Shown here in pieces: positions 1 to 64,000 of a stretch of DNA of 64,000 bases. The stretch's first letter is position 1. Each line of letters opens with the position of its first letter. The notes beneath the pieces are model-generated. The model did no database searches. It was not told the DNA's origin and was given only the letters and a program-made list of their open reading frames with translations. Made by a program: the position numbers and the translations under genes. The DNA comes from Haladaptatus caseinilyticus (lineage in GTDB: Archaea; Halobacteriota; Halobacteria; Halobacteriales; Haladaptataceae). The stretch is from positions 2,232,001 through 2,296,000 of the forward strand of contig NZ_CP111036.1 of assembly GCF_026248685.1 (NCBI RefSeq), given 5' to 3'.

Positions 1-621
1 ACACAGCAACCGGAGACACAGCAACAGTACGGAACCAGCGAACAGTCACAGCGATATCGACCGATCGGCCAGCAAGTGCGCCAGCGATACGAAGAGTCGG
101 TTCCCAGCGAAGTCCGTCTCGCCGTCGATGATTTGGAAAAAGTTTCGACCACGGCCGAGTGGGCGAAAGTGAAAGCGACCCAGCGTGGGCTCCCCCACGT
201 TGCGAGCGTCTGCGATGACATTCAGGAGATTTCGGAACTCCAGAAGAAACTCATCATCCGCCAGTCGCCGTTCAGTCAAGCGATCGGTCAGTGCTCGCTG
301 CAGGTCATGCAGGACGGTCTCCAGCAACTGCAACAGCACGTCGACAAGCCTGAAGTGCAGGATACCATCGAACACACACGACAGTCGCTCGACTCTATCG
401 GCAAGGGGATCGGTGCGCTCCAGTCCCTTCAGGAGCAACAAACCGGAGGACAGATAGGACAGGGTAGCGAGCAGATGGGCCGACAATTCGGCGGAATGGG
501 TCAACAAACCGGTGGTCAGATGGGCCAACAGGGCAGCGGAATGGGCCAGCAAGGTGGCAAACAAATGGGCTATCAAGGCGGTATGCAACAATCGGAGCAG
601 TTCCCCGGACAGCAGTACTGA
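1..621 (+). CDS. C-terminal part of a Gln/Gly/Met-rich haloarchaeal protein
   Basis: The frame is open from the first base, so the gene begins upstream of the window; a GTG at 76 is not a credible start because the same Gln-rich reading continues before it. About 206 residues are visible. A Gln-rich entry is followed by a predicted helical, acidic segment (about residues 30-140) with two Cys, and then by a low-complexity tail from about residue 143 built of Gly, Gln and Met (repeats such as GQQTGGQMGQQ). The tail is likely disordered. I do not recognise the family. The next gene, dphB, starts 80 bases on from its own promoter, so the two are probably separate units. Confidence 0.7.
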   Translation, partial: TQQPETQQQYGTSEQSQRYRPIGQQVRQRYEESVPSEVRLAVDDLEKVSTTAEWAKVKATQRGLPHVASVCDDIQEISELQKKLIIRQSPFSQAIGQCSLQVMQDGLQQLQQHVDKPEVQDTIEHTRQSLDSIGKGIGALQSLQEQQTGGQIGQGSEQMGRQFGGMGQQTGGQMGQQGSGMGQQGGKQMGYQGGMQQSEQFPGQQY

Positions 622-700
622 ACGACTCCGACGAACGATCCTATTTCTTCGACCGGGTGCGTTTCGCGCCGTTTAACCGACGGCAACGCAGAATAGCCGT

Positions 701-1507
701 ATGCTCACCTTTATCGGACTCGGCCTGTACGACGAGCGTTCCATCACCGTCGAAGGCCGTGACGCGATCGCCGACGCGGACAGACTGTTTGCCGAATTCT
801 ACACCAGCAAACTTATCGGAGCGGATGTCACCGATCTCGAATCGTTCCACGACAAGGATATCGAGGTCCGTGACCGCGCGGGTGTCGAGCAGGACCCCGA
901 AACGATACTCGCCGCCGCGGAATCGGGACACGCCGCCTTCCTCACCGCGGGGGACACCATGATTTCGACGACCCACGTCGACCTTCGACTCCGCGCCGAA
1001 GAGCGTGGTATCGACACGCGAGTCATCCACGCCCCGACGGCCGAATCCGCTGCGAGCGGACTCACCGGACTGCAAAACTATCGCTTCGGGAAGGCAACGA
1101 CGCTTCCGTTCGACTACGCCCACGGCGCGGACGGTCTCCCGGCGAGCGTGACGAACGTGCTTGACGAAAACCGGAACCGTGGCCTCCATACCCTCGTCTA
1201 CCTCGATATCAAAGTCGGCTGGAACCCGTCCGGAACGGGTGACGCCGATGCGGAAGACGAGTACATGACCGCCGACCTTGCCGCGGAGATGCTCGCCGAT
1301 GGATACGAGGACGTGCTCGCCGTCGTCGTCGCACGTGCAGGCAGTCCCGAGCCGCTAGTCGAAGCCGACCGGTTGTCCGAACTCACAAAACGCGACTTCG
1401 GCGACCCGCTCCACCTCCTCGTGATTCCGGGCGACCTGCACCACATCGAAGCGGACGCCCTCGAATCGCTCGCAGGCGCTCCGAGCCAGCTTCTCGACGT
1501 CGAATAG
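701..1507 (+). CDS. dphB: Diphthine synthase DphB
   Basis: DphB is an S-adenosylmethionine-dependent methyltransferase that methylates the modified histidine of elongation factor aEF2 on the way to diphthamide. The 268-residue length is normal. Family signatures are the N-terminal GLGLYDERSITVEG (residues 6-19), GDTMISTTH (84-92), which corresponds to the GDP-type SAM loop of tetrapyrrole-methylase folds, and GLQNYRFGK (123-131). A GTTTAAC box at 671-677 lies about 27 bases before the ATG, so the transcript is probably leaderless. The gene converges on the surface-glycoprotein gene, with 115 bases between the stops. It is a soluble cytoplasmic enzyme. Confidence 0.93.
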   Translation: MLTFIGLGLYDERSITVEGRDAIADADRLFAEFYTSKLIGADVTDLESFHDKDIEVRDRAGVEQDPETILAAAESGHAAFLTAGDTMISTTHVDLRLRAEERGIDTRVIHAPTAESAASGLTGLQNYRFGKATTLPFDYAHGADGLPASVTNVLDENRNRGLHTLVYLDIKVGWNPSGTGDADAEDEYMTADLAAEMLADGYEDVLAVVVARAGSPEPLVEADRLSELTKRDFGDPLHLLVIPGDLHHIEADALESLAGAPSQLLDVE

Positions 1508-1622
1508 CGGTACGAAACGTCGTTGTTCTTCGTAATACAGTCCCGTTCGATAGCGCCGCCGCTCAGCGATCGAGTGCGTCAAAAATGGGATTCGTTAGTC
1601 GAAGTCGGACTCGGTGTCCGGG

Positions 1623-3605
1623 TTAGTTCTCTCGGCGGAGCGCGAGGAGCGCAGCGGCGAGGAGTGCGACAACGGAGATGGCGACACCGAAACCAGGCTG
1701 ACCGTCACCGTTCGTGGTGGACGTCGTGGTCGTCGTGGTGTCGTTGTTCTCGTCCGGCGTGGTGGACGTCGTCGTGGTGTCGTCCGTGCCGGGCGAGGTG
1801 GTCGTCGTGGTCGTCGTGGTCGTCGTCGTGGTCGTCGTGGTGTCCTCTGGGTCTTCCTGAGCGTTGTTCAGGACACCCTCGATGGAGGACGACTGACCGT
1901 TGACGATTGCTTTGACCGTGAACTCGGTACCGTTCTCGTATTCGCTGAAGTCCATCATGCCTTCGAAGGAACCGTCTTCGCCGACCGTCAGGTCGTTGAG
2001 GTTCTTGAAGAAGACACCGGAGCTAGCCTGCAGGCTCACCGAGGTGCCTGGTGCGAAGTTGGTCGTCCCCGAGACGGACTGGTTGTCGGCGGGTGCGACC
2101 GAGACGTCGTTACCGTTGTTCACTTCGACGGTTGGCTCCTCGACGGAGAACGTGGTCGAGACGGTCTGGTTCTCGTCAGGACTGACTGCGTAGTCCGAGT
2201 CGACGGTGAACTCAGCCGTCCACTCGCCCATGAGGTCGTTCTCGTTGACACCATTGATGGCGTCGGTTTCGATGAGGAGGTAGAGCGACTCGTTAGCTCC
2301 GTCGTCGATCATGGAGACTCCCGAGTTGCTGGTGGTGAACGTGTCAGCGTCCGTGTTCGGTTCTGGGTCGTTTTCGGTGACCGTCATCGAGAGACCGGTG
2401 ACACCGGACAGGTCACTGACATCGCTGACTGCACCGTAGATACCCGTCGTATCCTTGATCTGGACGACGACGTAGTCGCCGTATGCGACGTTGCTACGCT
2501 GCGTAACTGCGTCCATGAGATCCGTTGGGTTGTCCGCGCCGAGGTCGGCGGGTGCGATCCACGTCTGGGCGCTACCAGTGTTTCGGTCGTTGACGTTCAG
2601 TGCGGCGGCGTTCTCCGGCGTGCCGTCGCCGTCAGCGTCGACTCGGAGCTGGTAGATGTTGTCGCCCGAGGTGACTGCGACAGGTTTGTCGAGCGAATCA
2701 GTCACCCACGTAGCATCGACACTGTCGCCGCTTTCGGCGCCTGCGTAGATGACGTTGTCAGCATCGTTGTCGGTCGTTTTGTACGTGTTCAGGTAGAACG
2801 TGACTTTACCGTCGTCAGCGTCACCGGAACCGTCCGTCACGTCGACGGAGATGTTGAAGTTCGACTCGTTGCTACCGACCTGAACGGTCGCGGAGTCGGT
2901 GTTGTCGAGGTCGACCGTAATCGGGACGATGTCGCCGCGTGGGACGCTGTAGGACGACTCCTCGAAGTCCGCGCTGATGTCGCCTGCGTCCGTGACGGTG
3001 ACTTCGAACGTTTCGCTCGCGTCCGTGTCGTTAACGGAGAGCGTAACGTTGTACGTCCCTGCGTCGACGTCGGAGAAGTCGAGAGTTGCTTCGTCACCGT
3101 CATCGCTGAAGGTGCCGACGCTCTTTTCGACGTCCTCGCCGAATGCCTCTTCGGACGTCGCGTTGACGTCGAAGTTGTTTCGGTTCGAGTTTTCGAGCGA
3201 GAACGTGATTTCGGAGTCCGAACCTGCGTTCTTCACTTCGGTCGTGTCAGCGCTCAAGTCGAGCGTCTGTTCGACAACTTGGAAGGATGCAGTGTTGGTT
3301 CCGTCGTCAAGCTGGAACTGGCCTTCGAGACCGGACGTGTCGACAACGACAGTACCGTTGCCGTCCGAGGTGTACTGGTCCTGGTAGATCCAGTTACCGT
3401 CCACTTTCTTTTCGAGCGTTACATCCGAACCGTTAGCGAATCCGGTTGCTTTCGCATCCTGTCCCTGGAAGATCGGCGAGTCGACACCGACTTCCGCATC
3501 GGCTGCGCCAGCCGTCCCTGCGAACGCGGTTGCGCCGGCGAAGACCGACATAACCATCAGCGCCGTCAGGACGAGGCTGCGAACTTTTGTCATATTTCCT
3601 GTCAT
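1623..3605 (-). CDS. csg: S-layer-type surface glycoprotein with PGF-CTERM anchor
   Basis: This 660-residue acidic protein has the layout of haloarchaeal major cell-surface glycoproteins. It has a Sec signal peptide (residues 1 to about 34, ending near GTAGAA), a long beta-rich ectodomain with many N-x-S/T sequons, then a Thr-rich stalk with an uninterrupted run of 15 Thr and further Thr clusters, probably O-glycosylated. The C-terminus has PGF (about 637-639), one hydrophobic helix and a basic end RREN, the PGF-CTERM signal processed by archaeosortase ArtA with lipid attachment. The ATG at 3605 is used here; a second ATG four codons in (MTKVRS) is also possible. A strong AT-rich upstream region suggests high expression. 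Whether it is the main S-layer protein or a paralogue cannot be told from one window. Confidence 0.85.
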   Translation of the reverse strand: MTGNMTKVRSLVLTALMVMSVFAGATAFAGTAGAADAEVGVDSPIFQGQDAKATGFANGSDVTLEKKVDGNWIYQDQYTSDGNGTVVVDTSGLEGQFQLDDGTNTASFQVVEQTLDLSADTTEVKNAGSDSEITFSLENSNRNNFDVNATSEEAFGEDVEKSVGTFSDDGDEATLDFSDVDAGTYNVTLSVNDTDASETFEVTVTDAGDISADFEESSYSVPRGDIVPITVDLDNTDSATVQVGSNESNFNISVDVTDGSGDADDGKVTFYLNTYKTTDNDADNVIYAGAESGDSVDATWVTDSLDKPVAVTSGDNIYQLRVDADGDGTPENAAALNVNDRNTGSAQTWIAPADLGADNPTDLMDAVTQRSNVAYGDYVVVQIKDTTGIYGAVSDVSDLSGVTGLSMTVTENDPEPNTDADTFTTSNSGVSMIDDGANESLYLLIETDAINGVNENDLMGEWTAEFTVDSDYAVSPDENQTVSTTFSVEEPTVEVNNGNDVSVAPADNQSVSGTTNFAPGTSVSLQASSGVFFKNLNDLTVGEDGSFEGMMDFSEYENGTEFTVKAIVNGQSSSIEGVLNNAQEDPEDTTTTTTTTTTTTTTTSPGTDDTTTTSTTPDENNDTTTTTTSTTNGDGQPGFGVAISVVALLAAALLALRREN

Positions 3606-4087
3606 GCTTTCTCGTTAGTTGTTTCTTGGTCGGCGACAGTTCCTTTCCCACGACCACTTTCGTGTTTTGTCCAACCCAAACCGATTTTGGGATGAATGTG
3701 GTACTTCATCTGCCACCATGGGTAGGGTACAGGAAGAAAGTAATGCTGTCATTATAAATTCTTTGTGGTCTGTGGGTCCGTTGTTGAGGGCTCTTAACCC
3801 CATATTCGGGCAATAGCGCGATTCATGGAAATTCAACAAATAGGTAATCAATCGGACCATAACCGAATTATGCTGCTATCCATCGCTCGAAGAAAGGTGG
3901 GATTAACGCGGAGATTCACAGTTCCAGTCTTTAAGTGGTGTCGGAAAGCAAATCCGAACGAAGATATGATTCGATACCAAAAATGACTCTGAACCATCAC
4001 TGACAGAAAAAATATATTTTCGTCCTATTCGCCAATCTCCCGGCAAAAATATCCGCTAAACACCGACAGGGGGACGAAGTAGTTCGC
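3606..4087. other. AT-rich intergenic region; leader and promoter of the surface glycoprotein gene
   Basis: No convincing gene lies here; the short reading frames on both strands lack haloarchaeal codon bias. The left half probably contains the 5' untranslated region and promoter of the glycoprotein gene. The right half (about 3830-4087) is AT-rich with homopolymer-rich stretches and no recognised element, and ends at the stop of the VOC gene. Confidence 0.6.
3751..3760 (-). promoter_or_regulatory. Probable TATA box of the surface glycoprotein gene
   Basis: On the minus strand this reads AATTTATAAT, the best TATA match upstream of the glycoprotein start. Transcription would begin about 26 bases downstream, near 3728, giving a leader of about 120 nt. 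A leader of similar length is known for the Halobacterium surface-glycoprotein gene. Confidence 0.45.
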
Positions 4088-4846
4088 TCAGTTCCGCTCG
4101 ACGATTTCGATTTCGTGACCGTCCTGGTCGGTGGTGAACGCGTATCTGTCGTCACAAGATTCGGGGTCACGGTAGTCCGCCGCCTCGCGTTCCATCAGGG
4201 TTTCCCAGTCGTCGTGGAGGTCGTCAGCGCGGACGGCGAGGTGGCCCCATGCGTCGCCCATCTCGTACGACCGGCCGTCGTAGTTGTACGTGAGCTCGAC
4301 CGCCATCGACTCCTCGGCGGTGTCCTCGGGTTTCATGAAGTAGTTCGCGAACGTGTCCGACTCCCAGCGACCCGTGTGTTCGTATTCGAACTTGCGCGTC
4401 CAGAAGCCGAGTGCCTCGTCCGCGTCCTCGACGCGAATCATGGTGTGGTCGATACTCCAACGCGCACCGTGGTCCCGCTGGACGATTTCGATTTCGTGAC
4501 CGTCCGGGTCTTTCACGAACGCGTAGCGCCCGCCACAGGAATCCGGGTCGCGGTAATCCTCGACGCCCGCATCCATCAGTTCCTCGTAGGCGTCGTACAC
4601 GTCCTCGACTCGTACCGCGATGTGTCCCCACGCGTCACCCATCTCGTAGCTTCGGTCGTCGTGGTTGTACGTGAGTTCGAGCACGGCACCCTCGTCGTGA
4701 ACGTCTTCCGGGCCGAGATAGACGTTGGTGAACATATCCGCCTCCCATCGACCTTTCTCCTCGTAGTCGAGGTGCGTGCCGTACCAGTCGAGCGTTTCAT
4801 CCAAATCCTCTACGCGCATCATCACGTGGTCGATCGTCCCGGTCAT
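4088..4846 (-). CDS. Tandem VOC (glyoxalase/bleomycin-resistance fold) protein
   Basis: The 252 residues are two homologous VOC modules, about 1-124 and 129-252, each starting with an IDHxMxRVED motif. Both keep the same candidate metal ligands: an N-terminal His (IDH), Glu in LELTYN/VELTYN, His in DAWGH, and a C-terminal Glu in DGHEIEIV. This resembles lactoylglutathione lyase (glyoxalase I), where two such modules make one active site. Haloarchaea generally lack glutathione, so the natural substrate may involve another thiol; the substrate is not shown by the sequence. The neighbours do not help, as the gene stands alone between the glycoprotein gene and the membrane-protein/drg pair. Confidence 0.8.
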   Translation of the reverse strand: MTGTIDHVMMRVEDLDETLDWYGTHLDYEEKGRWEADMFTNVYLGPEDVHDEGAVLELTYNHDDRSYEMGDAWGHIAVRVEDVYDAYEELMDAGVEDYRDPDSCGGRYAFVKDPDGHEIEIVQRDHGARWSIDHTMIRVEDADEALGFWTRKFEYEHTGRWESDTFANYFMKPEDTAEESMAVELTYNYDGRSYEMGDAWGHLAVRADDLHDDWETLMEREAADYRDPESCDDRYAFTTDQDGHEIEIVERN

Positions 4847-4945
4847 ACGTTGGAAACCACCTGCTCCGGAGCGAAAAGCATACCGTTCGCGGAAGTACTG
4901 TGGATTGCCTACGCGTACGCGCGAGTCATCAACAAGACGAACGTC

Positions 4946-5401
4946 TTACCTCCGGTTCAAGAACTGCCGAAAATCGGGCCAGTGGAACCACCATGCGACA
5001 GCGAACAGCGCGATCGGCCCTAGTGGAATCACCAACGCACCGTATCCGACGAATCGGAGGGCGAAGTTCAGGTGCGTTATTCCGGCAATCGCGAGCAGTC
5101 CACCCGTCACCCGTCCGTCTTCGAACCGTCCGGAGAACGCACTCGCGAGGGCGATCAGATACAACAGCACGCTGAGTGGCCAGGACAGCAGCTGCTCCGG
5201 TAGCCCAGCAGTCAGGACGAACAGGTATTCCGGAAGGGTCGTCACATGCAGCGTTCTCGGGTTCACGAGTCCCCACGGGAAGACCAGTGTCGTTCCACCA
5301 GCGACGACGAGGACCGTCCACGGAATGACGAACAACGAGAGCAAAACGAGTCGTCGAGATGTGAGGACCGTCTCGAAGTATGAACGCGACAGAAGCCTCA
5401 C
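4946..5401 (-). CDS. Haloarchaeal membrane protein, translationally coupled to drg
   Basis: The protein has 151 residues with about four hydrophobic helices: near residues 20-45, 55-75, 78-90 and 105-140. The N-terminus is basic and the C-terminus aromatic and basic (WWFHWPDFRQFLNRR). Its ATG overlaps the stop of the Drg GTPase gene by four bases (ATGA), so the two genes are co-transcribed and probably coupled in translation. I recognise no catalytic motif and assign no function. The location is the cytoplasmic membrane by prediction. Confidence 0.72.
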   Translation of the reverse strand: MRLLSRSYFETVLTSRRLVLLSLFVIPWTVLVVAGGTTLVFPWGLVNPRTLHVTTLPEYLFVLTAGLPEQLLSWPLSVLLYLIALASAFSGRFEDGRVTGGLLAIAGITHLNFALRFVGYGALVIPLGPIALFAVAWWFHWPDFRQFLNRR

Positions 5402-6507
5402 TTCCGGAGGATCATCCGGAGCACGTCCTCGTCGGCGAGTTCGTGTTCCATTCCGACTTGTTGCTCGTCGTGTTTCGCGCTCGGGCCGCTGACACGCGCA
5501 AATCGGAATCGTTCGCGCATTTCGCCGCCGAGTCGGTCACAGGCGTCTTCGATCGTGCTTCCATACGGGAGCACGAGCGGTTCGTCGTAATCGACGCCTC
5601 GCCCCGGTTTGTCCATATAGATTCGCATCAATCCGAGTTCGTCCCAGATTTTCTCCCGCAGCGCATCCAGCCCTTTTTCCTTTTCCGCGCTGATAAACAC
5701 CGCCTCGTCGGGGTCGATGTCGTGGTCACGCAGTTGTTCGTTGACCTTCTGGGCGTAATCGTGTTCGATGAGGTCTACTTTGTTTACCGTCACCATCGAC
5801 GGTATGTAGACGCGGTTGTCCATGATACCGTCGATGAGGCGGTCGATATCCACTTTCTCACGGAGCGTCACGTTCGCATTTACGTATCCACGCTCTCGAA
5901 GGACCTCTTTGATGACGTTCTCCGAGATATCCTGGTCGGCGCTGGACGTCACACGAATTCCGCCTCGCCCTTTTTTGGCGATCGAGATGCTCGGTGGTGT
6001 AGAGTCCAACCGAATCTTGTTCTCGTACAACTCCTTTCGAAGCCGTTCGTATTGGTCGATTTCGAAGACGGAGAGAACGAACACGACGAGGTCGGCGGCA
6101 CGGACGACGGAGAGGACTTCCTGTCCGCCACCGCGTCCGTGGGCCGCACCTTCGATAAGTCCCGGCACGTCGAGCAGTTGGATGTTCGCGCCGTTGTACT
6201 GCAGCATGCCTGGATTGACGTTTAGCGTCGTGAACTCGTACGCGCCAACTTCGCTCTCTGCGGCGGTGAGTGAGTTCAGGAGAGTGGATTTACCGACACT
6301 CGGAAAGCCGACGAACGCAACCGTCGCATCACCCGTTTTTTCGACCGCGTATCCTTCGCCACCGCCGGCAGAGGACTGGTTTTCCAACTTTTCCTTTTTC
6401 TCCGCGAGCTTCGCCTTCAGCCGACCGATGTGCGACTCGGTCGACTTGTTGTACGGCGTATTGGTGATTTCCTCGCGGAGTGCTTCGATTTCCTCCTCCA
6501 GTCCCAT
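5398..6507 (-). CDS. drg: Drg/Rbg-type OBG-family GTPase
   Basis: This is a developmentally regulated GTP-binding protein of the OBG family, which associates with ribosomes in archaea and eukaryotes. With the ATG at 6507 (MGLEEEIEAL) it has 369 residues; a GTG nine bases upstream is less likely. It has a basic N-terminal coiled segment, G1 GFPSVGKST (67-75), G3 DVPG (113-116), a glycine-rich segment GRGGGQE, G4 NKVD in the second half, and a C-terminal TGS domain beginning near LVLPYGST. It is the first gene of a two-gene minus-strand unit with the membrane protein. The length and domain order are normal for the family. Confidence 0.93.
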   Translation of the reverse strand: MGLEEEIEALREEITNTPYNKSTESHIGRLKAKLAEKKEKLENQSSAGGGEGYAVEKTGDATVAFVGFPSVGKSTLLNSLTAAESEVGAYEFTTLNVNPGMLQYNGANIQLLDVPGLIEGAAHGRGGGQEVLSVVRAADLVVFVLSVFEIDQYERLRKELYENKIRLDSTPPSISIAKKGRGGIRVTSSADQDISENVIKEVLRERGYVNANVTLREKVDIDRLIDGIMDNRVYIPSMVTVNKVDLIEHDYAQKVNEQLRDHDIDPDEAVFISAEKEKGLDALREKIWDELGLMRIYMDKPGRGVDYDEPLVLPYGSTIEDACDRLGGEMRERFRFARVSGPSAKHDEQQVGMEHELADEDVLRMILRK

Positions 6508-6618
6508 TAGCAACACGTCGGCCGTGATTGCCGAAAAACTTGTTCCTTCTCGTCAACGGGATTCCGTTTCTAATTTCGGTACGTTAATACGTTTCGGCCT
6601 TCGTAACGACTATACGCA

Positions 6619-6822
6619 ATGCCGGACCCCGCCCGCCTCCGCGATAGTACGCAGATAGTTCTCCCCCGCGACGCGCTCAGTGGTATTCGACGCGAATTGG
6701 AACGGCAGTTCATGGTCAGCATCATCCCCTTCGAAGAGGGCTATCTCCGTATCATCGGTAGTCCAATCGAGATCAAACAGGCGAGCCAGTTTCTCGGCCG
6801 TCATGGCGTGAGCTTACCGTAA
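6619..6822 (+). CDS. Small conserved haloarchaeal protein (VNG_1110C type)
   Basis: This 67-residue soluble protein reads as a compact alpha/beta domain, with segments such as STQIVLPRDALSGIRRELE and GYLRIIGSPIEIKQ. It resembles the small proteins encoded just upstream of rpl11 in Halobacterium (VNG_1110C family, from memory). The strand and position fit that arrangement. A TTAATACG box about 30 bases before the ATG could serve as its promoter. The function is unknown; the turn and KH-like composition hint at nucleic-acid binding, but this is only an impression. Confidence 0.75.
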   Translation: MPDPARLRDSTQIVLPRDALSGIRRELERQFMVSIIPFEEGYLRIIGSPIEIKQASQFLGRHGVSLP

Positions 6823-7026
6823 TCGACAGCGTCGAACGCGAACTGAATTGAACTGAACTGAACTCAGCCGGGCTATTCCAGCATTTTCGACGGACGAGGT
6901 CCAAACACCCCATTTCTCGATCCTTGTACTCGCGGAATTCGACGGCAGCAAGACATCGGAGAACTTCACCGCGAGGACTATTTCAGGGAACGCTCGAAAT
7001 CTCCGCTGAACGCCCGAAAAGGTAAT
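6823..7026. other. Spacer before rpl11 with a pentamer tandem repeat
   Basis: This spacer has no gene. At about 6840-6865 it has five consecutive near-identical pentamers (AACTG/AATTG/AACTC), a minisatellite-like run. The rest shows no recognised element. Confidence 0.5.
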
Positions 7027-7035
7027 CCTTAAAAC
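7027..7035 (+). promoter_or_regulatory. TATA box of rpl11
   Basis: CCTTAAAAC is centred about 26 bases before the rpl11 ATG, the spacing expected for a leaderless or nearly leaderless archaeal transcript. Confidence 0.5.
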
Positions 7036-7057
7036 TCCAGCGAGATTTCGTTCGGGT

Positions 7058-7534
7058 ATGGCTGATACAATCGAAGTCCTCGTACCCGGAGGGCAGGCCA
7101 ACCCCGGCCCACCGCTCGGCCCGGAACTTGGCCCGACCGCGGTCAACGTGCAGGAAGTCGTCAACGAAATCAACGAGCAGACTGCCGCATTCGACGGCAC
7201 CGAAGTTCCCGTCACGATCTCCATCGAGGAGGACGGCAGTTTCGAACTCGAAATCGGTGTCCCGCCGACGGCGGCACTCATCAAGGACGAAGCCGGATTC
7301 GAGACGGGCAGTGGCGAACCCCAGAAGAACTTCGTCGCTGACCTCTCCATCGACCAAGTGAAGAAGATCGCGGAGCAGAAACACCCCGATCTCCTCGCCT
7401 ACGACACGAAGAACGCGGCGAAGGAAGTCGTCGGCACGTGTGCCTCGCTCGGCGTTACCGTCGAAGGCGACGACGCTCGCGAATTCAAAGCGAAGGTCGA
7501 CGCAGGCGAGTACGACGACGCGCTCGAAGCCTAA
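7058..7534 (+). CDS. rpl11: Large-subunit ribosomal protein uL11
   Basis: L11 forms the base of the GTPase-associated centre of the 50S subunit with 23S rRNA helices 43/44. The 158-residue product has the family's N-terminal GGQANPGPPLGP (residues 11-22), followed by LGPTAVNVQEVVNEIN, and the rRNA-binding C-terminal domain with LSIDQVKKIAEQKHPDLL. It is highly acidic, as in other haloarchaea. It is separated from rpl1 by an inverted membrane-protein gene, so it is a separate transcription unit with its own TATA box. Two short T-runs follow the stop. Confidence 0.97.
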   Translation: MADTIEVLVPGGQANPGPPLGPELGPTAVNVQEVVNEINEQTAAFDGTEVPVTISIEEDGSFELEIGVPPTAALIKDEAGFETGSGEPQKNFVADLSIDQVKKIAEQKHPDLLAYDTKNAAKEVVGTCASLGVTVEGDDAREFKAKVDAGEYDDALEA

Positions 7535-7555
7535 TCCGGGTTTTCCGTTTTCGAA

Positions 7556-8272
7556 TCAGACGAACAGTAAAATAGTCGTATAGCCGCTAGCACCGGCTGC
7601 GAACGCCCAGAACCGGCTCTGGCGTTCTTCGGGTAGCTCCTCTTTGATGACGTTGAGAATGATGCCACCGGCCAGGAACGCGAACAAGGTGTTTACGACT
7701 GCTTCATCCACCTCCGTCGCGTTACCGATTGCCCAGCCGACGATGACCGATCCGGCGAGTAGCCAGCGGCCCAGTCGGTCGTAGATTTGGTGATGGAATT
7801 CCCGAAGTCCGTAATCGTTGACGACGAAATGGAGCCCCATCGCGACAGCGTACAGCAGAAGATTGACCTGTCCCGGCTGTTCCCGGTGGACGAGCAAGTA
7901 GCCGATAAGCGCGTTGTACGCGGTAAACGAACCGATATGAAGCCAAAAGATATCGTCGTCTGCTTTCCGTTCGCTCGCGGCTTCGTCCCCGGCCGTTTGT
8001 GCCAGTCGTTCGAGTCCGTAGAACAACGAAAACCCGAACAGCGCAACGATGTAAACGTGGCGTTCGACGAAACCGAAAAACAGGGGCACTGACGCGAGTA
8101 CTGTCCCTCCTTTGAGCTCGGGCAGAATGTGAACGAAAACGTAGGCGACCGACGCACCGCCAGCCATCGAGAGCCAACTGCTCCGTGGGACGACCCGAAA
8201 CGATCGCACTTCTCCTGTTACGAGATGAACCCCTGCGAGGAGAAGGGACAAAACACCCGGAAGCGATGTCAT
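7556..8272 (-). CDS. Multi-spanning membrane protein, ZIP-like
   Basis: From the ATG at 8272 the product has 238 residues; a longer frame to 8368 adds a basic, non-conserved-looking stretch and would run into the rpl1 promoter. It shows about seven hydrophobic helices, with His-containing segments (VFVHILPEL, LHFVVNDYGLREFHH) and a C-terminal FLAGGIILNVIKEELPEE that recalls ZIP-family metal transporters. The canonical ZIP HxxxE metal motif is not clear, so transport of metal is only a possibility. The gene is inserted in opposite orientation between rpl11 and rpl1. Confidence 0.65.
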   Translation of the reverse strand: MTSLPGVLSLLLAGVHLVTGEVRSFRVVPRSSWLSMAGGASVAYVFVHILPELKGGTVLASVPLFFGFVERHVYIVALFGFSLFYGLERLAQTAGDEAASERKADDDIFWLHIGSFTAYNALIGYLLVHREQPGQVNLLLYAVAMGLHFVVNDYGLREFHHQIYDRLGRWLLAGSVIVGWAIGNATEVDEAVVNTLFAFLAGGIILNVIKEELPEERQSRFWAFAAGASGYTTILLFV

Positions 8273-8345
8273 ACAGGTGTTGTCGTTTCGATAGCACGAA
8301 ACAAACCAGTATCGGCGACGGCGGGATTTCCACGCTGGTTCGACG

Positions 8346-8354
8346 GGTTTAAGT
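8346..8354 (+). promoter_or_regulatory. TATA box of the rpl1-rpl10-rpl12 operon
   Basis: GGTTTAAGT lies about 90 bases before the rpl1 ATG. Initiation about 26 bases downstream would be near 8376, so the mRNA would begin with the leader hairpin and have a leader of about 65 nt. This agrees with the roughly 70-nt leader reported for the Halobacterium L1-L10-L12 transcript. Confidence 0.5.
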
Positions 8355-8374
8355 TCGACATGCGTCAATTTCCG

Positions 8375-8436
8375 GTGAGACAGGCATCGCCTGTTTCACT
8401 GACCCGTAGGAGCATCCCTGCGTACTACGGAGGTGA
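8375..8436 (+). promoter_or_regulatory. Structured rpl1 mRNA leader, probable L1 autoregulatory site
   Basis: Two hairpins fill the leader. The first is 8375-8385 paired with 8389-8399: eleven pairs with one G-U and a three-base loop. The second pairs CCGTAG (8404-8409) with CTACGG (8425-8430). Inside it an asymmetric internal loop (GA against GTA) leads to a short GCA/TGC stem with loop TCCC. The purine-rich GGAGGTGA just after it can serve as the ribosome-binding site. L1 represses its own operon by binding an mRNA mimic of its 23S site in Methanococcus, and a comparable leader is known in Halobacterium. The assignment here rests on position and structure. Confidence 0.55.
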
Positions 8437-8439
8437 ACG

Positions 8440-9078
8440 ATGGCAGATAATGAAATAGAGCAAGCAGTCTCTCGCGCACTCGAGGACTCCCCGGAGCGGA
8501 ATTTCCGTGAAACGGTGGACCTCGCGATCAATCTGCGCGACCTCGATTTAAACGATCCGTCGAATCGTGTAGACGAGAGTATCGTACTCCCGTCCGGAAC
8601 CGGCCAGGATACCCAAATCGTCGTGTTCGCGGAGGGCGAAACCGCCCTCCGTGCTGAGGACGTCGCGGACGACGTTCTCGGTGGCGACGAGTTGGAAGAC
8701 CTGGGTGACGATACCGACGCGGCAAAGGATCTCGCCGACGAGACCGACTTCTTCGTTGCCGAGGCGTCGCTGATGCAGGACATCGGTCGATACCTCGGTA
8801 CCGTGCTCGGTCCACGTGGTAAGATGCCGACGCCGCTTCAACCCGACGACGACGTCGTCGAAACCGTCAACCGGATGAAAAACACCGTCCAGCTTCGAAG
8901 CGGTGACCGACGCACGTTCCACACGCGCGTCGGTGCGGAGGACATGTCCGCCGAGGAGATCGCCGATAACATCGACGTCATCATTCGGCGTCTCCACTCC
9001 AACCTGGAGAAAGGTCCGCTCAACGTCGATACCGTCTTCGTGAAGACGACGATGGGGCCGTCCGTGGAGGTGGCCTGA
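8440..9078 (+). CDS. rpl1: Large-subunit ribosomal protein uL1
   Basis: L1 forms the mobile L1 stalk at the 50S E-site and is typically the repressor of its own operon. The product is 212 residues, normal for archaea. It has the [21 protein letters not shown]-terminus, the domain II start [17 protein letters not shown], the GPRGKMPTP signature in the second half, and a C-terminal [12 protein letters not shown] strong GGAGGTGA sequence precedes the ATG, unlike most genes here. It is the first gene of rpl1-rpl10-rpl12; rpl10 starts two bases after the rpl1 stop. Confidence 0.97.
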
Positions 9079-9079
9079 G

Positions 9080-10108
9080 ATGTCCGCAGAACGCAAGACT
9101 GAGACGATTCCGGAGTGGAAGCGCGCGGAAGTCGATGAGTTAACCGACTTCGTCGACAGGTACAGCAGTGTTGGCGTCGTCAACATCACCGGCATCCCGA
9201 GCAAACAGCTCCAGAATATGCGTCGCAGTCTCCACGGGAGCGCGGAACTCCGCGTCAGCCGAAATACCCTCGTGGAACGGGCGCTCGAATCCGTCGGTGA
9301 CGGATTCGAGGATTTAGAGGAGTATATCTCCGGACAGGTCGGTCTCATCGGAACGAACGACAACCCGTTCGGCCTGTACAAGGAACTCGAAGCATCCAAG
9401 AGTCCGGCACCGATTTCGGCGGGCGAAATCGCTCCGAACGAAATCACCATTCCGGAAGGTGACACGGGCGTCGACCCCGGCCCGTTCGTTGGTGAACTCC
9501 AGCAGGCCGGAGCTGCCGCACGGATCATGGATGGTTCCATCCACGTAACCGAGGACAGTCTCGTCGCGGAGGAAGGCGACGAGGTTTCACCCGAGCTCGC
9601 GAACGTGCTCGCTGAACTCGGTATGGTGCCGAAAGAGGTCGGTCTCGACCTGCGCGCCGTCTACTCCGATGGCGTCATGTTCGAATCGGACGAGCTCGCC
9701 ATCGACGTGGACGAGTACCGCGCGGACATCGAGCGGGCTGCGGCCTTCGGTCGCAACCTCTCCGTCAACGCGGTGTACCCGACCGAACAGACCGTTCCCC
9801 TGCTCGTCTCGAAGGCGACTGGCGAGGCCAAGAGCCTCGGTCTCCAGGCCGCCATCGAGAGTCCGGACCTCGCTTCGGACCTCGTGAGCAAAGCGGACGC
9901 TCAGGTTCGGACCCTGGCTGCACAGATCGACGACGAAGATGCGCTGCCCGAGGAGCTTCGTGGTATCGAAGCACCTGCGGCGGGCGGTGCTGAAGAAGAA
10001 GAATCGACTGACGAAGAAGCAACTGAAGCCGAGCCTGAAGACGACGATGACGACGACGACGATGACGAAGATGCAGGCGGAGAAGGTCTCGGCGCTATGT
10101 TCGGATAA
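9080..10108 (+). CDS. rpl10: Large-subunit ribosomal stalk protein uL10 (P0)
   Basis: L10/P0 anchors the L12 dimers to the stalk base with L11. The 342-residue archaeal-type protein has an N-terminal rRNA-binding domain (start [18 protein letters not shown]) and an archaeal/eukaryotic insertion domain. Long helices that bind L12 dimers follow, then an acidic hinge with ten Asp and a C-terminal [10 protein letters not shown]. That last motif is nearly identical to the end of L12 and is the factor-recruiting tail shared by stalk proteins. The start codon lies two bases after the rpl1 stop, and rpl12 follows after six bases. Confidence 0.97.
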
Positions 10109-10114
10109 CTAACA

Positions 10115-10456
10115 ATGGAATACGTTTACGCTGCACTCATCTTGAACGAATCGGGCGAAGAACTCAACGAAGAAAACCTCACCAACGTGCTCGACGCCGC
10201 TGGCGTCGATGTCGAAGAGTCCCGAGTGAAGGCGCTCGTCGCCGCACTCGAAGACGTCGATATCGACGAGGCCGTCGAACAGGCCGCCGCCGTCCCCGCC
10301 GGTGGTGCCGCCGCAGGCGGCGCCGCAGGCGGCGCCGCAGGTGGCGACGAGGGTGACGACGAAGGTGCCGAAGAGGAAGAGGCCGCCGAAGAGGAAGACG
10401 ACGAGGACGAAGACGACGATGCGGGCGGCGAAGGTCTCGGCGAACTCTTCGGTTAA
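10115..10456 (+). CDS. rpl12: Large-subunit ribosomal stalk protein P1/L12
   Basis: This 113-residue stalk protein starts with [19 protein letters not shown], the helical dimerisation domain. An Ala/Gly/Pro hinge (GGAAAGGAAGGAAGG type) follows, then a Glu/Asp tail ending [10 protein letters not shown] that contacts elongation factors. The hinge is encoded by a short direct repeat in the DNA near 10305-10345, a likely site of length variation. It is the last gene of the operon; a T-rich run follows the stop. Confidence 0.97.
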
Positions 10457-10474
10457 ACGACGATATCAAACCGG

Positions 10475-10483
10475 TTTTTCTTT
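10475..10483 (+). terminator. T-rich terminator of the rpl1 operon
   Basis: TTTTTCTTT lies about 20 bases after the rpl12 stop. Archaeal RNA polymerase terminates at such T-runs without needing a hairpin. Confidence 0.4.
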
Positions 10484-10575
10484 CGTGCGCAAATCGGAGA
10501 GCGACTGCTCGATTCGATACCAACAGGTCAGCAACCGCGAACGTTTAAGTACGAAAGCGGAACCATTCCACCTCG

Positions 10576-11814
10576 ATGGAGGTGTTCGGAACGCGGTTGG
10601 TGGTGGCACCGGCGACGACGGCAACGGCACTCGCGTTCATTCTCGGTGGTATCGCACTCGGCACGCTGAGTGGACTGACGCCGGGAATTCACGTCAATAA
10701 TCTCGCTTTGCTGCTCGCGTCGGCCGCCCCGGCGATACCCGGTCCACCGGAACTCGTCGGTTCTGCGATGCTGTCCGCAGGTGTCGTCCACTCGTTTCTC
10801 GATGTCGTTCCAACCCTCGCGCTCGGGGTACCGGACCCCGTAATGGCGGTGTCGGCACTTCCCGGGCACCGACTCGTTATCGAAGGTCGTGGACGAGAGG
10901 CGATCCGCCTTTCTGCTCTCGGGAGTGGTCTCGCAGTCGCCCTCGCGGTACCGCTCGCAATTCCGGTGACGACGGTGATGACCACGGCGTATCCAGTGAT
11001 TCGGGAAAACCTCCCGTTCGTTCTCGTTTTCGTCGCGGGATTTCTCGTCGTCACGGAACCAACGATGCGTGGGAAAGTCGGTGGCTTGGTCGCACTTTGT
11101 GCAAGCGTCATTCTCGGCGTACTCACCCTCGACCTTTCGCCCGCCGCTCCATTGGATGCAGGCGGTGTCCTCACACCACTGTTCGCCGGGTTGTTTGGTG
11201 CGCCAGTTCTCGTCGATGCGATGGACGGTGCAGGCGTTCCGGAACAGTCGGATGCCGCACTCGCCACGTCGCGGGAAGACGTAGTACTCACCGCCGCGGC
11301 TGGTGCCGTTGCCGGTGCAATCGTCGGCTATTTGCCCGGCGTCTCGAGTGCGATTGCTGCCGTCATCGCGCTCACACTCGTTCCCGGGAGAACTGGAGCG
11401 AGGGGATTCGTCGTCGCAACTAGCGGTGTCAACACCGCGAATACGGTGTTCGCGCTGTTTGCCCTGGTCGCCCTCGGGACGCCACGAACTGGGGTGATGG
11501 TCGCCCTTCGGGAAACGAACACGCCGCTTCATCTCCCGACGCTACTCGTCAGCGTCGCGATCGCCGGTATCGTCGGCTTCGCCCTCGCTCTCGTGGTCGG
11601 CGACACATATCTCGAAACCGTCGGACGGGCGGATTATCGGACGCTATCGGTCGGCGTACTCTCCTTGCTGGTCATTGCATCGTTTCTGTTCGCCGGTATC
11701 GTTGGCATCGGGATTTTTCTCGTTAGCGTTCTCCTCGGTCTCTTTCCACCGCGAGTTGGCTGTCGTCGGGTTCACCTGATGGGAGTGTTGATGGGGCCCC
11801 TCGCGCTTGTATGA
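10576..11814 (+). CDS. TctA-like (DUF112) permease family membrane protein
   Basis: The 412-residue protein is almost entirely hydrophobic, with about ten to twelve helices. The opening FILGGIALGTLSGLTPGIH and the later VGYLPGVSSAIAA are the paired GxxxGxxPG-type signatures of the tripartite tricarboxylate transporter large subunit (TctA/DUF112). No periplasmic binding protein (TctC) or small subunit (TctB) gene is adjacent, so in this archaeon it may act alone, as is usual for archaeal DUF112 proteins. The substrate is unknown. GTTTAAGTAC at about 10543 gives a leaderless start at this ATG. Confidence 0.78.
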   Translation: MEVFGTRLVVAPATTATALAFILGGIALGTLSGLTPGIHVNNLALLLASAAPAIPGPPELVGSAMLSAGVVHSFLDVVPTLALGVPDPVMAVSALPGHRLVIEGRGREAIRLSALGSGLAVALAVPLAIPVTTVMTTAYPVIRENLPFVLVFVAGFLVVTEPTMRGKVGGLVALCASVILGVLTLDLSPAAPLDAGGVLTPLFAGLFGAPVLVDAMDGAGVPEQSDAALATSREDVVLTAAAGAVAGAIVGYLPGVSSAIAAVIALTLVPGRTGARGFVVATSGVNTANTVFALFALVALGTPRTGVMVALRETNTPLHLPTLLVSVAIAGIVGFALALVVGDTYLETVGRADYRTLSVGVLSLLVIASFLFAGIVGIGIFLVSVLLGLFPPRVGCRRVHLMGVLMGPLALV

Positions 11815-11888
11815 GGACCACGAAGCTTTTCCCGGTCGATTGTCAATTAGGCTGTATTATCTCGCTGTTCGGTCCGGTTCCCGGCGGC

Positions 11889-12053
11889 ATGGAGTTGTTC
11901 GTCGTGTTCATCGTTACGATACTGCTGTTCGGATTGCCACTCACCGTCTTCCGTGGGTTGTTCTTGGCCCACAAACGCTCGAAGGAGGAAATTGATGAAC
12001 TGAAGCGAGAGGTGTCGGCGTCAAAAGAACAGGTCGAAAAGGGGGATCGATAG
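11889..12053 (+). CDS. Small single-helix membrane protein with charged coiled tail
   Basis: From the ATG at 11889 this is 54 residues: one hydrophobic helix (VVFIVTILLFGLPLTVF) then a charged heptad-like tail (RSKEEIDELKREVSASKEQ). A frame open from 11811 would overlap the preceding permease gene and adds an unlikely Cys-containing stretch. A TATA-like GTATTAT at about 11854-11860 supports the downstream start. The function is unknown; proteins of this shape are often accessory subunits of membrane complexes. Confidence 0.55.
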   Translation: MELFVVFIVTILLFGLPLTVFRGLFLAHKRSKEEIDELKREVSASKEQVEKGDR

Positions 12054-12121
12054 TCCATCGAGGGGCCGACACGCACGTCGTGTCGATATGTACCACTTTT
12101 CGCGTGTGTCGGTTGCAGAAA

Positions 12122-12502
12122 CTATTGACCCATCACTTCGAGACACCGACCGACGAACGTGTTGTGGACTGCGAACACTTCGCTGTCCAGCGCGACTGCG
12201 GTTCCGCGTGCCTCCCCGTGGATGAAATGCATCTCGACGGCGTCATCGAAACATCGAATGGTACAATCCAGCGACCCGTGAATATAGAGGTCCTCCTGAT
12301 GGGCTTTTTCGATGGCTTCGAGACGCATATCACGAAGGACGTCCACACGCGCTCGTTCGTCGTAGGCGTCCGCAACGTCGTCACGGATATACAGCAACTC
12401 GTGGGTATCGTCATCGTAGTACAGTACACTCCGAAGGTGGTCGCCGACTCGATCTTGGAGAAAGGAGACGAGTTCTTTGGATTCGGTAGCTGTTCCAGTC
12501 AT
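12122..12502 (-). CDS. Conserved haloarchaeal protein (DUF7522-like)
   Basis: The 126-residue product from the ATG at 12502 is soluble and acidic. It resembles a haloarchaeal family I recall as DUF7522: a DHLRSVLYYDDDTHELLYIRDD-like opening (residues about 20-41), a central LYIHGSLDCTIRCFDDAVEMHF segment and a C-terminal GTAVALDSEVFA. Several family members are found near signalling genes, but none is here. The nine extra codons to 12529 would start in a less likely context. The function is unknown. Confidence 0.68.
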   Translation of the reverse strand: MTGTATESKELVSFLQDRVGDHLRSVLYYDDDTHELLYIRDDVADAYDERARVDVLRDMRLEAIEKAHQEDLYIHGSLDCTIRCFDDAVEMHFIHGEARGTAVALDSEVFAVHNTFVGRCLEVMGQ

Positions 12503-12570
12503 GAGAACCATCCTGCTCGATGTTCTCACGACGATACCATTACTCTTCGGTCGATTATCTTCGATGAAAA

Positions 12571-14322
12571 TCAGTCGGAGAGGTCTCGAACGACGGATTC
12601 TTGTATCGATTCTCGAACGCGATGGCTGGCGTCCGCATCGGTAATGACCTCGATGACCTGTGTTCCAGCGGTGTTGAGGGACGTTTGGAACCGTTCACGG
12701 AATTCGGAAAGGGTCTCCACACGGTCGAAATCGAGGTCGTAGAGACCCTCCGTCGCTTCGAAGTCGAGGCCGTGCGGTGTTCGAAACTGCCCGGTAAACG
12801 GCGGATCGAACGACTCGATCGGAAGCATATGGAAGATCCCACCACCATCGTTGTTGATTTCGACGATGGTCGCATCGACACCACTGCGCGTAAGCGCGAG
12901 CAATCCGTTCATGTCGTGGTAGTACGCGATGTCACCGAGCACGAGGACTACCGGGTCAGTAGTCGCACTGCCTGCTCCGAGTGCAGTACTGATGATACCG
13001 TCAATGCCGCTCGCACCGCGATTACCGAGGACCGTTACGTCGGCGGAGCGCGGTTTTCCGAATCTGTCGATGTCCCGGACTGGCATGCTGTTCGAGACGA
13101 ACAGGGTTGCCGGATCGGGGACGAGTTCGGTGACGGCCGCGAGTACACCGCCTTCGAAATGGTCGTTCGACTGCTCAACGTGTTCCCAATGACATGAATC
13201 CGCGCGTTCGAAGGAGGCGGACCAATCATCGCTTTCACTCCGTTCCGGGAGTTCGCCCACTAACCGACGGACGAACCGGGTCGGGTCAGCGACGACGAGA
13301 TCCGTTGCTGTAAAAGTCGCTTCTCGCCAACCGCCCGCAGCATCGACGAGATACTGCCGTGTATCGGTTCGTTCGAGATATTGCCGGAGTGTTTTCGAGG
13401 TCGGCGACGCGCCGAATCGAATAACGACATCGGGGTCGGGCCACTCATCGGTCACGTCCCGAACGAGGTATGAGTCGTATCCTCCGATAATCGTTCGGTC
13501 GTGACCGAACCGGTGACCGGACAGCGGGTCCGCGAGGATTGGAAAGCCGGTTTTGTCCGCGAGTTGGGAGAGGGAATCTCGTGTCGGGGTCGGTGCATCG
13601 GCAGGCCCGACGACGAGCAAGCCTCGCTCCGCATCCGAGACCGTTTCCGCGATGGAGACGAGCGATTCGGGATCGAGTTCCGGGACGCCCTGGGACACGG
13701 TGACAAACGGTTCGTCGCGTCCCGTAACTGCGAGCGGATGCTCGTCTTCGAAACCGTCGGGGACGTCGCCCGGAACTGCAGTCGGTTCGAGCGGCTTTCT
13801 GAATGGGAAGTTGAGATGTACCGGTCCCGGCGGCGTACCGGTCGCAGAGGTGAGTGCTCGGGCTGTTGTCGTTCTGAGATAGCGAAGTTTGCGCGCGCTC
13901 GCCTCCGGTTCCGCGATATCAGCGTACCAGCGGACCGCATCGCCGTACAGTTTTTCCTGGTCCACCGTCTGGTTCGCACCGCTATCCCGAAGCTCGGGGG
14001 GACGGTCCGCCGTACAGACGAGCATGGGTACCCGCGCCCTGTCCGCCTCGATTATCGCAGGGTGGAAGTTCGCCGCCGCCGTTCCGGAGGTGCAGACGAT
14101 TGGCGTCGGCGTTCCGGTGCGCTTTGCACGTCCGAGCGCGAAGAAAGCGGCGGAGCGTTCGTCCAAATGTGAGAACACTTCGATATCGTCGTGGGTGGCG
14201 AACGCAACCGTCAGGGGAGTGGAGCGACTGCCGGGAGCGAGACAGACCGCATCGATACCCGCCTTGGCCACTTCGTCCACGAACGTCTCCGCCCACAGCG
14301 TGTTTCGGTTCGGATGGGTCAT
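12571..14322 (-). CDS. menD: MenD, SEPHCHC synthase (menaquinone biosynthesis)
   Basis: MenD is a thiamine-diphosphate enzyme that joins 2-oxoglutarate-derived succinic semialdehyde to isochorismate, making the SEPHCHC intermediate of menaquinone synthesis. With the ATG at 14322, which overlaps the menF stop as ATGA, it has 583 residues. It shows the N-terminal CLAPGSRSTPL motif of the isochorismate/ThDP site, a central transhydrogenase-like domain, and a C-terminal ThDP motif from GDIAYYHDMN to the NNDGG that binds Mg and diphosphate. It is co-transcribed with menF, giving the two first committed steps. The other men genes are not in this window. Confidence 0.95.
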   Translation of the reverse strand: MTHPNRNTLWAETFVDEVAKAGIDAVCLAPGSRSTPLTVAFATHDDIEVFSHLDERSAAFFALGRAKRTGTPTPIVCTSGTAAANFHPAIIEADRARVPMLVCTADRPPELRDSGANQTVDQEKLYGDAVRWYADIAEPEASARKLRYLRTTTARALTSATGTPPGPVHLNFPFRKPLEPTAVPGDVPDGFEDEHPLAVTGRDEPFVTVSQGVPELDPESLVSIAETVSDAERGLLVVGPADAPTPTRDSLSQLADKTGFPILADPLSGHRFGHDRTIIGGYDSYLVRDVTDEWPDPDVVIRFGASPTSKTLRQYLERTDTRQYLVDAAGGWREATFTATDLVVADPTRFVRRLVGELPERSESDDWSASFERADSCHWEHVEQSNDHFEGGVLAAVTELVPDPATLFVSNSMPVRDIDRFGKPRSADVTVLGNRGASGIDGIISTALGAGSATTDPVVLVLGDIAYYHDMNGLLALTRSGVDATIVEINNDGGGIFHMLPIESFDPPFTGQFRTPHGLDFEATEGLYDLDFDRVETLSEFRERFQTSLNTAGTQVIEVITDADASHRVRESIQESVVRDLSD

Positions 14323-15647
14323 TCGAGTTCGTCCAGAATCGGCAGGAATTTCAACTGCACTTCGTTCCATTCGTCGTCCGGGTGGCTGTCAGCGACGATG
14401 CCATTGCCACCGAACAGCGTGACGAACGAGTCAGCGGCGACACCGGAGCGAATCCCAACTGCGAACTCGCCATCGCCGTCAGCGTCGAACCAACCGATCG
14501 GCGAGGCGTACCAGCCGCGGTCGAACGTCTCCGTCTCGCGGATGGTCCGCTTGGCGTCTTCGGGTGGGAGACCGCCGACTGCGGGGGTCGGATGAAGTGC
14601 TTTGACCACCGACAGGACGTGTTCGTCGCCGTCGAGATCGGCGGAAATCGGTGTCTGGAGGTGTTGAATGTTCGAAAGGCGTTTGAGTCGTCGGTCGCCG
14701 ACGCGCACCGACGATGCGAGCGGTTCGAGTCCATCGTGGATGGTTTCGGAGACAAGCTCGTGCTCTTCGCGGACCTTTTCACTCTCGATCAACCGTTCCG
14801 CCAGTTCGTCGTCCTCCTCGGGAGTCTTGCCCCTCCCGATAGACCCCGCGAGTGCCTCCGTTTCGACGGTCTGTCCCGTGAGTGAGACGAGTCGCTCCGG
14901 CGGTGCGCCGAAAAAACCACCGTCGGCTGTCGGTTCGAAGAGGAACCGATAACAGTCCGGATACGACGTTCGAAGCCGCTCGAGGGTGTCCGGTACGGCA
15001 ATGGGATTTTCTAGTTCGACTTCGAGCGCGGTAGCGAGCACGACTTTCTGTAGTTCTCCGGCTTGGATCCGCTCGGTCGCTCGGTGTACCTGCTCGCTCC
15101 ACTCCTCGCGTGAAGTAGTGTGGTGGGTCGATTTGACGCCCGGGGCCTCGCCGCGCGGCCGCATCTCCGGGAGTTCGTTCAGTTCAGTTCGCAGTTCAGC
15201 AAGCTTTGTTTCGACTTCGTCGGGCGTCACGTCGTGGCCCGAAACCGTGAGCCATGTCTCGGTCTCCGTTCGGGTCAGTTGTACGTGGGGAAGGACGAAC
15301 TCAGCGCCGGGAAACCCGCCCCACGGAGACATCGGTTCGTGTTTGGCGTGGAACGAAAACCCGCCGAACAGTCGTGGTCGCGTGGCTTTTGGCCCCCCAT
15401 CGACGTCAAGCGAAACGAAAAGGTCGCTCGCTCGTTCACGGACGGTGTCGAACCTGGCGTTTCCAGTTGCAGTGACGCGAGCGACGGCACCACTCGCGGC
15501 TACTTCGAGCCCATCGGGGGTCGTCCAGTAGATTCTCGGAGCCTGCCGTCCAGCGAGAAACGAACGAAACGAAACGTCGGATATTCGGCAGGTTCGGGTC
15601 ACGAGGGAAGCACCCGCCGACAGTTGACCGTCACGATGCGCTGGCAT
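14319..15647 (-). CDS. menF: Isochorismate synthase MenF
   Basis: MenF converts chorismate to isochorismate, the entry to menaquinone synthesis. The 442-residue protein has the chorismate-binding fold in its C-terminal 260 residues: the VHRATERIQAGELQKVVLA lysine region, the EALAGSIGRGKTPEED loop and a REEHELVSETIHDGLEPLA helix. The final FVTLFGGNGIVADSHPDDEW matches the family C-terminus in position. The N-terminal region is more variable. The start at 15647 is the most upstream ATG; a GTG about 15 codons in is an alternative. The menD start overlaps its stop, so the two are one translational unit. Confidence 0.93.
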   Translation of the reverse strand: MPAHRDGQLSAGASLVTRTCRISDVSFRSFLAGRQAPRIYWTTPDGLEVAASGAVARVTATGNARFDTVRERASDLFVSLDVDGGPKATRPRLFGGFSFHAKHEPMSPWGGFPGAEFVLPHVQLTRTETETWLTVSGHDVTPDEVETKLAELRTELNELPEMRPRGEAPGVKSTHHTTSREEWSEQVHRATERIQAGELQKVVLATALEVELENPIAVPDTLERLRTSYPDCYRFLFEPTADGGFFGAPPERLVSLTGQTVETEALAGSIGRGKTPEEDDELAERLIESEKVREEHELVSETIHDGLEPLASSVRVGDRRLKRLSNIQHLQTPISADLDGDEHVLSVVKALHPTPAVGGLPPEDAKRTIRETETFDRGWYASPIGWFDADGDGEFAVGIRSGVAADSFVTLFGGNGIVADSHPDDEWNEVQLKFLPILDELE

Positions 15648-15680
15648 TGGGTGAGAACTCAGGAGCGGTAACCCTTCAGC

Positions 15681-16277
15681 CTAACTATATCGCTCCTCAT
15701 TCCAGGGATTTGCAGTGTTAGAATAACCTCTTTTCTCCCAATACCCTCGTTCAGGTTCGGTGAGGAATTCGATACCGTCCACCCATTTGGCCCCCTTGTA
15801 TGCGTATCTGTGTGGTGTGAGCACCCGAAGCGGTCCGCCGTGTTCACGGGGAAGTGAGTCGCCGTCGTAATTCCACGCGAACAGAACCTCATCGCGCATG
15901 CAAGCCGAAAGGGAGAGGTTCGTCGTGTAGCCGTCGAGTGCCGAGAACATGACGTGGACGGCGTCGTCTTCGACGCCGGCCAATTCCGCGAGGGTGGGAA
16001 AGGTGACTCCAGTAAACTCACAATCGAACTTGCTCCAACCGGTGACGCAGTGAAAATCCTGCCTCTGCGTTTCGTGCGGTAGGTTACGGAACTCGTCCCA
16101 CGAGAACGTTCGTTCGTCTTCGACCGCTCCCGTCACCGAAAACTCCCACGTTTCCGGGTTCCAATCGGGCGTATCGCCCTTCGAGAGAACGGGGAATTTG
16201 CTCGTCTCGCGCTGTCCCGGTGGCAGTCGCTCGTCGTCGAACTCCTGATAGAGGTGCGTAACATCCCTGACGCTCAT
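15681..16277 (-). CDS. Sulfite-oxidase-fold molybdopterin protein (YedY-like)
   Basis: The 198-residue protein matches the molybdopterin-binding core of the sulfite oxidase/YedY (MsrP) family. The molybdenum ligand is Cys77 in RQDFHCVTGWS, preceded by the FSWDEFRNLPHET strand-helix. GGPLRVLTPHRYAYKGAKW contains residues that contact the pterin and support KGAKWV as family signature. There is no Tat or Sec signal and no dimerisation or heme domain, so it is probably cytoplasmic. It may act on protein methionine sulfoxide or another oxidised substrate. No membrane partner (MsrQ-type) is adjacent. Confidence 0.85.
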   Translation of the reverse strand: MSVRDVTHLYQEFDDERLPPGQRETSKFPVLSKGDTPDWNPETWEFSVTGAVEDERTFSWDEFRNLPHETQRQDFHCVTGWSKFDCEFTGVTFPTLAELAGVEDDAVHVMFSALDGYTTNLSLSACMRDEVLFAWNYDGDSLPREHGGPLRVLTPHRYAYKGAKWVDGIEFLTEPERGYWEKRGYSNTANPWNEERYS

Positions 16278-16515
16278 GGTCGAACTCGGAGCGGCGAAAC
16301 CGTCAGTCTAACGACTGCGGAGGAATGTGTAAGGCAATCGGCTGCAAAATGCCCCGTAAAAGTCAAACCCTCGTATTGGAGCACGAGGGGATGGCATGGA
16401 TGCGAAATGGGGTTCGAGGAAACGTGCGCTTATCATCGCGTAACCTACGTATCGTATTTCGGGGGGTCGGTACTCACTGAATAACAAAGAACGACGTCGC
16501 GTAATCGATTGACGC

Positions 16516-16806
16516 ATGTCCGAGACAGAACAACGAGCAAAAATGCGAGAAAGTCCGGCGATGGAAGCTGCAGAAGAATCGACACGGGACGTAGCAATAC
16601 TCGCGTCCGGAGTCTCCGTTCTCCTCGCGTGGCATCAGTTCTTCATCAGGGGGAACCGAGAACGCGGGCTGTTCATCGGCCTGTGGCCACCGACCATCCT
16701 CGCGTTCGCTAGCTACTTCAACCAGAAGCGGATGCAACAGCGCCTCGAATCACTGAAGCCAAGTAGCATCATCGACTCACTCGACCAGATGTTCGGCAAC
16801 CGATAA
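16516..16806 (+). CDS. Small haloarchaeal membrane protein
   Basis: This 96-residue protein has a charged N-terminus, then two hydrophobic stretches (about residues 27-44 and 51-66) and a basic amphipathic C-terminus (NQKRMQQRLESLKPSS). It resembles a group of short haloarchaeal membrane proteins of unknown role. The preceding 238-base spacer shows nothing recognisable. A T-rich stretch follows the stop. Confidence 0.62.
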   Translation: MSETEQRAKMRESPAMEAAEESTRDVAILASGVSVLLAWHQFFIRGNRERGLFIGLWPPTILAFASYFNQKRMQQRLESLKPSSIIDSLDQMFGNR

Positions 16807-16986
16807 CCGAAGGCGGAAACTTTTCCTTTCTCCAACACCACCGCGAGGGGAGATTCCAATGAATAGGGTTGAATTTATATAATACCATAAAAAAGATTTG
16901 GAAAATAAAAATATTCGTTCCGTGACCGTCGTACTATCTACCCGTCAGACTTAAGAACACCCCTCCCGAAGCCCTCAACTGTTCCA

Positions 16987-17202
16987 ATGCCAAAGGTAGA
17001 GATCACCGTCCCGGAGCACCTCGAAATGCAAATCGCCCAGATGGTCGAACAGGGCGAGTTCGTCAACCGAGAAGAAGCAATCGAGGACTTACTAGCAACC
17101 GGTCTCAAGGCATACAAGACGAGTGGGCCGATGGACAACGACCGAGAACCGGGTCTCGAAGATGAGGGGATGATGGGGCACGAAGACGAATACGTCTTTT
17201 AG
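16987..17202 (+). CDS. CopG-like ribbon-helix-helix protein (DUF7120-like)
   Basis: The first 45 of 71 residues form a typical ribbon-helix-helix DNA-binding unit: a short strand PKVEITVPEH, a helix LEMQIAQMVEQGEFVNREEAIEDLL, and the turn between. The acidic, Met-rich C-terminus is extra. It is likely a homodimeric regulator. The ACTTAAGAAC box near 16949 lies about 35 bases before the ATG. The 72-base space to the next gene, UPF0058, has another TATA box, so the two need not be co-transcribed. Confidence 0.75.
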   Translation: MPKVEITVPEHLEMQIAQMVEQGEFVNREEAIEDLLATGLKAYKTSGPMDNDREPGLEDEGMMGHEDEYVF

Positions 17203-17273
17203 CACCGTGTTTCGCCTCAACGTGTGAATAGTTCTCAGAAACTCTTAAACCGAATAACTACTAATCCGCGCTT

Positions 17274-17552
17274 ATGCATAAAGACGAACTCCTTGAGCTT
17301 CACGAGCAGATGGTCACCATCATGGAGTACTTCAGGGAACAAGACGACATACCGACCGGTGCGTTCGACGCCTACGACCAACTCGATGTCGACCCGTCTC
17401 ACGTTCACAAGTCCAAGAGTGAGCACAAACATGCCGTTTTCGTGCTCGGTAACTCGCTTGCGGACGTGATGAGCGAAGACGAGTTCAGCGAGGCAGGTCG
17501 AATCGGCAAGCGAATGGAAGAACTGGCCGACGACGCCGAGAGTAAAATCTGA
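17274..17552 (+). CDS. UPF0058 family protein
   Basis: This 92-residue soluble protein is a member of UPF0058, an archaeal family of all-helical proteins. The opening MHKDELLELHEQMVTIMEYF and the central SKSEHKHAVFVLGNSLA are characteristic, with several conserved His residues that could bind a metal. The function is unknown in the family. A CTCTTAAACC box about 28 bases before the ATG makes it leaderless. The metallo-hydrolase gene starts 15 bases after the stop, so the two are very probably an operon. Confidence 0.87.
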   Translation: MHKDELLELHEQMVTIMEYFREQDDIPTGAFDAYDQLDVDPSHVHKSKSEHKHAVFVLGNSLADVMSEDEFSEAGRIGKRMEELADDAESKI

Positions 17553-17567
17553 TTTTCAGCACGTTTC

Positions 17568-18356
17568 GTGCAGGTTCGAGTTCTCGGAACGGCGCAGGAC
17601 GAGGGGATTCCCCGACTGGACTGTGAGTGCAACCAGTGTACGACGGGAATCGTCCGCCACGGGCCAGCGATAACTGTCGAATCGGGCGATGAGACGGTTT
17701 TAGTCGATGCACCGCCGGATGTCAAACGAACTGTCGGAGTATCGACCGTCGATTCGGTCATCTTGACTCACGCTCACATCGGCCACTATGGCGGGCTGTT
17801 CTATTTCGGACGGGAGGGTTACAATACCGACCACAAACCGGTGTACTGCTCGGAGAAGATGGACGCGTGGCTCCGGGATGGGAACAAAGCGTACCGACAC
17901 CTCATCGAGCGGGGAAACGTCGAACTGCGTCCGTTCGTCCCCGGTAAATCCTTCGAGATCGCGGAGATACAGTGCCACCCGATACCCGTTCCACACCGAA
18001 ACGAGGACGCCGACACGGTCGGATTGCGATTCGAGGGCGAGGATGCGTCGATGACCTATATTCCCGACATCGACTATTGGTCGCCGGAGACGGAACGTGC
18101 AGTCAAGAAAAGCGACGTTGCACTGGTCGATGGTACGTTCTTTTCGATGGACGAGGTCGGTAGAAGGGACGTTCCCCATCCGATGATACCAGAGACGATG
18201 GACCGTTTCGACGACTGTGATACGGAGCTATATTTCACTCATCTGAATCACACGAATCCAGCCGCCGATTCGACTACGTCGGCATACAGAACCGTGATAA
18301 AGCGTGGATTCGACGTGGCGGACGACGGATATGTAATTGAATTAGGTTGTGTCTGA
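17568..18356 (+). CDS. Metallo-beta-lactamase-fold hydrolase, PqqB-like
   Basis: The start is a GTG. The 262-residue protein has the metallo-beta-lactamase Zn motif THAHIGH (His68, His70, His73), further ligands around PHRNEDADT, DGTFF and the C-terminal HLNH. At the N-terminus GTAQDEGIPRLDCECNQC holds three closely spaced Cys (19, 21, 24), as in PqqB and the related PhnP group, which use them for a structural zinc. No other pqq genes or phn genes are near, so the substrate is unknown. It follows the UPF0058 gene in an apparent operon. Confidence 0.82.
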   Translation: MQVRVLGTAQDEGIPRLDCECNQCTTGIVRHGPAITVESGDETVLVDAPPDVKRTVGVSTVDSVILTHAHIGHYGGLFYFGREGYNTDHKPVYCSEKMDAWLRDGNKAYRHLIERGNVELRPFVPGKSFEIAEIQCHPIPVPHRNEDADTVGLRFEGEDASMTYIPDIDYWSPETERAVKKSDVALVDGTFFSMDEVGRRDVPHPMIPETMDRFDDCDTELYFTHLNHTNPAADSTTSAYRTVIKRGFDVADDGYVIELGCV

Positions 18357-18411
18357 CAGACGCATCCCGCCAACCCGAAACTATTTGAGGGGGATTCCGT
18401 TTTGACGTAAT

Positions 18412-20322
18412 ATGGATGCGCGCACGGTCGAACAGATAACTGACTGGGATTCACGTCCCTTCTCCGGAGGCTTCAACGCACTCCGAGACCTCGCAGACGC
18501 CGACTTTTCCGGTGCCGTCAAAGCGAGCGGCGCGTGGCTGTTCATGTTGAACGGTCGCGGCGTCGGGGTTTTCGACGGCGAAATCACCGATTTCGGGGAC
18601 ACGGATGGAACGATCTTCGAAGCCCCACACCCCTCGCTTCCGCTGTTGCTCAGTATGCAAGAACGCGGTGGGAAGACACAGGCGAAATACTACACCAACG
18701 ACACCCCACTCGCCGAGGCGAGCGACACGCTCGCCTCGAAGAACTTCACCGGATACGTCGAACTCAGCGAAAACGTTCTGAGCGGCGACTACTACGTCGT
18801 CTATCATGCTGGACGTTCGATGACTGCCGCATACGTCGGTGAAAGCGAAAAACTACTGACCGGCGACGAGGCGTTCGAACGGGCGAACGACGAAGTCGGT
18901 ATTTACGAGGTCGTCGCCGCGGACGTGGACATCATCGACATTCCGGAACCGCAATCGTCTGCGGAATCCGAACCGGAGCCGACACGGACCCCTACCGGGG
19001 GAGCGGGGCAATCATCCGACCCGACGACGGAAACGTCAGAGACGGCGCCGACCGCGGACCAATCGACAGCCGAAGATCGACAGACGCCACCGCCCGTGAC
19101 GGACGAGGGAGAGACGGCACGGCCGTCACAACCAGCTACGCGTTCCCAACCAGTTCAGTCGTCGAACATGTCGCAGTCGCCGCCGAGCGATACCGAATCG
19201 AAGCCGGACCAGCGGCCGGCGGGGGAGACGAAAGAAGCGCCAGCTACGTTTTCCGACGAACAGCAGTGGCGAGAGACGACGACGATTCCGTCGCTCGACC
19301 CGGAGAAAAGTAGCGCCTCGAAATCGCGTGAATCGGGTGTCAAACAGAGGCGAAGCGCTCGGAACCCGTCACAGCGACAGGGTCGGAGTCGAGGTCGAAC
19401 TGCGTCGAATCAGACGACGGAACTCGAAACCGAACTCGTCGCACGAACGGAACAACTCGAAGCGCTTCAAACTAAACTCAAAAGCACCGAGGTCGAGCGG
19501 GACGAACTGGAAAAAGAGCGTGACCGCCTCCAAAACGAACTCGACGAGCTTCGCACCGAACTCGAATCGGTACGGCAAAACAGTCCCGGCGTAGCTGCGG
19601 AGCGACAGATCACGCCACAACAAGCGTTTTCGGAGACGAACCTGTTCGTCCGGTACGGGTCGAAAGGGAAGGGGACGTTGGCGGACGCAGCGGCGGGCGA
19701 GGCGGACCGAGGAGCGGTCGAATCCAACCTGAAACTCGAACACCACACGCAGTTCGACGTCGAAGGCATTACGGTGGATGGCAAGGAGTACGAAACGTTC
19801 CTCCACGAATCGATGGAGTACCAGTTCGTCTCGTGGCTCGTCGTCGATCTACTGTACGAAATCGTAGATACCGACCATCAGCGGGGGTTAAAGGACCTCT
19901 TCGATGCGATTCAAGAGATCGACCGGGCCGAGCTTCACGGTGTCTTAGCCGCGGAGAACGAGGACGGCGAAGAACGCGAGATGCGGTTCGACGTTATCCT
20001 TCGCGACCGAATGGGCAATCCATTGATCGTTGCGAACATCAACGATTCGCGCGACCCGGCGACGGGCGAAATGCTCGGGTCGCTCGTTGACGCATCGAGC
20101 GACGTTGCGACTGCGAACAACGAACTCAGTGCAGCGTTTCAGGTCACGAGGAGCTTCTTCGAACCGGCGGCGCTGGAGACGACGGAGGATGCAACCAGTG
20201 GGGGACTGCTGACGCGAGAAAAACGAGAAAGTTTCGTCAAGCTATCCCGAAAGCGGGGATATCATCTATGTTTGGTCGAATCGCGTAATGGCGAATTCCA
20301 CCTGACCGTTCCAGAACTCTAA
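18412..20322 (+). CDS. Large haloarchaeal protein with disordered linker and coiled coil (DUF7527-like)
   Basis: The 636 residues fall into four parts. A globular N-terminal domain (1 to about 185) starts MDARTVEQITDWDSRPFSGG. A Pro/Ser/Thr/Glu-rich disordered linker covers about 185-340. A long coiled coil (about 345-390) is rich in LETELVARTEQLEALQ-type heptads. A C-terminal alpha/beta domain (about 405-636) carries an IILRDRMGNPLIVANINDS segment recalling restriction-endonuclease-like folds. No transmembrane helix is evident. The family is known to me only as a haloarchaeal protein of unknown function. The coiled coil suggests a dimer that links two domains. It does not share an operon with its neighbours. 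Confidence 0.7.
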   Translation: MDARTVEQITDWDSRPFSGGFNALRDLADADFSGAVKASGAWLFMLNGRGVGVFDGEITDFGDTDGTIFEAPHPSLPLLLSMQERGGKTQAKYYTNDTPLAEASDTLASKNFTGYVELSENVLSGDYYVVYHAGRSMTAAYVGESEKLLTGDEAFERANDEVGIYEVVAADVDIIDIPEPQSSAESEPEPTRTPTGGAGQSSDPTTETSETAPTADQSTAEDRQTPPPVTDEGETARPSQPATRSQPVQSSNMSQSPPSDTESKPDQRPAGETKEAPATFSDEQQWRETTTIPSLDPEKSSASKSRESGVKQRRSARNPSQRQGRSRGRTASNQTTELETELVARTEQLEALQTKLKSTEVERDELEKERDRLQNELDELRTELESVRQNSPGVAAERQITPQQAFSETNLFVRYGSKGKGTLADAAAGEADRGAVESNLKLEHHTQFDVEGITVDGKEYETFLHESMEYQFVSWLVVDLLYEIVDTDHQRGLKDLFDAIQEIDRAELHGVLAAENEDGEEREMRFDVILRDRMGNPLIVANINDSRDPATGEMLGSLVDASSDVATANNELSAAFQVTRSFFEPAALETTEDATSGGLLTREKRESFVKLSRKRGYHLCLVESRNGEFHLTVPEL

Positions 20323-20618
20323 GCTTCGGGTTTTTCGCCGATTTTCATCGTGTCGAGCTTGTCGGTTATTTCCGACAGTTTCTCGTCGAGTTCGGCGACG
20401 AACTCCTCGGTTCGGTCGGTCGTAATTGCGCCCTGATTCGAGGGCGAGATGAGATTTTCTTCTTCGAGGACACGGAGAGAGTATCGAACCTTGTGATGTG
20501 GGTAGCCCGTTTCGTTCGACATCTTGACGATGCCGATGGGCTCGTTTTCGATAACCATCTTCAGGACCTGCAAGTGGCGTTCCAGCATATCGACTTCCTT
20601 CTCCAGTCGATCTATCAT
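20319..20618 (-). CDS. Small winged-helix transcriptional regulator
   Basis: From the ATG at 20618 the product has 99 residues. The longer frame to 20726 would start upstream of the promoter, so the short start is preferred. An N-terminal coiled-coil helix (IDRLEKEVDMLERHLQVLKM) leads to a winged-helix domain with GIVKMSNETGYPHHKVRYSL as helix-turn-helix and a wing near LISPSNQGAITT. The C-terminal helix is charged. An AAC CTTTTAAAGG inverted repeat covers the TATA box (20641-20655), so the protein may repress itself. It is divergent from purA. Confidence 0.78.
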   Translation of the reverse strand: MIDRLEKEVDMLERHLQVLKMVIENEPIGIVKMSNETGYPHHKVRYSLRVLEEENLISPSNQGAITTDRTEEFVAELDEKLSEITDKLDTMKIGEKPEA

Positions 20619-20640
20619 GGCATGTGTTAACTTGTCTTTG

Positions 20641-20655
20641 AACCTTTTAAAGGTT
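20641..20655 (-). promoter_or_regulatory. TATA box inside a 7-1-7 inverted repeat
   Basis: AACCTTT-T-AAAGGTT is a perfect inverted repeat with one central base. It covers the TATA box of the regulator gene, which starts about 30 bases downstream at 20618. Repressor binding here would block TBP. The regulator itself is the obvious candidate. Confidence 0.55.
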
Positions 20656-20771
20656 GTTGTCCGCATCGCATGCAGAAGGGTGGACAGAGAGTTATTAGTG
20701 GGACGAGTTAACACTTCCGGCTTCACCGCGACAGTATCGTCGAAATTGCACGAATCGACTATTGGTTAGCC

Positions 20772-20793
20772 ATATTTATACACATGCATGCAT
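20772..20793 (+). promoter_or_regulatory. purA TATA box followed by a palindrome
   Basis: TATTTATAC (20773-20781) is the probable TATA box, giving a start of transcription near 20805 and a leader of about 45 nt. Directly after it lies ATGCATGCAT (20784-20793), a perfect ten-base palindrome placed where a repressor could act. Confidence 0.45.
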
Positions 20794-20823
20794 CATTTGG
20801 CTTCGGAGACCGTAATCGGTTTA

Positions 20824-20847
20824 GGAGGTGCGTGAGAAGGAACCTCC
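20824..20847 (+). promoter_or_regulatory. Hairpin with Shine-Dalgarno sequence in the purA leader
   Basis: GGAGGT (20824-20829) pairs with ACCTCC (20842-20847) around a 12-base loop, just before the ATG at 20851. The GGAGGT is a Shine-Dalgarno-like sequence but lies over 20 bases from the start. The hairpin would either hide it or bring it close to the start. Confidence 0.35.
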
Positions 20848-20850
20848 GGT

Positions 20851-22215
20851 ATGACCGTAACTATCGTCGGTTCGCAACTCGGCGACGAGGGCAAAGGTCG
20901 CGTCGTTGACCTCTACGGCGACGCTGCTGATGTGGTCGTTCGCTATCAGGGTGGCGACAACGCAGGCCACACTGTCGTCGAGGACGGTACCGAATACAAA
21001 CTCTCTCTCGTTCCAAGCGGGGTCATCCGGGGAAAAGTCGGCGTCCTCGGAAATGGATGTGTCATCAACCCCGAGACCCTGTTCAGTGAGATCGACGCCC
21101 TCCGTGAGCGGGGTCTCGAACCGGACGTGCGACTCGCACGGCGTGCGCACGTCATCCTCCCGTATCATCGTGTTCTCGACGGCATCGAGGAAGAGGCGAA
21201 AAGCGACTCCGACCGCAAAGTGGGCACGACGGGTCGAGGTATCGGCCCAACCTACGAAGACAAGGCCGGTCGGCGGGGTATCCGAATCGGTGACCTTCTC
21301 ACTCCCGAACTCCTCCGCGAGAAACTCGAATACGTCGTCCCGCAAAAGCGCGCCCTCGCCGAAAACGTCTTCGGAGTCGAAACCGGCGAAGCGTTCGACA
21401 TCGACGCTCTCTACGAGCAATACAAGGCGTACGGCGAACGGATGAAAGAGGACAACATGACCGTCAATGCTGGCGATTTCATCTCTTCACGCCTCGATGA
21501 CGGTGAAGAAGCGATATTCGAAGGTGCGCAGGGGACCATCATCGACATCGATCACGGAAACTATCCGTACGTTACCTCTTCGAATCCGACTGCGGGCGGG
21601 GCCGCCACGGGAACCGGTCTCAGTCCCGGCGTCGTCGGAGGTGGCGAAGTCGTCGGTATCGTAAAAGCGTATCTCACACGAGTCGGAAGCGGGCCGCTCC
21701 CGACCGAACTCGGTGGCGTCGCTGGTGACACACCGGGCTATGACGAACAGGGGACTGGAGAAAACGAGGATCTTGCGGAGTACATCCGGGAAAAAGGCGG
21801 CGAGTATGGTACCGTCACCGGTCGGCCACGCCGGGTCGGGTGGCTCGACATGCCGATGCTTCGCCACGCCGCCCGCGTCAGCGGTTTCACCGGTATCGCC
21901 GTCAACCACCTCGACGTACTCGCAGGTCTCGACGAACTGAACGTCGGCCATAGCTACGAGTTGGATGGTGAAGAAATCTTCACCATGCCAGCGACGACGG
22001 AACGCTGGGGTCGCTGTGAACCGAACTTCAAAACCTTCGAGGGCTGGCCCGAAGTGAACTGGAACGAAGTCGTCGAGGAAGGGTACGACGCGATTCCGGA
22101 GAATACACGAGCCTACCTCGATTACATCAGCGACGAACTCGGTGCACCCGTCTACGCCGTCGGTGTCGGGCCAGGCCGAGAAGAGACCATCGTGTTGACG
22201 AACCCACTCGAATAG
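20851..22215 (+). CDS. purA: Adenylosuccinate synthetase PurA
   Basis: PurA joins IMP and aspartate with GTP to make adenylosuccinate, the first step from IMP to AMP. The 454-residue product has VGSQLGDEGKGRVVD as the GTP/IMP loop, GGDNAGHTVV, the RGIGPTYEDKAGRRG signature and a C-terminal GPGREETIVL. The QLGDEGKG form in place of bacterial QWGDEGKG is usual in archaea. The gene has its own TATA box and leader and is followed by a T-run. It is divergent from a small winged-helix regulator gene 233 bases away. Confidence 0.97.
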   Translation: MTVTIVGSQLGDEGKGRVVDLYGDAADVVVRYQGGDNAGHTVVEDGTEYKLSLVPSGVIRGKVGVLGNGCVINPETLFSEIDALRERGLEPDVRLARRAHVILPYHRVLDGIEEEAKSDSDRKVGTTGRGIGPTYEDKAGRRGIRIGDLLTPELLREKLEYVVPQKRALAENVFGVETGEAFDIDALYEQYKAYGERMKEDNMTVNAGDFISSRLDDGEEAIFEGAQGTIIDIDHGNYPYVTSSNPTAGGAATGTGLSPGVVGGGEVVGIVKAYLTRVGSGPLPTELGGVAGDTPGYDEQGTGENEDLAEYIREKGGEYGTVTGRPRRVGWLDMPMLRHAARVSGFTGIAVNHLDVLAGLDELNVGHSYELDGEEIFTMPATTERWGRCEPNFKTFEGWPEVNWNEVVEEGYDAIPENTRAYLDYISDELGAPVYAVGVGPGREETIVLTNPLE

Positions 22216-22234
22216 TCGGGTTCTCGCGGTTCTG

Positions 22235-22239
22235 TTTTT
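22235..22239 (+). terminator. T-run after purA
   Basis: Five T residues about 20 bases after the purA stop form a simple archaeal terminator candidate. Confidence 0.3.
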
Positions 22240-22262
22240 CCGGTTTCGTCGCTTCTCGTTCC

Positions 22263-22679
22263 CTATTCGACCGCTGTAAGATAGATAGCGACCAGCGCGA
22301 ATCCGATCCCTGCGACTTTTCGTGCGGTCAGGGGTTCGTCCAAAAAGGCGATGCCGAGAACCGAACTCGTCGCGATAAAGAGACCGAAAATCGGCACGAC
22401 GACGCTGACCGGACCGGTCGCCAACGCCCGATAGTACGCGAGGATCCCGATGGCGAGAAACACACCCGCGAGGTACATGTACGGCGCTTTGTCGCTGGTG
22501 AGGTACGGAACGATCTGCTCACCTTCGTACATCGTCACGGCGAGGGCCGCAACGACGAGCATCCCGTTTGCGACAAGCGCGGCTACCGTATCCGGAATGT
22601 CCTGCGTTGCGATACTGACGAGGGGCGGCAGTGCAGTGTAACCGATGAGGGCGATAATCGCCCACCCGATGTAGTTCAT
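22263..22679 (-). CDS. Half-size EamA/DMT-superfamily transporter
   Basis: From the ATG at 22679 the protein has 138 residues with about four to five helices. It is a single EamA repeat: a C-terminal segment VFLAIGILAYYRALATGP, then VSVVVPIFGLFIATSSVLGIAFLDEPLTARKVAGIG split over the last helices, typical of one repeat of drug/metabolite transporters. Full-size EamA proteins have two repeats and about 300 residues, so this one must dimerise to work. The longer frame to 22847 runs over the Trm112-like gene on the other strand and is rejected. The substrate is unknown. Confidence 0.78.
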   Translation of the reverse strand: MNYIGWAIIALIGYTALPPLVSIATQDIPDTVAALVANGMLVVAALAVTMYEGEQIVPYLTSDKAPYMYLAGVFLAIGILAYYRALATGPVSVVVPIFGLFIATSSVLGIAFLDEPLTARKVAGIGFALVAIYLTAVE

Positions 22680-22782
22680 GCAGGGGTGTTTTGGCCCGGG
22701 GATGAGAGTCGTTTCGAAAGCGGAAGGGAGACGAACCGACGAACCCGTCACGCTTTTGCCCCATCCCTTCGTCCACCCGGAT

Positions 22783-22968
22783 ATGAAGAAATCCTTGATG
22801 GACATCATCTGCTGTCCGCTGGATAAACAGGAACTCGAACTCGACACACGGCAGGAAGAGGACGAAGAGGTTATTTTCGGGACGCTTACCTGTACGCAGT
22901 GCGGTGAGCGCTATCCGATCGAGGACGGAATTCCGAACCTCCTCCCGCCGGACATGCGCGAAGCCTGA
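22783..22968 (+). CDS. Trm112-like zinc-ribbon protein, methyltransferase activator
   Basis: This 61-residue protein starts MKKSLMDIICCPLDKQELEL and contains a four-Cys zinc site (Cys pair in CCP, then CTQCG), ending in IEDGIPNLLPPDMREA. This is the Trm112 fold. In Haloferax a Trm112 homologue binds and activates several rRNA, tRNA and protein methyltransferases. The ATG at 22783 starts in the conserved MKKSLMDI; the longer frame from 22678 has no conserved residues. It is divergent from the EamA gene. The role is inferred from the family. Confidence 0.87.
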   Translation: MKKSLMDIICCPLDKQELELDTRQEEDEEVIFGTLTCTQCGERYPIEDGIPNLLPPDMREA

Positions 22969-23001
22969 ACGTTTTTGTACTGGTAGAGAGAGGGTTGTAT
23001 C

Positions 23002-23568
23002 GTGTCTGAGACGGTATCGGTTCACATCAATCGCGATGGCATCCATCATATCGACGTAGCGCAGTCGTTCGAAACCGACGGCTCGTTCACCATCGCGCTC
23101 AAAAACCACGGGGCACCGATCCACGCCCATCTTCATCTCGACGACGACCTCTCGGAAGTCGCGTCGCTCGGTGCGACGAACCACTATGTCAAAGCCAAAG
23201 ACATCCGTCACGTCCCTGTGACGGTCCACGATGCGCCTGCTACCGGAAAGCTCAAAATCGTCACCGGTTACGGGGCCGAAACGACCTACGTGGACACGAA
23301 TATCCTCGAACCCGAGGAACGAAGCAGGTCGATTCCGGTAGACGAGGCACTCTCGAAACCGCAGGGGAGTCGCCCCACGGACTCGAGGCGGGGACGGAAA
23401 TCGACGCAGTCTGACACCCTGAAGAACCTGCCGCTCGTTATTCTCGGCCTTCTTGCACTGGTGCTCGTGGTCGGCGCGGGATTCCTCGTCGATAACGGCG
23501 TTGCGCTGTTCGGCGGCCTCGTGGTGATGATCGGTCTCGGCGTGGCAACGTACTTTCTAACGCGGTAA
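23002..23568 (+). CDS. Conserved haloarchaeal membrane-anchored protein (DUF7524-like)
   Basis: The start is a GTG. The 188 residues contain an N-terminal beta-rich domain (about 1-105) with HINRDGIHHIDVAQSF and a His-containing IHAHLHLDDD. A charged linker follows, then two C-terminal hydrophobic helices (about 138-160 and 165-186). The domain would face the cytoplasm or the outside from a C-terminal anchor. I recall the family as DUF7524, conserved next to the following gene and cysS in haloarchaea. Function unknown. Confidence 0.72.
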   Translation: MSETVSVHINRDGIHHIDVAQSFETDGSFTIALKNHGAPIHAHLHLDDDLSEVASLGATNHYVKAKDIRHVPVTVHDAPATGKLKIVTGYGAETTYVDTNILEPEERSRSIPVDEALSKPQGSRPTDSRRGRKSTQSDTLKNLPLVILGLLALVLVVGAGFLVDNGVALFGGLVVMIGLGVATYFLTR

Positions 23569-23643
23569 TCGTGCCCCCGGGACACCGATATACCGTTTCG
23601 GTAATCGCATTCCTTTTGCACGTTCCCTTCGTGCACGTCGATA

Positions 23644-24141
23644 ATGTCACTTGCCGAAACAACACGGGAGGCGGTTCGGAGTCGGCCGTTTCTCTACTCT
23701 GCCCTCCGCGCTGGCATTTTGAACTACACCGCCACTGCCCGATTCCTCTCGGACGAGGTTGGCGACGACACCGACGCGATTTCGACTGCACTGACCCGGT
23801 TTGCGGACGACGTTCCGGACTTCCACGCCGAGAGGCGAGACGTTCGTGTCGTCATGCAGAGCGGGCTCGGAATGGCGGACGACGACCCGCTGCTCGTCGT
23901 TGGGGATGCCGGATTTACCCCGGATTCGGGGTCACTTACCGCGGTGATTGCCGCCGGAAATGTCGATGCGGCAGCTCTCTCACACGTCCTCGCACGACTC
24001 GTAACGGACGATATTTCGGTCATCGCGGCCGCAGTCGCCGAGGAGTCTCTCGTCGTGGTCGTCGAGCGACGGGACGGTGCGAACGCCGTTCGAGGAGTCG
24101 AAGATGCACTCGATTCGGTGCCGGACTTCGGCGGACGATGA
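23644..24141 (+). CDS. Conserved haloarchaeal protein (DUF7523-like)
   Basis: This 165-residue soluble protein begins SLAETTREAVRSRPFLYSAL. The N-terminal half reads as helical; the C-terminal half has repeated beta-strands in an ACT-like pattern (DDPLLVVGDAG, ISVIAAAVAEESLVVVVERR). The family, which I recall as DUF7523, is typically encoded just upstream of cysS in haloarchaea. An ACT-like regulatory domain is an inference. The cysS ATG lies 43 bases after the stop and has its own TATA box. Confidence 0.72.
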   Translation: MSLAETTREAVRSRPFLYSALRAGILNYTATARFLSDEVGDDTDAISTALTRFADDVPDFHAERRDVRVVMQSGLGMADDDPLLVVGDAGFTPDSGSLTAVIAAGNVDAAALSHVLARLVTDDISVIAAAVAEESLVVVVERRDGANAVRGVEDALDSVPDFGGR

Positions 24142-24152
24142 CGCTTCCGACG

Positions 24153-24160
24153 ATTTAAAA
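24153..24160 (+). promoter_or_regulatory. TATA box of cysS
   Basis: ATTTAAAA lies about 28 bases before the ATG at 24185. It fixes the cysS start at this ATG and excludes the 36 extra in-frame codons upstream. Confidence 0.5.
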
Positions 24161-24184
24161 CGGTTGCTGATTCTATGCGTTCGT

Positions 24185-25675
24185 ATGACACTCTCCGTAA
24201 CGAACACCCTTTCAGGTGAGCGGGAACCGTTCGAACCGGGCGACCCCGATTCGGTTCTCCTCTACTACTGTGGGTTGACCGTCTCGGACTACGCACATCT
24301 CGGTCATGCCCGGGGCTGGATACATACCGACGTGATGCATCGCTGGTTGGAACACCTCGGCTACGATGTGCGCCACGTCGAGAACTTCACCGACGTGAAC
24401 GAAAAGATCACCGCACGTGCAGGAGAAAACGACCTCGGCGACGACGAGGCCGAAGTCGCTCGCACCTTCATGACGGAGGTCATTCGCGACATGCGCGATC
24501 TAAACCTAAAGCGGGCGGACGTCTACCCGCGGGTCAGCGAGCACGTTCCGGAGATCATCGACCTCATCGGAACGCTGGTGGAGAAAGGGTACGCTTACGA
24601 ATCGAACGGTTCGGTCTATTTCGACGTGACGACGTTCGAGGACTACGGAAAACTCTCGAATCAGCGGGTCGAGGAGATGGAAACACAGGATGATGACTCC
24701 GATCAGCAAAGCGATAAACGCAATCACGCCGACTTCGCCCTCTGGAAAGCGGACGGCGTGAGCGAAGGAGCTATCGAAGAACACAGAAACTCCGACACGG
24801 AGTATGCGGTCTCCCACCCATCCGGTCAGACGTGGGAGTCGCCGTGGGGCGAAGGTCGTCCGGGATGGCACATCGAATGTTCGGCGATGAGCATGAAACA
24901 TCTCGGCGAAACCATCGACATCCACGTCGGTGGACAGGACCTCGTCTTTCCCCACCACGAAAACGAGGTCGCACAGAGCGAGGCCGCCACCGGCCACCAG
25001 TTCGCCCGCTACTGGCTTCACGTCCGGTTGCTCGAAACCGACGGCGAGAAGATGAGTTCGAGCCTCGGAAACTACTCCACGGTTCGCGGCGCGATGTCCG
25101 AAATCGGCCCGAACGCGGTTCGGATGTTCCTGCTTTCGACCGCCTACTCCAACCGGCAGACGTTCAACGACGAGACGGTTGACGAAGCAGTCGACCGGTG
25201 GGAGCGACTATCCGGTGGGTACGAACGCGCGGTGGGTGCACTCGACAGTCCGAACGCTCGGACGAAAGTCGAAGACGACGACCTGCGAGAGGAACTCGAA
25301 ACGACTCGTGCCGAATTCGAATCGGCGATGAACGACGACTTCAACACTCGTCGCGCGCTGGCGGCCCTGCTCGAACTCGTGACGGCAGTCAATCGCCACG
25401 TGGACGACTACGACGAGTACGACTACGACGGTCTCAGACAGGCCGTCGAAACGTTCGAGGAGCTCGGCGGTGACGTCCTTGGATTCGCGTTCGGCGGCGA
25501 CACGGGTGGCGACGTGCGACTCGCAGAGGACATCGTGAAACTCGTCCTCGATCTGCGAGAACAGGAACGCGGTGCGGGCAACTACGAGCGTGCCGACGAA
25601 CTTCGAGACGAGTTGGAAGCATTGGGTGTCGAAGTACAGGATACCGATTCTGGTCCATCATTTACGCTTCCGTAG
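24185..25675 (+). CDS. cysS: Cysteinyl-tRNA synthetase
   Basis: CysRS is a class I aminoacyl-tRNA synthetase that charges tRNA-Cys. From this ATG it has 496 residues. The HIGH motif is HLGH (38-41), preceded by a zinc-ligand Cys29 in [14 protein letters not shown]. The central [13 protein letters not shown] holds another zinc ligand, and [12 protein letters not shown] follows in the usual place. The KMSKS motif is KMSSS (289-293). The C-terminal DALR domain is helical. Length and motifs are normal. The promoter evidence supports a leaderless start. Confidence 0.97.
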
Positions 25676-25759
25676 CCATCCGGACCCTCTCCCCACATCT
25701 CGACAGTCAAACCCACAGTCGTCGGTTTTATACGGCGGGATTGTGTACTGGATTTCGAC

Positions 25760-26395
25760 ATGGCACGCAAACTACTCGCTGGCACGTTTCTCGCAGTACT
25801 CGTCCTCACGAGTGGCTGTCTCGGGTTTATTCTCGGAGATACGCTGGCATTCAGCGCCAACAAAGCGACCGTCGGCGACGGGGCGCTTTCGGACACAGGA
25901 TACACGAAGGCAAGCGAAAAGCAGGTAGAGACCAAGCGGTCGTTCGAAGTCGCGGGGGAGAGCCGTGAGGTAAAAGTGACCAACTGGGTCACGCAGTACG
26001 AGAAATCCATCGGCATCTCGGGCATAGCCGAGGGAACCGTCGCGAAGGTCACGGTACTCAGCAGTCCGACGTTCGAAGTCGCGGACAAGCCGATCAATCC
26101 GATCGCGCGCTACAGCAACAAGCAGTTGGTCGAGAAGTTCGTCTCGAAATACAAAAACGTCGACGACATTCGGGAAACCGGTACGAAGAACGTGACCATG
26201 CTCGGCACCGAAACCACGGTTTCGACGTTCTCTGCCACTGCGCGGTCGAACGGTGCGAGCATCGAGGTCAACATTCACGTCACGAAAGTCGAACACGGTG
26301 AGGATGTGGTTGTGGTGATGGGCGTATATCCAAAGCAGTTAGACGAATCCGAAAACATCTACCGACTCATCGAAGGCGTCGAACACGAACAGTAA
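25760..26395 (+). CDS. Haloarchaeal lipoprotein (DUF6517-like)
   Basis: The N-terminus is a signal peptide with lipobox LTSGC; Cys20 would be the lipid-modified residue, and no twin-arginine is present. The 211-residue protein is otherwise beta-rich, with KVTNWVTQYEKSIG and TMLGTETTVSTFSATAR. It matches a haloarchaeal lipoprotein family I recall as DUF6517. The function is unknown. A GTTTTATACGG box at about 25725 lies roughly 28 bases before the ATG. A six-T run follows the stop. Confidence 0.8.
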   Translation: MARKLLAGTFLAVLVLTSGCLGFILGDTLAFSANKATVGDGALSDTGYTKASEKQVETKRSFEVAGESREVKVTNWVTQYEKSIGISGIAEGTVAKVTVLSSPTFEVADKPINPIARYSNKQLVEKFVSKYKNVDDIRETGTKNVTMLGTETTVSTFSATARSNGASIEVNIHVTKVEHGEDVVVVMGVYPKQLDESENIYRLIEGVEHEQ

Positions 26396-26417
26396 CTCGA
26401 ACTATCCGCGGGGAACA

Positions 26418-26423
26418 TTTTTT
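26418..26423 (+). terminator. T-run after the lipoprotein gene
   Basis: Six T residues about 23 bases after the stop of the lipoprotein gene, before the mini-protein gene at 26447. Confidence 0.35.
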
Positions 26424-26446
26424 CTTCTCGCTGGGGTATTCACCCC

Positions 26447-26617
26447 ATGAATCTCCCCCTCGTCGCTGGAGTCGCACTGACGAACCTGGGTCTAGTGGGC
26501 TATTTAGTCGGCGTGAGTACACCGTATCCCGGCCGTGCGTTCTCGATCACGGGCGTTATGGTCGGAATCACGCTGGTTGCTATCGCCAACGCGACGAATC
26601 CAGGTGAACCGCGGTGA
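26447..26617 (+). CDS. 56-residue membrane protein overlapping corA
   Basis: The frame starts at ATG 26447 and encodes 56 residues with two hydrophobic helices (about 4-24 and 32-48) joined by STPYPGRA. Its TGA overlaps the corA start by four bases (GTGA), a typical sign of coupled translation. Codon use is like the neighbours. It is probably an accessory protein of the CorA channel; this is an inference from the overlap alone. I do not recognise a named family. Confidence 0.68.
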   Translation: MNLPLVAGVALTNLGLVGYLVGVSTPYPGRAFSITGVMVGITLVAIANATNPGEPR

Positions 26618-27594
26618 CCGTCGAGGCGCTCGCATTCGGTGATAGCACCGTCGAGACGTTCAGCGACCTCGATGTCGCCCATCAAAAACCGGGAACGGTC
26701 TGGGTGCGTGCGAGCGAAGCAAAACCACTCGAACTCGAACGCGTTGCCGAAGTGTTCGACATCCACCACCTTTCCCTCGAGGACATCCGGGACGGCGTGC
26801 AACCGAAAACGGAGGAGTTCGACGAATACACCTTCCTCTTGCTCAAGACGGCTACGCTCGTCCGTGGCGACACGACGTTCCGGGAGGAGATTCGCGCCGG
26901 ACCGGTCGGCGTATTCATCGGCGATGATTGGATCGTTACCCTCTCGGAGCACACTATCGAGGCGGTGGAACGAGTCTGGCAAACTGCACTGGACGGCGAA
27001 CGGCGCATCCTCGAACGGGGTTCTGACTACGCCGCCTACCGTGTTTGCGACGGTGTCGTCGATGGCTATTTCGACGTTCTCGACCGAATCGAAACCAAAA
27101 TCGAGGACGTAGAGGATACGGTCATCACCGACACGAGTATCGAGACGTTGGAGTCGATAAACAACGTCCGACGGGAGCTACTTTCCTTTCGAAAACTCGC
27201 GTGGCCGACGCGGGAGGCGATCGGCTATCTCGCCCGTGGTGACTCGGAAATGGTACATCCCGAGACGGAGAAATACTTCCGCGACGTTCACGACCACCTG
27301 TTTCAACTCGTGGATTTGACCGAAACCTACCGGGATTTGGCGAGCGGCGCACGAGACATTTATCTCAACTCGCTCTCCGTTTCGACTAACGAGGTGATGA
27401 AAAAGCTCACCGTCGTAGCCACCATCGTCCTGCCGCTCACGTTCGTCGTCGGACTGTACGGCATGAACTTCAAGAACAGTCCCTACAACATGCCGGAGTT
27501 CGGTTGGACGTTCGGCTATCCCGCCGTGATGTTCGGAATGCTCTTCGTAACCGTTATTTTGGTGGTGTACTTCCGGCAGGAAGGCTGGTTGTGA
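26614..27594 (+). CDS. corA: CorA magnesium/cobalt transport protein
   Basis: CorA is a pentameric Mg2+ (and Co2+) channel of the cytoplasmic membrane. The product has 326 residues from a GTG start. It has an N-terminal cytoplasmic alpha/beta domain, a long helical stalk (NNVRRELLSFRKLAWPTREA) and two C-terminal helices with the diagnostic YGMNF motif (282-286). The last helix ends with a basic cluster at the cytoplasmic side. The length fits the family. It is coupled to an upstream 56-residue membrane protein. Confidence 0.95.
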   Translation: MTVEALAFGDSTVETFSDLDVAHQKPGTVWVRASEAKPLELERVAEVFDIHHLSLEDIRDGVQPKTEEFDEYTFLLLKTATLVRGDTTFREEIRAGPVGVFIGDDWIVTLSEHTIEAVERVWQTALDGERRILERGSDYAAYRVCDGVVDGYFDVLDRIETKIEDVEDTVITDTSIETLESINNVRRELLSFRKLAWPTREAIGYLARGDSEMVHPETEKYFRDVHDHLFQLVDLTETYRDLASGARDIYLNSLSVSTNEVMKKLTVVATIVLPLTFVVGLYGMNFKNSPYNMPEFGWTFGYPAVMFGMLFVTVILVVYFRQEGWL

Positions 27595-27659
27595 CGAGAA
27601 ACGTCTCGAACTGTGGTTTTCATGGATACGGCTCACGCGGTCGGAACGATGTGATTCCC

Positions 27660-28919
27660 CTACAAACCGAAATCCGATAGGTTGGCTTGGACGCCGGATA
27701 CCATCTCAGATTTTCGACGAAGCGTGTTCATCGAAATCGGGAGTTCGGGGACGATGTTTCGAACCGCAGTGTGGAACGATTCGGATTCGCCGAACTCACC
27801 ATCGAACGCGTTCCTGACGCTTTCGCGAACCTGCCAGACGCCGACGGGTGCCCAGTAGTCGTCGCTGACCTCCCGGAGAACGAGGGCTTTGGCTTGCCGA
27901 CCGATGTCTTCCAGATGCTCCAGTACGCCCAATCGGGAGGCATAGTATGCACCGGCCGTCTCCTCGACGTAGTTCGTTCGCCCTTCGAACCCTTCGTGGG
28001 CGCTTCCCATCCAGATGTCACCCGTCTGAGAGGGGTTCCAGATGCTCCCCGGTGCTTTCATTTCGACCAGTTCGAACTCCCACTGCCCCGGCGCGAGGAC
28101 GACCCAGTAGCGATTGCCCATATATTCGTTTACCCACACCTGTGTCTCGTCGATACTCGGGGCGTTCCGGATTCGACCTCGGAGATACTGTCCGACCGTG
28201 TCGTCCACCGCCGTAATCGACCAGCGAGTCGGGACGAGTTTTCGGTTTCGCCCTTGTCCGAGTGCGCCAGCAGAGAGGACGTTGTTGATGTCGTATACGT
28301 CAAACCCTCTCCGATAGAGATACGTCATCGCCCCCTGCGCCTGCCAGTCGTCGTCCTCCAGCGTCTTTTTTACCGGGCGCGGAACGTGTGGGTTTTCGGT
28401 GAGGTTTGCCGAGGACGCGCGGGCAGAAGGTCCAGTGGGGGTCGTGATATCGTCCACGTTTACGTCCAAATCCAGCTTTTCGCTGAGACCGATTTCCACG
28501 TCCACGGGGCGGTCGGCGATGGCGATTTCACGCTGGACACCGACGAATCCGTCCCACACATCCTCGACGTTGACCTTCGCGGAACGATTCGAATTCAGTA
28601 GGCCAGTTCGGTATTGGAGGACGTTGTCGATGTCGAGGCCGCGCTGGTACCAGTCGCCGCTCGTGGCGAACTCCGACGCGCGCTCTTCTTCGCCCACGGG
28701 CGAGAGGATCCCCGTCGAGACGTTGGGATACGAGGACCGGCCGACGAACACCGAAGGAGAAGTGCTTCCGAACAACGAATCGCCCTGTGCGACCTCGGAA
28801 AATCGGTCTTCGAAGTCGTCTACGTAATCCAGGATTTCGTAGGACTTCTCCTCGGCGAGACGGCGGCGGCGCTGCTCCTCGTCCGGCCGCAGGTCGTCGA
28901 TGTACTCGTCCAACCGCAT
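27660..28919 (-). CDS. nreA: DNA repair protein NreA
   Basis: NreA is an archaeal DNA-repair protein implicated in tolerance of mitomycin C-type damage and linked to the sliding clamp PCNA. The 419-residue product has the family's VFVGRSSYPNVSTGILSP segment, the WAPVGVWQVRE segment and a C-terminal PCNA-interacting motif QANLSDFGL (411-419). It is acidic and soluble. The PIP motif at the very end is as expected for archaeal NreA. The gene stands alone in the minus orientation. Confidence 0.9.
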   Translation of the reverse strand: MRLDEYIDDLRPDEEQRRRRLAEEKSYEILDYVDDFEDRFSEVAQGDSLFGSTSPSVFVGRSSYPNVSTGILSPVGEEERASEFATSGDWYQRGLDIDNVLQYRTGLLNSNRSAKVNVEDVWDGFVGVQREIAIADRPVDVEIGLSEKLDLDVNVDDITTPTGPSARASSANLTENPHVPRPVKKTLEDDDWQAQGAMTYLYRRGFDVYDINNVLSAGALGQGRNRKLVPTRWSITAVDDTVGQYLRGRIRNAPSIDETQVWVNEYMGNRYWVVLAPGQWEFELVEMKAPGSIWNPSQTGDIWMGSAHEGFEGRTNYVEETAGAYYASRLGVLEHLEDIGRQAKALVLREVSDDYWAPVGVWQVRESVRNAFDGEFGESESFHTAVRNIVPELPISMNTLRRKSEMVSGVQANLSDFGL

Positions 28920-29114
28920 TCGCTCGAACTACGGATGGGAGTGGCTTCAACGTTCGGACACCGCACGAGGATTCCGCTGTGTTCCGTCGCTGCACGACCG
29001 CCGATCCTTTATTTTTCTCGTAACGGACGGGAGCACGTGAGCACTACCCGGGGAGACCGAGGTGTTGTCTAGTGAGCTTTCGTCTTCCCGTCCAACGGAC
29101 GGATTGGCGATTGA
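28920..29114. other. Non-coding spacer downstream of the broken membrane gene
   Basis: No gene is seen; reading frames on both strands are shadows. The region contains the upstream part of nreA and short purine-rich stretches. Confidence 0.5.
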
Positions 29115-29400
29115 TGGGTCGGTCGACACGTCTCGTGTTCGATTCCGCAGTACGCTGTCGTGGCACTTCTCGCGGCCGTGCTCGCCCTGACGAACTTCAC
29201 GCTCGAACAGGGAACCATCCTCCTGGTCGTTGCAGTGTTGGTCGGTGCTCCTCGCAGGGGTCCTCTCCCCGTTCGGTGTCACCGCGTCCGCAGCGTTGTT
29301 CCCGTTCGACGGACTCCGCACCGCGGTGGTTGCACTGCTCTGGGTTATCCTCCATCTACTGGATCGCGGACGGCATGCGGGGCGGCGACGTGAACGGGTG
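29115..29400 (+). pseudogene. Remnant of a small membrane-protein gene with frameshift
   Basis: One frame reads YAVVALLAAVLALTNF then LEQGTILLVVAVLVG, two hydrophobic helices, up to about 29250. The hydrophobic reading then continues in the next frame: LLAGVLSPFGVTASAALF, then TAVVALLWVILHLLD. No start codon with promoter is seen upstream, and the reading degrades into charged sequence after 29370. A single-base indel near 29245-29260 would join the two parts. It looks like a decayed 3-4 helix membrane protein. A composition accident is possible. Confidence 0.45.
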
Positions 29401-29498
29401 TTCAGTGGATGTCTACACACAGCAAACACGAATACCGAACTGATGCTCGGAAAACAGCAGGCGCTCAGGGGAGCGGACCGACTAAAAAGTGAACGAGG

Positions 29499-30464
29499 TT
29501 AGCTGTGGATTCCCATCGCTTCGATCTGTTCTTGATACCGGTTTCGAATGGTGACTTCAGTCACCTGCGCAACGTCTGCGACTTCACGCTGTGTCTTTTT
29601 CTCGTTGCAGAGAAGTGACGCGGCGTAAATCGCGGCGGCGGCGTAGCCCGTCGGAGATTTACCCGAGAGCAAGCCTTCTTCGGCGGTTGTTTCGATGATA
29701 TCGTTCGCCTTCGACTGGACTTCTTCGCTGAGTTCGAGTTCGGAACAGAACCGAGGGACGTATTTTTTCGGGTCCACTGGTTTCATCTCAAGGCCGAGTT
29801 CCTGTGAGATGTAGCGATACGTTCGGCCGATTTCTTTTCGTTCGACACGGGAAACCTCCGAAATCTCTTCGAGACTCCGCGGAATCCCCTCTTTTCTGCA
29901 GGCGGCGTAGAGCGCGCTCGTCGCGACGCCCTCGATGGAACGCCCCCGAATCAGGTCCTCTTTCAACGCCCGTCGGTAGATGACGGACGCGACTTCCCGT
30001 ACCGAGCGCGGTACACCGAGTGCGGACGCCATTCGGTCGATTTCCGAAAGGGCGAATTGGAGGTTGCGTTCGCCCGCGTCCTTCGTTCGGATACGTTCCT
30101 GCCATTTGCGGAGTCGGTGCATCTGACTGCGCTTTTTCGAAGAAATAGAACGACCGTAGGCGTCTTTGTCCTTCCAGTCGATCGTCGTCGTCAGTCCTTT
30201 GTCGTGCATCGTCTGCGTGGTCGGTGCACCCACGCGAGACTTTTGCTGGCGCTCCTGATGATTGAACGCACGCCATTCCGGACCTGGATCTATCTTTTCT
30301 TCTTCGACGACCAACCCACAGTCGTCACAAATGAGTTCGGAGCGGTCGTTGCTCTTTACTAAATTGTCGGACCCACATTCAGGACAAGCACGCTCTCCCT
30401 CTCGTTCATTCGCCGTTTGCTCCCCTTCAAGTTGGCGCTCACGCTGGCGAGTAGACCGTGTCAT
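29499..30464 (-). CDS. tfb: Transcription initiation factor IIB (TFB)
   Basis: TFB recruits RNA polymerase to the TBP-TATA complex. From the ATG at 30464 it has 321 residues. An N-terminal zinc ribbon uses Cys27, Cys30, Cys46 and Cys49 (ACPECGSDN ... ICDDCG). The B-finger region follows with [11 protein letters not shown]. Two cyclin-like repeats span about 125-215 and 220-315, the second ending with a basic helix-turn-helix ([13 protein letters not shown]) that reads the BRE. Haloarchaea carry several TFB paralogues; which one this is cannot be told. It is divergent from rnhA. Confidence 0.96.
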
Positions 30465-30492
30465 CGCACTTTTATAGTAGTAACTTCGATTC

Positions 30493-30500
30493 ACTTAAAC
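30493..30500 (-). promoter_or_regulatory. TATA box of the TFB gene
   Basis: On the minus strand this reads GTTTAAGT about 32 bases before the ATG at 30464. A second AT-rich CTATAAAAG lies too close to the ATG to serve as the TATA box. Confidence 0.4.
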
Positions 30501-30513
30501 CCTTGGGCAAAAG

Positions 30514-30523
30514 CCATATATAC
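30514..30523 (+). promoter_or_regulatory. TATA box of the rnhA operon
   Basis: CCATATATAC would start transcription near 30545, giving a leader of about 50 nt before the rnhA ATG at 30593. Confidence 0.4.
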
Positions 30524-30592
30524 TTGACAACCGGTGACATATTTCCCGGCGCATCGGAACGTGTTTACTCGCTCACAAACGAGTTGGTTCCA

Positions 30593-31186
30593 ATGCCAGT
30601 CATCGAGTGTGACGTGGACGAGGCACGCCAGACGCTCGCCGACGCCGGAGTAGTCATCTCGGACGGCAAAACCGAGTACGAGCACTGGCGAGCCAGATAC
30701 GACGACGCTGTCGCCATCGCCTACGACGACAAACTCGTTATTCAGGGTGCGAATCCACAATCCATCGAAGCTCTGCTCCGCGATTCGGGCGGGCACGCCT
30801 ATCTCTACTTCGACGGTGGAAGTCGCGGGAATCCCGGCCCGGCGGCCATCGGTTGGGTTATCGTCACCAGCGATGGCATCGCCGGAGAGGGTAACGAGCG
30901 TATCGGCCGCGCGACGAACAACCAAGCCGAATACGATGCACTCATCGCGGGCCTCGAAGCCGCCCGCGATTATGGGTTCGACTCCGTGGACGTGAAGGGG
31001 GATTCACAACTCGCGGTCAAACAGGTGACAGGCGCGTGGAAGACGAACGATCCCGAACTCCGCGAGCGGCGCGTCCGCGTCCGAGAACTCCTCGATGGGT
31101 TCGACAAATGGTCGCTCAAGCACGTTCCGCGGGAGGTAAACGAGCGCGCGGACAAACTCGTAAACGAGGCGTTGGACGATGGTTGA
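30593..31186 (+). CDS. rnhA: Ribonuclease HI
   Basis: This type 1 RNase H cuts the RNA strand of RNA-DNA hybrids. It has 197 residues. Residues 1 to about 65 form a haloarchaeal N-terminal extension. The catalytic domain follows with YFDGGSRGNPGP (first Asp), NQAEYDAL (Glu), VKGDSQLAVKQ (Asp) and NERADKLVNEAL (last Asp). An N-terminal extension is also found in the Halobacterium enzyme. The frame is open further upstream, but the start at 30593 is after the promoter. The next gene starts inside its 3' end. Confidence 0.95.
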   Translation: MPVIECDVDEARQTLADAGVVISDGKTEYEHWRARYDDAVAIAYDDKLVIQGANPQSIEALLRDSGGHAYLYFDGGSRGNPGPAAIGWVIVTSDGIAGEGNERIGRATNNQAEYDALIAGLEAARDYGFDSVDVKGDSQLAVKQVTGAWKTNDPELRERRVRVRELLDGFDKWSLKHVPREVNERADKLVNEALDDG

Positions 31187-31760
31187 TCTGCCAGACGAAC
31201 CGAGACCACAGGACGACCGCGAGCTGCCGACCGAAACCGTCGAAGCGGCGGAGCGGCTGACCCACCTCGCACGCGATACAGAGGGCGACGAGGCCGAGAC
31301 GTACCGTGACGAGCGCGACAAACTGCTCGAAGAATACGATTTCGTGGCGCGGGTGCGGGACGACGATACTCGAACCGTCCTCGTTCTCCATCCCGACGAA
31401 TGGCTCGACGATGAAGCGATTCGAGTCGAACGAATCGACGATACGGAACGGGCGATCGAAATCCCGCTCGATGGCCCCGGGGACCCGGACGATTGGGACG
31501 AAATCGACGCACACAACCGAGCCGTCGCGGAAACAGTGCGGGACGAACACGGCGACGTTCACGGCGCGAACGCCGAGGCGTTTGCTGACTTCATGAGCAA
31601 CCATTACGCCCGGCAGGTAGAATCGGCGACCGATGCAGAGGTGACCGAGTTTTGTACGGAGTATTTCCGACGGAACGCCTGGCCGACGGACGAACAAAAA
31701 AGGGTCGTTGAACGGTCGGTCGAACTCGTGTTCAACAGTGTTAGCTGTGCTTCTCGATGA
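31179..31760 (+). CDS. rnhA-operon conserved haloarchaeal protein (DUF7108-like)
   Basis: The ATG overlaps the end of rnhA by eight bases, so the two are one operon. The 193-residue protein is very acidic and soluble, with a beta-rich middle (DFVARVRDDDTRTVLVLHP) and a helical C-terminus including EFCTEYFRRNAWPT. It matches the family annotated as rnhA operon protein in haloarchaea. The function is unknown; a role linked to RNA-DNA hybrids is only suggested by position. Its last 20 bases overlap the end of the convergent PadR gene. Confidence 0.82.
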   Translation: MVDLPDEPRPQDDRELPTETVEAAERLTHLARDTEGDEAETYRDERDKLLEEYDFVARVRDDDTRTVLVLHPDEWLDDEAIRVERIDDTERAIEIPLDGPGDPDDWDEIDAHNRAVAETVRDEHGDVHGANAEAFADFMSNHYARQVESATDAEVTEFCTEYFRRNAWPTDEQKRVVERSVELVFNSVSCASR

Positions 31761-32097
31761 GTGCACGAATCTGCTCCGCGCGCTCCTCGTTCGTAACGAA
31801 TTTCGAGAGCGACCATGCGAAGGAGTCTTCGACCGCTTCGAGACCGTCGTTAGTCAGACCATACTGATTGGTTCGCTTGTCGAGCTCGCTCTTCTCGACG
31901 AGTCCCCGTTCGACCAGCGTGTCGAGGTTGGGATACAGACGGCCGTGGTTCACTTCCTCGTCGTAGTAGTTTTCGAGTTCGCGCTTGATAGCGAGACCGT
32001 ACATCGGCTCCTCGGTGAGGACGATGAGGATGTTCCGCTGGAAGGCGGTGAGGTCGCGGGCGGTACTGCTTTCGGTGAGTGTTTGTGCCTCTGACAT
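31741..32097 (-). CDS. PadR-family transcriptional regulator
   Basis: The 118-residue protein has the PadR winged-helix: FQRNILIVLTEEPMYGLAIK, a recognition region ELENYYDEEVNHGRLYP, then a wing with LVEKSELDKRTNQYGLT. The short C-terminal helix is for dimerisation. It is typical of a haloarchaeal PadR subgroup. A GTTAAATATC box (about 32130) lies some 35 bases before the ATG. The gene converges on, and overlaps slightly with, the rnhA-operon gene. The target is unknown. Confidence 0.88.
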   Translation of the reverse strand: MSEAQTLTESSTARDLTAFQRNILIVLTEEPMYGLAIKRELENYYDEEVNHGRLYPNLDTLVERGLVEKSELDKRTNQYGLTNDGLEAVEDSFAWSLSKFVTNEERAEQIRALIEKHS

Positions 32098-32312
32098 TGG
32101 CTTTGACAGGACGAAATATGTAACCGAGATATTTAACCCTTCTCAAGTTTCTTGGTGTTTCTCTCCGCTTTCGCTCGATTTTACTGTGGAATACCACCAG
32201 TCGATTACGGAGGTGTGTTTCGTTTTTATTGGTGATCGATCGAGCGACAGAGGTCGGTTTGAATCGATGCCGAAAGGACTTTTTGGTCTTCCTGTGCAGT
32301 CGCAAACGACCC

Positions 32313-32846
32313 ATGACGAATCTCTGGGAAGACCTGGAAACAGGACCGAATGCCCCTGAAGAAATCTACGCAGTCGTCGAGTGTCTCAAAGGCGACCGGA
32401 ACAAGTACGAGTACGACAAGGACATCCCCGGTGTCATGCTCGACCGCGTGCTCCACAGCAACGTCCACTACCCCGGTGACTACGGGTTCATCCCGCAATC
32501 GTACTACGACGACGAGGACCCGTTCGACGTGCTCGTCCTCGTCGAGGACTCGACGTTCCCCGGCTGCGTCATCGAAGTCCGTCCCGTCGCCCTCATGAAG
32601 ATGGACGACGACGGCGAGCAGGACGACAAGGTCATCGCCGTCCCCATCGAAGACCCACGCTTCGACCACATCGAGGACGTGGACGACATCACGCAACAGC
32701 AGAAAGACGAGATCGACGAGTTCTTCCAGACGTACAAGAACCTCGAAGCAGGCAAGGAAGTCGAAACACAGGGCTGGGAGGACAAACAGTCCGCACTCGA
32801 CGCTATCGAACACGCACAGGACTTGTACGAAGAGAACTTCGCGTAA
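32313..32846 (+). CDS. ppa: Inorganic pyrophosphatase (family I)
   Basis: The enzyme hydrolyses pyrophosphate and drives many biosynthetic reactions. From the ATG at 32313 it has 177 residues, normal for archaeal family I enzymes. The signature DEDPFDVLVL carries the catalytic Asp triad residues, and EYDKDIPGVMLDRVLH and VHYPGDYGFIP are conserved. The C-terminal segment contains YKNLEAGKEVETQGW. The ATG chosen gives the conserved start MTNLWEDLETGP; 28 further codons upstream are not conserved. Confidence 0.97.
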   Translation: MTNLWEDLETGPNAPEEIYAVVECLKGDRNKYEYDKDIPGVMLDRVLHSNVHYPGDYGFIPQSYYDDEDPFDVLVLVEDSTFPGCVIEVRPVALMKMDDDGEQDDKVIAVPIEDPRFDHIEDVDDITQQQKDEIDEFFQTYKNLEAGKEVETQGWEDKQSALDAIEHAQDLYEENFA

Positions 32847-32978
32847 CCGGCGTTCAGACCTGATTTCGTTCGATCGCCTCTTTTCGAGATACGGTCGTCT
32901 ACCGGCTGTTTGCCCGTCCGTTAGCGACATCCGTTCGGAGATGTCTTATAACTGCTACAGTAATCCATCCGGGAATTG

Positions 32979-32987
32979 ATATTATTG
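32979..32987 (+). promoter_or_regulatory. TATA box for the DHH-like gene
   Basis: GATATTATT is centred about 25 bases before the ATG at 33008. This places the true start at 33008, in a different frame from the main part of the gene. Confidence 0.4.
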
Positions 32988-33007
32988 GACACGAACATGC
33001 GACACCA

Positions 33008-34121
33008 ATGCCCACCGGATTCCTCGCCGAAAACGACCTCGTCGTGCTCACTGCACTGCTGTTAGTCCTTTCCGGCGGTGGCATCCTCTACGCCGTCCAG
33101 TTTCGGTACGTTGCGTCGCACGACCGACGAAGCACCTATCGACTCGCTCAAGGAGACGGTTGCCGGACAGAACCGAATCGCACTCGTCGTTCCGGAGGGC
33201 GCGAGTATCGATTCACTCGCCGCGGCTGTCGGTTTACAGGCACTCTGTAATGACTGGGGCGTCGCAGGGCGAATCGCCGCGGAAGGCGAGGTGACGGGTG
33301 AGGACAGTAAGGCGTTCTGTAACATCTTCGATGTCGGTTTGACGACCATCGACGAGCGGGGCGAACGGCTTCGGAACTGCGATGCGGCGATCGCAGTTGG
33401 TGGTGGGGGGGCTGTTCCACGGCTCTCGAACAACCCGCCGGTCGTCGGCGTCATCCGCCACCGGCCGACCGCGGAGGAGAACATTTTGACCATCACGCGT
33501 ACTGACGATGGAGCGACCTCGACCGTCGTCATCAAACTGGCCCGTGACTCGGGACTCATCCCCGACCAACGAGTCGCCACGGCGCTCCTGTACGGTATTC
33601 GCGCCGGAACGCGGGAGTTTCGTCGGGCAAACGGGAAAAACGATTACGACGCCGCCGGATTTCTCCATGCGTTCGCGGATCTCGGGCGTATCGAGGATTT
33701 GCGCTCGCCGGGCGTCAGCGGCGATACCTTCGATGTGCTCGGGGAGGCGATCGCGAACCGGGAACGTCGGGCGAGTTTCGCCGTGACGAACGTCGGTGTC
33801 GTTCCTTCCGTTAGCGCGTTAGAGGAGGCCGCTGATTCCCTTCTTCGACTCGAGGGCGTCTCGACAGCGGCGGTGTTCGGCATCCACGAGGAAACCATCG
33901 TCGTCTCCTGTCGCGCGGAGGACGTTCGAACCAGCGCGGTGGACATCCTCGGATGTGCGTTCGACACGAGCGAAACGACGGGCGGAAACACGGATTCCGC
34001 AACCGCCCGTGTCCCGTTGGGAATCTTCGCACAAGTCGATGGGGAACACGCCACGACGTTGGATTCGCTCATCGACGTAAGTACGCGCAAAGCGTTGTTC
34101 ACCGCGTTCGAGAGTGTATAG
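33008..34121 (+). CDS. DHH-family-like protein with apparent 5' frameshift and degenerate active site
   Basis: The promoter-proximal ATG at 33008 opens a frame with an N-terminal membrane helix (VVLTALLLVLSGGGILY). The following homologous body is in another frame, nominally from a GTG at 33078 inside the helix-coding stretch. Removing one base near 33118 would join YAVQFRYVAS to TTDEAPIDSLKE. The body (about 330 residues) has the DHH phosphoesterase shape, with a C-terminal DHHA1-like half. Metal-binding motifs are worn: the DxD region reads GASIDS, the DHH motif reads RHR, and the later Asp motif is lost (GIRAGT). It may be non-catalytic or a pseudogene. Confidence 0.6.
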
Positions 34122-34206
34122 GGTTACTGTGTTCAGATGAACATAGGTTCGGGAGTGAATAACACGGAAACGAAGGTTCTTGTAGTCGCCTGTGGTAAGG
34201 CCGCGT

Positions 34207-35553
34207 ATGGGTCTCTTCGATAGGCTCCGTGGAGATGACGAGCCCCGGGTAGCCTTCTTTGGTATCGACGGCGTGCCGTACAGCTTTCTTAAAGACAACG
34301 CCTCGGAGTTCCCGAACATTGCGTCACTCGCGAAAGAGGGGAGCGCCGGAGCGATAAACAGCATCGTCCCGCCCGAATCCTCCGCCTGCTGGCCAGCCCT
34401 CACTACCGGCGTCAACCCCGGTGAAACGGGTGTGTATGGGTTCCAAGACCGTGAGGTCGGGTCCTACGACACGTACGTCCCGATGGGTCGGGACGTCCAG
34501 GCGACTCGACTCTGGGATCGTGTCGCGGACTCGGGTCGCAACGCGACGGTGATGAACGTCCCAGTGACGTTCCCGCCACAGCGGAACGTCCAGCGGATGG
34601 TCTCGGGATTCCTCTCCCCCGGCGTGGACAAGGCGGCGTACCCTGACGAACTGCGAAACTATCTGAATTCCATCGATTATCGCATCGATGCGAACGCAAA
34701 ACTGGGGCACAAAGAGGACAAATCCGAGTTCATCGAGAACGCCCACGAGACGCTCAAAGCGCGCTACGAGGCGTTCCGCCACTACATCGAACAGGACGAC
34801 TGGGACCTGTTTTTCGGCGTATTCATGACCACCGACCGGGTGAACCACTTCCTCTACAAACATTACGAGGAGGATGGCGAATACAAACAGGAGTTCATCG
34901 ACTTCTACAAGAAGGTGGACGAATACCTCGGAAAGCTTCGTGACGCGCTCGCTGACGACGTGACCATGGTCGTCGCCAGCGACCACGGCTTCACCAGTCT
35001 CGACCACGAGGTTCACTTCAACCAGTGGCTCGAAAACGAGGGATGGCTCTCCTACGAGGACGACGACCACGAAGAACTCGGCGACATCGCCGACGACACC
35101 GTCGCCTACTCGCTCATTCCGGGCCGATTCTACATCAATCTCGAAGGTCGCGAACCACGTGGAAGCGTGCCTGAAGACGAGTACGAGGAAAAACGAGACG
35201 AACTCAAGGAGATGCTCGAAGGCCTCGAAGGGCCGAACGGCGAGAAGGTCTGTGCCCAAGTCGTCGAGAAGGAAGACGCCTTCCACGGCGACCACGAGGA
35301 CATCGCACCAGACCTCGTCGCCATCCCGAACTACGGCTTCGACCTCAAAGCCGGGTTCAAGGGTCACGACGACGTGTTCGGCGTCGGCCCACGAAACGGA
35401 ATGCACAGCTTCGACAACGCGTCGCTGTTCGTTGACGACTCGGACGTGACGATTCCCGAAGACACGGACCTGCTCGACATCGCACCGACCATCCTCGACC
35501 TGATGGAAGTCGAGTATTCCGCGGGCGAACTCGACGGTCGAAGTCTGGCGTAG
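34207..35553 (+). CDS. Alkaline-phosphatase-fold phosphodiesterase/nucleotide pyrophosphatase
   Basis: The 448-residue protein belongs to the type I phosphodiesterase/nucleotide pyrophosphatase branch of the alkaline phosphatase superfamily. Metal and nucleophile residues are visible: FFGIDGVPYSFL (first Asp), a Ser/Thr-rich PPESSACWPALTTG nucleophile loop, MTTDRVNHFLYKHY (Asp, His), VVASDHGF (Asp, His), and the late GMHSFDNA (His). There is no signal peptide, so it is likely cytoplasmic; the substrate is unknown. The ATG at 34207 (MGLFDRLRGDD) is preferred to the GTG at 34192. A six-T run follows the stop. Confidence 0.87.
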   Translation: MGLFDRLRGDDEPRVAFFGIDGVPYSFLKDNASEFPNIASLAKEGSAGAINSIVPPESSACWPALTTGVNPGETGVYGFQDREVGSYDTYVPMGRDVQATRLWDRVADSGRNATVMNVPVTFPPQRNVQRMVSGFLSPGVDKAAYPDELRNYLNSIDYRIDANAKLGHKEDKSEFIENAHETLKARYEAFRHYIEQDDWDLFFGVFMTTDRVNHFLYKHYEEDGEYKQEFIDFYKKVDEYLGKLRDALADDVTMVVASDHGFTSLDHEVHFNQWLENEGWLSYEDDDHEELGDIADDTVAYSLIPGRFYINLEGREPRGSVPEDEYEEKRDELKEMLEGLEGPNGEKVCAQVVEKEDAFHGDHEDIAPDLVAIPNYGFDLKAGFKGHDDVFGVGPRNGMHSFDNASLFVDDSDVTIPEDTDLLDIAPTILDLMEVEYSAGELDGRSLA

Positions 35554-35565
35554 AATCTCGACTCG

Positions 35566-35571
35566 TTTTTT
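35566..35571 (+). terminator. T-run after the phosphodiesterase gene
   Basis: Six T residues lie about 13 bases after the stop. The following 215 bases, up to 35786, show no convincing gene. Confidence 0.4.
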
Positions 35572-35786
35572 GGAGACACGTTCGCGGAGCGACTGCGACG
35601 GTGGTGTGTATCGAGTGAACACAGCCACACGACTCCGATCATTGCTCGCAGACTTGTTTCATTCCCTCCGACGAATCCCGAGACGAACGATCGAGAGGGT
35701 CGGTGTCCTGCTGCTAGTCGTCACAGTCGCGTTCGATACGGACGGAAACGATGCCGATGCCGGTCGAACGAGTCGAAACGCAACAC

Positions 35787-36365
35787 TCAGACCGAATCCG
35801 GTTTGTCGTGAATTTCGAGGGTTACGTCGCGCGGTTCGCCTTCCAAATCCGCGACGATTCGTTCGACGACGGTTTCGGCTTCCCGCAAAACGAGCGGCTT
35901 TACCTTGTTCACCACCCATCCCATCGAGACGAACATCGGCAGGTCGAGCATCCCGGAATCCGCCGAATCCGCGTCAAACTGAATGGACAGCCACACCCGC
36001 GAGGCGGTGTCTTTCCCTTCGGGAGCCTCCTCGGGGACTTCCTCGACCCGCCAGTGGCCGTGGGCGTGGATGTCCTTGATTATCTTCCAGTCGATGCGGT
36101 TCGGGCGGTCGAGTTCGGTCACCTCGGAGCGCACCGTATACTGGATTTTCCACCATTTCAGATGAATATCGTACTCCGTGCCCGGTCCACCCTCGCCTTG
36201 GCGCGTAACGCCGGTGAGGTGTTTCGAGTAGTTCGCATAGCCCGGAAAGTCGATGAGGAACTCGTAGGCCTCCTCCGGCGGCACGTAGACGACGGTGCTG
36301 AGTTCGACTGAATCCACACCGTTCGGTTTTGCGTGGCTGAAAGTAAACATTCCGGCGAACGACAT
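35787..36365 (-). CDS. SRPBCC (START/coenzyme Q-binding-like) protein
   Basis: The 192 residues match the SRPBCC fold: an opening VELSTVVYVPPEEAYEFLID, FPGYANYSKHLTGV, then beta-strands (YDIHLKWWKIQYTVRSEV) and a long C-terminal helix (VNKVKPLVLREAETVVER). Proteins of this group bind hydrophobic ligands; members such as Coq10 bind quinones. No ligand can be named. Possible starts are ATG 36365 or a second ATG five codons in. The gene stands alone in minus orientation. Confidence 0.82.
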   Translation of the reverse strand: MSFAGMFTFSHAKPNGVDSVELSTVVYVPPEEAYEFLIDFPGYANYSKHLTGVTRQGEGGPGTEYDIHLKWWKIQYTVRSEVTELDRPNRIDWKIIKDIHAHGHWRVEEVPEEAPEGKDTASRVWLSIQFDADSADSGMLDLPMFVSMGWVVNKVKPLVLREAETVVERIVADLEGEPRDVTLEIHDKPDSV

Positions 36366-36486
36366 CCGGTAATTTCGGTCCTGTCAGTTCGGTTCGTTCG
36401 AAAAACATCGGTTCGAACCAGCGGCGTGAAACGGGGTTGCATATGCCAGTAGAACCCTTTCAATGCTGGCGCAACGATCGATTCAT

Positions 36487-36756
36487 ATGACGGAATCAAG
36501 CGAGGAGTTCGCGTGCCAGCAATGCGACGAGTCGTTCGACCAACGAGCGCAGTTGAACGAACACATGGAGACGGCTCACGATGTCGCGCCGAACGAGGAG
36601 AGCGAAGACGCCGCCGCCGCAGGGTCGGATGCCAGCGGTTCGACCGGTTCTATCACCGAAGAAACGAACGATTCTCCGGGGGCGGCGGAACCATCCGAGG
36701 CCGCGGGGCCGTCCGAGAGCGACGCCGACGTTCGTCCCGACGAGGACGGTTCGTAA
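36487..36756 (+). CDS. Small C2H2 zinc-finger protein with acidic disordered tail
   Basis: The 89-residue protein starts with one classic C2H2 finger: FACQQCDESFDQRAQLNEH followed by METAH, with spacing C-x2-C-x12-H-x4-H. The remaining 60 residues are Ser/Glu/Ala/Gly-rich and acidic, probably disordered. The ATG at 36487 gives MTESSEEFACQQ; eight extra codons upstream are possible. Single C2H2 fingers occur in haloarchaeal small proteins and usually bind DNA, RNA or protein. The FAD-protein gene begins 77 bases downstream from its own TATA box. Confidence 0.8.
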   Translation: MTESSEEFACQQCDESFDQRAQLNEHMETAHDVAPNEESEDAAAAGSDASGSTGSITEETNDSPGAAEPSEAAGPSESDADVRPDEDGS

Positions 36757-36832
36757 CCCAGACGGCACCACTGTCTCTCGAACCGCTTGCCGACACCGCT
36801 ATTTTATACTCCTTCACAGGGAACTGCCGACC

Positions 36833-37576
36833 ATGACACGCTACGACGTCGTAATCGTCGGCGGTGGCGTCGCGGGACTCTCCGCGGGAACCTTCACCGC
36901 CCGCGCGGACCTCGACACGTTGATCGTCAACGACGGTGTTTCCATCCTTTACCGGAACGCGATTTTGGAGAACTTCCCCGGCTTTCCCGCCGGAATCGAC
37001 TCGCGACTGTTCTGTCTAATGCTCGAAGAGCAGGCAAAACGCGCCGGATGCACCCGCCTCGATGCCAAGGTACCAAATGTACGCCGCGCAGAGGACGGCG
37101 ATGACACCCGGTTCGTCATCGAAACGGACGACGAAACCATCGACGCGGAGCGAGTCGTCGCGGCATCGTGGTCCGACTCGTCGTATCTCGACGGACTCGA
37201 CCTCGAATTCGAGCAGGCCGGGAGCAAGCAGTACGTTTCGGTGGACGAAACGGGACGAACCGGCGTCGAAGGGCTCTACGCCGCGGGACGACTCGCCGGG
37301 CAGTATCACCAAGCGATCGTTTCCGCGGGCCACGGGTCGCAAGTCGGAATTACCGTGGTTCACGACGCCGACCCCGAGTTCTACCACGATTGGGTCGCCC
37401 CGGAGGGTTACTTCACCAACCGCGACCGCGAGGTACCGGTCGGCTGTGAGGAGATATCGGAGGACGAACGCCAACGCCGTGCACGCCGGGCGCACGACCG
37501 ACTTCGAAAGTACGTCGAGGAGTGGGAGGACGAGACGCCAGTGCCGCATCCAAGTTTCGTAGAGAGGATGGAGTAA
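36833..37576 (+). CDS. FAD-dependent oxidoreductase, thioredoxin-reductase-like without redox Cys
   Basis: The 247-residue protein begins RYDVVIVGGGVAGLSAGTF, a dinucleotide-binding loop, and ends its FAD fold at GVEGLYAAGRLAG followed by YHQAIVSAGHGSQVG, as in thioredoxin reductase. The CxxC pair and the full NADPH domain are missing, and the protein is shorter than normal (about 310). The C-terminal extension is charged and helical. The TATTTTATACTCC box near 36801 supports the leaderless ATG at 36833. The partner and substrate are unknown. Confidence 0.82.
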   Translation: MTRYDVVIVGGGVAGLSAGTFTARADLDTLIVNDGVSILYRNAILENFPGFPAGIDSRLFCLMLEEQAKRAGCTRLDAKVPNVRRAEDGDDTRFVIETDDETIDAERVVAASWSDSSYLDGLDLEFEQAGSKQYVSVDETGRTGVEGLYAAGRLAGQYHQAIVSAGHGSQVGITVVHDADPEFYHDWVAPEGYFTNRDREVPVGCEEISEDERQRRARRAHDRLRKYVEEWEDETPVPHPSFVERME

Positions 37577-37780
37577 GGGACGAGGCGGAGCGAAACCCGA
37601 CTTCGGAAAATAGCACCTTCCCCTTCGGCGCGTGCAAGAGATGGCGACGGCGACTCGGATGTCTGCCCGCGGCCGTGCCGTTCGCATTCGCGATTTCGCA
37701 GAGATTACGCCGTCCTCCCCGCCATTTCACCGCGCGCCCAATTCGTTTGATTCGGTTCTGTCACCGATCCCCTCCCTGAC

Positions 37781-38104
37781 TCAGTGGCCACCGGAGGAGA
37801 CGTGGAGACCAACGATGCCGACGACGATGACCCCGATGAAGGCGACCCGGACTAACTCGGCGGGTTCGTCGAAGAGCACGATACCGAGGGTTGCGGTACC
37901 GACCGCACCGATACCGGTCCAGACCGCGTAGGCAGTGCCGACGGGGAGCGTCTCGATAGCGTTCGCCAACAACACCATGCTGACGACGAGTGCAACGACC
38001 GTCGCAACGGAGGGCCAAAACTTCGAGAGACCGTCGGAGTACTCCAATCCGATGGCCCACGCGACTTCGAACACCCCGGCGACGAGCAGAATCTTCCACG
38101 ACAT
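37781..38104 (-). CDS. SMR-family efflux protein (SugE/Gdx-like)
   Basis: From the ATG at 38104 this is 107 residues with four transmembrane helices. MSWKILLVAGVFEVAWAIGL contains the conserved membrane Glu of small multidrug resistance proteins. GTAYAVWTGIGAVGTATLGI is the family's central signature. SMR proteins work as dual-topology dimers; the SugE/Gdx branch exports guanidinium and quaternary ammonium ions. The usual Lys after GL is Glu here. The longer frame to 38203 is not supported. Confidence 0.9.
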   Translation of the reverse strand: MSWKILLVAGVFEVAWAIGLEYSDGLSKFWPSVATVVALVVSMVLLANAIETLPVGTAYAVWTGIGAVGTATLGIVLFDEPAELVRVAFIGVIVVGIVGLHVSSGGH

Positions 38105-38241
38105 CGGTTCGTTTTCGAAGGGATGTGGGGAATGCGTTGCGTTTTCACGCTCGGCCTTTCGGGTCGTGCTCCCACCCTGCCGAGATCCAAGTTTCTTTAT
38201 CAAATCCTTCTGAACCGTCTACGAAATGAGTGTCGAGAACG

Positions 38242-40161
38242 ATGAGTGACGATGGGGTAGATCCGGACGAGTTGGGAGAAACGGTAGAACGGCCGATGTT
38301 TCGGCTCTTCACCGAGTACGGGGACGACCACCTCCACTGGTTCGTCATCGGGGTTCTCACGAGCCTGAGTGCTCGGTTTCTCGCCCTTATTCCACCGGTC
38401 GTCCTCGGCGTTGCACTGGATTCCATTTTCGACGACACACGACCGTTTTCACTCCCTCTCGTCCCGAACGCATGGATTCCGGAGACGACGATGGGTCAAT
38501 TTTTGCTCGCTACAGAAATCATGGCTGCTTCGATGGTTCTCGCCGCCTTGAGCAACTTCGCGCGCTCGTCCAGTTTGAACCTGTTCTCACACCGGGTCAA
38601 ACACGAAGTTCGGACGGCGACGTACCAGTGGATGCAGAGACTCGACATGGAGTTCTTCGACGACCACAAGACGGGCGAACTCATGAGCATCCTGAACAAC
38701 GATACGAATCGCCTCGAACTGTTCCTCGACAATATGATGGGGAGCGCCATCCAACTCTTCGTTCTCATCATCGGAATCGGGTGGGTTCTCTTCACCATCA
38801 ACGCGCAGTTGGCATTGGTCACCCTCTCCGTCATCCCCATCGCGGCGTTGTTCACATGGTGGTTCATGCGACGGGTCGAAGCGTTCTACGCGGATATCCG
38901 CTCGTCGGTCGGGGACTTGAACACCCGTCTGGAGAATAACCTCGCGGGCGTCGAAGTCATCAAAACCGCCGGAACCGAGGATTTCGAGGGCAACCGAGTT
39001 CGAAGCGCTTCCTACGAATATTTCAAACGCGACTGGAAGGCCCTCCGGATGAATTTCATCTATCGCCCGGGATTGCAACTTCTCACCTCCGTTGCCTTCA
39101 TCGCGACCTTCATCGCCGGTGGATTGTGGGTTCTTTCCGACCCGCCGCTGGGATTCTCGGGAACACTCTTCGTCGGTCAACTCGTTACGTTCCTCCTCCT
39201 TACCCAGCGAATGGTCGAACCGCTCACGCAGATGAGCGAAGTCGTGGACAGATACGAGGACGCAAAGGCGTCATCGAGACGCATCTTCGGCCTCATGTCG
39301 ATTCCGCCCACCATCACCGACAGTCCGGACGCAACCGCACTCGATTCCGTCGGAGGCAGAGTCGAGTACGACCACGTGGATTTCGCCTACGACGACGGCG
39401 AGCGCGTCATACACGATATAACGTTCACCGCAGACCCCGGCGAAACCGTCGGCCTTGTCGGGCCAACCGGTGCCGGAAAATCCACGATCTGTAAACTCCT
39501 GCCGCGCCTCTACGACGTAACGGCTGGAGAAATCCGGGTCGATGGAACCGACGTTCGTGACCTCACGGTCGAAAGCCTCCGCGAACATATCGGCTACGTC
39601 GGACAGGACACGTTCTTGTTCGACGGAACGGTAAAGGAGAACATCGAATACGGTTCGTTCGATGCGAGCGAGGAGGAAATCGTCGCCGCCGCGAAGGCTG
39701 CGGAAGCCCACGAGTTCGTCACCAACCTTCCCGAAGGCTACGACACCCGAGTCGGCGAGCGCGGCGTGAAACTCTCCGGTGGCCAGCGCCAGCGAATCTC
39801 GATCGCACGGACGATTCTGGCCGATCCAGAACTGCTCGTACTGGATGAAGCGACGAGCGCGGTGGACACCGAAACGGAGATGCTTATCCAGCGTAGTCTC
39901 GACCGCCTCACCGAGGACCGAACGACGTTCATTATCGCCCATCGCCTCTCGACCGTGAAAGGCGCGGACACCATCCTCTCCGTCGAAGACGGGGAGATCG
40001 TCGAGCGGGGGACCCACGAGGAACTGCTCGACAATGACGGTCTGTATGCGGACCTCTGGCGGGTGCAGGCGGGCGAAATAGACGCACTCTCCGAGGAGTT
40101 CGTGGAGGAAGCATCACGACGGGCGAGTGCCAGTCAGCCGACCTACGGGTCGAACCCGTGA
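38242..40161 (+). CDS. ABC exporter with fused permease and ATPase
   Basis: The 639-residue half-transporter has six transmembrane helices in the N-terminal 330 residues and an ATPase domain from about residue 365. The ATPase has Walker A GPTGAGKST (407-415), the Q-loop GYVGQDTFLF, signature LSGGQRQR, Walker B LLVLDEATSA and the H-loop IIAHRLSTV. This is the MsbA/multidrug exporter layout, working as a homodimer. The substrate is unknown. A GTG four codons upstream is a possible start, but the ATG at 38242 is preferred. Confidence 0.93.
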   Translation: MSDDGVDPDELGETVERPMFRLFTEYGDDHLHWFVIGVLTSLSARFLALIPPVVLGVALDSIFDDTRPFSLPLVPNAWIPETTMGQFLLATEIMAASMVLAALSNFARSSSLNLFSHRVKHEVRTATYQWMQRLDMEFFDDHKTGELMSILNNDTNRLELFLDNMMGSAIQLFVLIIGIGWVLFTINAQLALVTLSVIPIAALFTWWFMRRVEAFYADIRSSVGDLNTRLENNLAGVEVIKTAGTEDFEGNRVRSASYEYFKRDWKALRMNFIYRPGLQLLTSVAFIATFIAGGLWVLSDPPLGFSGTLFVGQLVTFLLLTQRMVEPLTQMSEVVDRYEDAKASSRRIFGLMSIPPTITDSPDATALDSVGGRVEYDHVDFAYDDGERVIHDITFTADPGETVGLVGPTGAGKSTICKLLPRLYDVTAGEIRVDGTDVRDLTVESLREHIGYVGQDTFLFDGTVKENIEYGSFDASEEEIVAAAKAAEAHEFVTNLPEGYDTRVGERGVKLSGGQRQRISIARTILADPELLVLDEATSAVDTETEMLIQRSLDRLTEDRTTFIIAHRLSTVKGADTILSVEDGEIVERGTHEELLDNDGLYADLWRVQAGEIDALSEEFVEEASRRASASQPTYGSNP

Positions 40162-40194
40162 CCTTTTACGGGATACCGTACCCAGTAGCGGGTA

Positions 40195-41364
40195 ATGCTC
40201 ACCGGAGTGAACGTGGCGTTGGGGGTGACGGGAAGTATCGCGGCGGTGAAAGTAGTCGAGTTAGCACACGAACTTCGCAGGCGAGGCGCGAACGTCAGGG
40301 CCGTGATGTCGAAGGGTGCACGAGGTATTATCCACCCTTGGGCGGTCGAATTCGCGACCGACAACCCGGTCGTGACCGAAATCACAGGGCAGGTCGAACA
40401 CGTCGAACTCTGTGGCCGTGACGAGTGGGCTGACGTACTCCTCATCGCACCAGCGACCGCGAATACGGTCGGAAAAATCGCGAGTGCGGTGGACGATACG
40501 CCGGTAACGACCTGCGCGACGACCGCCCTCGGCGCGGATGTTCCAGTCGTCATCGCTCCGGCGATGCACGAACCGATGTACGACCATCCCGGCGTGCTCG
40601 ATGCTATCGAGCGCGTCGAATCGTGGGGCGTCGATTTCGTCGAACCGCGAATCGAAGAGGGGAAGGCGAAAATCGCTACCGAAGATATGATCGCACTGGA
40701 TGTCGCCCGAGCGACCGGAGACCAACCGCTCGCCGGAAAGGGCGTCGTCGTAACTAGCGGCGCGACGAGCGAACCCATCGACCCGGTGCGAGTGCTGACC
40801 AGTCGTTCCTCCGGCAAGACGGGCAGAGCAGTTGCTCGTGCTTGTTACGTCGCGGGCGCAAACGTCGCGCTCGTCCACGATGCGCCGGACGTTCCCTACG
40901 CGACCGGCGTACAGGTCGAAACCGCCGAGGAGATGACGGACGCCGTGAACGACCTCATCACGGCGTTTCCGGCGGATGCCCTGGTTTCAGTCGCGGCAAT
41001 TAGCGACTATACGGCTGACGTCGAAAGCGAAAAGATTCGATCCGGACAGGACCTTTCACTCGATCTCCAACCGACGCGGAAACTCATCGATACGGTTCGC
41101 GGGAACTATCCGGGTCTCCCCATCGTCGGCTTCAAAGCCGAGACGAGTGGGGACGACTCGGCGATGGTGACTGCAGCCCGCGAAACGCTTGCCCGTGCAG
41201 GGTGCTCGTTCGTCGTCGCAAACGACGCGAGCGTGATGGGAGAAGACGAGACGAGAACGCTGTTCGTCCGAGAAAACAGCGTTCGAACGTACAGCGGGAG
41301 CAAGACGGAACTCGGATTGCAGGTCGCTACCGAGCTCGCCGAGGAGCTTATGGACGACTCGTAA
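40195..41364 (+). CDS. coaBC: Bifunctional CoaBC (phosphopantothenate-cysteine ligase/decarboxylase)
   Basis: CoaBC adds cysteine to 4'-phosphopantothenate and decarboxylates the product, two steps of coenzyme A synthesis. The N-terminal CoaC flavoprotein domain (1 to about 175) shows ALGVTGSIAAVKVVELAHEL, the PATANTVGKIA motif and the APAMHEPMYDHP loop with the catalytic residues. The CoaB domain starts at VVTSGATSEPIDPVRVLTSR, followed by SSGKTGRAVA. At 389 residues the length is normal. The ATG is 33 bases after the ABC exporter stop, so the two may be co-transcribed. Confidence 0.96.
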   Translation: MLTGVNVALGVTGSIAAVKVVELAHELRRRGANVRAVMSKGARGIIHPWAVEFATDNPVVTEITGQVEHVELCGRDEWADVLLIAPATANTVGKIASAVDDTPVTTCATTALGADVPVVIAPAMHEPMYDHPGVLDAIERVESWGVDFVEPRIEEGKAKIATEDMIALDVARATGDQPLAGKGVVVTSGATSEPIDPVRVLTSRSSGKTGRAVARACYVAGANVALVHDAPDVPYATGVQVETAEEMTDAVNDLITAFPADALVSVAAISDYTADVESEKIRSGQDLSLDLQPTRKLIDTVRGNYPGLPIVGFKAETSGDDSAMVTAARETLARAGCSFVVANDASVMGEDETRTLFVRENSVRTYSGSKTELGLQVATELAEELMDDS

Positions 41365-41426
41365 CGCCCTCGACACCTCGTCGCCAGAGTGATAGCGCGT
41401 TCACCCGTGGTTGCACTCGAATCTTA

Positions 41427-42240
41427 ATGTCCGGATTATCGACATCACTTACGGACGTTCTCGGCATCGATGTACCCATCGTTCAGGCGCCGGTCGGGAG
41501 CGCGACGTGTCCGTCGCTCGCCGCCGCCGCCGATGCTGGTGCGCTCGGCATGCTCGCGGTGACGTGGCGAGACGAAGCGACGACGTGGAAACTGCTCGTC
41601 GAAACCGCGAACCGATGGCGTGTTCGGAGTCAACATCGTCGTGGATTCGAACGCGAAGGAGATTCCGACGACCACTCACATCGATAGTTGTCTCGACGAA
41701 GGCATCGAGGTGTTTTCCTTCTCGTTCGGCGAGGCCGCACCGTTCGTAGAGCGTATTCTCGCCGAGGGGGAATCGCCCTGCAGTCCGTCGGGGATACAAC
41801 AGAGGCCAAAGATGCGGTGGAAAGCGGCGTGGATATCGTCGTCGCACAGGGGAGGGAGGCGGGCGGACACGTTCAGAGCGACGTTGCGACCATGCCGTTA
41901 GTACCACGCATCGCGGACGCTGTTTCCGACACACCGGTCATCGCCGCCGGCGGAATCGCGGACGGGCGGGGTATCGCAGCCGCGCTCTCCCTCGGCGCGG
42001 ATGGGGCGTGGATCGGAACACGATTTCTCGCGACGGAGGAAGCACACGTACACCGACGCTACCGTCGCCGAGTCCTCGAAGCGAACGAAACCGAAACCAC
42101 CTACTCTACCCTCTTCGACGAAGGCTGGCCGGACGTTCCGCATCGCGTCATCGAAAACTCGACCGTCGCGGAGTGAGATGCCGCGGGCAGACCGCCGGAC
42201 GAGCGCCCCGGAGAGGGAGACGGAGACACTGTCCGAAGAA
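41427..42240 (+). pseudogene. Nitronate-monooxygenase-like flavin oxidoreductase, broken by two frameshifts and a stop
   Basis: The gene starts in one frame (SLTDVLGIDVPIVQAPVGSA, flavin-binding TIM-barrel opening) and moves to the next frame near 41610-41625 (GVFGVNIVVDSNAKEIP). It returns to the first near 41765-41770 (ALQSVGDTTEAKDAVESG), where a run of five G would be six in an intact gene. The homologous reading continues through AAGGIADGRGIAAALSLGAD and GTRFLATEEA to a TGA at 42174-42176. Beyond it, in frame, AAGRPPDERPGEG is still family-like, so the TGA probably replaced a Trp TGG codon. The C-terminal 60 or so residues are absent. Confidence 0.75.
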
Positions 42241-42287
42241 ACGATGGATGCACTCGAACGAGTCGATGGATATCGAACGAGCGTCGA

Positions 42288-42629
42288 TTAAGCGTCTCCG
42301 TCTTCCTCCGGCCACTCCGCGTCGCCGAAGAACTCAATGCCCATCTTCTGGGCCGACCGCGAAATCATGTGCGCCCCCGTCGGTGCCGTGATGAACAGGA
42401 ATACGATGCCGACCAGCGAGGTGAGTCCCGCTCCCCGTGGGCCGTGGGAGACGAACAAGGCGAGGAACAGCGAGGCGGCACCGAGCGTGGTCGCCTTGCT
42501 GGTGGCGTGCATTCTGTTGTACACGTCGGGGAGTCGCAACAGGCCGAGCGTCCCGACCACGAGGAAGAAACTCCCGACGACGACGAGCAGTGCGATGACG
42601 ACTTCCTGAACCAGTTGAATCGTACTCAT
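42288..42629 (-). CDS. mnhG: Mrp-type Na+/H+ antiporter subunit G
   Basis: MnhG is a small three-helix subunit of the multisubunit Mrp antiporter. The 113-residue protein has IALLVVVGSFFLVVGTLGLL and LPDVYNRMHATSKATTLGA, the signature of the family. It is the last gene of the seven-gene minus-strand operon; its ATG overlaps the mnhF stop as ATGA. The complex exchanges cytoplasmic Na+ for external H+ at the membrane. Confidence 0.95.
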   Translation of the reverse strand: MSTIQLVQEVVIALLVVVGSFFLVVGTLGLLRLPDVYNRMHATSKATTLGAASLFLALFVSHGPRGAGLTSLVGIVFLFITAPTGAHMISRSAQKMGIEFFGDAEWPEEDGDA

Positions 42630-42919
42630 TTGATGATATCCCCCTCGATGACGTACTGCGAGACTGCGATCGTGCTGATGAACCCGATGATAGCGAGAAC
42701 GAGGCTCACCGTTACGAACAACCCTTCGCCGCGATACAGCGCGAACAGTGCCGCGATCGCGACGACGTTGGTTCCGATAGTGTCCAATGCAACCACTCGG
42801 TCGGGGACTGTCGGACCCTTGATCACGCGGTAGCCCGCGAGCAGCGTAAGTCCACTGGCGATTATCAACCCGGCCAGATAGACGAGGTGGAGGTCGATGA
42901 GACCCGATTCAGTTGCCAT
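42626..42919 (-). CDS. mnhF: Mrp-type Na+/H+ antiporter subunit F
   Basis: From the ATG at 42919 the protein has 97 residues with three hydrophobic helices and the RVIKGPTVPDRVVALDTIG motif of MnhF between helices 1 and 2. The start lies inside the 3' end of mnhE (11-base overlap). The longer frame to 42952 adds a charged stretch not seen in the family. Confidence 0.93.
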   Translation of the reverse strand: MATESGLIDLHLVYLAGLIIASGLTLLAGYRVIKGPTVPDRVVALDTIGTNVVAIAALFALYRGEGLFVTVSLVLAIIGFISTIAVSQYVIEGDIIK

Positions 42920-43553
42920 GACCCTCACCTCCCTCGGACCGTGTCCCGCCATCCGGTTGCTCGGCTTCCTGGAGTTCGCTATCGCTCCGTGTCGAACTCA
43001 CCTCGGGCCGTTCCCGTGCAATCTCGGGAACTGGGTCGCCGGGTTTCCCCTCCTCGTCGAAGATGACGAGGGCGTAGTCCTCCCACGTCCGAATCGGTTC
43101 AACGATCGCGTCGGGGTCTCGAGCGTCGATACTGTGTACGTAGAGCGCGTTGGTTTCCTCGTCGTAATCCATAGTCAGCGTTCCCGGCGTGAGCGTGATG
43201 CTGTTGGCGATGGTCGTAATCGCACCGTCTGTTTTGACCCGGAGCGGGACGACGACGACTCCGGGTTCTATCGGCATGCTCGGTGCGAGCACGCGGTACG
43301 CCACGTCGATGTTTGCCGTCGCGAGTTCCTTCAGGAAGACCGCGACGTAGAGAATCGCGTACGGTGCAGCCTTGAGACTCCGTGTGACGTTCGTCTCCGT
43401 CGTGTAGAACTTCCGGAAGCTGAACGCGATGAGGAGTCCGAAGGCGAGTCCGATCAGGAACTCACCGAGGATAGGCACCGGTTCGAACGCAACGCCTCTG
43501 ACGAACAGCCAGAGGATCGCGAGGACGACGCCGATGACGGGCCATTTCTTCAT
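42909..43553 (-). CDS. mnhE: Mrp-type Na+/H+ antiporter subunit E
   Basis: The 214-residue protein has two to three N-terminal helices and a cytoplasmic domain containing ITTIANSITLTPGTLTMD, the MnhE signature. The C-terminal 45 residues are acidic and Ser/Gly-rich, longer than in bacterial MnhE (about 160 residues), as is common in haloarchaea. It overlaps mnhD by four bases and mnhF by eleven. Confidence 0.95.
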   Translation of the reverse strand: MKKWPVIGVVLAILWLFVRGVAFEPVPILGEFLIGLAFGLLIAFSFRKFYTTETNVTRSLKAAPYAILYVAVFLKELATANIDVAYRVLAPSMPIEPGVVVVPLRVKTDGAITTIANSITLTPGTLTMDYDEETNALYVHSIDARDPDAIVEPIRTWEDYALVIFDEEGKPGDPVPEIARERPEVSSTRSDSELQEAEQPDGGTRSEGGEGHGN

Positions 43554-45118
43554 TTCCCACCACCTCCCATCACCGCGTTGATGTACGTCTGTGGCTCGGT
43601 CGCGGCCCGTGCCGCGGATTCGGCGGCCAGATACACCGGATCGAATCCGATGCCGACCAGCAGAACGAGCGCGGCCAGCACGCTGAGGACGGCGATTCCG
43701 GTCGGCGTGCCACCCTGTTCAACCATCGCGCTTTCCGACCCCCAGAAACCGCGGTTCCACGCTCGGGAGAAGTACGCGATGGTGAGAATCGCACCCGTCA
43801 ATGCGATGGCGAGGGCAAGCGTCGCACCTGCGTCACCCGCCACTCGGAATACGAGGAACTTCCCGAAGAAGCCTGAAAGCGGCGGAATGCCGATGAGCGA
43901 GAGCGCGCCGACGAAGAATACCCCTGAGAGGACGGGATTCTTTCGCGTCAGGCCACCGAGGTCGGCGAACCGGTCGGTGCCGACAGCCGAGAACACCGAC
44001 CCGGATGCGAGAAACAGCAGCCCTTTCGCTAGCGCGTGGTTCAGGGAGTAAATGAGCGCGGCGGTGATGGCGAGGGTTCGAACCCCGGGAACCGTCGCCC
44101 CGATTGCTAGCGGGAGGACGATAAAACCGACCTGTCCGATGCTGGAATAGGCAAGTAAGCCATCGACATCGTCGCGTCCAATCGCACCGATTCCGCCGAG
44201 AAGGATACTCGCGCTGGCCATGATGAACATCACCGGGCCAAAGAACGCGAGCGCGGAGTTCCCCGCAAGGCCGGGGAGTGTGAGTCCGCCGGGAATCGTC
44301 AGCCCCGCGAATACCGTGAAGTAGAGGCGGATGATGGCGTAAATCCCGACCTTCTTCACGACGCCCGCGAGCATCGCGGAGACGGGCGCGGGTGCGGCCC
44401 GGTAGGCCGCAGGCACCCAGAACTGGAAGGGTGCGATACCCGATTTGAGCGCAAACACAGTGAAGAGGAGCGCCGACAGGCCGAGGACCGGAAGCCGTGC
44501 GATGTTCCCCGAATCCGTCGCGAGTCGCTCCGCGAGTTGTGCCATGTTGAGCGTTCCCGTCGTGGCGTAAATGCCACCGATTGCGAGGAGCATCACCGCA
44601 CTCCCGATGAGGTTGAGCACGACGTACTGGAGCGCCGCACGAGTGTGCTCTGGTCCGCTGTAGAAGACGACGAGGACGTAACTCGACATGAGCATGACCT
44701 CGAACCAGACGAACAGGTTGAAAACGTCGCCCGTGAGGAACGCTCCCGTTACGCCCACCAGCATAAAATGGTACAGTGGATGGTACGAGAGTCGCTGACC
44801 GAACTCGTCCACGTACTGCACCGAGAAGGCGAGCGCGGCCAGCGAGACGACTGCCGCCAGCGCGAGCATGAACACCGAGAGCGAATCGGCGACCAGCGTG
44901 ATTCCGAACGGCGCTCGCCAGTCTCCAACTTGATACGCGATGACGTTCGACGCGCCAAGCGGGTCGATTTCAGTCCAGAGTGCCGCCACCGCGGCGACGT
45001 ACACGACGCCACCGAGGAGACTGACACCTCGCTGAATAGTCGAGAATCGCCGGACGACGAGCGTCAGAATCGCCGTCACGAGCGCGACGAGCAACGGTGC
45101 GATAACCAACTGATTCAT
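43550..45118 (-). CDS. mnhD: Mrp-type Na+/H+ antiporter subunit D
   Basis: MnhD is homologous to the proton-pumping ND2/ND4/ND5 subunits of complex I. The 522-residue product has about 14 helices, with DVFNLFVWFEVMLMSSYVL carrying the conserved membrane Glu, and LKSGIAPFQFWVPAAYRAAP with the conserved Lys that takes part in ion translocation. It overlaps mnhE and mnhC by four bases each. Confidence 0.96.
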   Translation of the reverse strand: MNQLVIAPLLVALVTAILTLVVRRFSTIQRGVSLLGGVVYVAAVAALWTEIDPLGASNVIAYQVGDWRAPFGITLVADSLSVFMLALAAVVSLAALAFSVQYVDEFGQRLSYHPLYHFMLVGVTGAFLTGDVFNLFVWFEVMLMSSYVLVVFYSGPEHTRAALQYVVLNLIGSAVMLLAIGGIYATTGTLNMAQLAERLATDSGNIARLPVLGLSALLFTVFALKSGIAPFQFWVPAAYRAAPAPVSAMLAGVVKKVGIYAIIRLYFTVFAGLTIPGGLTLPGLAGNSALAFFGPVMFIMASASILLGGIGAIGRDDVDGLLAYSSIGQVGFIVLPLAIGATVPGVRTLAITAALIYSLNHALAKGLLFLASGSVFSAVGTDRFADLGGLTRKNPVLSGVFFVGALSLIGIPPLSGFFGKFLVFRVAGDAGATLALAIALTGAILTIAYFSRAWNRGFWGSESAMVEQGGTPTGIAVLSVLAALVLLVGIGFDPVYLAAESAARAATEPQTYINAVMGGGGK

Positions 45119-45474
45119 GTGGATTCACCTAGTTCGTTCATGTCGATCGTTCCGTGTTCTTCGTAGACGCGATACGTCAGTACGAGTGCGAACGCGGTCG
45201 TTCCGAACCCGATGACGATGGCTGTCAGGACGAGCGCCTGCACGAGGGGATCGGTGGTACTTCCATGACCGCCGTGTCCCGAGATAATGGGCACGCTCCC
45301 TGCGAAGCCACCCATCGTGACGAGGTAGGCGTTCGTTGCCTGACTGATGATGGTGACACCCCAGACGACGCGGACGATGTCCCGCCGCAGGACGAGGAAC
45401 GTTCCGAGTGCGAACAGGAGACCCAGAACCCCTGCGAGGACGAACTGGGGCTGCGTCGCGACTGTTTCGCTCAT
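45115..45474 (-). CDS. mnhC: Mrp-type Na+/H+ antiporter subunit C
   Basis: From the ATG at 45474 the protein has 119 residues and three helices. It is homologous to NuoK, with VIIGFGTTAFALVL-like (TAIVIGFGTTAFALVLTYRV) as the last helix and a DPLVQALVLT segment. Its start overlaps the mnhB stop (four bases). The same frame stays open to 45945, but that extension lies over mnhB and is a shadow. Confidence 0.95.
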   Translation of the reverse strand: MSETVATQPQFVLAGVLGLLFALGTFLVLRRDIVRVVWGVTIISQATNAYLVTMGGFAGSVPIISGHGGHGSTTDPLVQALVLTAIVIGFGTTAFALVLTYRVYEEHGTIDMNELGEST

Positions 45475-45935
45475 TCTGCACCCACCACCGAGAGGATCGT
45501 CAGAAGCGCGCCAACGACGACGAGGTATACCCCGATGTCGAACGCGAGTGCACTCGCCACCTCGAAATGCGGGTAGAGCGGAATGCCCTCCAAGATGGTG
45601 TACGTTTGGTAGAGGAAGTTCTTCCCGAACACCATCGACACGACTCCGGAACCGGCGGCGATGAGGAGGCCGACCGCGAACATCGCACGGTAGTTCTCGA
45701 CGATACCGTACTGGAGATGTTCGACCGGGCCGCGGACGACGTTGTGGAACAATTCGTCTTCGAGGAAGTCCATTCCGTAGACGATGTAGATGAGGGCGAA
45801 CGCTGTCGTCGTCAGGACGCCCGCGATGAACCCTCCACCGGGCAGGTTGTGACCCTGCAACATCAGCGCCACCGCGGTGACGAAGATGAGGGGAACCACG
45901 GTGCGCGTAATCGTTCGCGTGATGACCGTCGTCAT
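45471..45935 (-). CDS. mnhB: Mrp-type Na+/H+ antiporter subunit B
   Basis: The 154-residue protein has four helices, with LQGHNLPGGGFIAGVLTTTA as the family signature after helix 1. It is the second gene of the operon and overlaps mnhA by four bases. It carries the start ATG at 45935. Confidence 0.96.
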   Translation of the reverse strand: MTTVITRTITRTVVPLIFVTAVALMLQGHNLPGGGFIAGVLTTTAFALIYIVYGMDFLEDELFHNVVRGPVEHLQYGIVENYRAMFAVGLLIAAGSGVVSMVFGKNFLYQTYTILEGIPLYPHFEVASALAFDIGVYLVVVGALLTILSVVGAE

Positions 45936-48346
45936 TGTATCTCACCCCGTTCGCGCATGGCGATGAGCGTCAAGACTGATAGTGCGGCCATGGCGACGAC
46001 CGAGATTTCACCCATCGTATCGAAGCCACGGTAGTCCACCAGAATGACGTTGACGATGTTGTGCCCTCCCGCGATTTTCACGGTGTTTTCGTACTCCGTG
46101 AAGAACGTCGCAATCGAGTTCGGGCTCGCGGCGGTCGTGAGGAGCACCGTGACGAAGACGGTAGCACCGACGGCGAGCGACAGCACACCGTCGCGAAGCG
46201 CTCGACTGCGACTCATCTCCCCGTAGAACGTCGGAAGCCTGTCTAAGACGAGCAGGAAGATGACGAGGACGAGCGTCTCGACGACGAGTTGCGTGAGCGC
46301 GAGGTCGGGTGCTTTTGCCAAAATGTAGAAGATAGCGACCATGAATCCGAGAATCGAGAGCGTGAGCACGCCTGCGACGTGCGACGGGGCGATGCTCACC
46401 GCTACCGCACCGACGACTGCGACCAACAGGACGAGCAACATCGGGTAGGAGATCGCCAGTCCACCGAACGAAGGCAGTGAAACCCCCGCGGCAACGTAGC
46501 CGCCGAGTGCGAGGGTGGAAACCGCGGCGAGCGTCCACGTCGCGTAGGTTCGAAGTAGACCGGTCTGGACGCGAGGCACCATCGCGATGCTCACGTCGTT
46601 CAGGCCGTACACCGTGTTGTCGTACCACCAGTTCGCACGAAGCGGGTTGATCGCGAGCAGACGGTTTACGCCGTCGTGCAACCGGTCGTAGAACGGGTAC
46701 GCCGCTGCGCCGATCGCGATGGTCGTCGCGCTCATGACGGCGGCGGGACTGAGGTGCTTCGGGAGGTGGTAACTGAAGTGGATTTCCTCGGCGTGTGCCC
46801 CCGGTGGAAGTACATTTCCGATCACTTCGCCCACGAAATGGTTGATCATCGTGGGGGCAAAACCGAACGTGTCCGCGACCCCGCCAAGTCCGATGAGCGC
46901 CGCGACGGTGCCGAGGATTGCCGTCGGCACCAGCATCATCGCAGGCGGCCTGTGGACGTGGCCCAGCCCTTTCGGCTTCTCGCCGAAGAAGAGCATCACG
47001 AACTTGACCGAATAGAGGAACGTGAAGATGCTCCCGAAGACGGCAACGATCGGGTAGAGCCACGTGAGGCCACCGTGGACATGAGCGGCCTCGTACGCCG
47101 CGTGGAAGAGGAACTCCTTCGAGTAGAAGCCGTTAAACGGCGGTATTCCGGCCATCCCGAACCCGGCAACCACGGTGATTGCGGCGGTAATCGGAAGGTC
47201 GTGACGAAGCCCACCGAGGTGTTTGATTTTTCGTGTTCCGGCCTCGTGTGCGATGATTCCTGCGACGAGGAACAGAGGTGCCTTGAACATCGCGTGGTTC
47301 AGTATGTGAAACGCACCCGTCTCGGCCCCGAGTTCGGAGGCGAATCCGAATCCGGCGACGATGAGACCGAGGTGACTCGCCGTCGAGTACGCCAACAGTT
47401 CCTTGATATCGGTTGCCGCGACGGCGAGGATGGCTGCGATAGTCATCGTCGCGAGACCGAGTATCGTGAACAGCGTCATCCAGTCGGGGAGTCCGTGTGT
47501 TCCTTCCGTTACTTCGGGGAGCAAGAGCGGTCGGAATCGACCGATGAGGTAGACGCCAGCTTTGACCATCGTCGCGGAGTGGAGAAACGCCGAAACGGGT
47601 GTCGGCGCTTCCATCGCGTTCGGAAGCCAGATGTGAAGCGGTACCTGCGCGGACTTCGCCGCCGCACCGACGGCGACGAGGCCGAGGACGGGAAGCAACA
47701 TGCCAGCGTCCACCAGACCTTCGTGTACCTCGGCGGGATGTTCGAGCATCCACGCGAGGTCGAAGGCGTGTTGCTGTGACACCGTGTTCGCCAACAATAA
47801 AAAGCCGATGAGCATGAACAGACCACCGGAAACGGTGATTATCATCGACTTCCGTGCGGCGTATTGCGACGACCGCCGGTCGGTGTAGTGGCCGATGAGG
47901 ATGAACGAGGACAAACTCGTCAGTTCCCAGAACACGAAGAGGGAGACGAGGTCCGCTGCGAACGCGACCCCCAGCATCGACCCCATGAACGCCAGCAGTG
48001 CGGTGTAGTACTTCGCTTTGCCCGGTTCGTCATGCATGTACGCGCCCGAGTACGCGAGGATGAGGACGCCAACCCCGCTGGCGAGGAAGCCGATGAGGAG
48101 CGCGAGGCCATCCACGTAGAACCGGAGCGAGACTTCGAGCGCGGGTATCCACTCGAACGAAACGGCGCCGTGTGTGCCGTACTGGCTTGCTACCATCGCG
48201 AAACAGGCGAGCGCCACCGCCGATGCGTAGTAGGCGGTGCGCTCCCCCAGCACGCGGTACACCAGCGGCGTCAGCGCCGCCGCCGCGAATGGAAGCATCA
48301 CCAGCGCAAGCACAACCACGGCTACCGGGTCAGATGGTGATTGCAC
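45932..48346 (-). CDS. mnhA: Mrp-type Na+/H+ antiporter subunit A
   Basis: MnhA is the largest Mrp subunit, homologous to complex I ND5, and forms ion pathways in the antiporter. The 804-residue product has the ND5-like part (about 1-510) with ELTSLSSFILIGH, a conserved KSAQVPLHIWLPNAMEAPTP and the HAMFKAPLFLVAGI segment. The C-terminal region carries the extra helices (LTLSILGFMVAIFYI, LVVETLVLVIFLLVLDRLP), the MbhD/MbhE-like part. A CTTAACG box near 48372-48379 lies about 28 bases before the ATG. It leads the whole operon. Confidence 0.96.
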   Translation of the reverse strand: MQSPSDPVAVVVLALVMLPFAAAALTPLVYRVLGERTAYYASAVALACFAMVASQYGTHGAVSFEWIPALEVSLRFYVDGLALLIGFLASGVGVLILAYSGAYMHDEPGKAKYYTALLAFMGSMLGVAFAADLVSLFVFWELTSLSSFILIGHYTDRRSSQYAARKSMIITVSGGLFMLIGFLLLANTVSQQHAFDLAWMLEHPAEVHEGLVDAGMLLPVLGLVAVGAAAKSAQVPLHIWLPNAMEAPTPVSAFLHSATMVKAGVYLIGRFRPLLLPEVTEGTHGLPDWMTLFTILGLATMTIAAILAVAATDIKELLAYSTASHLGLIVAGFGFASELGAETGAFHILNHAMFKAPLFLVAGIIAHEAGTRKIKHLGGLRHDLPITAAITVVAGFGMAGIPPFNGFYSKEFLFHAAYEAAHVHGGLTWLYPIVAVFGSIFTFLYSVKFVMLFFGEKPKGLGHVHRPPAMMLVPTAILGTVAALIGLGGVADTFGFAPTMINHFVGEVIGNVLPPGAHAEEIHFSYHLPKHLSPAAVMSATTIAIGAAAYPFYDRLHDGVNRLLAINPLRANWWYDNTVYGLNDVSIAMVPRVQTGLLRTYATWTLAAVSTLALGGYVAAGVSLPSFGGLAISYPMLLVLLVAVVGAVAVSIAPSHVAGVLTLSILGFMVAIFYILAKAPDLALTQLVVETLVLVIFLLVLDRLPTFYGEMSRSRALRDGVLSLAVGATVFVTVLLTTAASPNSIATFFTEYENTVKIAGGHNIVNVILVDYRGFDTMGEISVVAMAALSVLTLIAMRERGEIQ

Positions 48347-48864
48347 ACTCGAATGTGAGCAATGGACTCACCTTAACGCTTCTCAATACCTCCGACGCCG
48401 GTGTCGAAAATTCCTGAACAATCGTCCAGTAGCAAGCTTAGAAATAGCCCATGTTTGGATTTCTCGGCCATAATGACTCGGTGAGTGCCCGTTCTCCCGA
48501 AACGGCGCGTTCTTGGTCCACGGTCCGTCCGACCCCGACGCGTGGTAGTTAACGGACGACACAATGCCGAGCAAGCGATGAGGACCGAACGAGTCCAGCG
48601 ACGTATTGAGAGGAGAAAATATAGCCTATCCAATATATTTATATTTCGAAAATATATCAAAATATAATACATGGAGTCATCCAGCCATATACTTATTAGG
48701 TAGGAGTATCAAAGCCTGTAACAACGCGCTCATCATCCGAAAAATGCGGAACTGCACGGGAGACAAAACCATACAAAATTCGACAGTAGGAAATATCTGT
48801 CGGAAAAATTAGTATCCAGTGTGGTTCCGACCGGTGATACTGCGCGTCGCAGGAGAAACCAAAC
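48347..48864. other. Gene-poor, AT-rich region between mnhA and pilA
   Basis: No gene is supported. The mnhA promoter is at the left. From about 48600 the sequence becomes very AT-rich (many TATATA and AAATAT motifs) and then runs into the pilin gene's leader. An inverted repeat CGACAG/CTGTCG (48781-48786 with 48797-48802) lies about 70 bases before the pilin ATG. A Shine-Dalgarno GGAG at 48852-48855 precedes the pilin. Confidence 0.5.
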
Positions 48865-49326
48865 ATGACACTCAAAGAAAAAATGGACGCAGTAGCGGAG
48901 CGAGACTTCGAGCGAGCCGTATCACCTGTTATCGGCGTTATCCTCATGGTTGCTATAACGGTAATATTGGCCGCTGTGATTGGGACCTTCGTGATGGGTC
49001 TTGGGAATAGTGTCGAGAAAAACGTGAACGCTGGCGCAGAAATTAGTGCAGATAAAGCAGCCAATGGTGCAGTCACCGTCACTTGGGTCAGCAAAGGGAC
49101 CGCTAGTCAGGTCAGTGTAAAGGTCAAAGAAAAAGGTGGGACAAATAACGGAACTGCAACAATCAACAATATTGGTGATTCAGTAACAATCTACGAAAAG
49201 TCCGGAGGAAACGACGATCTTGGATTTAGTGCCGATGGCGACCGCCAAGTTCAAATCATCGTAACTGCCATTGGCGAGGACGGTGAAACGAAGACCGTAA
49301 TCAATAATGAAGAGGCAACGATTTGA
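48865..49326 (+). CDS. Type IV pilin (PilA-like)
   Basis: The 153-residue protein has a class III signal peptide: FER then AVSPVIGVILMVAITVILAA, with probable PibD cleavage between Arg17 and Ala18. The hydrophobic helix is followed by a Thr/Lys/Gly-rich beta domain. This is the haloarchaeal type IV pilin N-terminal domain (DUF1628-type), found in adhesion pili. Codon use is distinctly AT-richer than in the neighbouring genes. No pilus-assembly genes (PilB/PilC-like) are adjacent, which is common for haloarchaeal minor pilins. Confidence 0.9.
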   Translation: MTLKEKMDAVAERDFERAVSPVIGVILMVAITVILAAVIGTFVMGLGNSVEKNVNAGAEISADKAANGAVTVTWVSKGTASQVSVKVKEKGGTNNGTATINNIGDSVTIYEKSGGNDDLGFSADGDRQVQIIVTAIGEDGETKTVINNEEATI

Positions 49327-49520
49327 TTCTTTTTAGCATTTGTTAACTATTTTAGCTATTATTCTATTTACTATAAACTATTTACTGTTCATAGTGTTAG
49401 AGTCATAATTACTAGTTCAAATTTTCTAACCGATCCACTATATGGTGACTACTGGAGAAATTCTCTCCGTCAGTCAACAATCCGTCCACATGTGTGTGTG
49501 AATATTCGTGTTTCCCAAAA
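49327..49520. other. AT-rich spacer downstream of the pilin gene
   Basis: This stretch has no gene on either strand. It is rich in T and A with TTTAGC/CTATT-type repeats and ends just before a TATA box at 49524-49532. Confidence 0.5.
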
Positions 49521-49523
49521 ACT

Positions 49524-49532
49524 CTTTAAATA
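49524..49532 (+). promoter_or_regulatory. Strong TATA box upstream of a non-coding structured stretch
   Basis: CTTTAAATAT sits at 49523-49532. It would start transcription near 49555, close to an ATG at 49553. It is one of the best TATA matches of the region, yet no conserved protein follows. Confidence 0.45.
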
Positions 49533-49552
49533 TCTCACCCGAAGAGGGGAGA

Positions 49553-49760
49553 ATGACCCTCTCGAATACCGCAGCTCACCGAAAAAAGGCCAGCAGCGAT
49601 GATTTCAGGAGCCTTCCAAAAGGGGAATGGAAACGAATCGAACCCCGCTGGGTTAGAGTAGGGGTTTCGACAATCGAATTGCTGAGGTGCGGGTTCTCTC
49701 CCACCCGCATTGACTCAAACGGGTCGGGTGGTAAAAGAAATGAGCCTTATCCGCAGTGAA
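49553..49760 (+). ncRNA. Candidate structured small RNA (or 68-residue leaderless protein)
   Basis: After the TATA box lie nested hairpins. TCGAACCCC (49638-49646) pairs with GGGGTTTCGA (49661-49670) with one bulge. TTCGA/TCGAA (49667-49671 with 49675-49679) is an alternative stem. TGCGGGT (49688-49694) pairs perfectly with ACCCGCA (49703-49709). The stretch could also be read as a 68-residue Ser/Arg-rich ORF from ATG 49553 to 49759, but the composition is unlike haloarchaeal proteins. RNA and protein are both open. Confidence 0.35.
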
Positions 49761-50150
49761 AGTGAAAGTGTGTGACACTCGGTGACGCCGATCGACCTCG
49801 GTTTGGCAGGGGTGGATTTGGAACCGAGACAACGGTACGACCGCTGAAGTTGCGAACGCTAGGCACGGACCAGCCCCCATTCAGCGAGTCGCTCGTGGTT
49901 TCATCACCCATCCACCTGTTGGTTCGGACGGGAATGGCCGAACGAGGTTCCCGCATTTGCGGGCGGGGCGTACGTCCGGAACTTGCGGTCAGCACTCCGC
50001 CAAAACCAACCCCGGTGTCTCGATAGTGCGGCGTCCTTACAACACGAATACCGATACCGACAGTCATACCGCGAGTTCACATCACGTCAGAGTATACCTA
50101 CCGCACCGCCAATACCGGCACCTTTTACTGCTGGGTTGAATACCCCCAAC
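49761..50150. other. Hairpin-rich non-coding region upstream of hpt
   Basis: This stretch has no supported gene. It includes a GTGAAA direct repeat at about 49756-49772. CTCGGTT (49797-49803) pairs with AACCGAG (49822-49828). GTTCGG/CCGAAC (49922-49927 with 49938-49943) and CCCGCA/TGCGGG (about 49950-49963) form further stems. The right end carries the hpt promoter. Confidence 0.45.
50122..50129 (+). promoter_or_regulatory. TATA box of hpt
   Basis: CTTTTACT lies about 26 bases before the ATG at 50151, the spacing for a leaderless start. Confidence 0.4.
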
Positions 50151-50717
50151 ATGGACCAGTTGAAGCAGTCGCTTCTCGAAGCGCCAATCATCGAGAAAGA
50201 CGGGTACCACTACTTCGTACATCCTATCAGCGACGGAATTCCGATGCTGAAACCGACACTGCTGCGTGAAATCGTCATCAAAATCATCCGGAAGGCGGAC
50301 CTGGAAAACGTCGATAAAATCGTCACGCCCGCCGCGATGGGGATTCACATTTCGACTGCCGTCTCGCTGATGACCGACATCCCGCTGGTGGTCATCCGAA
50401 AACGAAAGTACGGCTTGGAAGGCGAGGTTGCACTCTCCCAACAAACCGGCTACTCCGAGAACGAGATGTACATCAACAACGTCGATGAGGGCGACCGCGT
50501 CCTCCTGCTGGACGACGTGCTCAGTACCGGCGGAACGATGAAAGCCGTCACCGAGGCGCTCGAATATATCGGCGCTGACGTAGTGGACGTGTGTGCCGTC
50601 ATCAAGAAAGTGGGTGCAAACGAACTCGACGACACCGACTACCAAGTGAAGACGCTCATCAACGTGGACGTGGTGGACGGCGAAGTCGTCATCGCGGACG
50701 AACACGGCGACGGGTGA
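50151..50717 (+). CDS. hpt: Hypoxanthine/guanine phosphoribosyltransferase
   Basis: The enzyme salvages purine bases by transferring phosphoribose from PRPP. The 188-residue product has the PRPP-binding motif [17 protein letters not shown] and the upstream [13 protein letters not shown] loop of archaeal HGPRT. Residues [19 protein letters not shown] form the flexible catalytic region. The ATG at 50151 fits the TATA box; codons further upstream have no similarity. The next gene starts directly after its stop. Confidence 0.94.
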
Positions 50718-51071
50718 ATGTTCTCGCGTCAGTTTCTGGCGATGGTCTCGACGTTTACGCTCGTTACGGGTGCACTCCTCGTCGGCGACGCCCTCAACGG
50801 GTCGGTCGTAACGGGCGCATACGGAGTGACGACGCCAGCGTTCATGCTGCGCGTGCTTCCCGGCATCGTATTCATCTGGGTAGGCTACATCCTGCGCGAG
50901 AATCACGAGCGGTTCATCTCTGCCTATTTCGCCGGACGAGACGCGGCTGCAACATCCGACGGAGCGGAGGGGACGGGAGACGGCGAGTTCGACGAGCGGC
51001 TGTCGCCTCTCTCCAGCGATTCGATGGAGAATCTCGACGCACGCGAGCGGGACGCCGACGAAAATCAGTAA
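50718..51071 (+). CDS. Membrane protein co-transcribed with hpt
   Basis: The ATG immediately follows the hpt stop (TGAATG), which indicates coupled expression. The 117-residue protein has two hydrophobic helices (about 5-25 and 40-62) and a long acidic Ser/Asp-rich C-terminus. It may be a membrane-anchored regulator, but the family is not recognised. Codon use is like neighbouring genes. Confidence 0.65.
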   Translation: MFSRQFLAMVSTFTLVTGALLVGDALNGSVVTGAYGVTTPAFMLRVLPGIVFIWVGYILRENHERFISAYFAGRDAAATSDGAEGTGDGEFDERLSPLSSDSMENLDARERDADENQ

Positions 51072-51116
51072 GGCTCATTGCAGAACTTTTATGATTGTGC
51101 CCAATTAGCACAAACC

Positions 51117-51368
51117 ATGGCGTTAAAGAATCGTGTCCCAAAGTCACTTCGCGGTCCGGTTGGACTGCTGTCGATCGTCGTGGCACTACTTGGTGTCATC
51201 ATCGGATACATCTACTTGCTGTTTGGCCTGTCACTGTATTTCAAGCTGGTTCCGCAGATGGAAAGCACGATGACGACGACGGAATCGCTGGTCGTCATTG
51301 CTGGCGGAGTTGTGTTCTTCGGTATTGGCTACGCCGGATGGCGTGGCTTCAACTACTTTGCGTACTAG
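51117..51368 (+). CDS. Small two-helix membrane protein
   Basis: From the ATG at 51117 the protein has 83 residues. A basic N-terminus (KNRVPKSLRGP) precedes two hydrophobic helices (about 14-36 and 53-73) and an aromatic C-terminus (GWRGFNYFAY). An ACTTTTATGA box at about 51085 lies 28 bases before the ATG. It is the first of three close genes, the next starting three bases after its stop. Confidence 0.66.
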   Translation: MALKNRVPKSLRGPVGLLSIVVALLGVIIGYIYLLFGLSLYFKLVPQMESTMTTTESLVVIAGGVVFFGIGYAGWRGFNYFAY

Positions 51369-51371
51369 CCA

Positions 51372-51899
51372 ATGGATATTCGGAATCATCCCGACGCACC
51401 GGATTTTGACGAACTGCAGGACATCGTTGTCGAACCGATTTCTCGAGCGGAAATAGAGGAACACAGAGCCGACGGAGCGGTCTTAGTCGAGGACAATGTC
51501 CGTGAGCGAGACGACCTGAACGTCGTTGCCTACCTCAGCGGCGACTCGGATGCCGCACAAACCGACGGCATCGGTGTTCCATACTATCGGCTCACACAGT
51601 TGTTCGGCACGCCGCAGTTTCCCGAACTGCAAGCCGGGGAGGACATCAGTGGGCGAACTGATGAAACGTTCAAATATCTCTTTCGGGTGACGTATAAGGG
51701 GGACCCCGTTGAACTCCCGAGCGAGTGGCTTATGACAATTCACGATTCCCACGTCAGGTTCGCCGCCAGCGTCGCCGAATGGCGCGACGAAGCGCCGGCG
51801 TTTACCGCTGACTCGAAACTCGCGCTCACGACATACACACTCGCTCTCCAAATCGTTCTCGAACCGGTCGAGTGCGTGTTTGAGGATATGCTCTTCTGA
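51372..51899 (+). CDS. Soluble protein of unknown function in a small membrane-protein operon
   Basis: This 175-residue acidic protein has no transmembrane helix. It begins MDIRNHPDAPDFDELQDIVV and carries the segments GVPYYRLTQLFGTPQFPEL and FKYLFRVTYKGDPVELPSEW before a helical end. I do not recognise the family. It is flanked within a few bases by two short two-helix membrane proteins, so it may be the cytoplasmic partner of a membrane complex. Confidence 0.65.
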   Translation: MDIRNHPDAPDFDELQDIVVEPISRAEIEEHRADGAVLVEDNVRERDDLNVVAYLSGDSDAAQTDGIGVPYYRLTQLFGTPQFPELQAGEDISGRTDETFKYLFRVTYKGDPVELPSEWLMTIHDSHVRFAASVAEWRDEAPAFTADSKLALTTYTLALQIVLEPVECVFEDMLF

Positions 51900-51905
51900 G
51901 GTATC

Positions 51906-52118
51906 ATGGACGACCTTGGAAATCGGGTCTTCTACTGGCTTAGCGACGAGACGAACGTAACGATACTCCTGTTCATCCTCGCGATACTGCTCAGTGTTGC
52001 TAGCCTCCTGTTGTTCTTTACGAACGAGGGACAATCGGCTACCCGACTCGAGTTCGGACTGCTAGCCGCTGCGATGGCCGTCCTGTTCTACCTGTCATTA
52101 CGGAACAGCGCGTTTTAG
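51906..52118 (+). CDS. Small two-helix membrane protein
   Basis: The 70-residue product is short and hydrophobic, with two helices (about 18-38 and 46-66) and a charged loop NEGQSATRLEFG between. It starts six bases after the stop of the 175-residue protein gene. The stop overlaps the convergent next gene's 3' end. The family is unknown. Confidence 0.63.
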   Translation: MDDLGNRVFYWLSDETNVTILLFILAILLSVASLLLFFTNEGQSATRLEFGLLAAAMAVLFYLSLRNSAF

Positions 52119-52372
52119 CGGGTCAGCACGTGCATGAGACCGAACACGATCGCAATCGAACCGACGAGGAGGCCTGCGAAAACGGGGACGATCATTCCAT
52201 GGCCGTACAGGTCGTACCAGTATCCCGCATACGTTAGCAAGAGAAACGACGGTACCGAGAGGAGAAAAAAGAGCGATGAGAGGTAACTCGCCAACGTGGG
52301 GTCGTCACCGTGCTTTGCGAAGGTGCCACGTTCTCGGATGGAGCGCTCTCGCGTAGGAACGTCTTTCGACAC
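52115..52372 (-). CDS. Small two-helix membrane protein
   Basis: This 85-residue protein has a charged N-terminus (about 25 residues) and two hydrophobic helices (about 30-50 and 59-83). It sits on the opposite strand and overlaps the end of the previous gene by four bases. It is the nearest member downstream of a minus-strand pair. The function is unknown. Confidence 0.6.
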   Translation of the reverse strand: MSKDVPTRERSIRERGTFAKHGDDPTLASYLSSLFFLLSVPSFLLLTYAGYWYDLYGHGMIVPVFAGLLVGSIAIVFGLMHVLTR

Positions 52373-52404
52373 GAGTTGGTCTTCCGAGGCACGAAACTAA
52401 ACCC

Positions 52405-52863
52405 TTACGTTGATACGTACGCGTCAACCGTTAGCGTCGTAAGGTACGCACCGAGGAACGTCCCCGCATAAACCATGGTTGCGGCAGTCACCGCCGTACC
52501 AGTCAGTTGCGGGAGGAGGATGTCACGCGCACCGGCCGTGTATGGGAGAATCCACAATGGAGCAACCCAGACCACGATTAGCGAGGTTCCGCCGACGAAA
52601 AAGCCGATGATTCCCACCCGAATACTCTCGTGGAGATCGTTTGCCAGCAAGTGCGCATAGACGCCCGCGAGTGCAGTGAGGCCCAATACCAGTTGTGGGT
52701 CTATCGATGCAGTCATCAACTCGGATTTGTTGTAGGTGAACGCACCGACTCCCCCAATGATACCGGTAACGAACCCCTTGGTGAGCATGGCGATCAGATA
52801 TCGGCGTCGTAGATTCCCCTGAGCGCCATCCGTGGTCCATTCGTTCGTATTCGTTTCCGTCAT
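52405..52863 (-). CDS. Multi-spanning membrane protein
   Basis: The 152-residue protein has four predicted helices (about 24-44, 56-74, 82-104, 120-147) in Gly/Ala/Thr-rich stretches. It has no recognised transporter motif. Its start overlaps the stop of the upstream gene (TAATG), so both genes form one operon. Confidence 0.65.
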   Translation of the reverse strand: MTETNTNEWTTDGAQGNLRRRYLIAMLTKGFVTGIIGGVGAFTYNKSELMTASIDPQLVLGLTALAGVYAHLLANDLHESIRVGIIGFFVGGTSLIVVWVAPLWILPYTAGARDILLPQLTGTAVTAATMVYAGTFLGAYLTTLTVDAYVST

Positions 52864-53354
52864 TACCCTGCCCCTCCAATCCTGACCGGGATCGAAAAAC
52901 CTTCGTCACCGATCGCTCCACGAACCATCCCGGTTACTCTCACTGACCCCGATTTGGCCGCCTGATTTGCCTGCGACGTGTGTTCGGAACTCAAATCCAT
53001 GTCGATGGTCAGGTCTAGCGTCTCTCCCGCCGGGACGGTAGTCTCGTCGAGTGAAGTCGTGGTTCCATCCGTCAACCGTGTTTGGCCATCGTACGCATGA
53101 ATTTGACCGCTCGAAAGAACGATTGCACGTCTCGTCGGATTATGAATCCGGAGTGCGACGGTCAGATGTTCGCCACCGCCAGTTACGGTGTACTCGGTCG
53201 CAGTTACATCGACGCTTCCGGTATTCATCGTTGCGATATGCCCTTGCATGGTCGGGACGAACACCCACCCAGTAACGAGGGCTGTGACGAGAACTACACC
53301 GACGAGGAGGGGACGCTCCGGCATGAGGGCGACGCCAGTGTTCGTATCTGACAT
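52863..53354 (-). CDS. Membrane-anchored extracellular beta-domain protein (LEA14-like)
   Basis: The 163-residue protein has one N-terminal helix (about 16-37, signal anchor) and then an extracellular beta-sandwich-like domain, with HLTVALRIHNPTRRAIVLS and LDETTVPAGETLDLTIDMDL. This matches the pattern of LEA14/WHy-type domains found in haloarchaeal extracellular proteins. From the ATG at 53354; a longer frame to 53624 is not supported. Co-transcribed with the following multi-spanning protein. The function is unknown. Confidence 0.66.
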   Translation of the reverse strand: MSDTNTGVALMPERPLLVGVVLVTALVTGWVFVPTMQGHIATMNTGSVDVTATEYTVTGGGEHLTVALRIHNPTRRAIVLSSGQIHAYDGQTRLTDGTTTSLDETTVPAGETLDLTIDMDLSSEHTSQANQAAKSGSVRVTGMVRGAIGDEGFSIPVRIGGAG

Positions 53355-53445
53355 GAAGATATGGCTATGGCTATGTAGGTAAGTACCGTAAGGATTTCCC
53401 TCGAATTTGAGGCGAGCGAAAAGTAAAAAACGACGCCCGGAAGCG

Positions 53446-54810
53446 TTAGTCGGAAACGTCGGGTGCGACTGCTTCCTTGTTCGAGGCGGACGATTCGAAG
53501 AGATGGCATGCGGCCAGCTGCTCATCTGTCCGTCTGAGATCAGGATGACTCCGTTCACAAACCGTCTGGAACTCTCGGTCGAGTTGTTCCTGCGCATCTT
53601 CGACGTTCCCCTCAATGAGATCACGAGCCACGGACCGGAGCGCGTTCTCGGCCTGCCGAGGCATATCGAGTGCGCTCATATCGACCCGACCATCGGTTTC
53701 GGCGTCGAGACGATGCTCCTCCGGAAGCTCCAATGCGAGACCAGTTTCGAGCAGTCGGTCAACCTCGACTCGCTGGTCGTTTCCGTCGAAGCCTTCCGCT
53801 TCGATGTCGCCCTGCAACACCCGGCGTTTGAATTGGAAGGCTCGCCGGAACGCTTCCTGACTTCCCGACCAATCGTTCGGTGGGATGATTTTCGCGCATC
53901 GTGGATGGAATCGACATCCAGTCGGTGGGTCGCGGGGGTTCGGAACTTCACCGGTGACGTTCGCCCGATGTCGTTGTGCTCCAGGATCGATTTCCGGCAC
54001 CGCGTCGAACAGCGCCTCCGTGTACGGATGTTTCGAGTTCGTCACCACTTCGCTCGTCGGTCCCTGCTCGATGATATCACCGAGATACATGATCGCAGTT
54101 CGGTCGCACATGTAGCGGATGAGGGATAGGTCGTGGCTGATGAACAGGTACGTCAGGCCGTACTCGTCCTGCAGTTCCTTCATCAGGTTCAGTACGCCCG
54201 CCCGAATCGACACGTCGAGCATCGAGACGGGCTCGTCACAGACGACGAAATCGGGATTGACGACCAGCGCACGCGCAATCGCGACACGCTGTCGCTCCCC
54301 GCCGGATAGTTCCTTCGGGAACTCGTTGAGGTACGCTTCGGCAGGCGACAGCCCTACGTCGTTAAGTACCTGGATGACTCGCTCCCGTCGGTCTTGGTAG
54401 CCGTCACCGATGTCGTTTATCTTCAACGGTTCCTCGACCGACTGGAACACGGTCATCCGTGGGTTCAGGCTCTCGAACGGATCTTGAAAGATCATCTGGA
54501 CACGCTGGCGGAACACCCGCTCGTCCTCACGTGAGAGTTCGGTTACATCCCGGCCGTCGAACGTAATCGTCCCGTCCGTGGGGTCGTACAGCTTCACCAG
54601 CAGCTTTCCGAGCGTTGTCTTTCCACAGCCGGATTCGCCGGCGATACCCATGATGTCGCCTCGGTTGATGGTGAGATCGACGTTCTGGACGGCTCGGACT
54701 GGTTGTGCTTCACGTCCAAGCAGTCGGTCGACGACACCTTGCGACAGGTCGAACAACTTCGAGACGTTATCGATTTCTACTAGTGGGTCTGCGTCGTGTT
54801 CTGATGCCAT
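53446..54810 (-). CDS. oppF: Dipeptide/oligopeptide ABC transporter ATPase (OppF type)
   Basis: This ATPase energises the importer at the inner face of the membrane. It has Walker A GESGCGKTT (58-66), Q-loop, signature LSGGERQ (168-174) and Walker B VVCDEP (189-194). The oligopeptide-specific C-terminal cluster CRFHPRC (299-305) is present, though one Cys pair is missing relative to some family members. The total of 454 residues is about 110 longer than usual; the extra tail is acidic with CHLFES near its end. It overlaps oppD by 31 bases. Confidence 0.93.
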   Translation of the reverse strand: MASEHDADPLVEIDNVSKLFDLSQGVVDRLLGREAQPVRAVQNVDLTINRGDIMGIAGESGCGKTTLGKLLVKLYDPTDGTITFDGRDVTELSREDERVFRQRVQMIFQDPFESLNPRMTVFQSVEEPLKINDIGDGYQDRRERVIQVLNDVGLSPAEAYLNEFPKELSGGERQRVAIARALVVNPDFVVCDEPVSMLDVSIRAGVLNLMKELQDEYGLTYLFISHDLSLIRYMCDRTAIMYLGDIIEQGPTSEVVTNSKHPYTEALFDAVPEIDPGAQRHRANVTGEVPNPRDPPTGCRFHPRCAKIIPPNDWSGSQEAFRRAFQFKRRVLQGDIEAEGFDGNDQRVEVDRLLETGLALELPEEHRLDAETDGRVDMSALDMPRQAENALRSVARDLIEGNVEDAQEQLDREFQTVCERSHPDLRRTDEQLAACHLFESSASNKEAVAPDVSD

Positions 54811-55931
54811 TTTTCCTCCTTGCGCGCTTCAGTGCGCATCGTTTCGAGTTCGTCGATGCGATAGCATGCCGACCGATGAACGTCGGGCGACGTTGCTTCC
54901 ATTCGTTTTCCCGTCTTTGCCTGTTGGACATCGTATCCCGGCGGATGTGCCGAATGGCACTCGTCCACGGCGAACGGACATCGAGGCGCAAACCGACAGC
55001 CGTCGTTCGGGTCGAGGAGCGTCGGCGGTGACCCCGGTATCGAGATGAGCTCCTGTTGTTCGTCCTCGACCGTCGGGAACGAGTTTTTCAACCCGAGCGT
55101 GTACGGGTTCGCGGCCTCGTCGAGTACCTCGGCCATCGGGCCGTTTTCCATCATCTTGCCGCCGTACATGACGGCGAGTTTGTCACAGATCTCGGCCATG
55201 ACGCTGACATCGTGGCTCACGACGAGGATGGCCACGTTGAACTCCTCCTGGAGCGCTTCGAGTTCCTCCAGGATGCGGTCCTGTATGATGACATCGAGTG
55301 CCGTCGTCGGCTCGTCGGCGATGAGCAAATCCGGGTTGCACGCCATCGCCATCGCGATGACGGCACGCTGTTTCATCCCGCCACTGAACTGGTGGGCGTA
55401 ATCGTCTGCGCGGTTCGGTTCGATGCCGACGCGTTCGATGAGGTCACGGGCACGTTCGTCCGCTTCCGCTTCGGTCGTCCCCGGTTCGTGACGAAGGATC
55501 GCTTCGGTAATCTGGTCGCCGACCTTGTACACCGGGTTGAGCGCATTCATCGCGCTCTGTGGAACGAGTGCGATATCCCGCCAGCGGATATCCCGAATCT
55601 GCTGGTTGTCCAGTTGGGCGAGGTCGGTTTTACCGTCCGCTCGTACCGGGTAGCGGTCGTCGTCGATGATCTCCTGTCGTGCGTTTCCGTTCGTGTCCTC
55701 CCACTCGGGGAGGGTTCCGTCGAACCAGATTTCGCCACTTTCGATATACCCGTTCGAATCGAGCAAGTGAATGAGCGATTTGGCAAGCGTCGTCTTTCCA
55801 CACCCCGACTCGCCGACGAGACCGTACGTCTCGCCGTGGTCGACATCGAACGTGACGCCATCGACGGCGTGCACCTGCTTGTCCCCGGCGTCGTAGCGAA
55901 CACAAAGGTCGTTTACTTCTAACAATGACAT
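54780..55931 (-). CDS. oppD: Dipeptide/oligopeptide ABC transporter ATPase (OppD type)
   Basis: This is the partner ATPase of OppF. The 383-residue protein has Walker A GESGCGKTT (40-48), signature FSGGMKQRAVIAMAMACNPD and Walker B LLIADEPTTALDV. The oligopeptide motif CRFAPRCPFAVDEC with four Cys, as in family members that bind a 4Fe-4S cluster, is near the end. It is followed after three bases upstream by the permease gene and overlaps oppF. Confidence 0.94.
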   Translation of the reverse strand: MSLLEVNDLCVRYDAGDKQVHAVDGVTFDVDHGETYGLVGESGCGKTTLAKSLIHLLDSNGYIESGEIWFDGTLPEWEDTNGNARQEIIDDDRYPVRADGKTDLAQLDNQQIRDIRWRDIALVPQSAMNALNPVYKVGDQITEAILRHEPGTTEAEADERARDLIERVGIEPNRADDYAHQFSGGMKQRAVIAMAMACNPDLLIADEPTTALDVIIQDRILEELEALQEEFNVAILVVSHDVSVMAEICDKLAVMYGGKMMENGPMAEVLDEAANPYTLGLKNSFPTVEDEQQELISIPGSPPTLLDPNDGCRFAPRCPFAVDECHSAHPPGYDVQQAKTGKRMEATSPDVHRSACYRIDELETMRTEARKEEKWHQNTTQTH

Positions 55932-55934
55932 GGG

Positions 55935-56891
55935 TTACTCCTGTGGGTTGGCGACGTCCTCCACCGAGAATCCGATGAAGTAGAACGCGGCCGCGATGGA
56001 CGTGATCGCCAGTCCCGGCGGAATCAGCCACCACGGCGCGTCGAATACGTGTCCATTTGCTTTCACATTCTCGATCATCATGCCCCACGACACGCTGTCG
56101 AACTCAGCGAGACCGAGATACGCGAGCGATGCCTGTGCGAGAATCGCCGCCGCGGCATCCTGTGCCAGAAACACGAATGCGAGCGGCACGACGTTCGGGA
56201 GGATGTGCCGGAACACGATTCGCGTGTCGCTGGCGCCAGCGACCCGTGCGGACTCGACGTACGCCCGTTCCTTGAGCGAGAGCGTCTCCCCACGAATGAG
56301 GATGCAGTTGTTGAGCCACGACGTGATCGCGATGCCGAAGATGATGTTCTCCGTTTTGATACCGCGAATTGCGACGAGTACGATGAGGAACGGCAGGAAC
56401 GGCATCCCGTACATCACGTCGACGATGCGCTGGATGGTCTCGTCGACCCACGTGTCGCCGTAGAACCCGCTGATGAGTCCGAGCGGAACGCCGACGAGGC
56501 TGGAGAGGATTCCGGCGGCGAATCCGATGTACAGTGCCTTCCTCGCACCGTACACGAGAAGCGTCAGCACTCCTTGGCCTTCCGAGTTCGTTCCGAGCGG
56601 CGCGAAGAACGGGTCACCGAACGCGGGCGGATGTGGTAGTTGCTGTTTCTGTTGCAGCGTCAACCGAGCATATTGATCGTTCCCGATGAACGCCCCCCAC
56701 TGCAAGTCGTGGGGAGCGAACCATGATGGGAAGAGCGCCCAGAGGATGTACATGAGCAGGATGAGTATCCCGAGGACGCCCATCTTGTGCTGTGTATATC
56801 GGCTCCATCCCCGCCGGAAGCGTTCGATGCGCGGTTCCCAGCGTTCTTGAAGCGAACTGATAGCGGACGTGCTTTCTGATTGTGTCGACAT
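55935..56891 (-). CDS. dppC: Dipeptide/oligopeptide ABC transporter permease (DppC type)
   Basis: This permease has 318 residues. A charged N-terminus and first helix (VLGILILLMYILWALF) are followed by a typical binding-protein-dependent transport core with the EAA-like loop YVESARVAGASDTRIVFRHI. There are about six helices. It begins directly one base after the stop of the other permease gene. Confidence 0.94.
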   Translation of the reverse strand: MSTQSESTSAISSLQERWEPRIERFRRGWSRYTQHKMGVLGILILLMYILWALFPSWFAPHDLQWGAFIGNDQYARLTLQQKQQLPHPPAFGDPFFAPLGTNSEGQGVLTLLVYGARKALYIGFAAGILSSLVGVPLGLISGFYGDTWVDETIQRIVDVMYGMPFLPFLIVLVAIRGIKTENIIFGIAITSWLNNCILIRGETLSLKERAYVESARVAGASDTRIVFRHILPNVVPLAFVFLAQDAAAAILAQASLAYLGLAEFDSVSWGMMIENVKANGHVFDAPWWLIPPGLAITSIAAAFYFIGFSVEDVANPQE

Positions 56892-57881
56892 CTATTGTTT
56901 CCCCCCGAACTTGATCCGTGGATCGAGATACGTGTACGCGACGTCCGTCACCAACCGCATCACGATGATGAGGACGGCGAGTAGGAAGAACGCCGCCTGC
57001 GTGACGGGGTAGTCGTGTCTCATTACCGCGTTCACGATCAGTTTCCCGATACCGGGCCAACTGAACACGTTTTCGATGATGATACTGCCGTCTATGAGAA
57101 ACGCCAGTCCGACGATCGCCTGCGTCGCAACCGGAATCAGCGCGTTGCGGGCCGCGTGTTTCATCATCACGGTACGTTCGCTGAGGCCCTTCGCCCGCGC
57201 GAGGAAGACGTAATCCTCCCCGGTGACGTTGTTCATGGACGGACGCATGACGAGCATCGCCCCGACCCAACCGACGAAGGAAATGCTGAACAACGGGAGC
57301 GCGATGTGGTGTAAGATGTTCGTCATCGCCAACCACGGCGTCCAATTCGCGATTCCGAACTGATCGACCATGAACTCGCTTTTCAACCAACCCAGTTTGT
57401 AGTTGAACAACCAGATGAACAGCCATGCGATCCAAAACGCCGGCATGGAGTACATCGTCAGTCCCGTAACGTACGTCGTCTTATCCTTCAGGGTGCCGCG
57501 CCACCAGCCGAGATACATTCCGACGAGCGGGCCGACGGTGTACGCGACGACGAATCCGGCACCGAATAGAATGATCGTGCGCGGGAACCGTCGAACAAGG
57601 AGGTCCCACACGGGTTCCTTGTGGGTCGGCGAACGGCCGAACTCGCCGACCTGATAGTTGACCATGAAACTCATATACTGTTCCCACAGCGGTTTGTTGA
57701 GCCCCCACGTCTCCCGGAGCCGTTCGATCTGTGGCGGCTTCATCTCCGGCGTGATCATGGTGGAAATGAACGACCCCGGCATGCTCCGAATGAGCACGAA
57801 CAGAATCGTCATTATTACCAGTAGGGTCAGATAGGAGACGACAAGCCGCTTTGCGAGATAGCGGGTGCTAATCCTACTCAT
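56892..57881 (-). CDS. dppB: Dipeptide/oligopeptide ABC transporter permease (DppB type)
   Basis: The 329-residue permease has an N-terminal RYLAKRLVVSYLTLLVIMTI helix, a long outside loop and the EAA loop region DYVFLARAKGLSERTVMMKH, and pairs with DppC to form the channel. It is the first gene of the permease-ATPase block; a 184-base gap separates it from the binding-protein gene upstream. Confidence 0.94.
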   Translation of the reverse strand: MSRISTRYLAKRLVVSYLTLLVIMTILFVLIRSMPGSFISTMITPEMKPPQIERLRETWGLNKPLWEQYMSFMVNYQVGEFGRSPTHKEPVWDLLVRRFPRTIILFGAGFVVAYTVGPLVGMYLGWWRGTLKDKTTYVTGLTMYSMPAFWIAWLFIWLFNYKLGWLKSEFMVDQFGIANWTPWLAMTNILHHIALPLFSISFVGWVGAMLVMRPSMNNVTGEDYVFLARAKGLSERTVMMKHAARNALIPVATQAIVGLAFLIDGSIIIENVFSWPGIGKLIVNAVMRHDYPVTQAAFFLLAVLIIVMRLVTDVAYTYLDPRIKFGGKQ

Positions 57882-57940
57882 TGTCTATATTCCTTGATTT
57901 CAGTATCCTGTTTACCATATCGCTTACTCTTGCGTATCCA

Positions 57941-57954
57941 TGCCATGCATGGCA
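57941..57954. promoter_or_regulatory. Perfect 14-base palindrome between binding-protein and permease genes
   Basis: TGCCATGCATGGCA is self-complementary and lies in the 184-base spacer between the binding-protein stop and the dppB start. It could be an operator for dppB or a processing/attenuation hairpin allowing higher expression of the binding protein. Confidence 0.4.
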
Positions 57955-58065
57955 CACATTCATTATCAATGTGGTGATTCTCATCCCAATTGAGTACTAA
58001 ATCCAACCATCAGTTTCCCCCCTACTGATCGCAAAAAACCAGCATCGAGGGTACGAGCCTCGTCG

Positions 58066-60105
58066 TTACTTCTTCAAGTTTTCTTTGAGATACATGTTTC
58101 CGTACTCGACGTCCCAGTTCGCGTACGCCGGATCGACGATACCCGAGACGACGCCACCGAATTTGGCCGTGTTCATCGGCCAGCGGAACTTCGAGTAGTC
58201 ACGGAGCATGTACGGCATGTCGAGGTAGATCTTCTCCATCGCCTTCGCGAACTTCTTCGCGCGCTTTTCCGGGTCCGTCTCGCTGTACGCGTCCGAGAGT
58301 AGTTTGTCGGAGCTGCCCCCAGAGACTCCGTAGCCGGTGGAGTTGTAGGCGAACTTCTCCGTGTCCTCGCCCGCATTCTCGGAGTGGAAGAACGAGTGGA
58401 GCGACGTACCGTACGGACTGGTTCCACCCCATCCCATCGGATAGACGTCGAACTCCTCGGTCTCGTATACTTTGCCAGTCATCGTGTTGAACGCGATCGG
58501 TTCCGTTCGAACCGGGATTCCGACCTTTTGAAGGTTCTTCTTCCACTGGTCGATTGCTTTCGCCTCGGCGGGTTGTTCGCTCGGTGGGTCGATGAGAAGG
58601 GTAATCGCGTTGCCGTCCATCATCTCCGGGACGGTCTGGCCGTCGACACGAATCTCCTTGTCGACGCCTGCCTCCTTGAGCGACTGCGACTTGACGGAGC
58701 CGAACGTATAGTTGTACTTCGATTTCGACTGACTGGATTTGACGCCGGAGAACGTTCCGGGGAACTCCTTCCCGGCGTAGGTTCCCTTACCGCTGACGAC
58801 CTGCCCGTCGGTCAAGAACTTCCTAACCGCTTCCACATCGGGTTTCTTCCCACCGTTCACACCACGGAAGTTGAACGCTTCCGTCTCCGGTGCGGTCAGC
58901 AGTTCGCCACCGTGGACGCTCTCCGGTCGGACACCTTTGTATCCGGGGGACTGTGCGTAGTCGCCCTTGATGACGTAGCCGCCTTTGAGTTCCTGAACCC
59001 AGAACAGGTCGTCGTACATGAACGACATCGCCTGTCGGAAGGAGACGTCGTCGAGCGGTGCTCGGCGACAGTTGAAGCCGTAGTAGGAAAAACCGCTGTC
59101 GAATCCCTTGACGACGTCGATTCCTTCCTTGTCCTTGGCTTTCTGGATTTTCGAGGATTTGAGACTTCCGTAGTGAGTGTCGATTTCGCCGCGCAGGAAC
59201 GCCTGCGTCATCGGCGCCTCCCCTCCGTACACCTTGAAGTTCACGGCGTCGAGGAACGGTCCGCCGTGGATGAGCGACTTGTGGTCTTTCTTCCACTGAA
59301 GCTGGTTGAGCGCGTACGTGTTCTCGATATAGTCACGTCGGAATTTGACCTGCATCGAGGTGTCCGGGTTGAACTTGACCAGTTTGCCCGGACCAGTACC
59401 GACGGGGCCTTCCTCGTTCGCTTCCGTCGGGTCGTAGTTTTCGTAATCGACACCCTCCCACTTGTGTTTTGGAATGATCGGGGCGCCACCGAGAACCGTA
59501 TAGTCCCACGTCCCAACGGGCCGGGATAGCTTGATGTGGAAGTCCCAGTCGTTGCTGGCCTCCTCGATCTTCTCGAAGTCGTTCCAAACCGAGAACTCGC
59601 CCGGTTCGTTGTCGAGCATGAACTGATAGGAATACAGGATATCCTCCGTCTTGAACTTCTCACCGTCGTTCCACTCCAGACCATCCTTTCGAGCGTTAAA
59701 GTAGATATCCGGCTTCTCCTTGTCGGCGTTCTTCAGTTCCCAGTCAGTGAAAACGCTGGGTTTGACTTCGAACGTGACCGGGTCTTGCGCCGTACCGTAG
59801 TCATACACTGGACTCAGTCCGACGGCGGAGTACACACTACCGGCCAGCATAATGTTCGGGCTGTCCGGGGCCTCAGGTAGACCATAACGGAGCGTCCCGC
59901 CCGGTTTGATGTTCTCAGGATTGACATCGACGGTTCCAGCCCCTTCCGTCGTTTCGTTACCGGGGTTGTCGGGTCCGTTATTGTCGTTTTTGTCATTTTT
60001 CCCAGAACAGCCAGCAAGGGAGAGAGTGACTGCGCCAGCCCCACTCGCCTTCAGGAAGTTCCTTCGGCTGTCTTCGGTACCACTTCGGTTGCGTCGCCGT
60101 GGCAT
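58066..60105 (-). CDS. Peptide-type ABC transporter substrate-binding lipoprotein, Tat-exported
   Basis: The 679-residue protein has a twin-arginine signal SRRNFLK (13-19), a hydrophobic core and lipobox LAGC with Cys33 as the lipid-anchored residue, then an Asn/Asp/Gly-rich linker. The mature part is a family 5 solute-binding protein, with FTDWELKN, DGLEWNDGEKFKTEDILYSY and DAYSETDPEKRAKKFAKAM in the usual order. Haloarchaea use Tat to export folded proteins. It is the first gene of the importer operon, with its own strong promoter. The exact substrate (peptide or other) is not shown. Confidence 0.94.
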   Translation of the reverse strand: MPRRRNRSGTEDSRRNFLKASGAGAVTLSLAGCSGKNDKNDNNGPDNPGNETTEGAGTVDVNPENIKPGGTLRYGLPEAPDSPNIMLAGSVYSAVGLSPVYDYGTAQDPVTFEVKPSVFTDWELKNADKEKPDIYFNARKDGLEWNDGEKFKTEDILYSYQFMLDNEPGEFSVWNDFEKIEEASNDWDFHIKLSRPVGTWDYTVLGGAPIIPKHKWEGVDYENYDPTEANEEGPVGTGPGKLVKFNPDTSMQVKFRRDYIENTYALNQLQWKKDHKSLIHGGPFLDAVNFKVYGGEAPMTQAFLRGEIDTHYGSLKSSKIQKAKDKEGIDVVKGFDSGFSYYGFNCRRAPLDDVSFRQAMSFMYDDLFWVQELKGGYVIKGDYAQSPGYKGVRPESVHGGELLTAPETEAFNFRGVNGGKKPDVEAVRKFLTDGQVVSGKGTYAGKEFPGTFSGVKSSQSKSKYNYTFGSVKSQSLKEAGVDKEIRVDGQTVPEMMDGNAITLLIDPPSEQPAEAKAIDQWKKNLQKVGIPVRTEPIAFNTMTGKVYETEEFDVYPMGWGGTSPYGTSLHSFFHSENAGEDTEKFAYNSTGYGVSGGSSDKLLSDAYSETDPEKRAKKFAKAMEKIYLDMPYMLRDYSKFRWPMNTAKFGGVVSGIVDPAYANWDVEYGNMYLKENLKK

Positions 60106-60125
60106 ACCAAAGACTTGTAGAAGAT

Positions 60126-60136
60126 GTATTTAAAAC
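60126..60136 (-). promoter_or_regulatory. TATA box of the binding-protein gene
   Basis: On the minus strand GTTTTAAATAC is centred about 26 bases before the ATG at 60105, the spacing for a leaderless transcript of the importer operon. Confidence 0.5.
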
Positions 60137-60246
60137 TACTGGTTGGCAGAAGCTTTTAGTTTTCCGGGCTTCATAGAAGGGGAAAGCGCGTCTAAACTAG
60201 TCTGATAATTTTATAATTAGAAGACGTGTCCGATACTAATTCATAA

Positions 60247-60519
60247 TTATTGTTTACTATTAGATTCCTTGGCGAGCATGCCATAATAAACCGCTCCCGC
60301 AACCGCTGTCGACCCCAACAGAAGATGTGAGTCCGACGAGACCGCACCAGCGTTCTCCCGTGTCCAGACGAAACTCAGTCCCGACCAAAGGCTAGCAATG
60401 ACGAATCCTGCCGTCAGCAACCAGAGACCCAACGGTTTCCGTCCGGTACGTAGAGCGACGAGGGCGGCAACCATCGTAATTCCCGCCATCACCGCCAGCA
60501 CGCCGCGCGTTCCTACCAT
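60247..60519 (-). CDS. Small membrane protein
   Basis: The 90-residue protein has three hydrophobic helices (about 4-25, 29-48 and 66-83) and the segment FVWTRENAGAVSSDSH between helices 2 and 3. It is not coupled to the importer operon. The family is unrecognised. Its codon use is average for the window. Confidence 0.6.
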   Translation of the reverse strand: MVGTRGVLAVMAGITMVAALVALRTGRKPLGLWLLTAGFVIASLWSGLSFVWTRENAGAVSSDSHLLLGSTAVAGAVYYGMLAKESNSKQ

Positions 60520-60601
60520 CTCGTTCTACTGCGAACGAGAACCGTATAAATGGAACGCTTCATGCTGACACTTCACTTGCTCGTCGCCCATCCGTCGGTA
60601 T

Positions 60602-61285
60602 CTACTCGACACCGAGCGCATCGAGGAGCGCTTTCGCCGCCGCGTGGGACGATTCCGGTCCTCGCGCAGTGAGTAGGTCACCATCCGTCCGAACACTTGC
60701 GTCCGCATCCAGCTGCGCATCCCAGTTCGCACCGACCGCTCGAACCTCGTCTTCCACCCAGTACGGAAGCTTTCGCCCATCCGGCATTCGGTCGTAGTCG
60801 TCGACGATGTCTTCCTCCCACTCGTTCGGAAATCCAGTTACGTCGCGTCCCGCAACGAGGAATCCATCATCGCTGTCACGCGTGAACGCCAGCAGCCCCA
60901 CGGCGTGACAGACGACGAGTGCTTTCGTCCCTTCGTTCTCGACGGCATCACGAAGCAGTCGGCGGGCATCCCGGTCCTGATTGACATCCCACTCCGTACC
61001 GTGTCCGCCGGGGAACACCACGGCGTCGTAATCACCCGCATCGATCGTTGCGAGCGGTTCGGGGTTTTGCAGTCGTGGGTCGTTCTCGTGTGCATCCCGA
61101 ACCCGTTCTGCGGTCTCCTCGCCGACGTTTTCCGGGTCGGTGGAGCGTTCGTCCACGACCGGTTTCGATCCGCTCGGTGTCGCGACGGTTATCTCCACGC
61201 CCGCATCGGATAGCGTCTGCAGGGGCTCTATGCACTCCTCTGCCCAATACCCTTCCTCACTCACGACGAACAGTGCTGATGTCAT
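60602..61285 (-). CDS. DJ-1/PfpI superfamily protein (HchA-like)
   Basis: From the ATG at 61285 the protein has 227 residues. It has a Rossmann-like DJ-1/PfpI fold with the nucleophile elbow ALVVCHAVGLL (Cys). The first strand is TSALFVVSEEGYWAEE, the catalytic acid region is VVFPGGHGTEWDV, and a further conserved EVRAVGANWD-like region lies near the end. Hsp31/HchA-type family members act as glyoxalases or protein chaperones. The longer frame to 61390 has no conserved residues. There is no signal peptide, so it is cytoplasmic. Confidence 0.87.
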   Translation of the reverse strand: MTSALFVVSEEGYWAEECIEPLQTLSDAGVEITVATPSGSKPVVDERSTDPENVGEETAERVRDAHENDPRLQNPEPLATIDAGDYDAVVFPGGHGTEWDVNQDRDARRLLRDAVENEGTKALVVCHAVGLLAFTRDSDDGFLVAGRDVTGFPNEWEEDIVDDYDRMPDGRKLPYWVEDEVRAVGANWDAQLDADASVRTDGDLLTARGPESSHAAAKALLDALGVE

Positions 61286-61421
61286 ACGACGGACTAGCGC
61301 TTCAGCGTCAATAAGCGAGGGGGCCGCGGAAGAACGCGCCCCTTTCGCGGCGTTGATGACTGCTTCGACAGCGTTTCGTAGGAAGGACAAACGACTCGCT
61401 ACGACGATTGTTTCTCAAAAA

Positions 61422-61496
61422 TAGCGGGAGGTAGATTTGAACTACCGATCTGCGGGTTATGAGCCCGCCGGAATCTCCTGGCTATCCCATCCCGCT
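61422..61496 (-). tRNA. Initiator tRNA-Met (CAU)
   Basis: On the minus strand the sequence folds into a full cloverleaf. The acceptor stem pairs AGCGGGA with TCCCGCT, A1 pairs with U72 (initiator feature), and the discriminator base is A. The anticodon arm CGGG-CTCATAA-CCCG has three G-C pairs in the stem, typical of initiator tRNA, and the anticodon CAU. The T-arm contains GTAGTTCAAATCTAC. No intron is seen and the 3' CCA is not encoded. Its promoter lies upstream at about 61520. Confidence 0.93.
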
Positions 61497-61516
61497 GTAT
61501 TCACGTACTGCCGTCC

Positions 61517-61527
61517 GATAGTTAAGG
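61517..61527 (-). promoter_or_regulatory. TATA box of the tRNA gene
   Basis: On the minus strand this reads CCTTAACTATC, centred about 26 bases before the tRNA 5' end. Confidence 0.45.
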
Positions 61528-61646
61528 GTTGTGATTCACCTGCCGTATGCGGTTTTGTACCGTGATTTCACGGCCGGTCTGAAAATATCTATTCTTTTTC
61601 ACGACCCCAAGACGTATATCTCTTCGGCGCACGCACAGAGGCAAAG

Positions 61647-63980
61647 ATGGAGTTCGCGCTTATCGGTCTCTGGCTGATCGTCTACTATCTACTCGCACTC
61701 GTCGGACTTCCCGCTTCTAGCGCCCTCTTTCCGCGATTTCCCGACCGCGGAGCGACGTTTGCACTCCCGATTTCGCTGACCGTCATAACCATCGTCACGT
61801 ATTGGTTGGGCCAGTTCGCGTTTACCACGGTCACCGTTACCGCGGCGGTCGTCGTCTTTGCGGCCCTCTTCACGCTCCTCGCGAGGGGCGGCCTCGAGAT
61901 CGACCGTCGCGGCTACGCTGAAGCGATGGTCGTCTTCACCGCCGCGTTCTCGTTTCTCGTCTTCGTCCGCGCCATCGACCCCGCAATCGTCGCAACCGGT
62001 GGGGAGAAGTTTCTCGATTTCGGCCTCCTGAAGTCCCTCATGCGCGCGCCCGCGCTCCCGCCCGAAGACATGTGGTTCGCAGGTGAACCGGTTCGGTATT
62101 ACTACGGTGGCCACCTCATCGCCGCAATTCTGACGAAACTCACGGGGACGGCACCGAGATTTAGCTACAATCTCGCACTCGCGGGATTCTACGGAATGCT
62201 CGTCAGCACCGCCTACGGGTTGGCGCGAGCTATCGCCATCCGATACGACGCTCCGTCCCGACTCGCTGGGCTTTTCGCCGCGTTTTTCGTCGGGTTTGCC
62301 GGAAACACGTTCACTACCATCCGATTACTGGCGAACGTCCTCCCCCGGCCGCTGGTCGAAATCGTGGCAACGCCGTTGGAGATGGAGCCCGGAAGTTTCC
62401 CGCTCGAACCCCTCGATTTCTGGTACTGGGACGCTAGCCGCGTAATGGTCGGGACGATAAACGAGTTTCCCCTCTTTGCCTACATCAACGGTGACCTTCA
62501 CGCCCACATGATGGGGCAACCGTTCTTGCTTTTCGTCACCGCACTCAGCTACGCGGTGTATCGTTCCCATACCGAGATACGGTGGCGGAAAGTTCTCGTC
62601 TGGGGGGCGCTCCCACCTGCCGTCGCGTTTCTGGGAACCATCAGCTTCTGGAGTTTCCCGACGGCACTCGGTATCGTTTGGCTCGCCGTTACCTTCGCCG
62701 AAGACCATCCAGCCACGCTGATTCCCGGCGGAAAACGATTGATGGAGGAACGGTCCGGGTTCGCTGACGAACTCGTCCGAACGGCTACCGCGATGGCGAT
62801 CGCGATCGTCGTTGGACTACTCGCACTCCTTTGGGCAGGGCCGTTCGTGGTAAACATCCTGTTCGGGTCGGCAACCACTCGAAGTATCGGTTTCTTCCCG
62901 GACCGAACCAGCTTAGTGGAACTACTCATCGTCCACGGTGCGTTCCTTCTTCCGTTCGCGTTGTACCTCGGAACCCACGTCCGGTGGCACGAGCGAGACG
63001 CCACGCAGGTCGGCGTGCTGGGGGGACTCCTCCTCGTTTTGGGGTGGCAAGGTGGGTTCGCGGTGGTCGTGGTAGTCGCACCGCTCCTCGTCGTCGGCTG
63101 GTTGCTCCTCCGGGCCGATTCCGACCTCGGTTTCGAGACGGTTTTGCTGGTCGCAGGTGCGGGCCTCGTCTTGCTCGTCGAGTTCGTTTACGTACAGGAC
63201 AACGCGATTGCCGGACGGTTCAACACCGTGTTCAAGGTGTACATGCAAGTGTGGGCGTTCTGGTCCGTCAGCGTCGGCGTCGTGCTGATGCGGCTGTTGA
63301 CGGATTCCGTTCCCGGCTACACCGCGGATGTGTCACCCGAAGCGTCCACGAAATCCGAAACGTCCGACCCATCAGAGCGTTCCGAAGCGTCGCCGAGCGT
63401 ACCGGTTTCGCGACGGACCGGAGTGGCCGTCTTTACCGTCATGCTCCTCCTCACGACGTCCGTATACGGTGCATTTGCCCTCAGCGAACACGTCTCGACG
63501 GACAAGTCGATCCATCGCACGGACGACCCGACGCTCGACGGAATGGCGTTCATTTGGACGGCACACGGGGACGAGGCCCGTGCAATCGAGTGGCTGGACG
63601 CAAAAGAAGGACGACCACACATCGTTTCTGCGCCGGGAAAACCCTATCAGTGGGGGAGTCCGGCTTCGTCGCTCACGGGTCTGCCGACCGTGGTCGGTTG
63701 GTATCAGGAACGGATCTACCGCGGCGCACCAGCCTACGAGGAACGAAAACGGGACGTCGAGTTGATCTTCAGTCCGAACACCGGGTGGAGCACTCGTGCG
63801 GGCAAACTGGCCAAATACGACGTCCGATACATCTACTACGGACCTCAAGAGCGCCAACGATACGGACGGACGTCGTTTTCAAAATATCCTGGCATCGAGC
63901 CCGTCCACCGCTCGGGGTCGGTGTCGATTTATCGCGTGAACCAGACGATCATCGAGAATCAACCCAGCGTCTCGGCCTAA
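61647..63980 (+). CDS. DUF2298 multi-spanning membrane protein (YYY family)
   Basis: The 777-residue protein has about 14-16 hydrophobic helices and the RYYYGGH motif (YYY at 151-153) of the DUF2298 family, known in archaea and Chloroflexi. NGDLHAHMMGQPF is the second conserved patch, with His residues in a loop. The C-terminal 180 residues are a soluble outside domain with HIVSAPGKPYQWGSPA. The fold is related to GT-C glycosyltransferases, so a role in polyisoprenol-linked sugar transfer is plausible but not shown. A TATATC box about 33 bases before the ATG is likely its promoter. Confidence 0.85.
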   Translation: MEFALIGLWLIVYYLLALVGLPASSALFPRFPDRGATFALPISLTVITIVTYWLGQFAFTTVTVTAAVVVFAALFTLLARGGLEIDRRGYAEAMVVFTAAFSFLVFVRAIDPAIVATGGEKFLDFGLLKSLMRAPALPPEDMWFAGEPVRYYYGGHLIAAILTKLTGTAPRFSYNLALAGFYGMLVSTAYGLARAIAIRYDAPSRLAGLFAAFFVGFAGNTFTTIRLLANVLPRPLVEIVATPLEMEPGSFPLEPLDFWYWDASRVMVGTINEFPLFAYINGDLHAHMMGQPFLLFVTALSYAVYRSHTEIRWRKVLVWGALPPAVAFLGTISFWSFPTALGIVWLAVTFAEDHPATLIPGGKRLMEERSGFADELVRTATAMAIAIVVGLLALLWAGPFVVNILFGSATTRSIGFFPDRTSLVELLIVHGAFLLPFALYLGTHVRWHERDATQVGVLGGLLLVLGWQGGFAVVVVVAPLLVVGWLLLRADSDLGFETVLLVAGAGLVLLVEFVYVQDNAIAGRFNTVFKVYMQVWAFWSVSVGVVLMRLLTDSVPGYTADVSPEASTKSETSDPSERSEASPSVPVSRRTGVAVFTVMLLLTTSVYGAFALSEHVSTDKSIHRTDDPTLDGMAFIWTAHGDEARAIEWLDAKEGRPHIVSAPGKPYQWGSPASSLTGLPTVVGWYQERIYRGAPAYEERKRDVELIFSPNTGWSTRAGKLAKYDVRYIYYGPQERQRYGRTSFSKYPGIEPVHRSGSVSIYRVNQTIIENQPSVSA

Positions 63981-64000
63981 TCGAGTGACAATCCCGGATG

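Follow-up and report, generated by a model that had tools for sequence, protein, structure and literature searches.

A DHH-like gene of the haloarchaeon Haladaptatus caseinilyticus, found at positions 33008-34121 of the 64,000-nucleotide stretch of contig NZ_CP111036.1 that was analysed here (in the following, the window), raises the question of whether a broken reading frame and a set of missing catalytic motifs are two signs of one and the same decay. The first-pass annotation had considered this possibility and, alternatively, that a non-catalytic DHH-like protein is expressed from an internal start. According to our data, frameshift and motif losses are unrelated to each other: the losses are ancestral, while the frameshift is private to the window genome (4.82 Mb, 7 contigs, 99.99% complete). 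Judged by homology and conservation, the gene is a conserved, membrane-anchored DHH/DHHA1 pseudoenzyme.

Both parts of the gene can be recognized in the DNA (Table 1). The frame of the ATG at 33008 encodes a membrane helix within its first 33 residues (best 19-residue Kyte-Doolittle mean, 2.30), and the DHH-like body is displaced from it by one frame, as had been claimed and as sequence and reading frame positions confirm. The body is covered by an open reading frame of 347 amino acids (33078-34121) that opens at a GTG codon. Removal of a single base does restore a continuous frame, as predicted, since the window carries one surplus base in comparison with the orthologues; its position, however, is slightly 5' of the proposed 33118, as the DNA alignment of the Haladaptatus orthologues brackets it by a CGG codon (33104-33106) and a TTG codon (33111-33113). 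An orthologue is present in all eight other Haladaptatus genomes (82-93% identity), and in seven of them helix and body are continuous, in an open frame of 370-372 codons whose start is an ATG equivalent to that at 33008. The helix is likewise in frame in all aligned members from Halorussus and from a second archaeal family. Among the 41 members of our alignment, which leaves out a dead copy from H. halobius, the window gene is the only exception; its helix is there, but one base off the body. Measured against the intact orthologues, it carries a disabling lesion, and to judge from a body that is 82-93% identical to theirs, the frame break is more than chance. Comparison with related haloarchaea, which the first-pass annotation had suggested, thus revealed that the N-terminal helix and the motif losses are both shared; neither homologues that start at the internal GTG without the helix nor homologues with intact motifs were found.

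The TTATAACTGCTACAGTAATCCA block upstream of the gene is near-identical in three close relatives in an alignment of nine Haladaptatus loci, and an A+T-rich stretch is located about 20-30 nt 5' of the ATG. This stretch could be a TATA box that drives a leaderless transcript. Together with the block common to the relatives, it makes the earlier description of this ATG as promoter-linked plausible.

Table 1. Features of the pseudoenzyme locus and its conserved neighbours (positions in the window).
Feature	Position	Strand	Remarks and basis
Class I inorganic pyrophosphatase (ppa), upstream, conserved neighbour	32313..32846	+	Neighbour tblastn; name read from sequence
Upstream region: TTATAACTGCTACAGTAATCCA block and A+T-rich stretch	32940..33007	+	Nine Haladaptatus loci aligned; sequence
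ORF from ATG 33008 as it stands	33008..33250	+	80 aa; helix, then out-of-frame residues
N-terminal membrane-helix segment MPTGFLAENDLVVLTALLLVLSGGGILYAVQFR, own frame intact	33008..33106	+	Hydropathy, orthologues
GTG, nominal internal start, accidental	33078..33080	+	Start in no orthologue; no upstream Shine-Dalgarno
Frameshift junction, with a single base more than in any intact orthologue	33104..33113	+	DNA alignment; HSP frames 2 and 3
DHH-like and DHHA1-like body, catalytic motifs absent, conserved pseudoenzyme	33111..34121	+	hhalign, conservation; Pfam below cut-off
Alkaline-phosphatase-like phosphodiesterase, downstream, conserved neighbour	34207..35553	+	Name read from sequence

Apart from the break, the window copy does not resemble a pseudogene. 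In a two-ratio codon model of our own, which compares the window branch with the background, omega of the body is 0.048 on this branch and 0.053 elsewhere (2dlnL 0.07; profile range about 0.027-0.088, approximate 95%); hence there is no relaxation of selection. Its private changes, 10 replacements to 34 silent ones, do not differ from the 24:120 of intact relatives (p=0.38), and its helix segment has not diverged beyond what they show. With the body at background omega and the helix undegraded, the break must either have happened very recently, reflect a base error or be bypassed. If a broken gene evolves neutrally, we estimate from the bounds on omega that such a phase can occupy no more than about the final 4% of the branch. 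An undegraded body would, of course, equally be expected of a functional gene.

The H. halobius orthologue (L014, 1320-2490) presents a different picture. It has an ACG where the start ATG is expected, an indel at the junction of helix and body, an in-frame TGA in the body and six changes at residues that are otherwise invariant; its private changes comprise 11 amino-acid and 16 silent substitutions (p=0.008). This copy appears to be decaying, independently of the break in the window. The codon model by itself does not set it apart (omega 0.084, 2dlnL 1.6), which indicates that the model has limited power for recent events. That one genus should show two such breaks, independent of each other, suggests that its members can do without the gene. 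Both broken copies carry their indel between helix and body, and the net phase is identical; as the linker differs in length even among intact relatives, this could just be a stretch where indels arise easily.

We consider ordinary gene loss, through recent inactivation of the window copy, the probable cause of the frame break, and favour it over an assembly error and over a soluble product from an internal start. The surplus base between helix and body breaks the frame in the window genome, and as the break is very recent, the gene has most likely just been inactivated, as happened independently in H. halobius, and would yield at most the 80-amino-acid helix peptide. The earlier suggestion of a decaying gene consequently retains some merit for the frameshift, as a possibility and for a very recent event only; for the motif losses it fails, as they are ancestral and strongly conserved in all 41 members.

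Considerably less probable is a base error in the assembly, with the gene of the strain itself as intact as those of its relatives. Such an error would look identical to the single-base lesion observed, and it would fit with a helix, a body and an upstream region that have not decayed. However, the homopolymers at the junction do not exceed three bases, while indel errors of long reads usually occur in longer ones; the window holds no other clear frameshift break; and a dead copy of the gene exists in another species of the genus. In 400 kb of this genome, moreover, frameshift-type breaks affect just 2 of 193 conserved genes, the window gene included, in a census that counts cases with HSPs in two frames and a best HSP without a stop (its "stop" calls mostly look like over-long ORF starts). 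A more widely poor assembly as the cause is therefore unsupported. The identical census in two relatives gave 0 of 183 and 6 of 185; the latter value, obtained for contig C1 of genome G004 (3315001-3715000), lies above that of the window genome and may point to assembly errors there.

It is rather improbable that the body is still made, unanchored, from GTG 33078 or from the TTG at 33111, resulting in a soluble pseudoenzyme. Selection on the body has not been relaxed on the window branch, the reading frame is open from 33078, and the H. halobius indel of the same net phase could be taken to mean that lesions at the junction are tolerated. Yet neither of the two codons is preceded by a Shine-Dalgarno sequence or used for initiation by any relative, the helix is conserved as it is elsewhere in the genus, and the body of the H. 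halobius copy carries a TGA as well. In every orthologue the GTG is out of the frame of the body, into which the surplus base alone has put it. Expression from an internal start, as proposed in the first-pass annotation, is thus unsupported, since the relatives use the ATG equivalent to 33008 with the helix in frame. A programmed +1 frameshift joining helix and body during translation, to which the shared net phase change at a matching place in the two broken copies might hint, is hardly credible, since the frame is zero in seven members of the genus and in every other intact relative, and since the site has neither a shared slippery sequence nor an in-frame stop.

The frameshift itself is of little weight; the interesting part is the pseudoenzyme family to which the gene belongs. 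Its homology to catalytic paralogues from the same genome extends over both domains and places the protein within the DHH/DHHA1 superfamily (hhalign P=100, E=8.4e-48, 292 columns, 35% identity; tblastn E down to 7e-50). The window protein remains below the Pfam cut-offs, with 13.8 of 28.1 bits for DHH (PF01368) and 15.2 of 25.9 bits for DHHA1 (PF02272), as does an intact orthologue that we scanned in detail (16.9 and 17.0 bits), and a PF01368 search of the window genome did not recover the gene. Profiles matched no solved structure by sequence, and AlphaFold2 yielded no usable model for six orthologues (mean pLDDT 37), so that the pocket is known from sequence alone. The clade was detected in all 28 genomes of the family of the window genome, Haladaptatus and Halorussus included, and in 13 of one genus of another family. 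It is monophyletic (100/100 support) on a long stem, and across 392 genomes of the order a wide gap separates its members (at least 463 bits) from all other proteins (at most 232 bits); as sampled here, it appears only in the Haladaptataceae and this one further haloarchaeal genus. One genome, G020, from the same genus as the Halorussus-type genomes, possesses a second divergent copy (L070/L104) with 57% identity to the window body, situated outside the usual pyrophosphatase locus.

The worn motifs described for the window protein (GASIDS, RHR and a lost late Asp motif) do read that way, and the GGH motif is gone in addition. Compared with the catalytic-type paralogues of its own genome, motif I has changed from HDNPDPD to PEGASID, VDH to GGGG and DHH to RHR; motif IV reads GIRAGT, and the GGH of DHHA1 reads GGN. 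These are properties of the clade. In motif I (H-x-x-x-D-x-D), His is replaced by Pro and the first Asp by Ser in 41 of 41 members, so that D68, the second Asp, alone is left. The place of V-D-H in motif II is taken by a GGGG loop (GGAG in a single member); D-H-H of motif III is R-H-R throughout, with the middle His retained; the acidic position of motif IV (G-I-x-x-[DE]-T) is Gly in 40 members and Ala in one; and Asn or Asp substitutes for the His of the GGH substrate motif in every member that covers this region. When these are placed on the six metal ligands of family II pyrophosphatases, four are gone, and D68 and H151 remain. P62, S66, D68, G131, G132, G134, R150, H151, R152, R198, A199 and T201 are invariant across the 41 members, and the replacement residues are thus fixed as firmly as catalytic ones would be. 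As the losses are common to two families, catalysis was lost before the genera split, and the protein was kept for something else. That the motifs decayed within the window genome itself is practically out of the question: unlike the catalytic consensus as they are, identical losses with fixed replacements in all 41 members and two families, under strong purifying selection, refute a local origin. The description of a non-catalytic DHH-like protein was therefore right, and the losses are conserved across the clade.

What might such a protein do? One N-terminal helix anchors it in the membrane, and from the basic residues that follow, the positive-inside rule predicts a cytoplasmic body. The ancestor of the clade had already exchanged GGH and four of the six metal ligands of the DHH fold, and they have stayed replaced ever since. 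We infer a ligand-sensing or regulatory function without hydrolysis, the likeliest roles being that of a membrane-held binder of a phosphate-containing ligand or that of a partner of the catalytic DHH paralogues. More specifically, and as a tentative proposal, the metal site could have been rebuilt into a pocket (S-x-D, GGGG, RHR, RAGT) that takes phosphate or a nucleotide without metal, and the protein could act as a sensor or regulate the catalytic DHH paralogues of its own cell.

The genomic setting is conserved as well. In both archaeal families the gene order is TFB, RNase H, an orf, a PadR-like gene, ppa, the pseudoenzyme gene and the phosphodiesterase gene. Four checked genera that lack the pseudoenzyme gene have ppa and the phosphodiesterase gene adjacent to each other, about 300-500 bases apart; in a further four, the two are not neighbours within the retrieved stretch. 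Elsewhere in the window, positions 41316-50112 have no aligned counterpart at the syntenic place in three other Haladaptatus genomes. On its minus strand (about 42909-48346), this segment contains genes that read as an operon for a multi-subunit Na+/H+ antiporter of the Mrp type, adjoined by an A+T-richer stretch at about 48.3-50.0 kb.

We found no description of this membrane-anchored DHH/DHHA1 family, and a literature search turned up nothing specific on a link to c-di-AMP. The nearest known relatives of the family are the DHH/DHHA1 proteins of subfamily 1 (NrnA-like oligoribonucleases/pAp phosphatases and the haloarchaeal TrkA_N-DHH-DHHA1 proteins), with the same two-domain architecture of about 300 residues; six catalytic-type paralogues of this subfamily in the same genome are about 28-35% identical to the window protein. 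In contrast to them, it lacks motifs I, II and IV, the aspartate of DHH, and GGH, and it has a membrane helix where TrkA_N would be. The TrkA_N-DHH-DHHA1 paralogue L002 and its orthologues L016-L018 have DHY for DHH and AAGH for GGH; L002-type paralogues may represent a second departure from the classical enzyme. L002 matches family II (Mn-dependent) inorganic pyrophosphatases in the PDB, which have the DHH fold in common with the window protein. The latter gives a weak, sub-threshold NCBIfam match to these enzymes but lacks their metal ligands, and the adjoining pyrophosphatase appears from its sequence to be of the unrelated class I.

Inactive DHH proteins have mostly been described from the replisome, with Cdc45 and RecJdbh as examples. 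The eukaryotic Cdc45 and the Sulfolobus RecJdbh proteins have lost their catalytic residues and have been retained for a non-catalytic job (PMC7776575). Both are replisome components of the RecJ branch, whereas the clade described here is of a membrane-anchored DHH-DHHA1 type and shows nothing that would tie it to GINS or MCM. Its catalytic site was lost separately, within the DHH-DHHA1 branch, and strong selection maintains the protein in all sampled members of one haloarchaeal family. Linked to a membrane helix and with a fixed place next to a pyrophosphatase gene, it is a clean case for studying what role a dead phosphoesterase has at the membrane.
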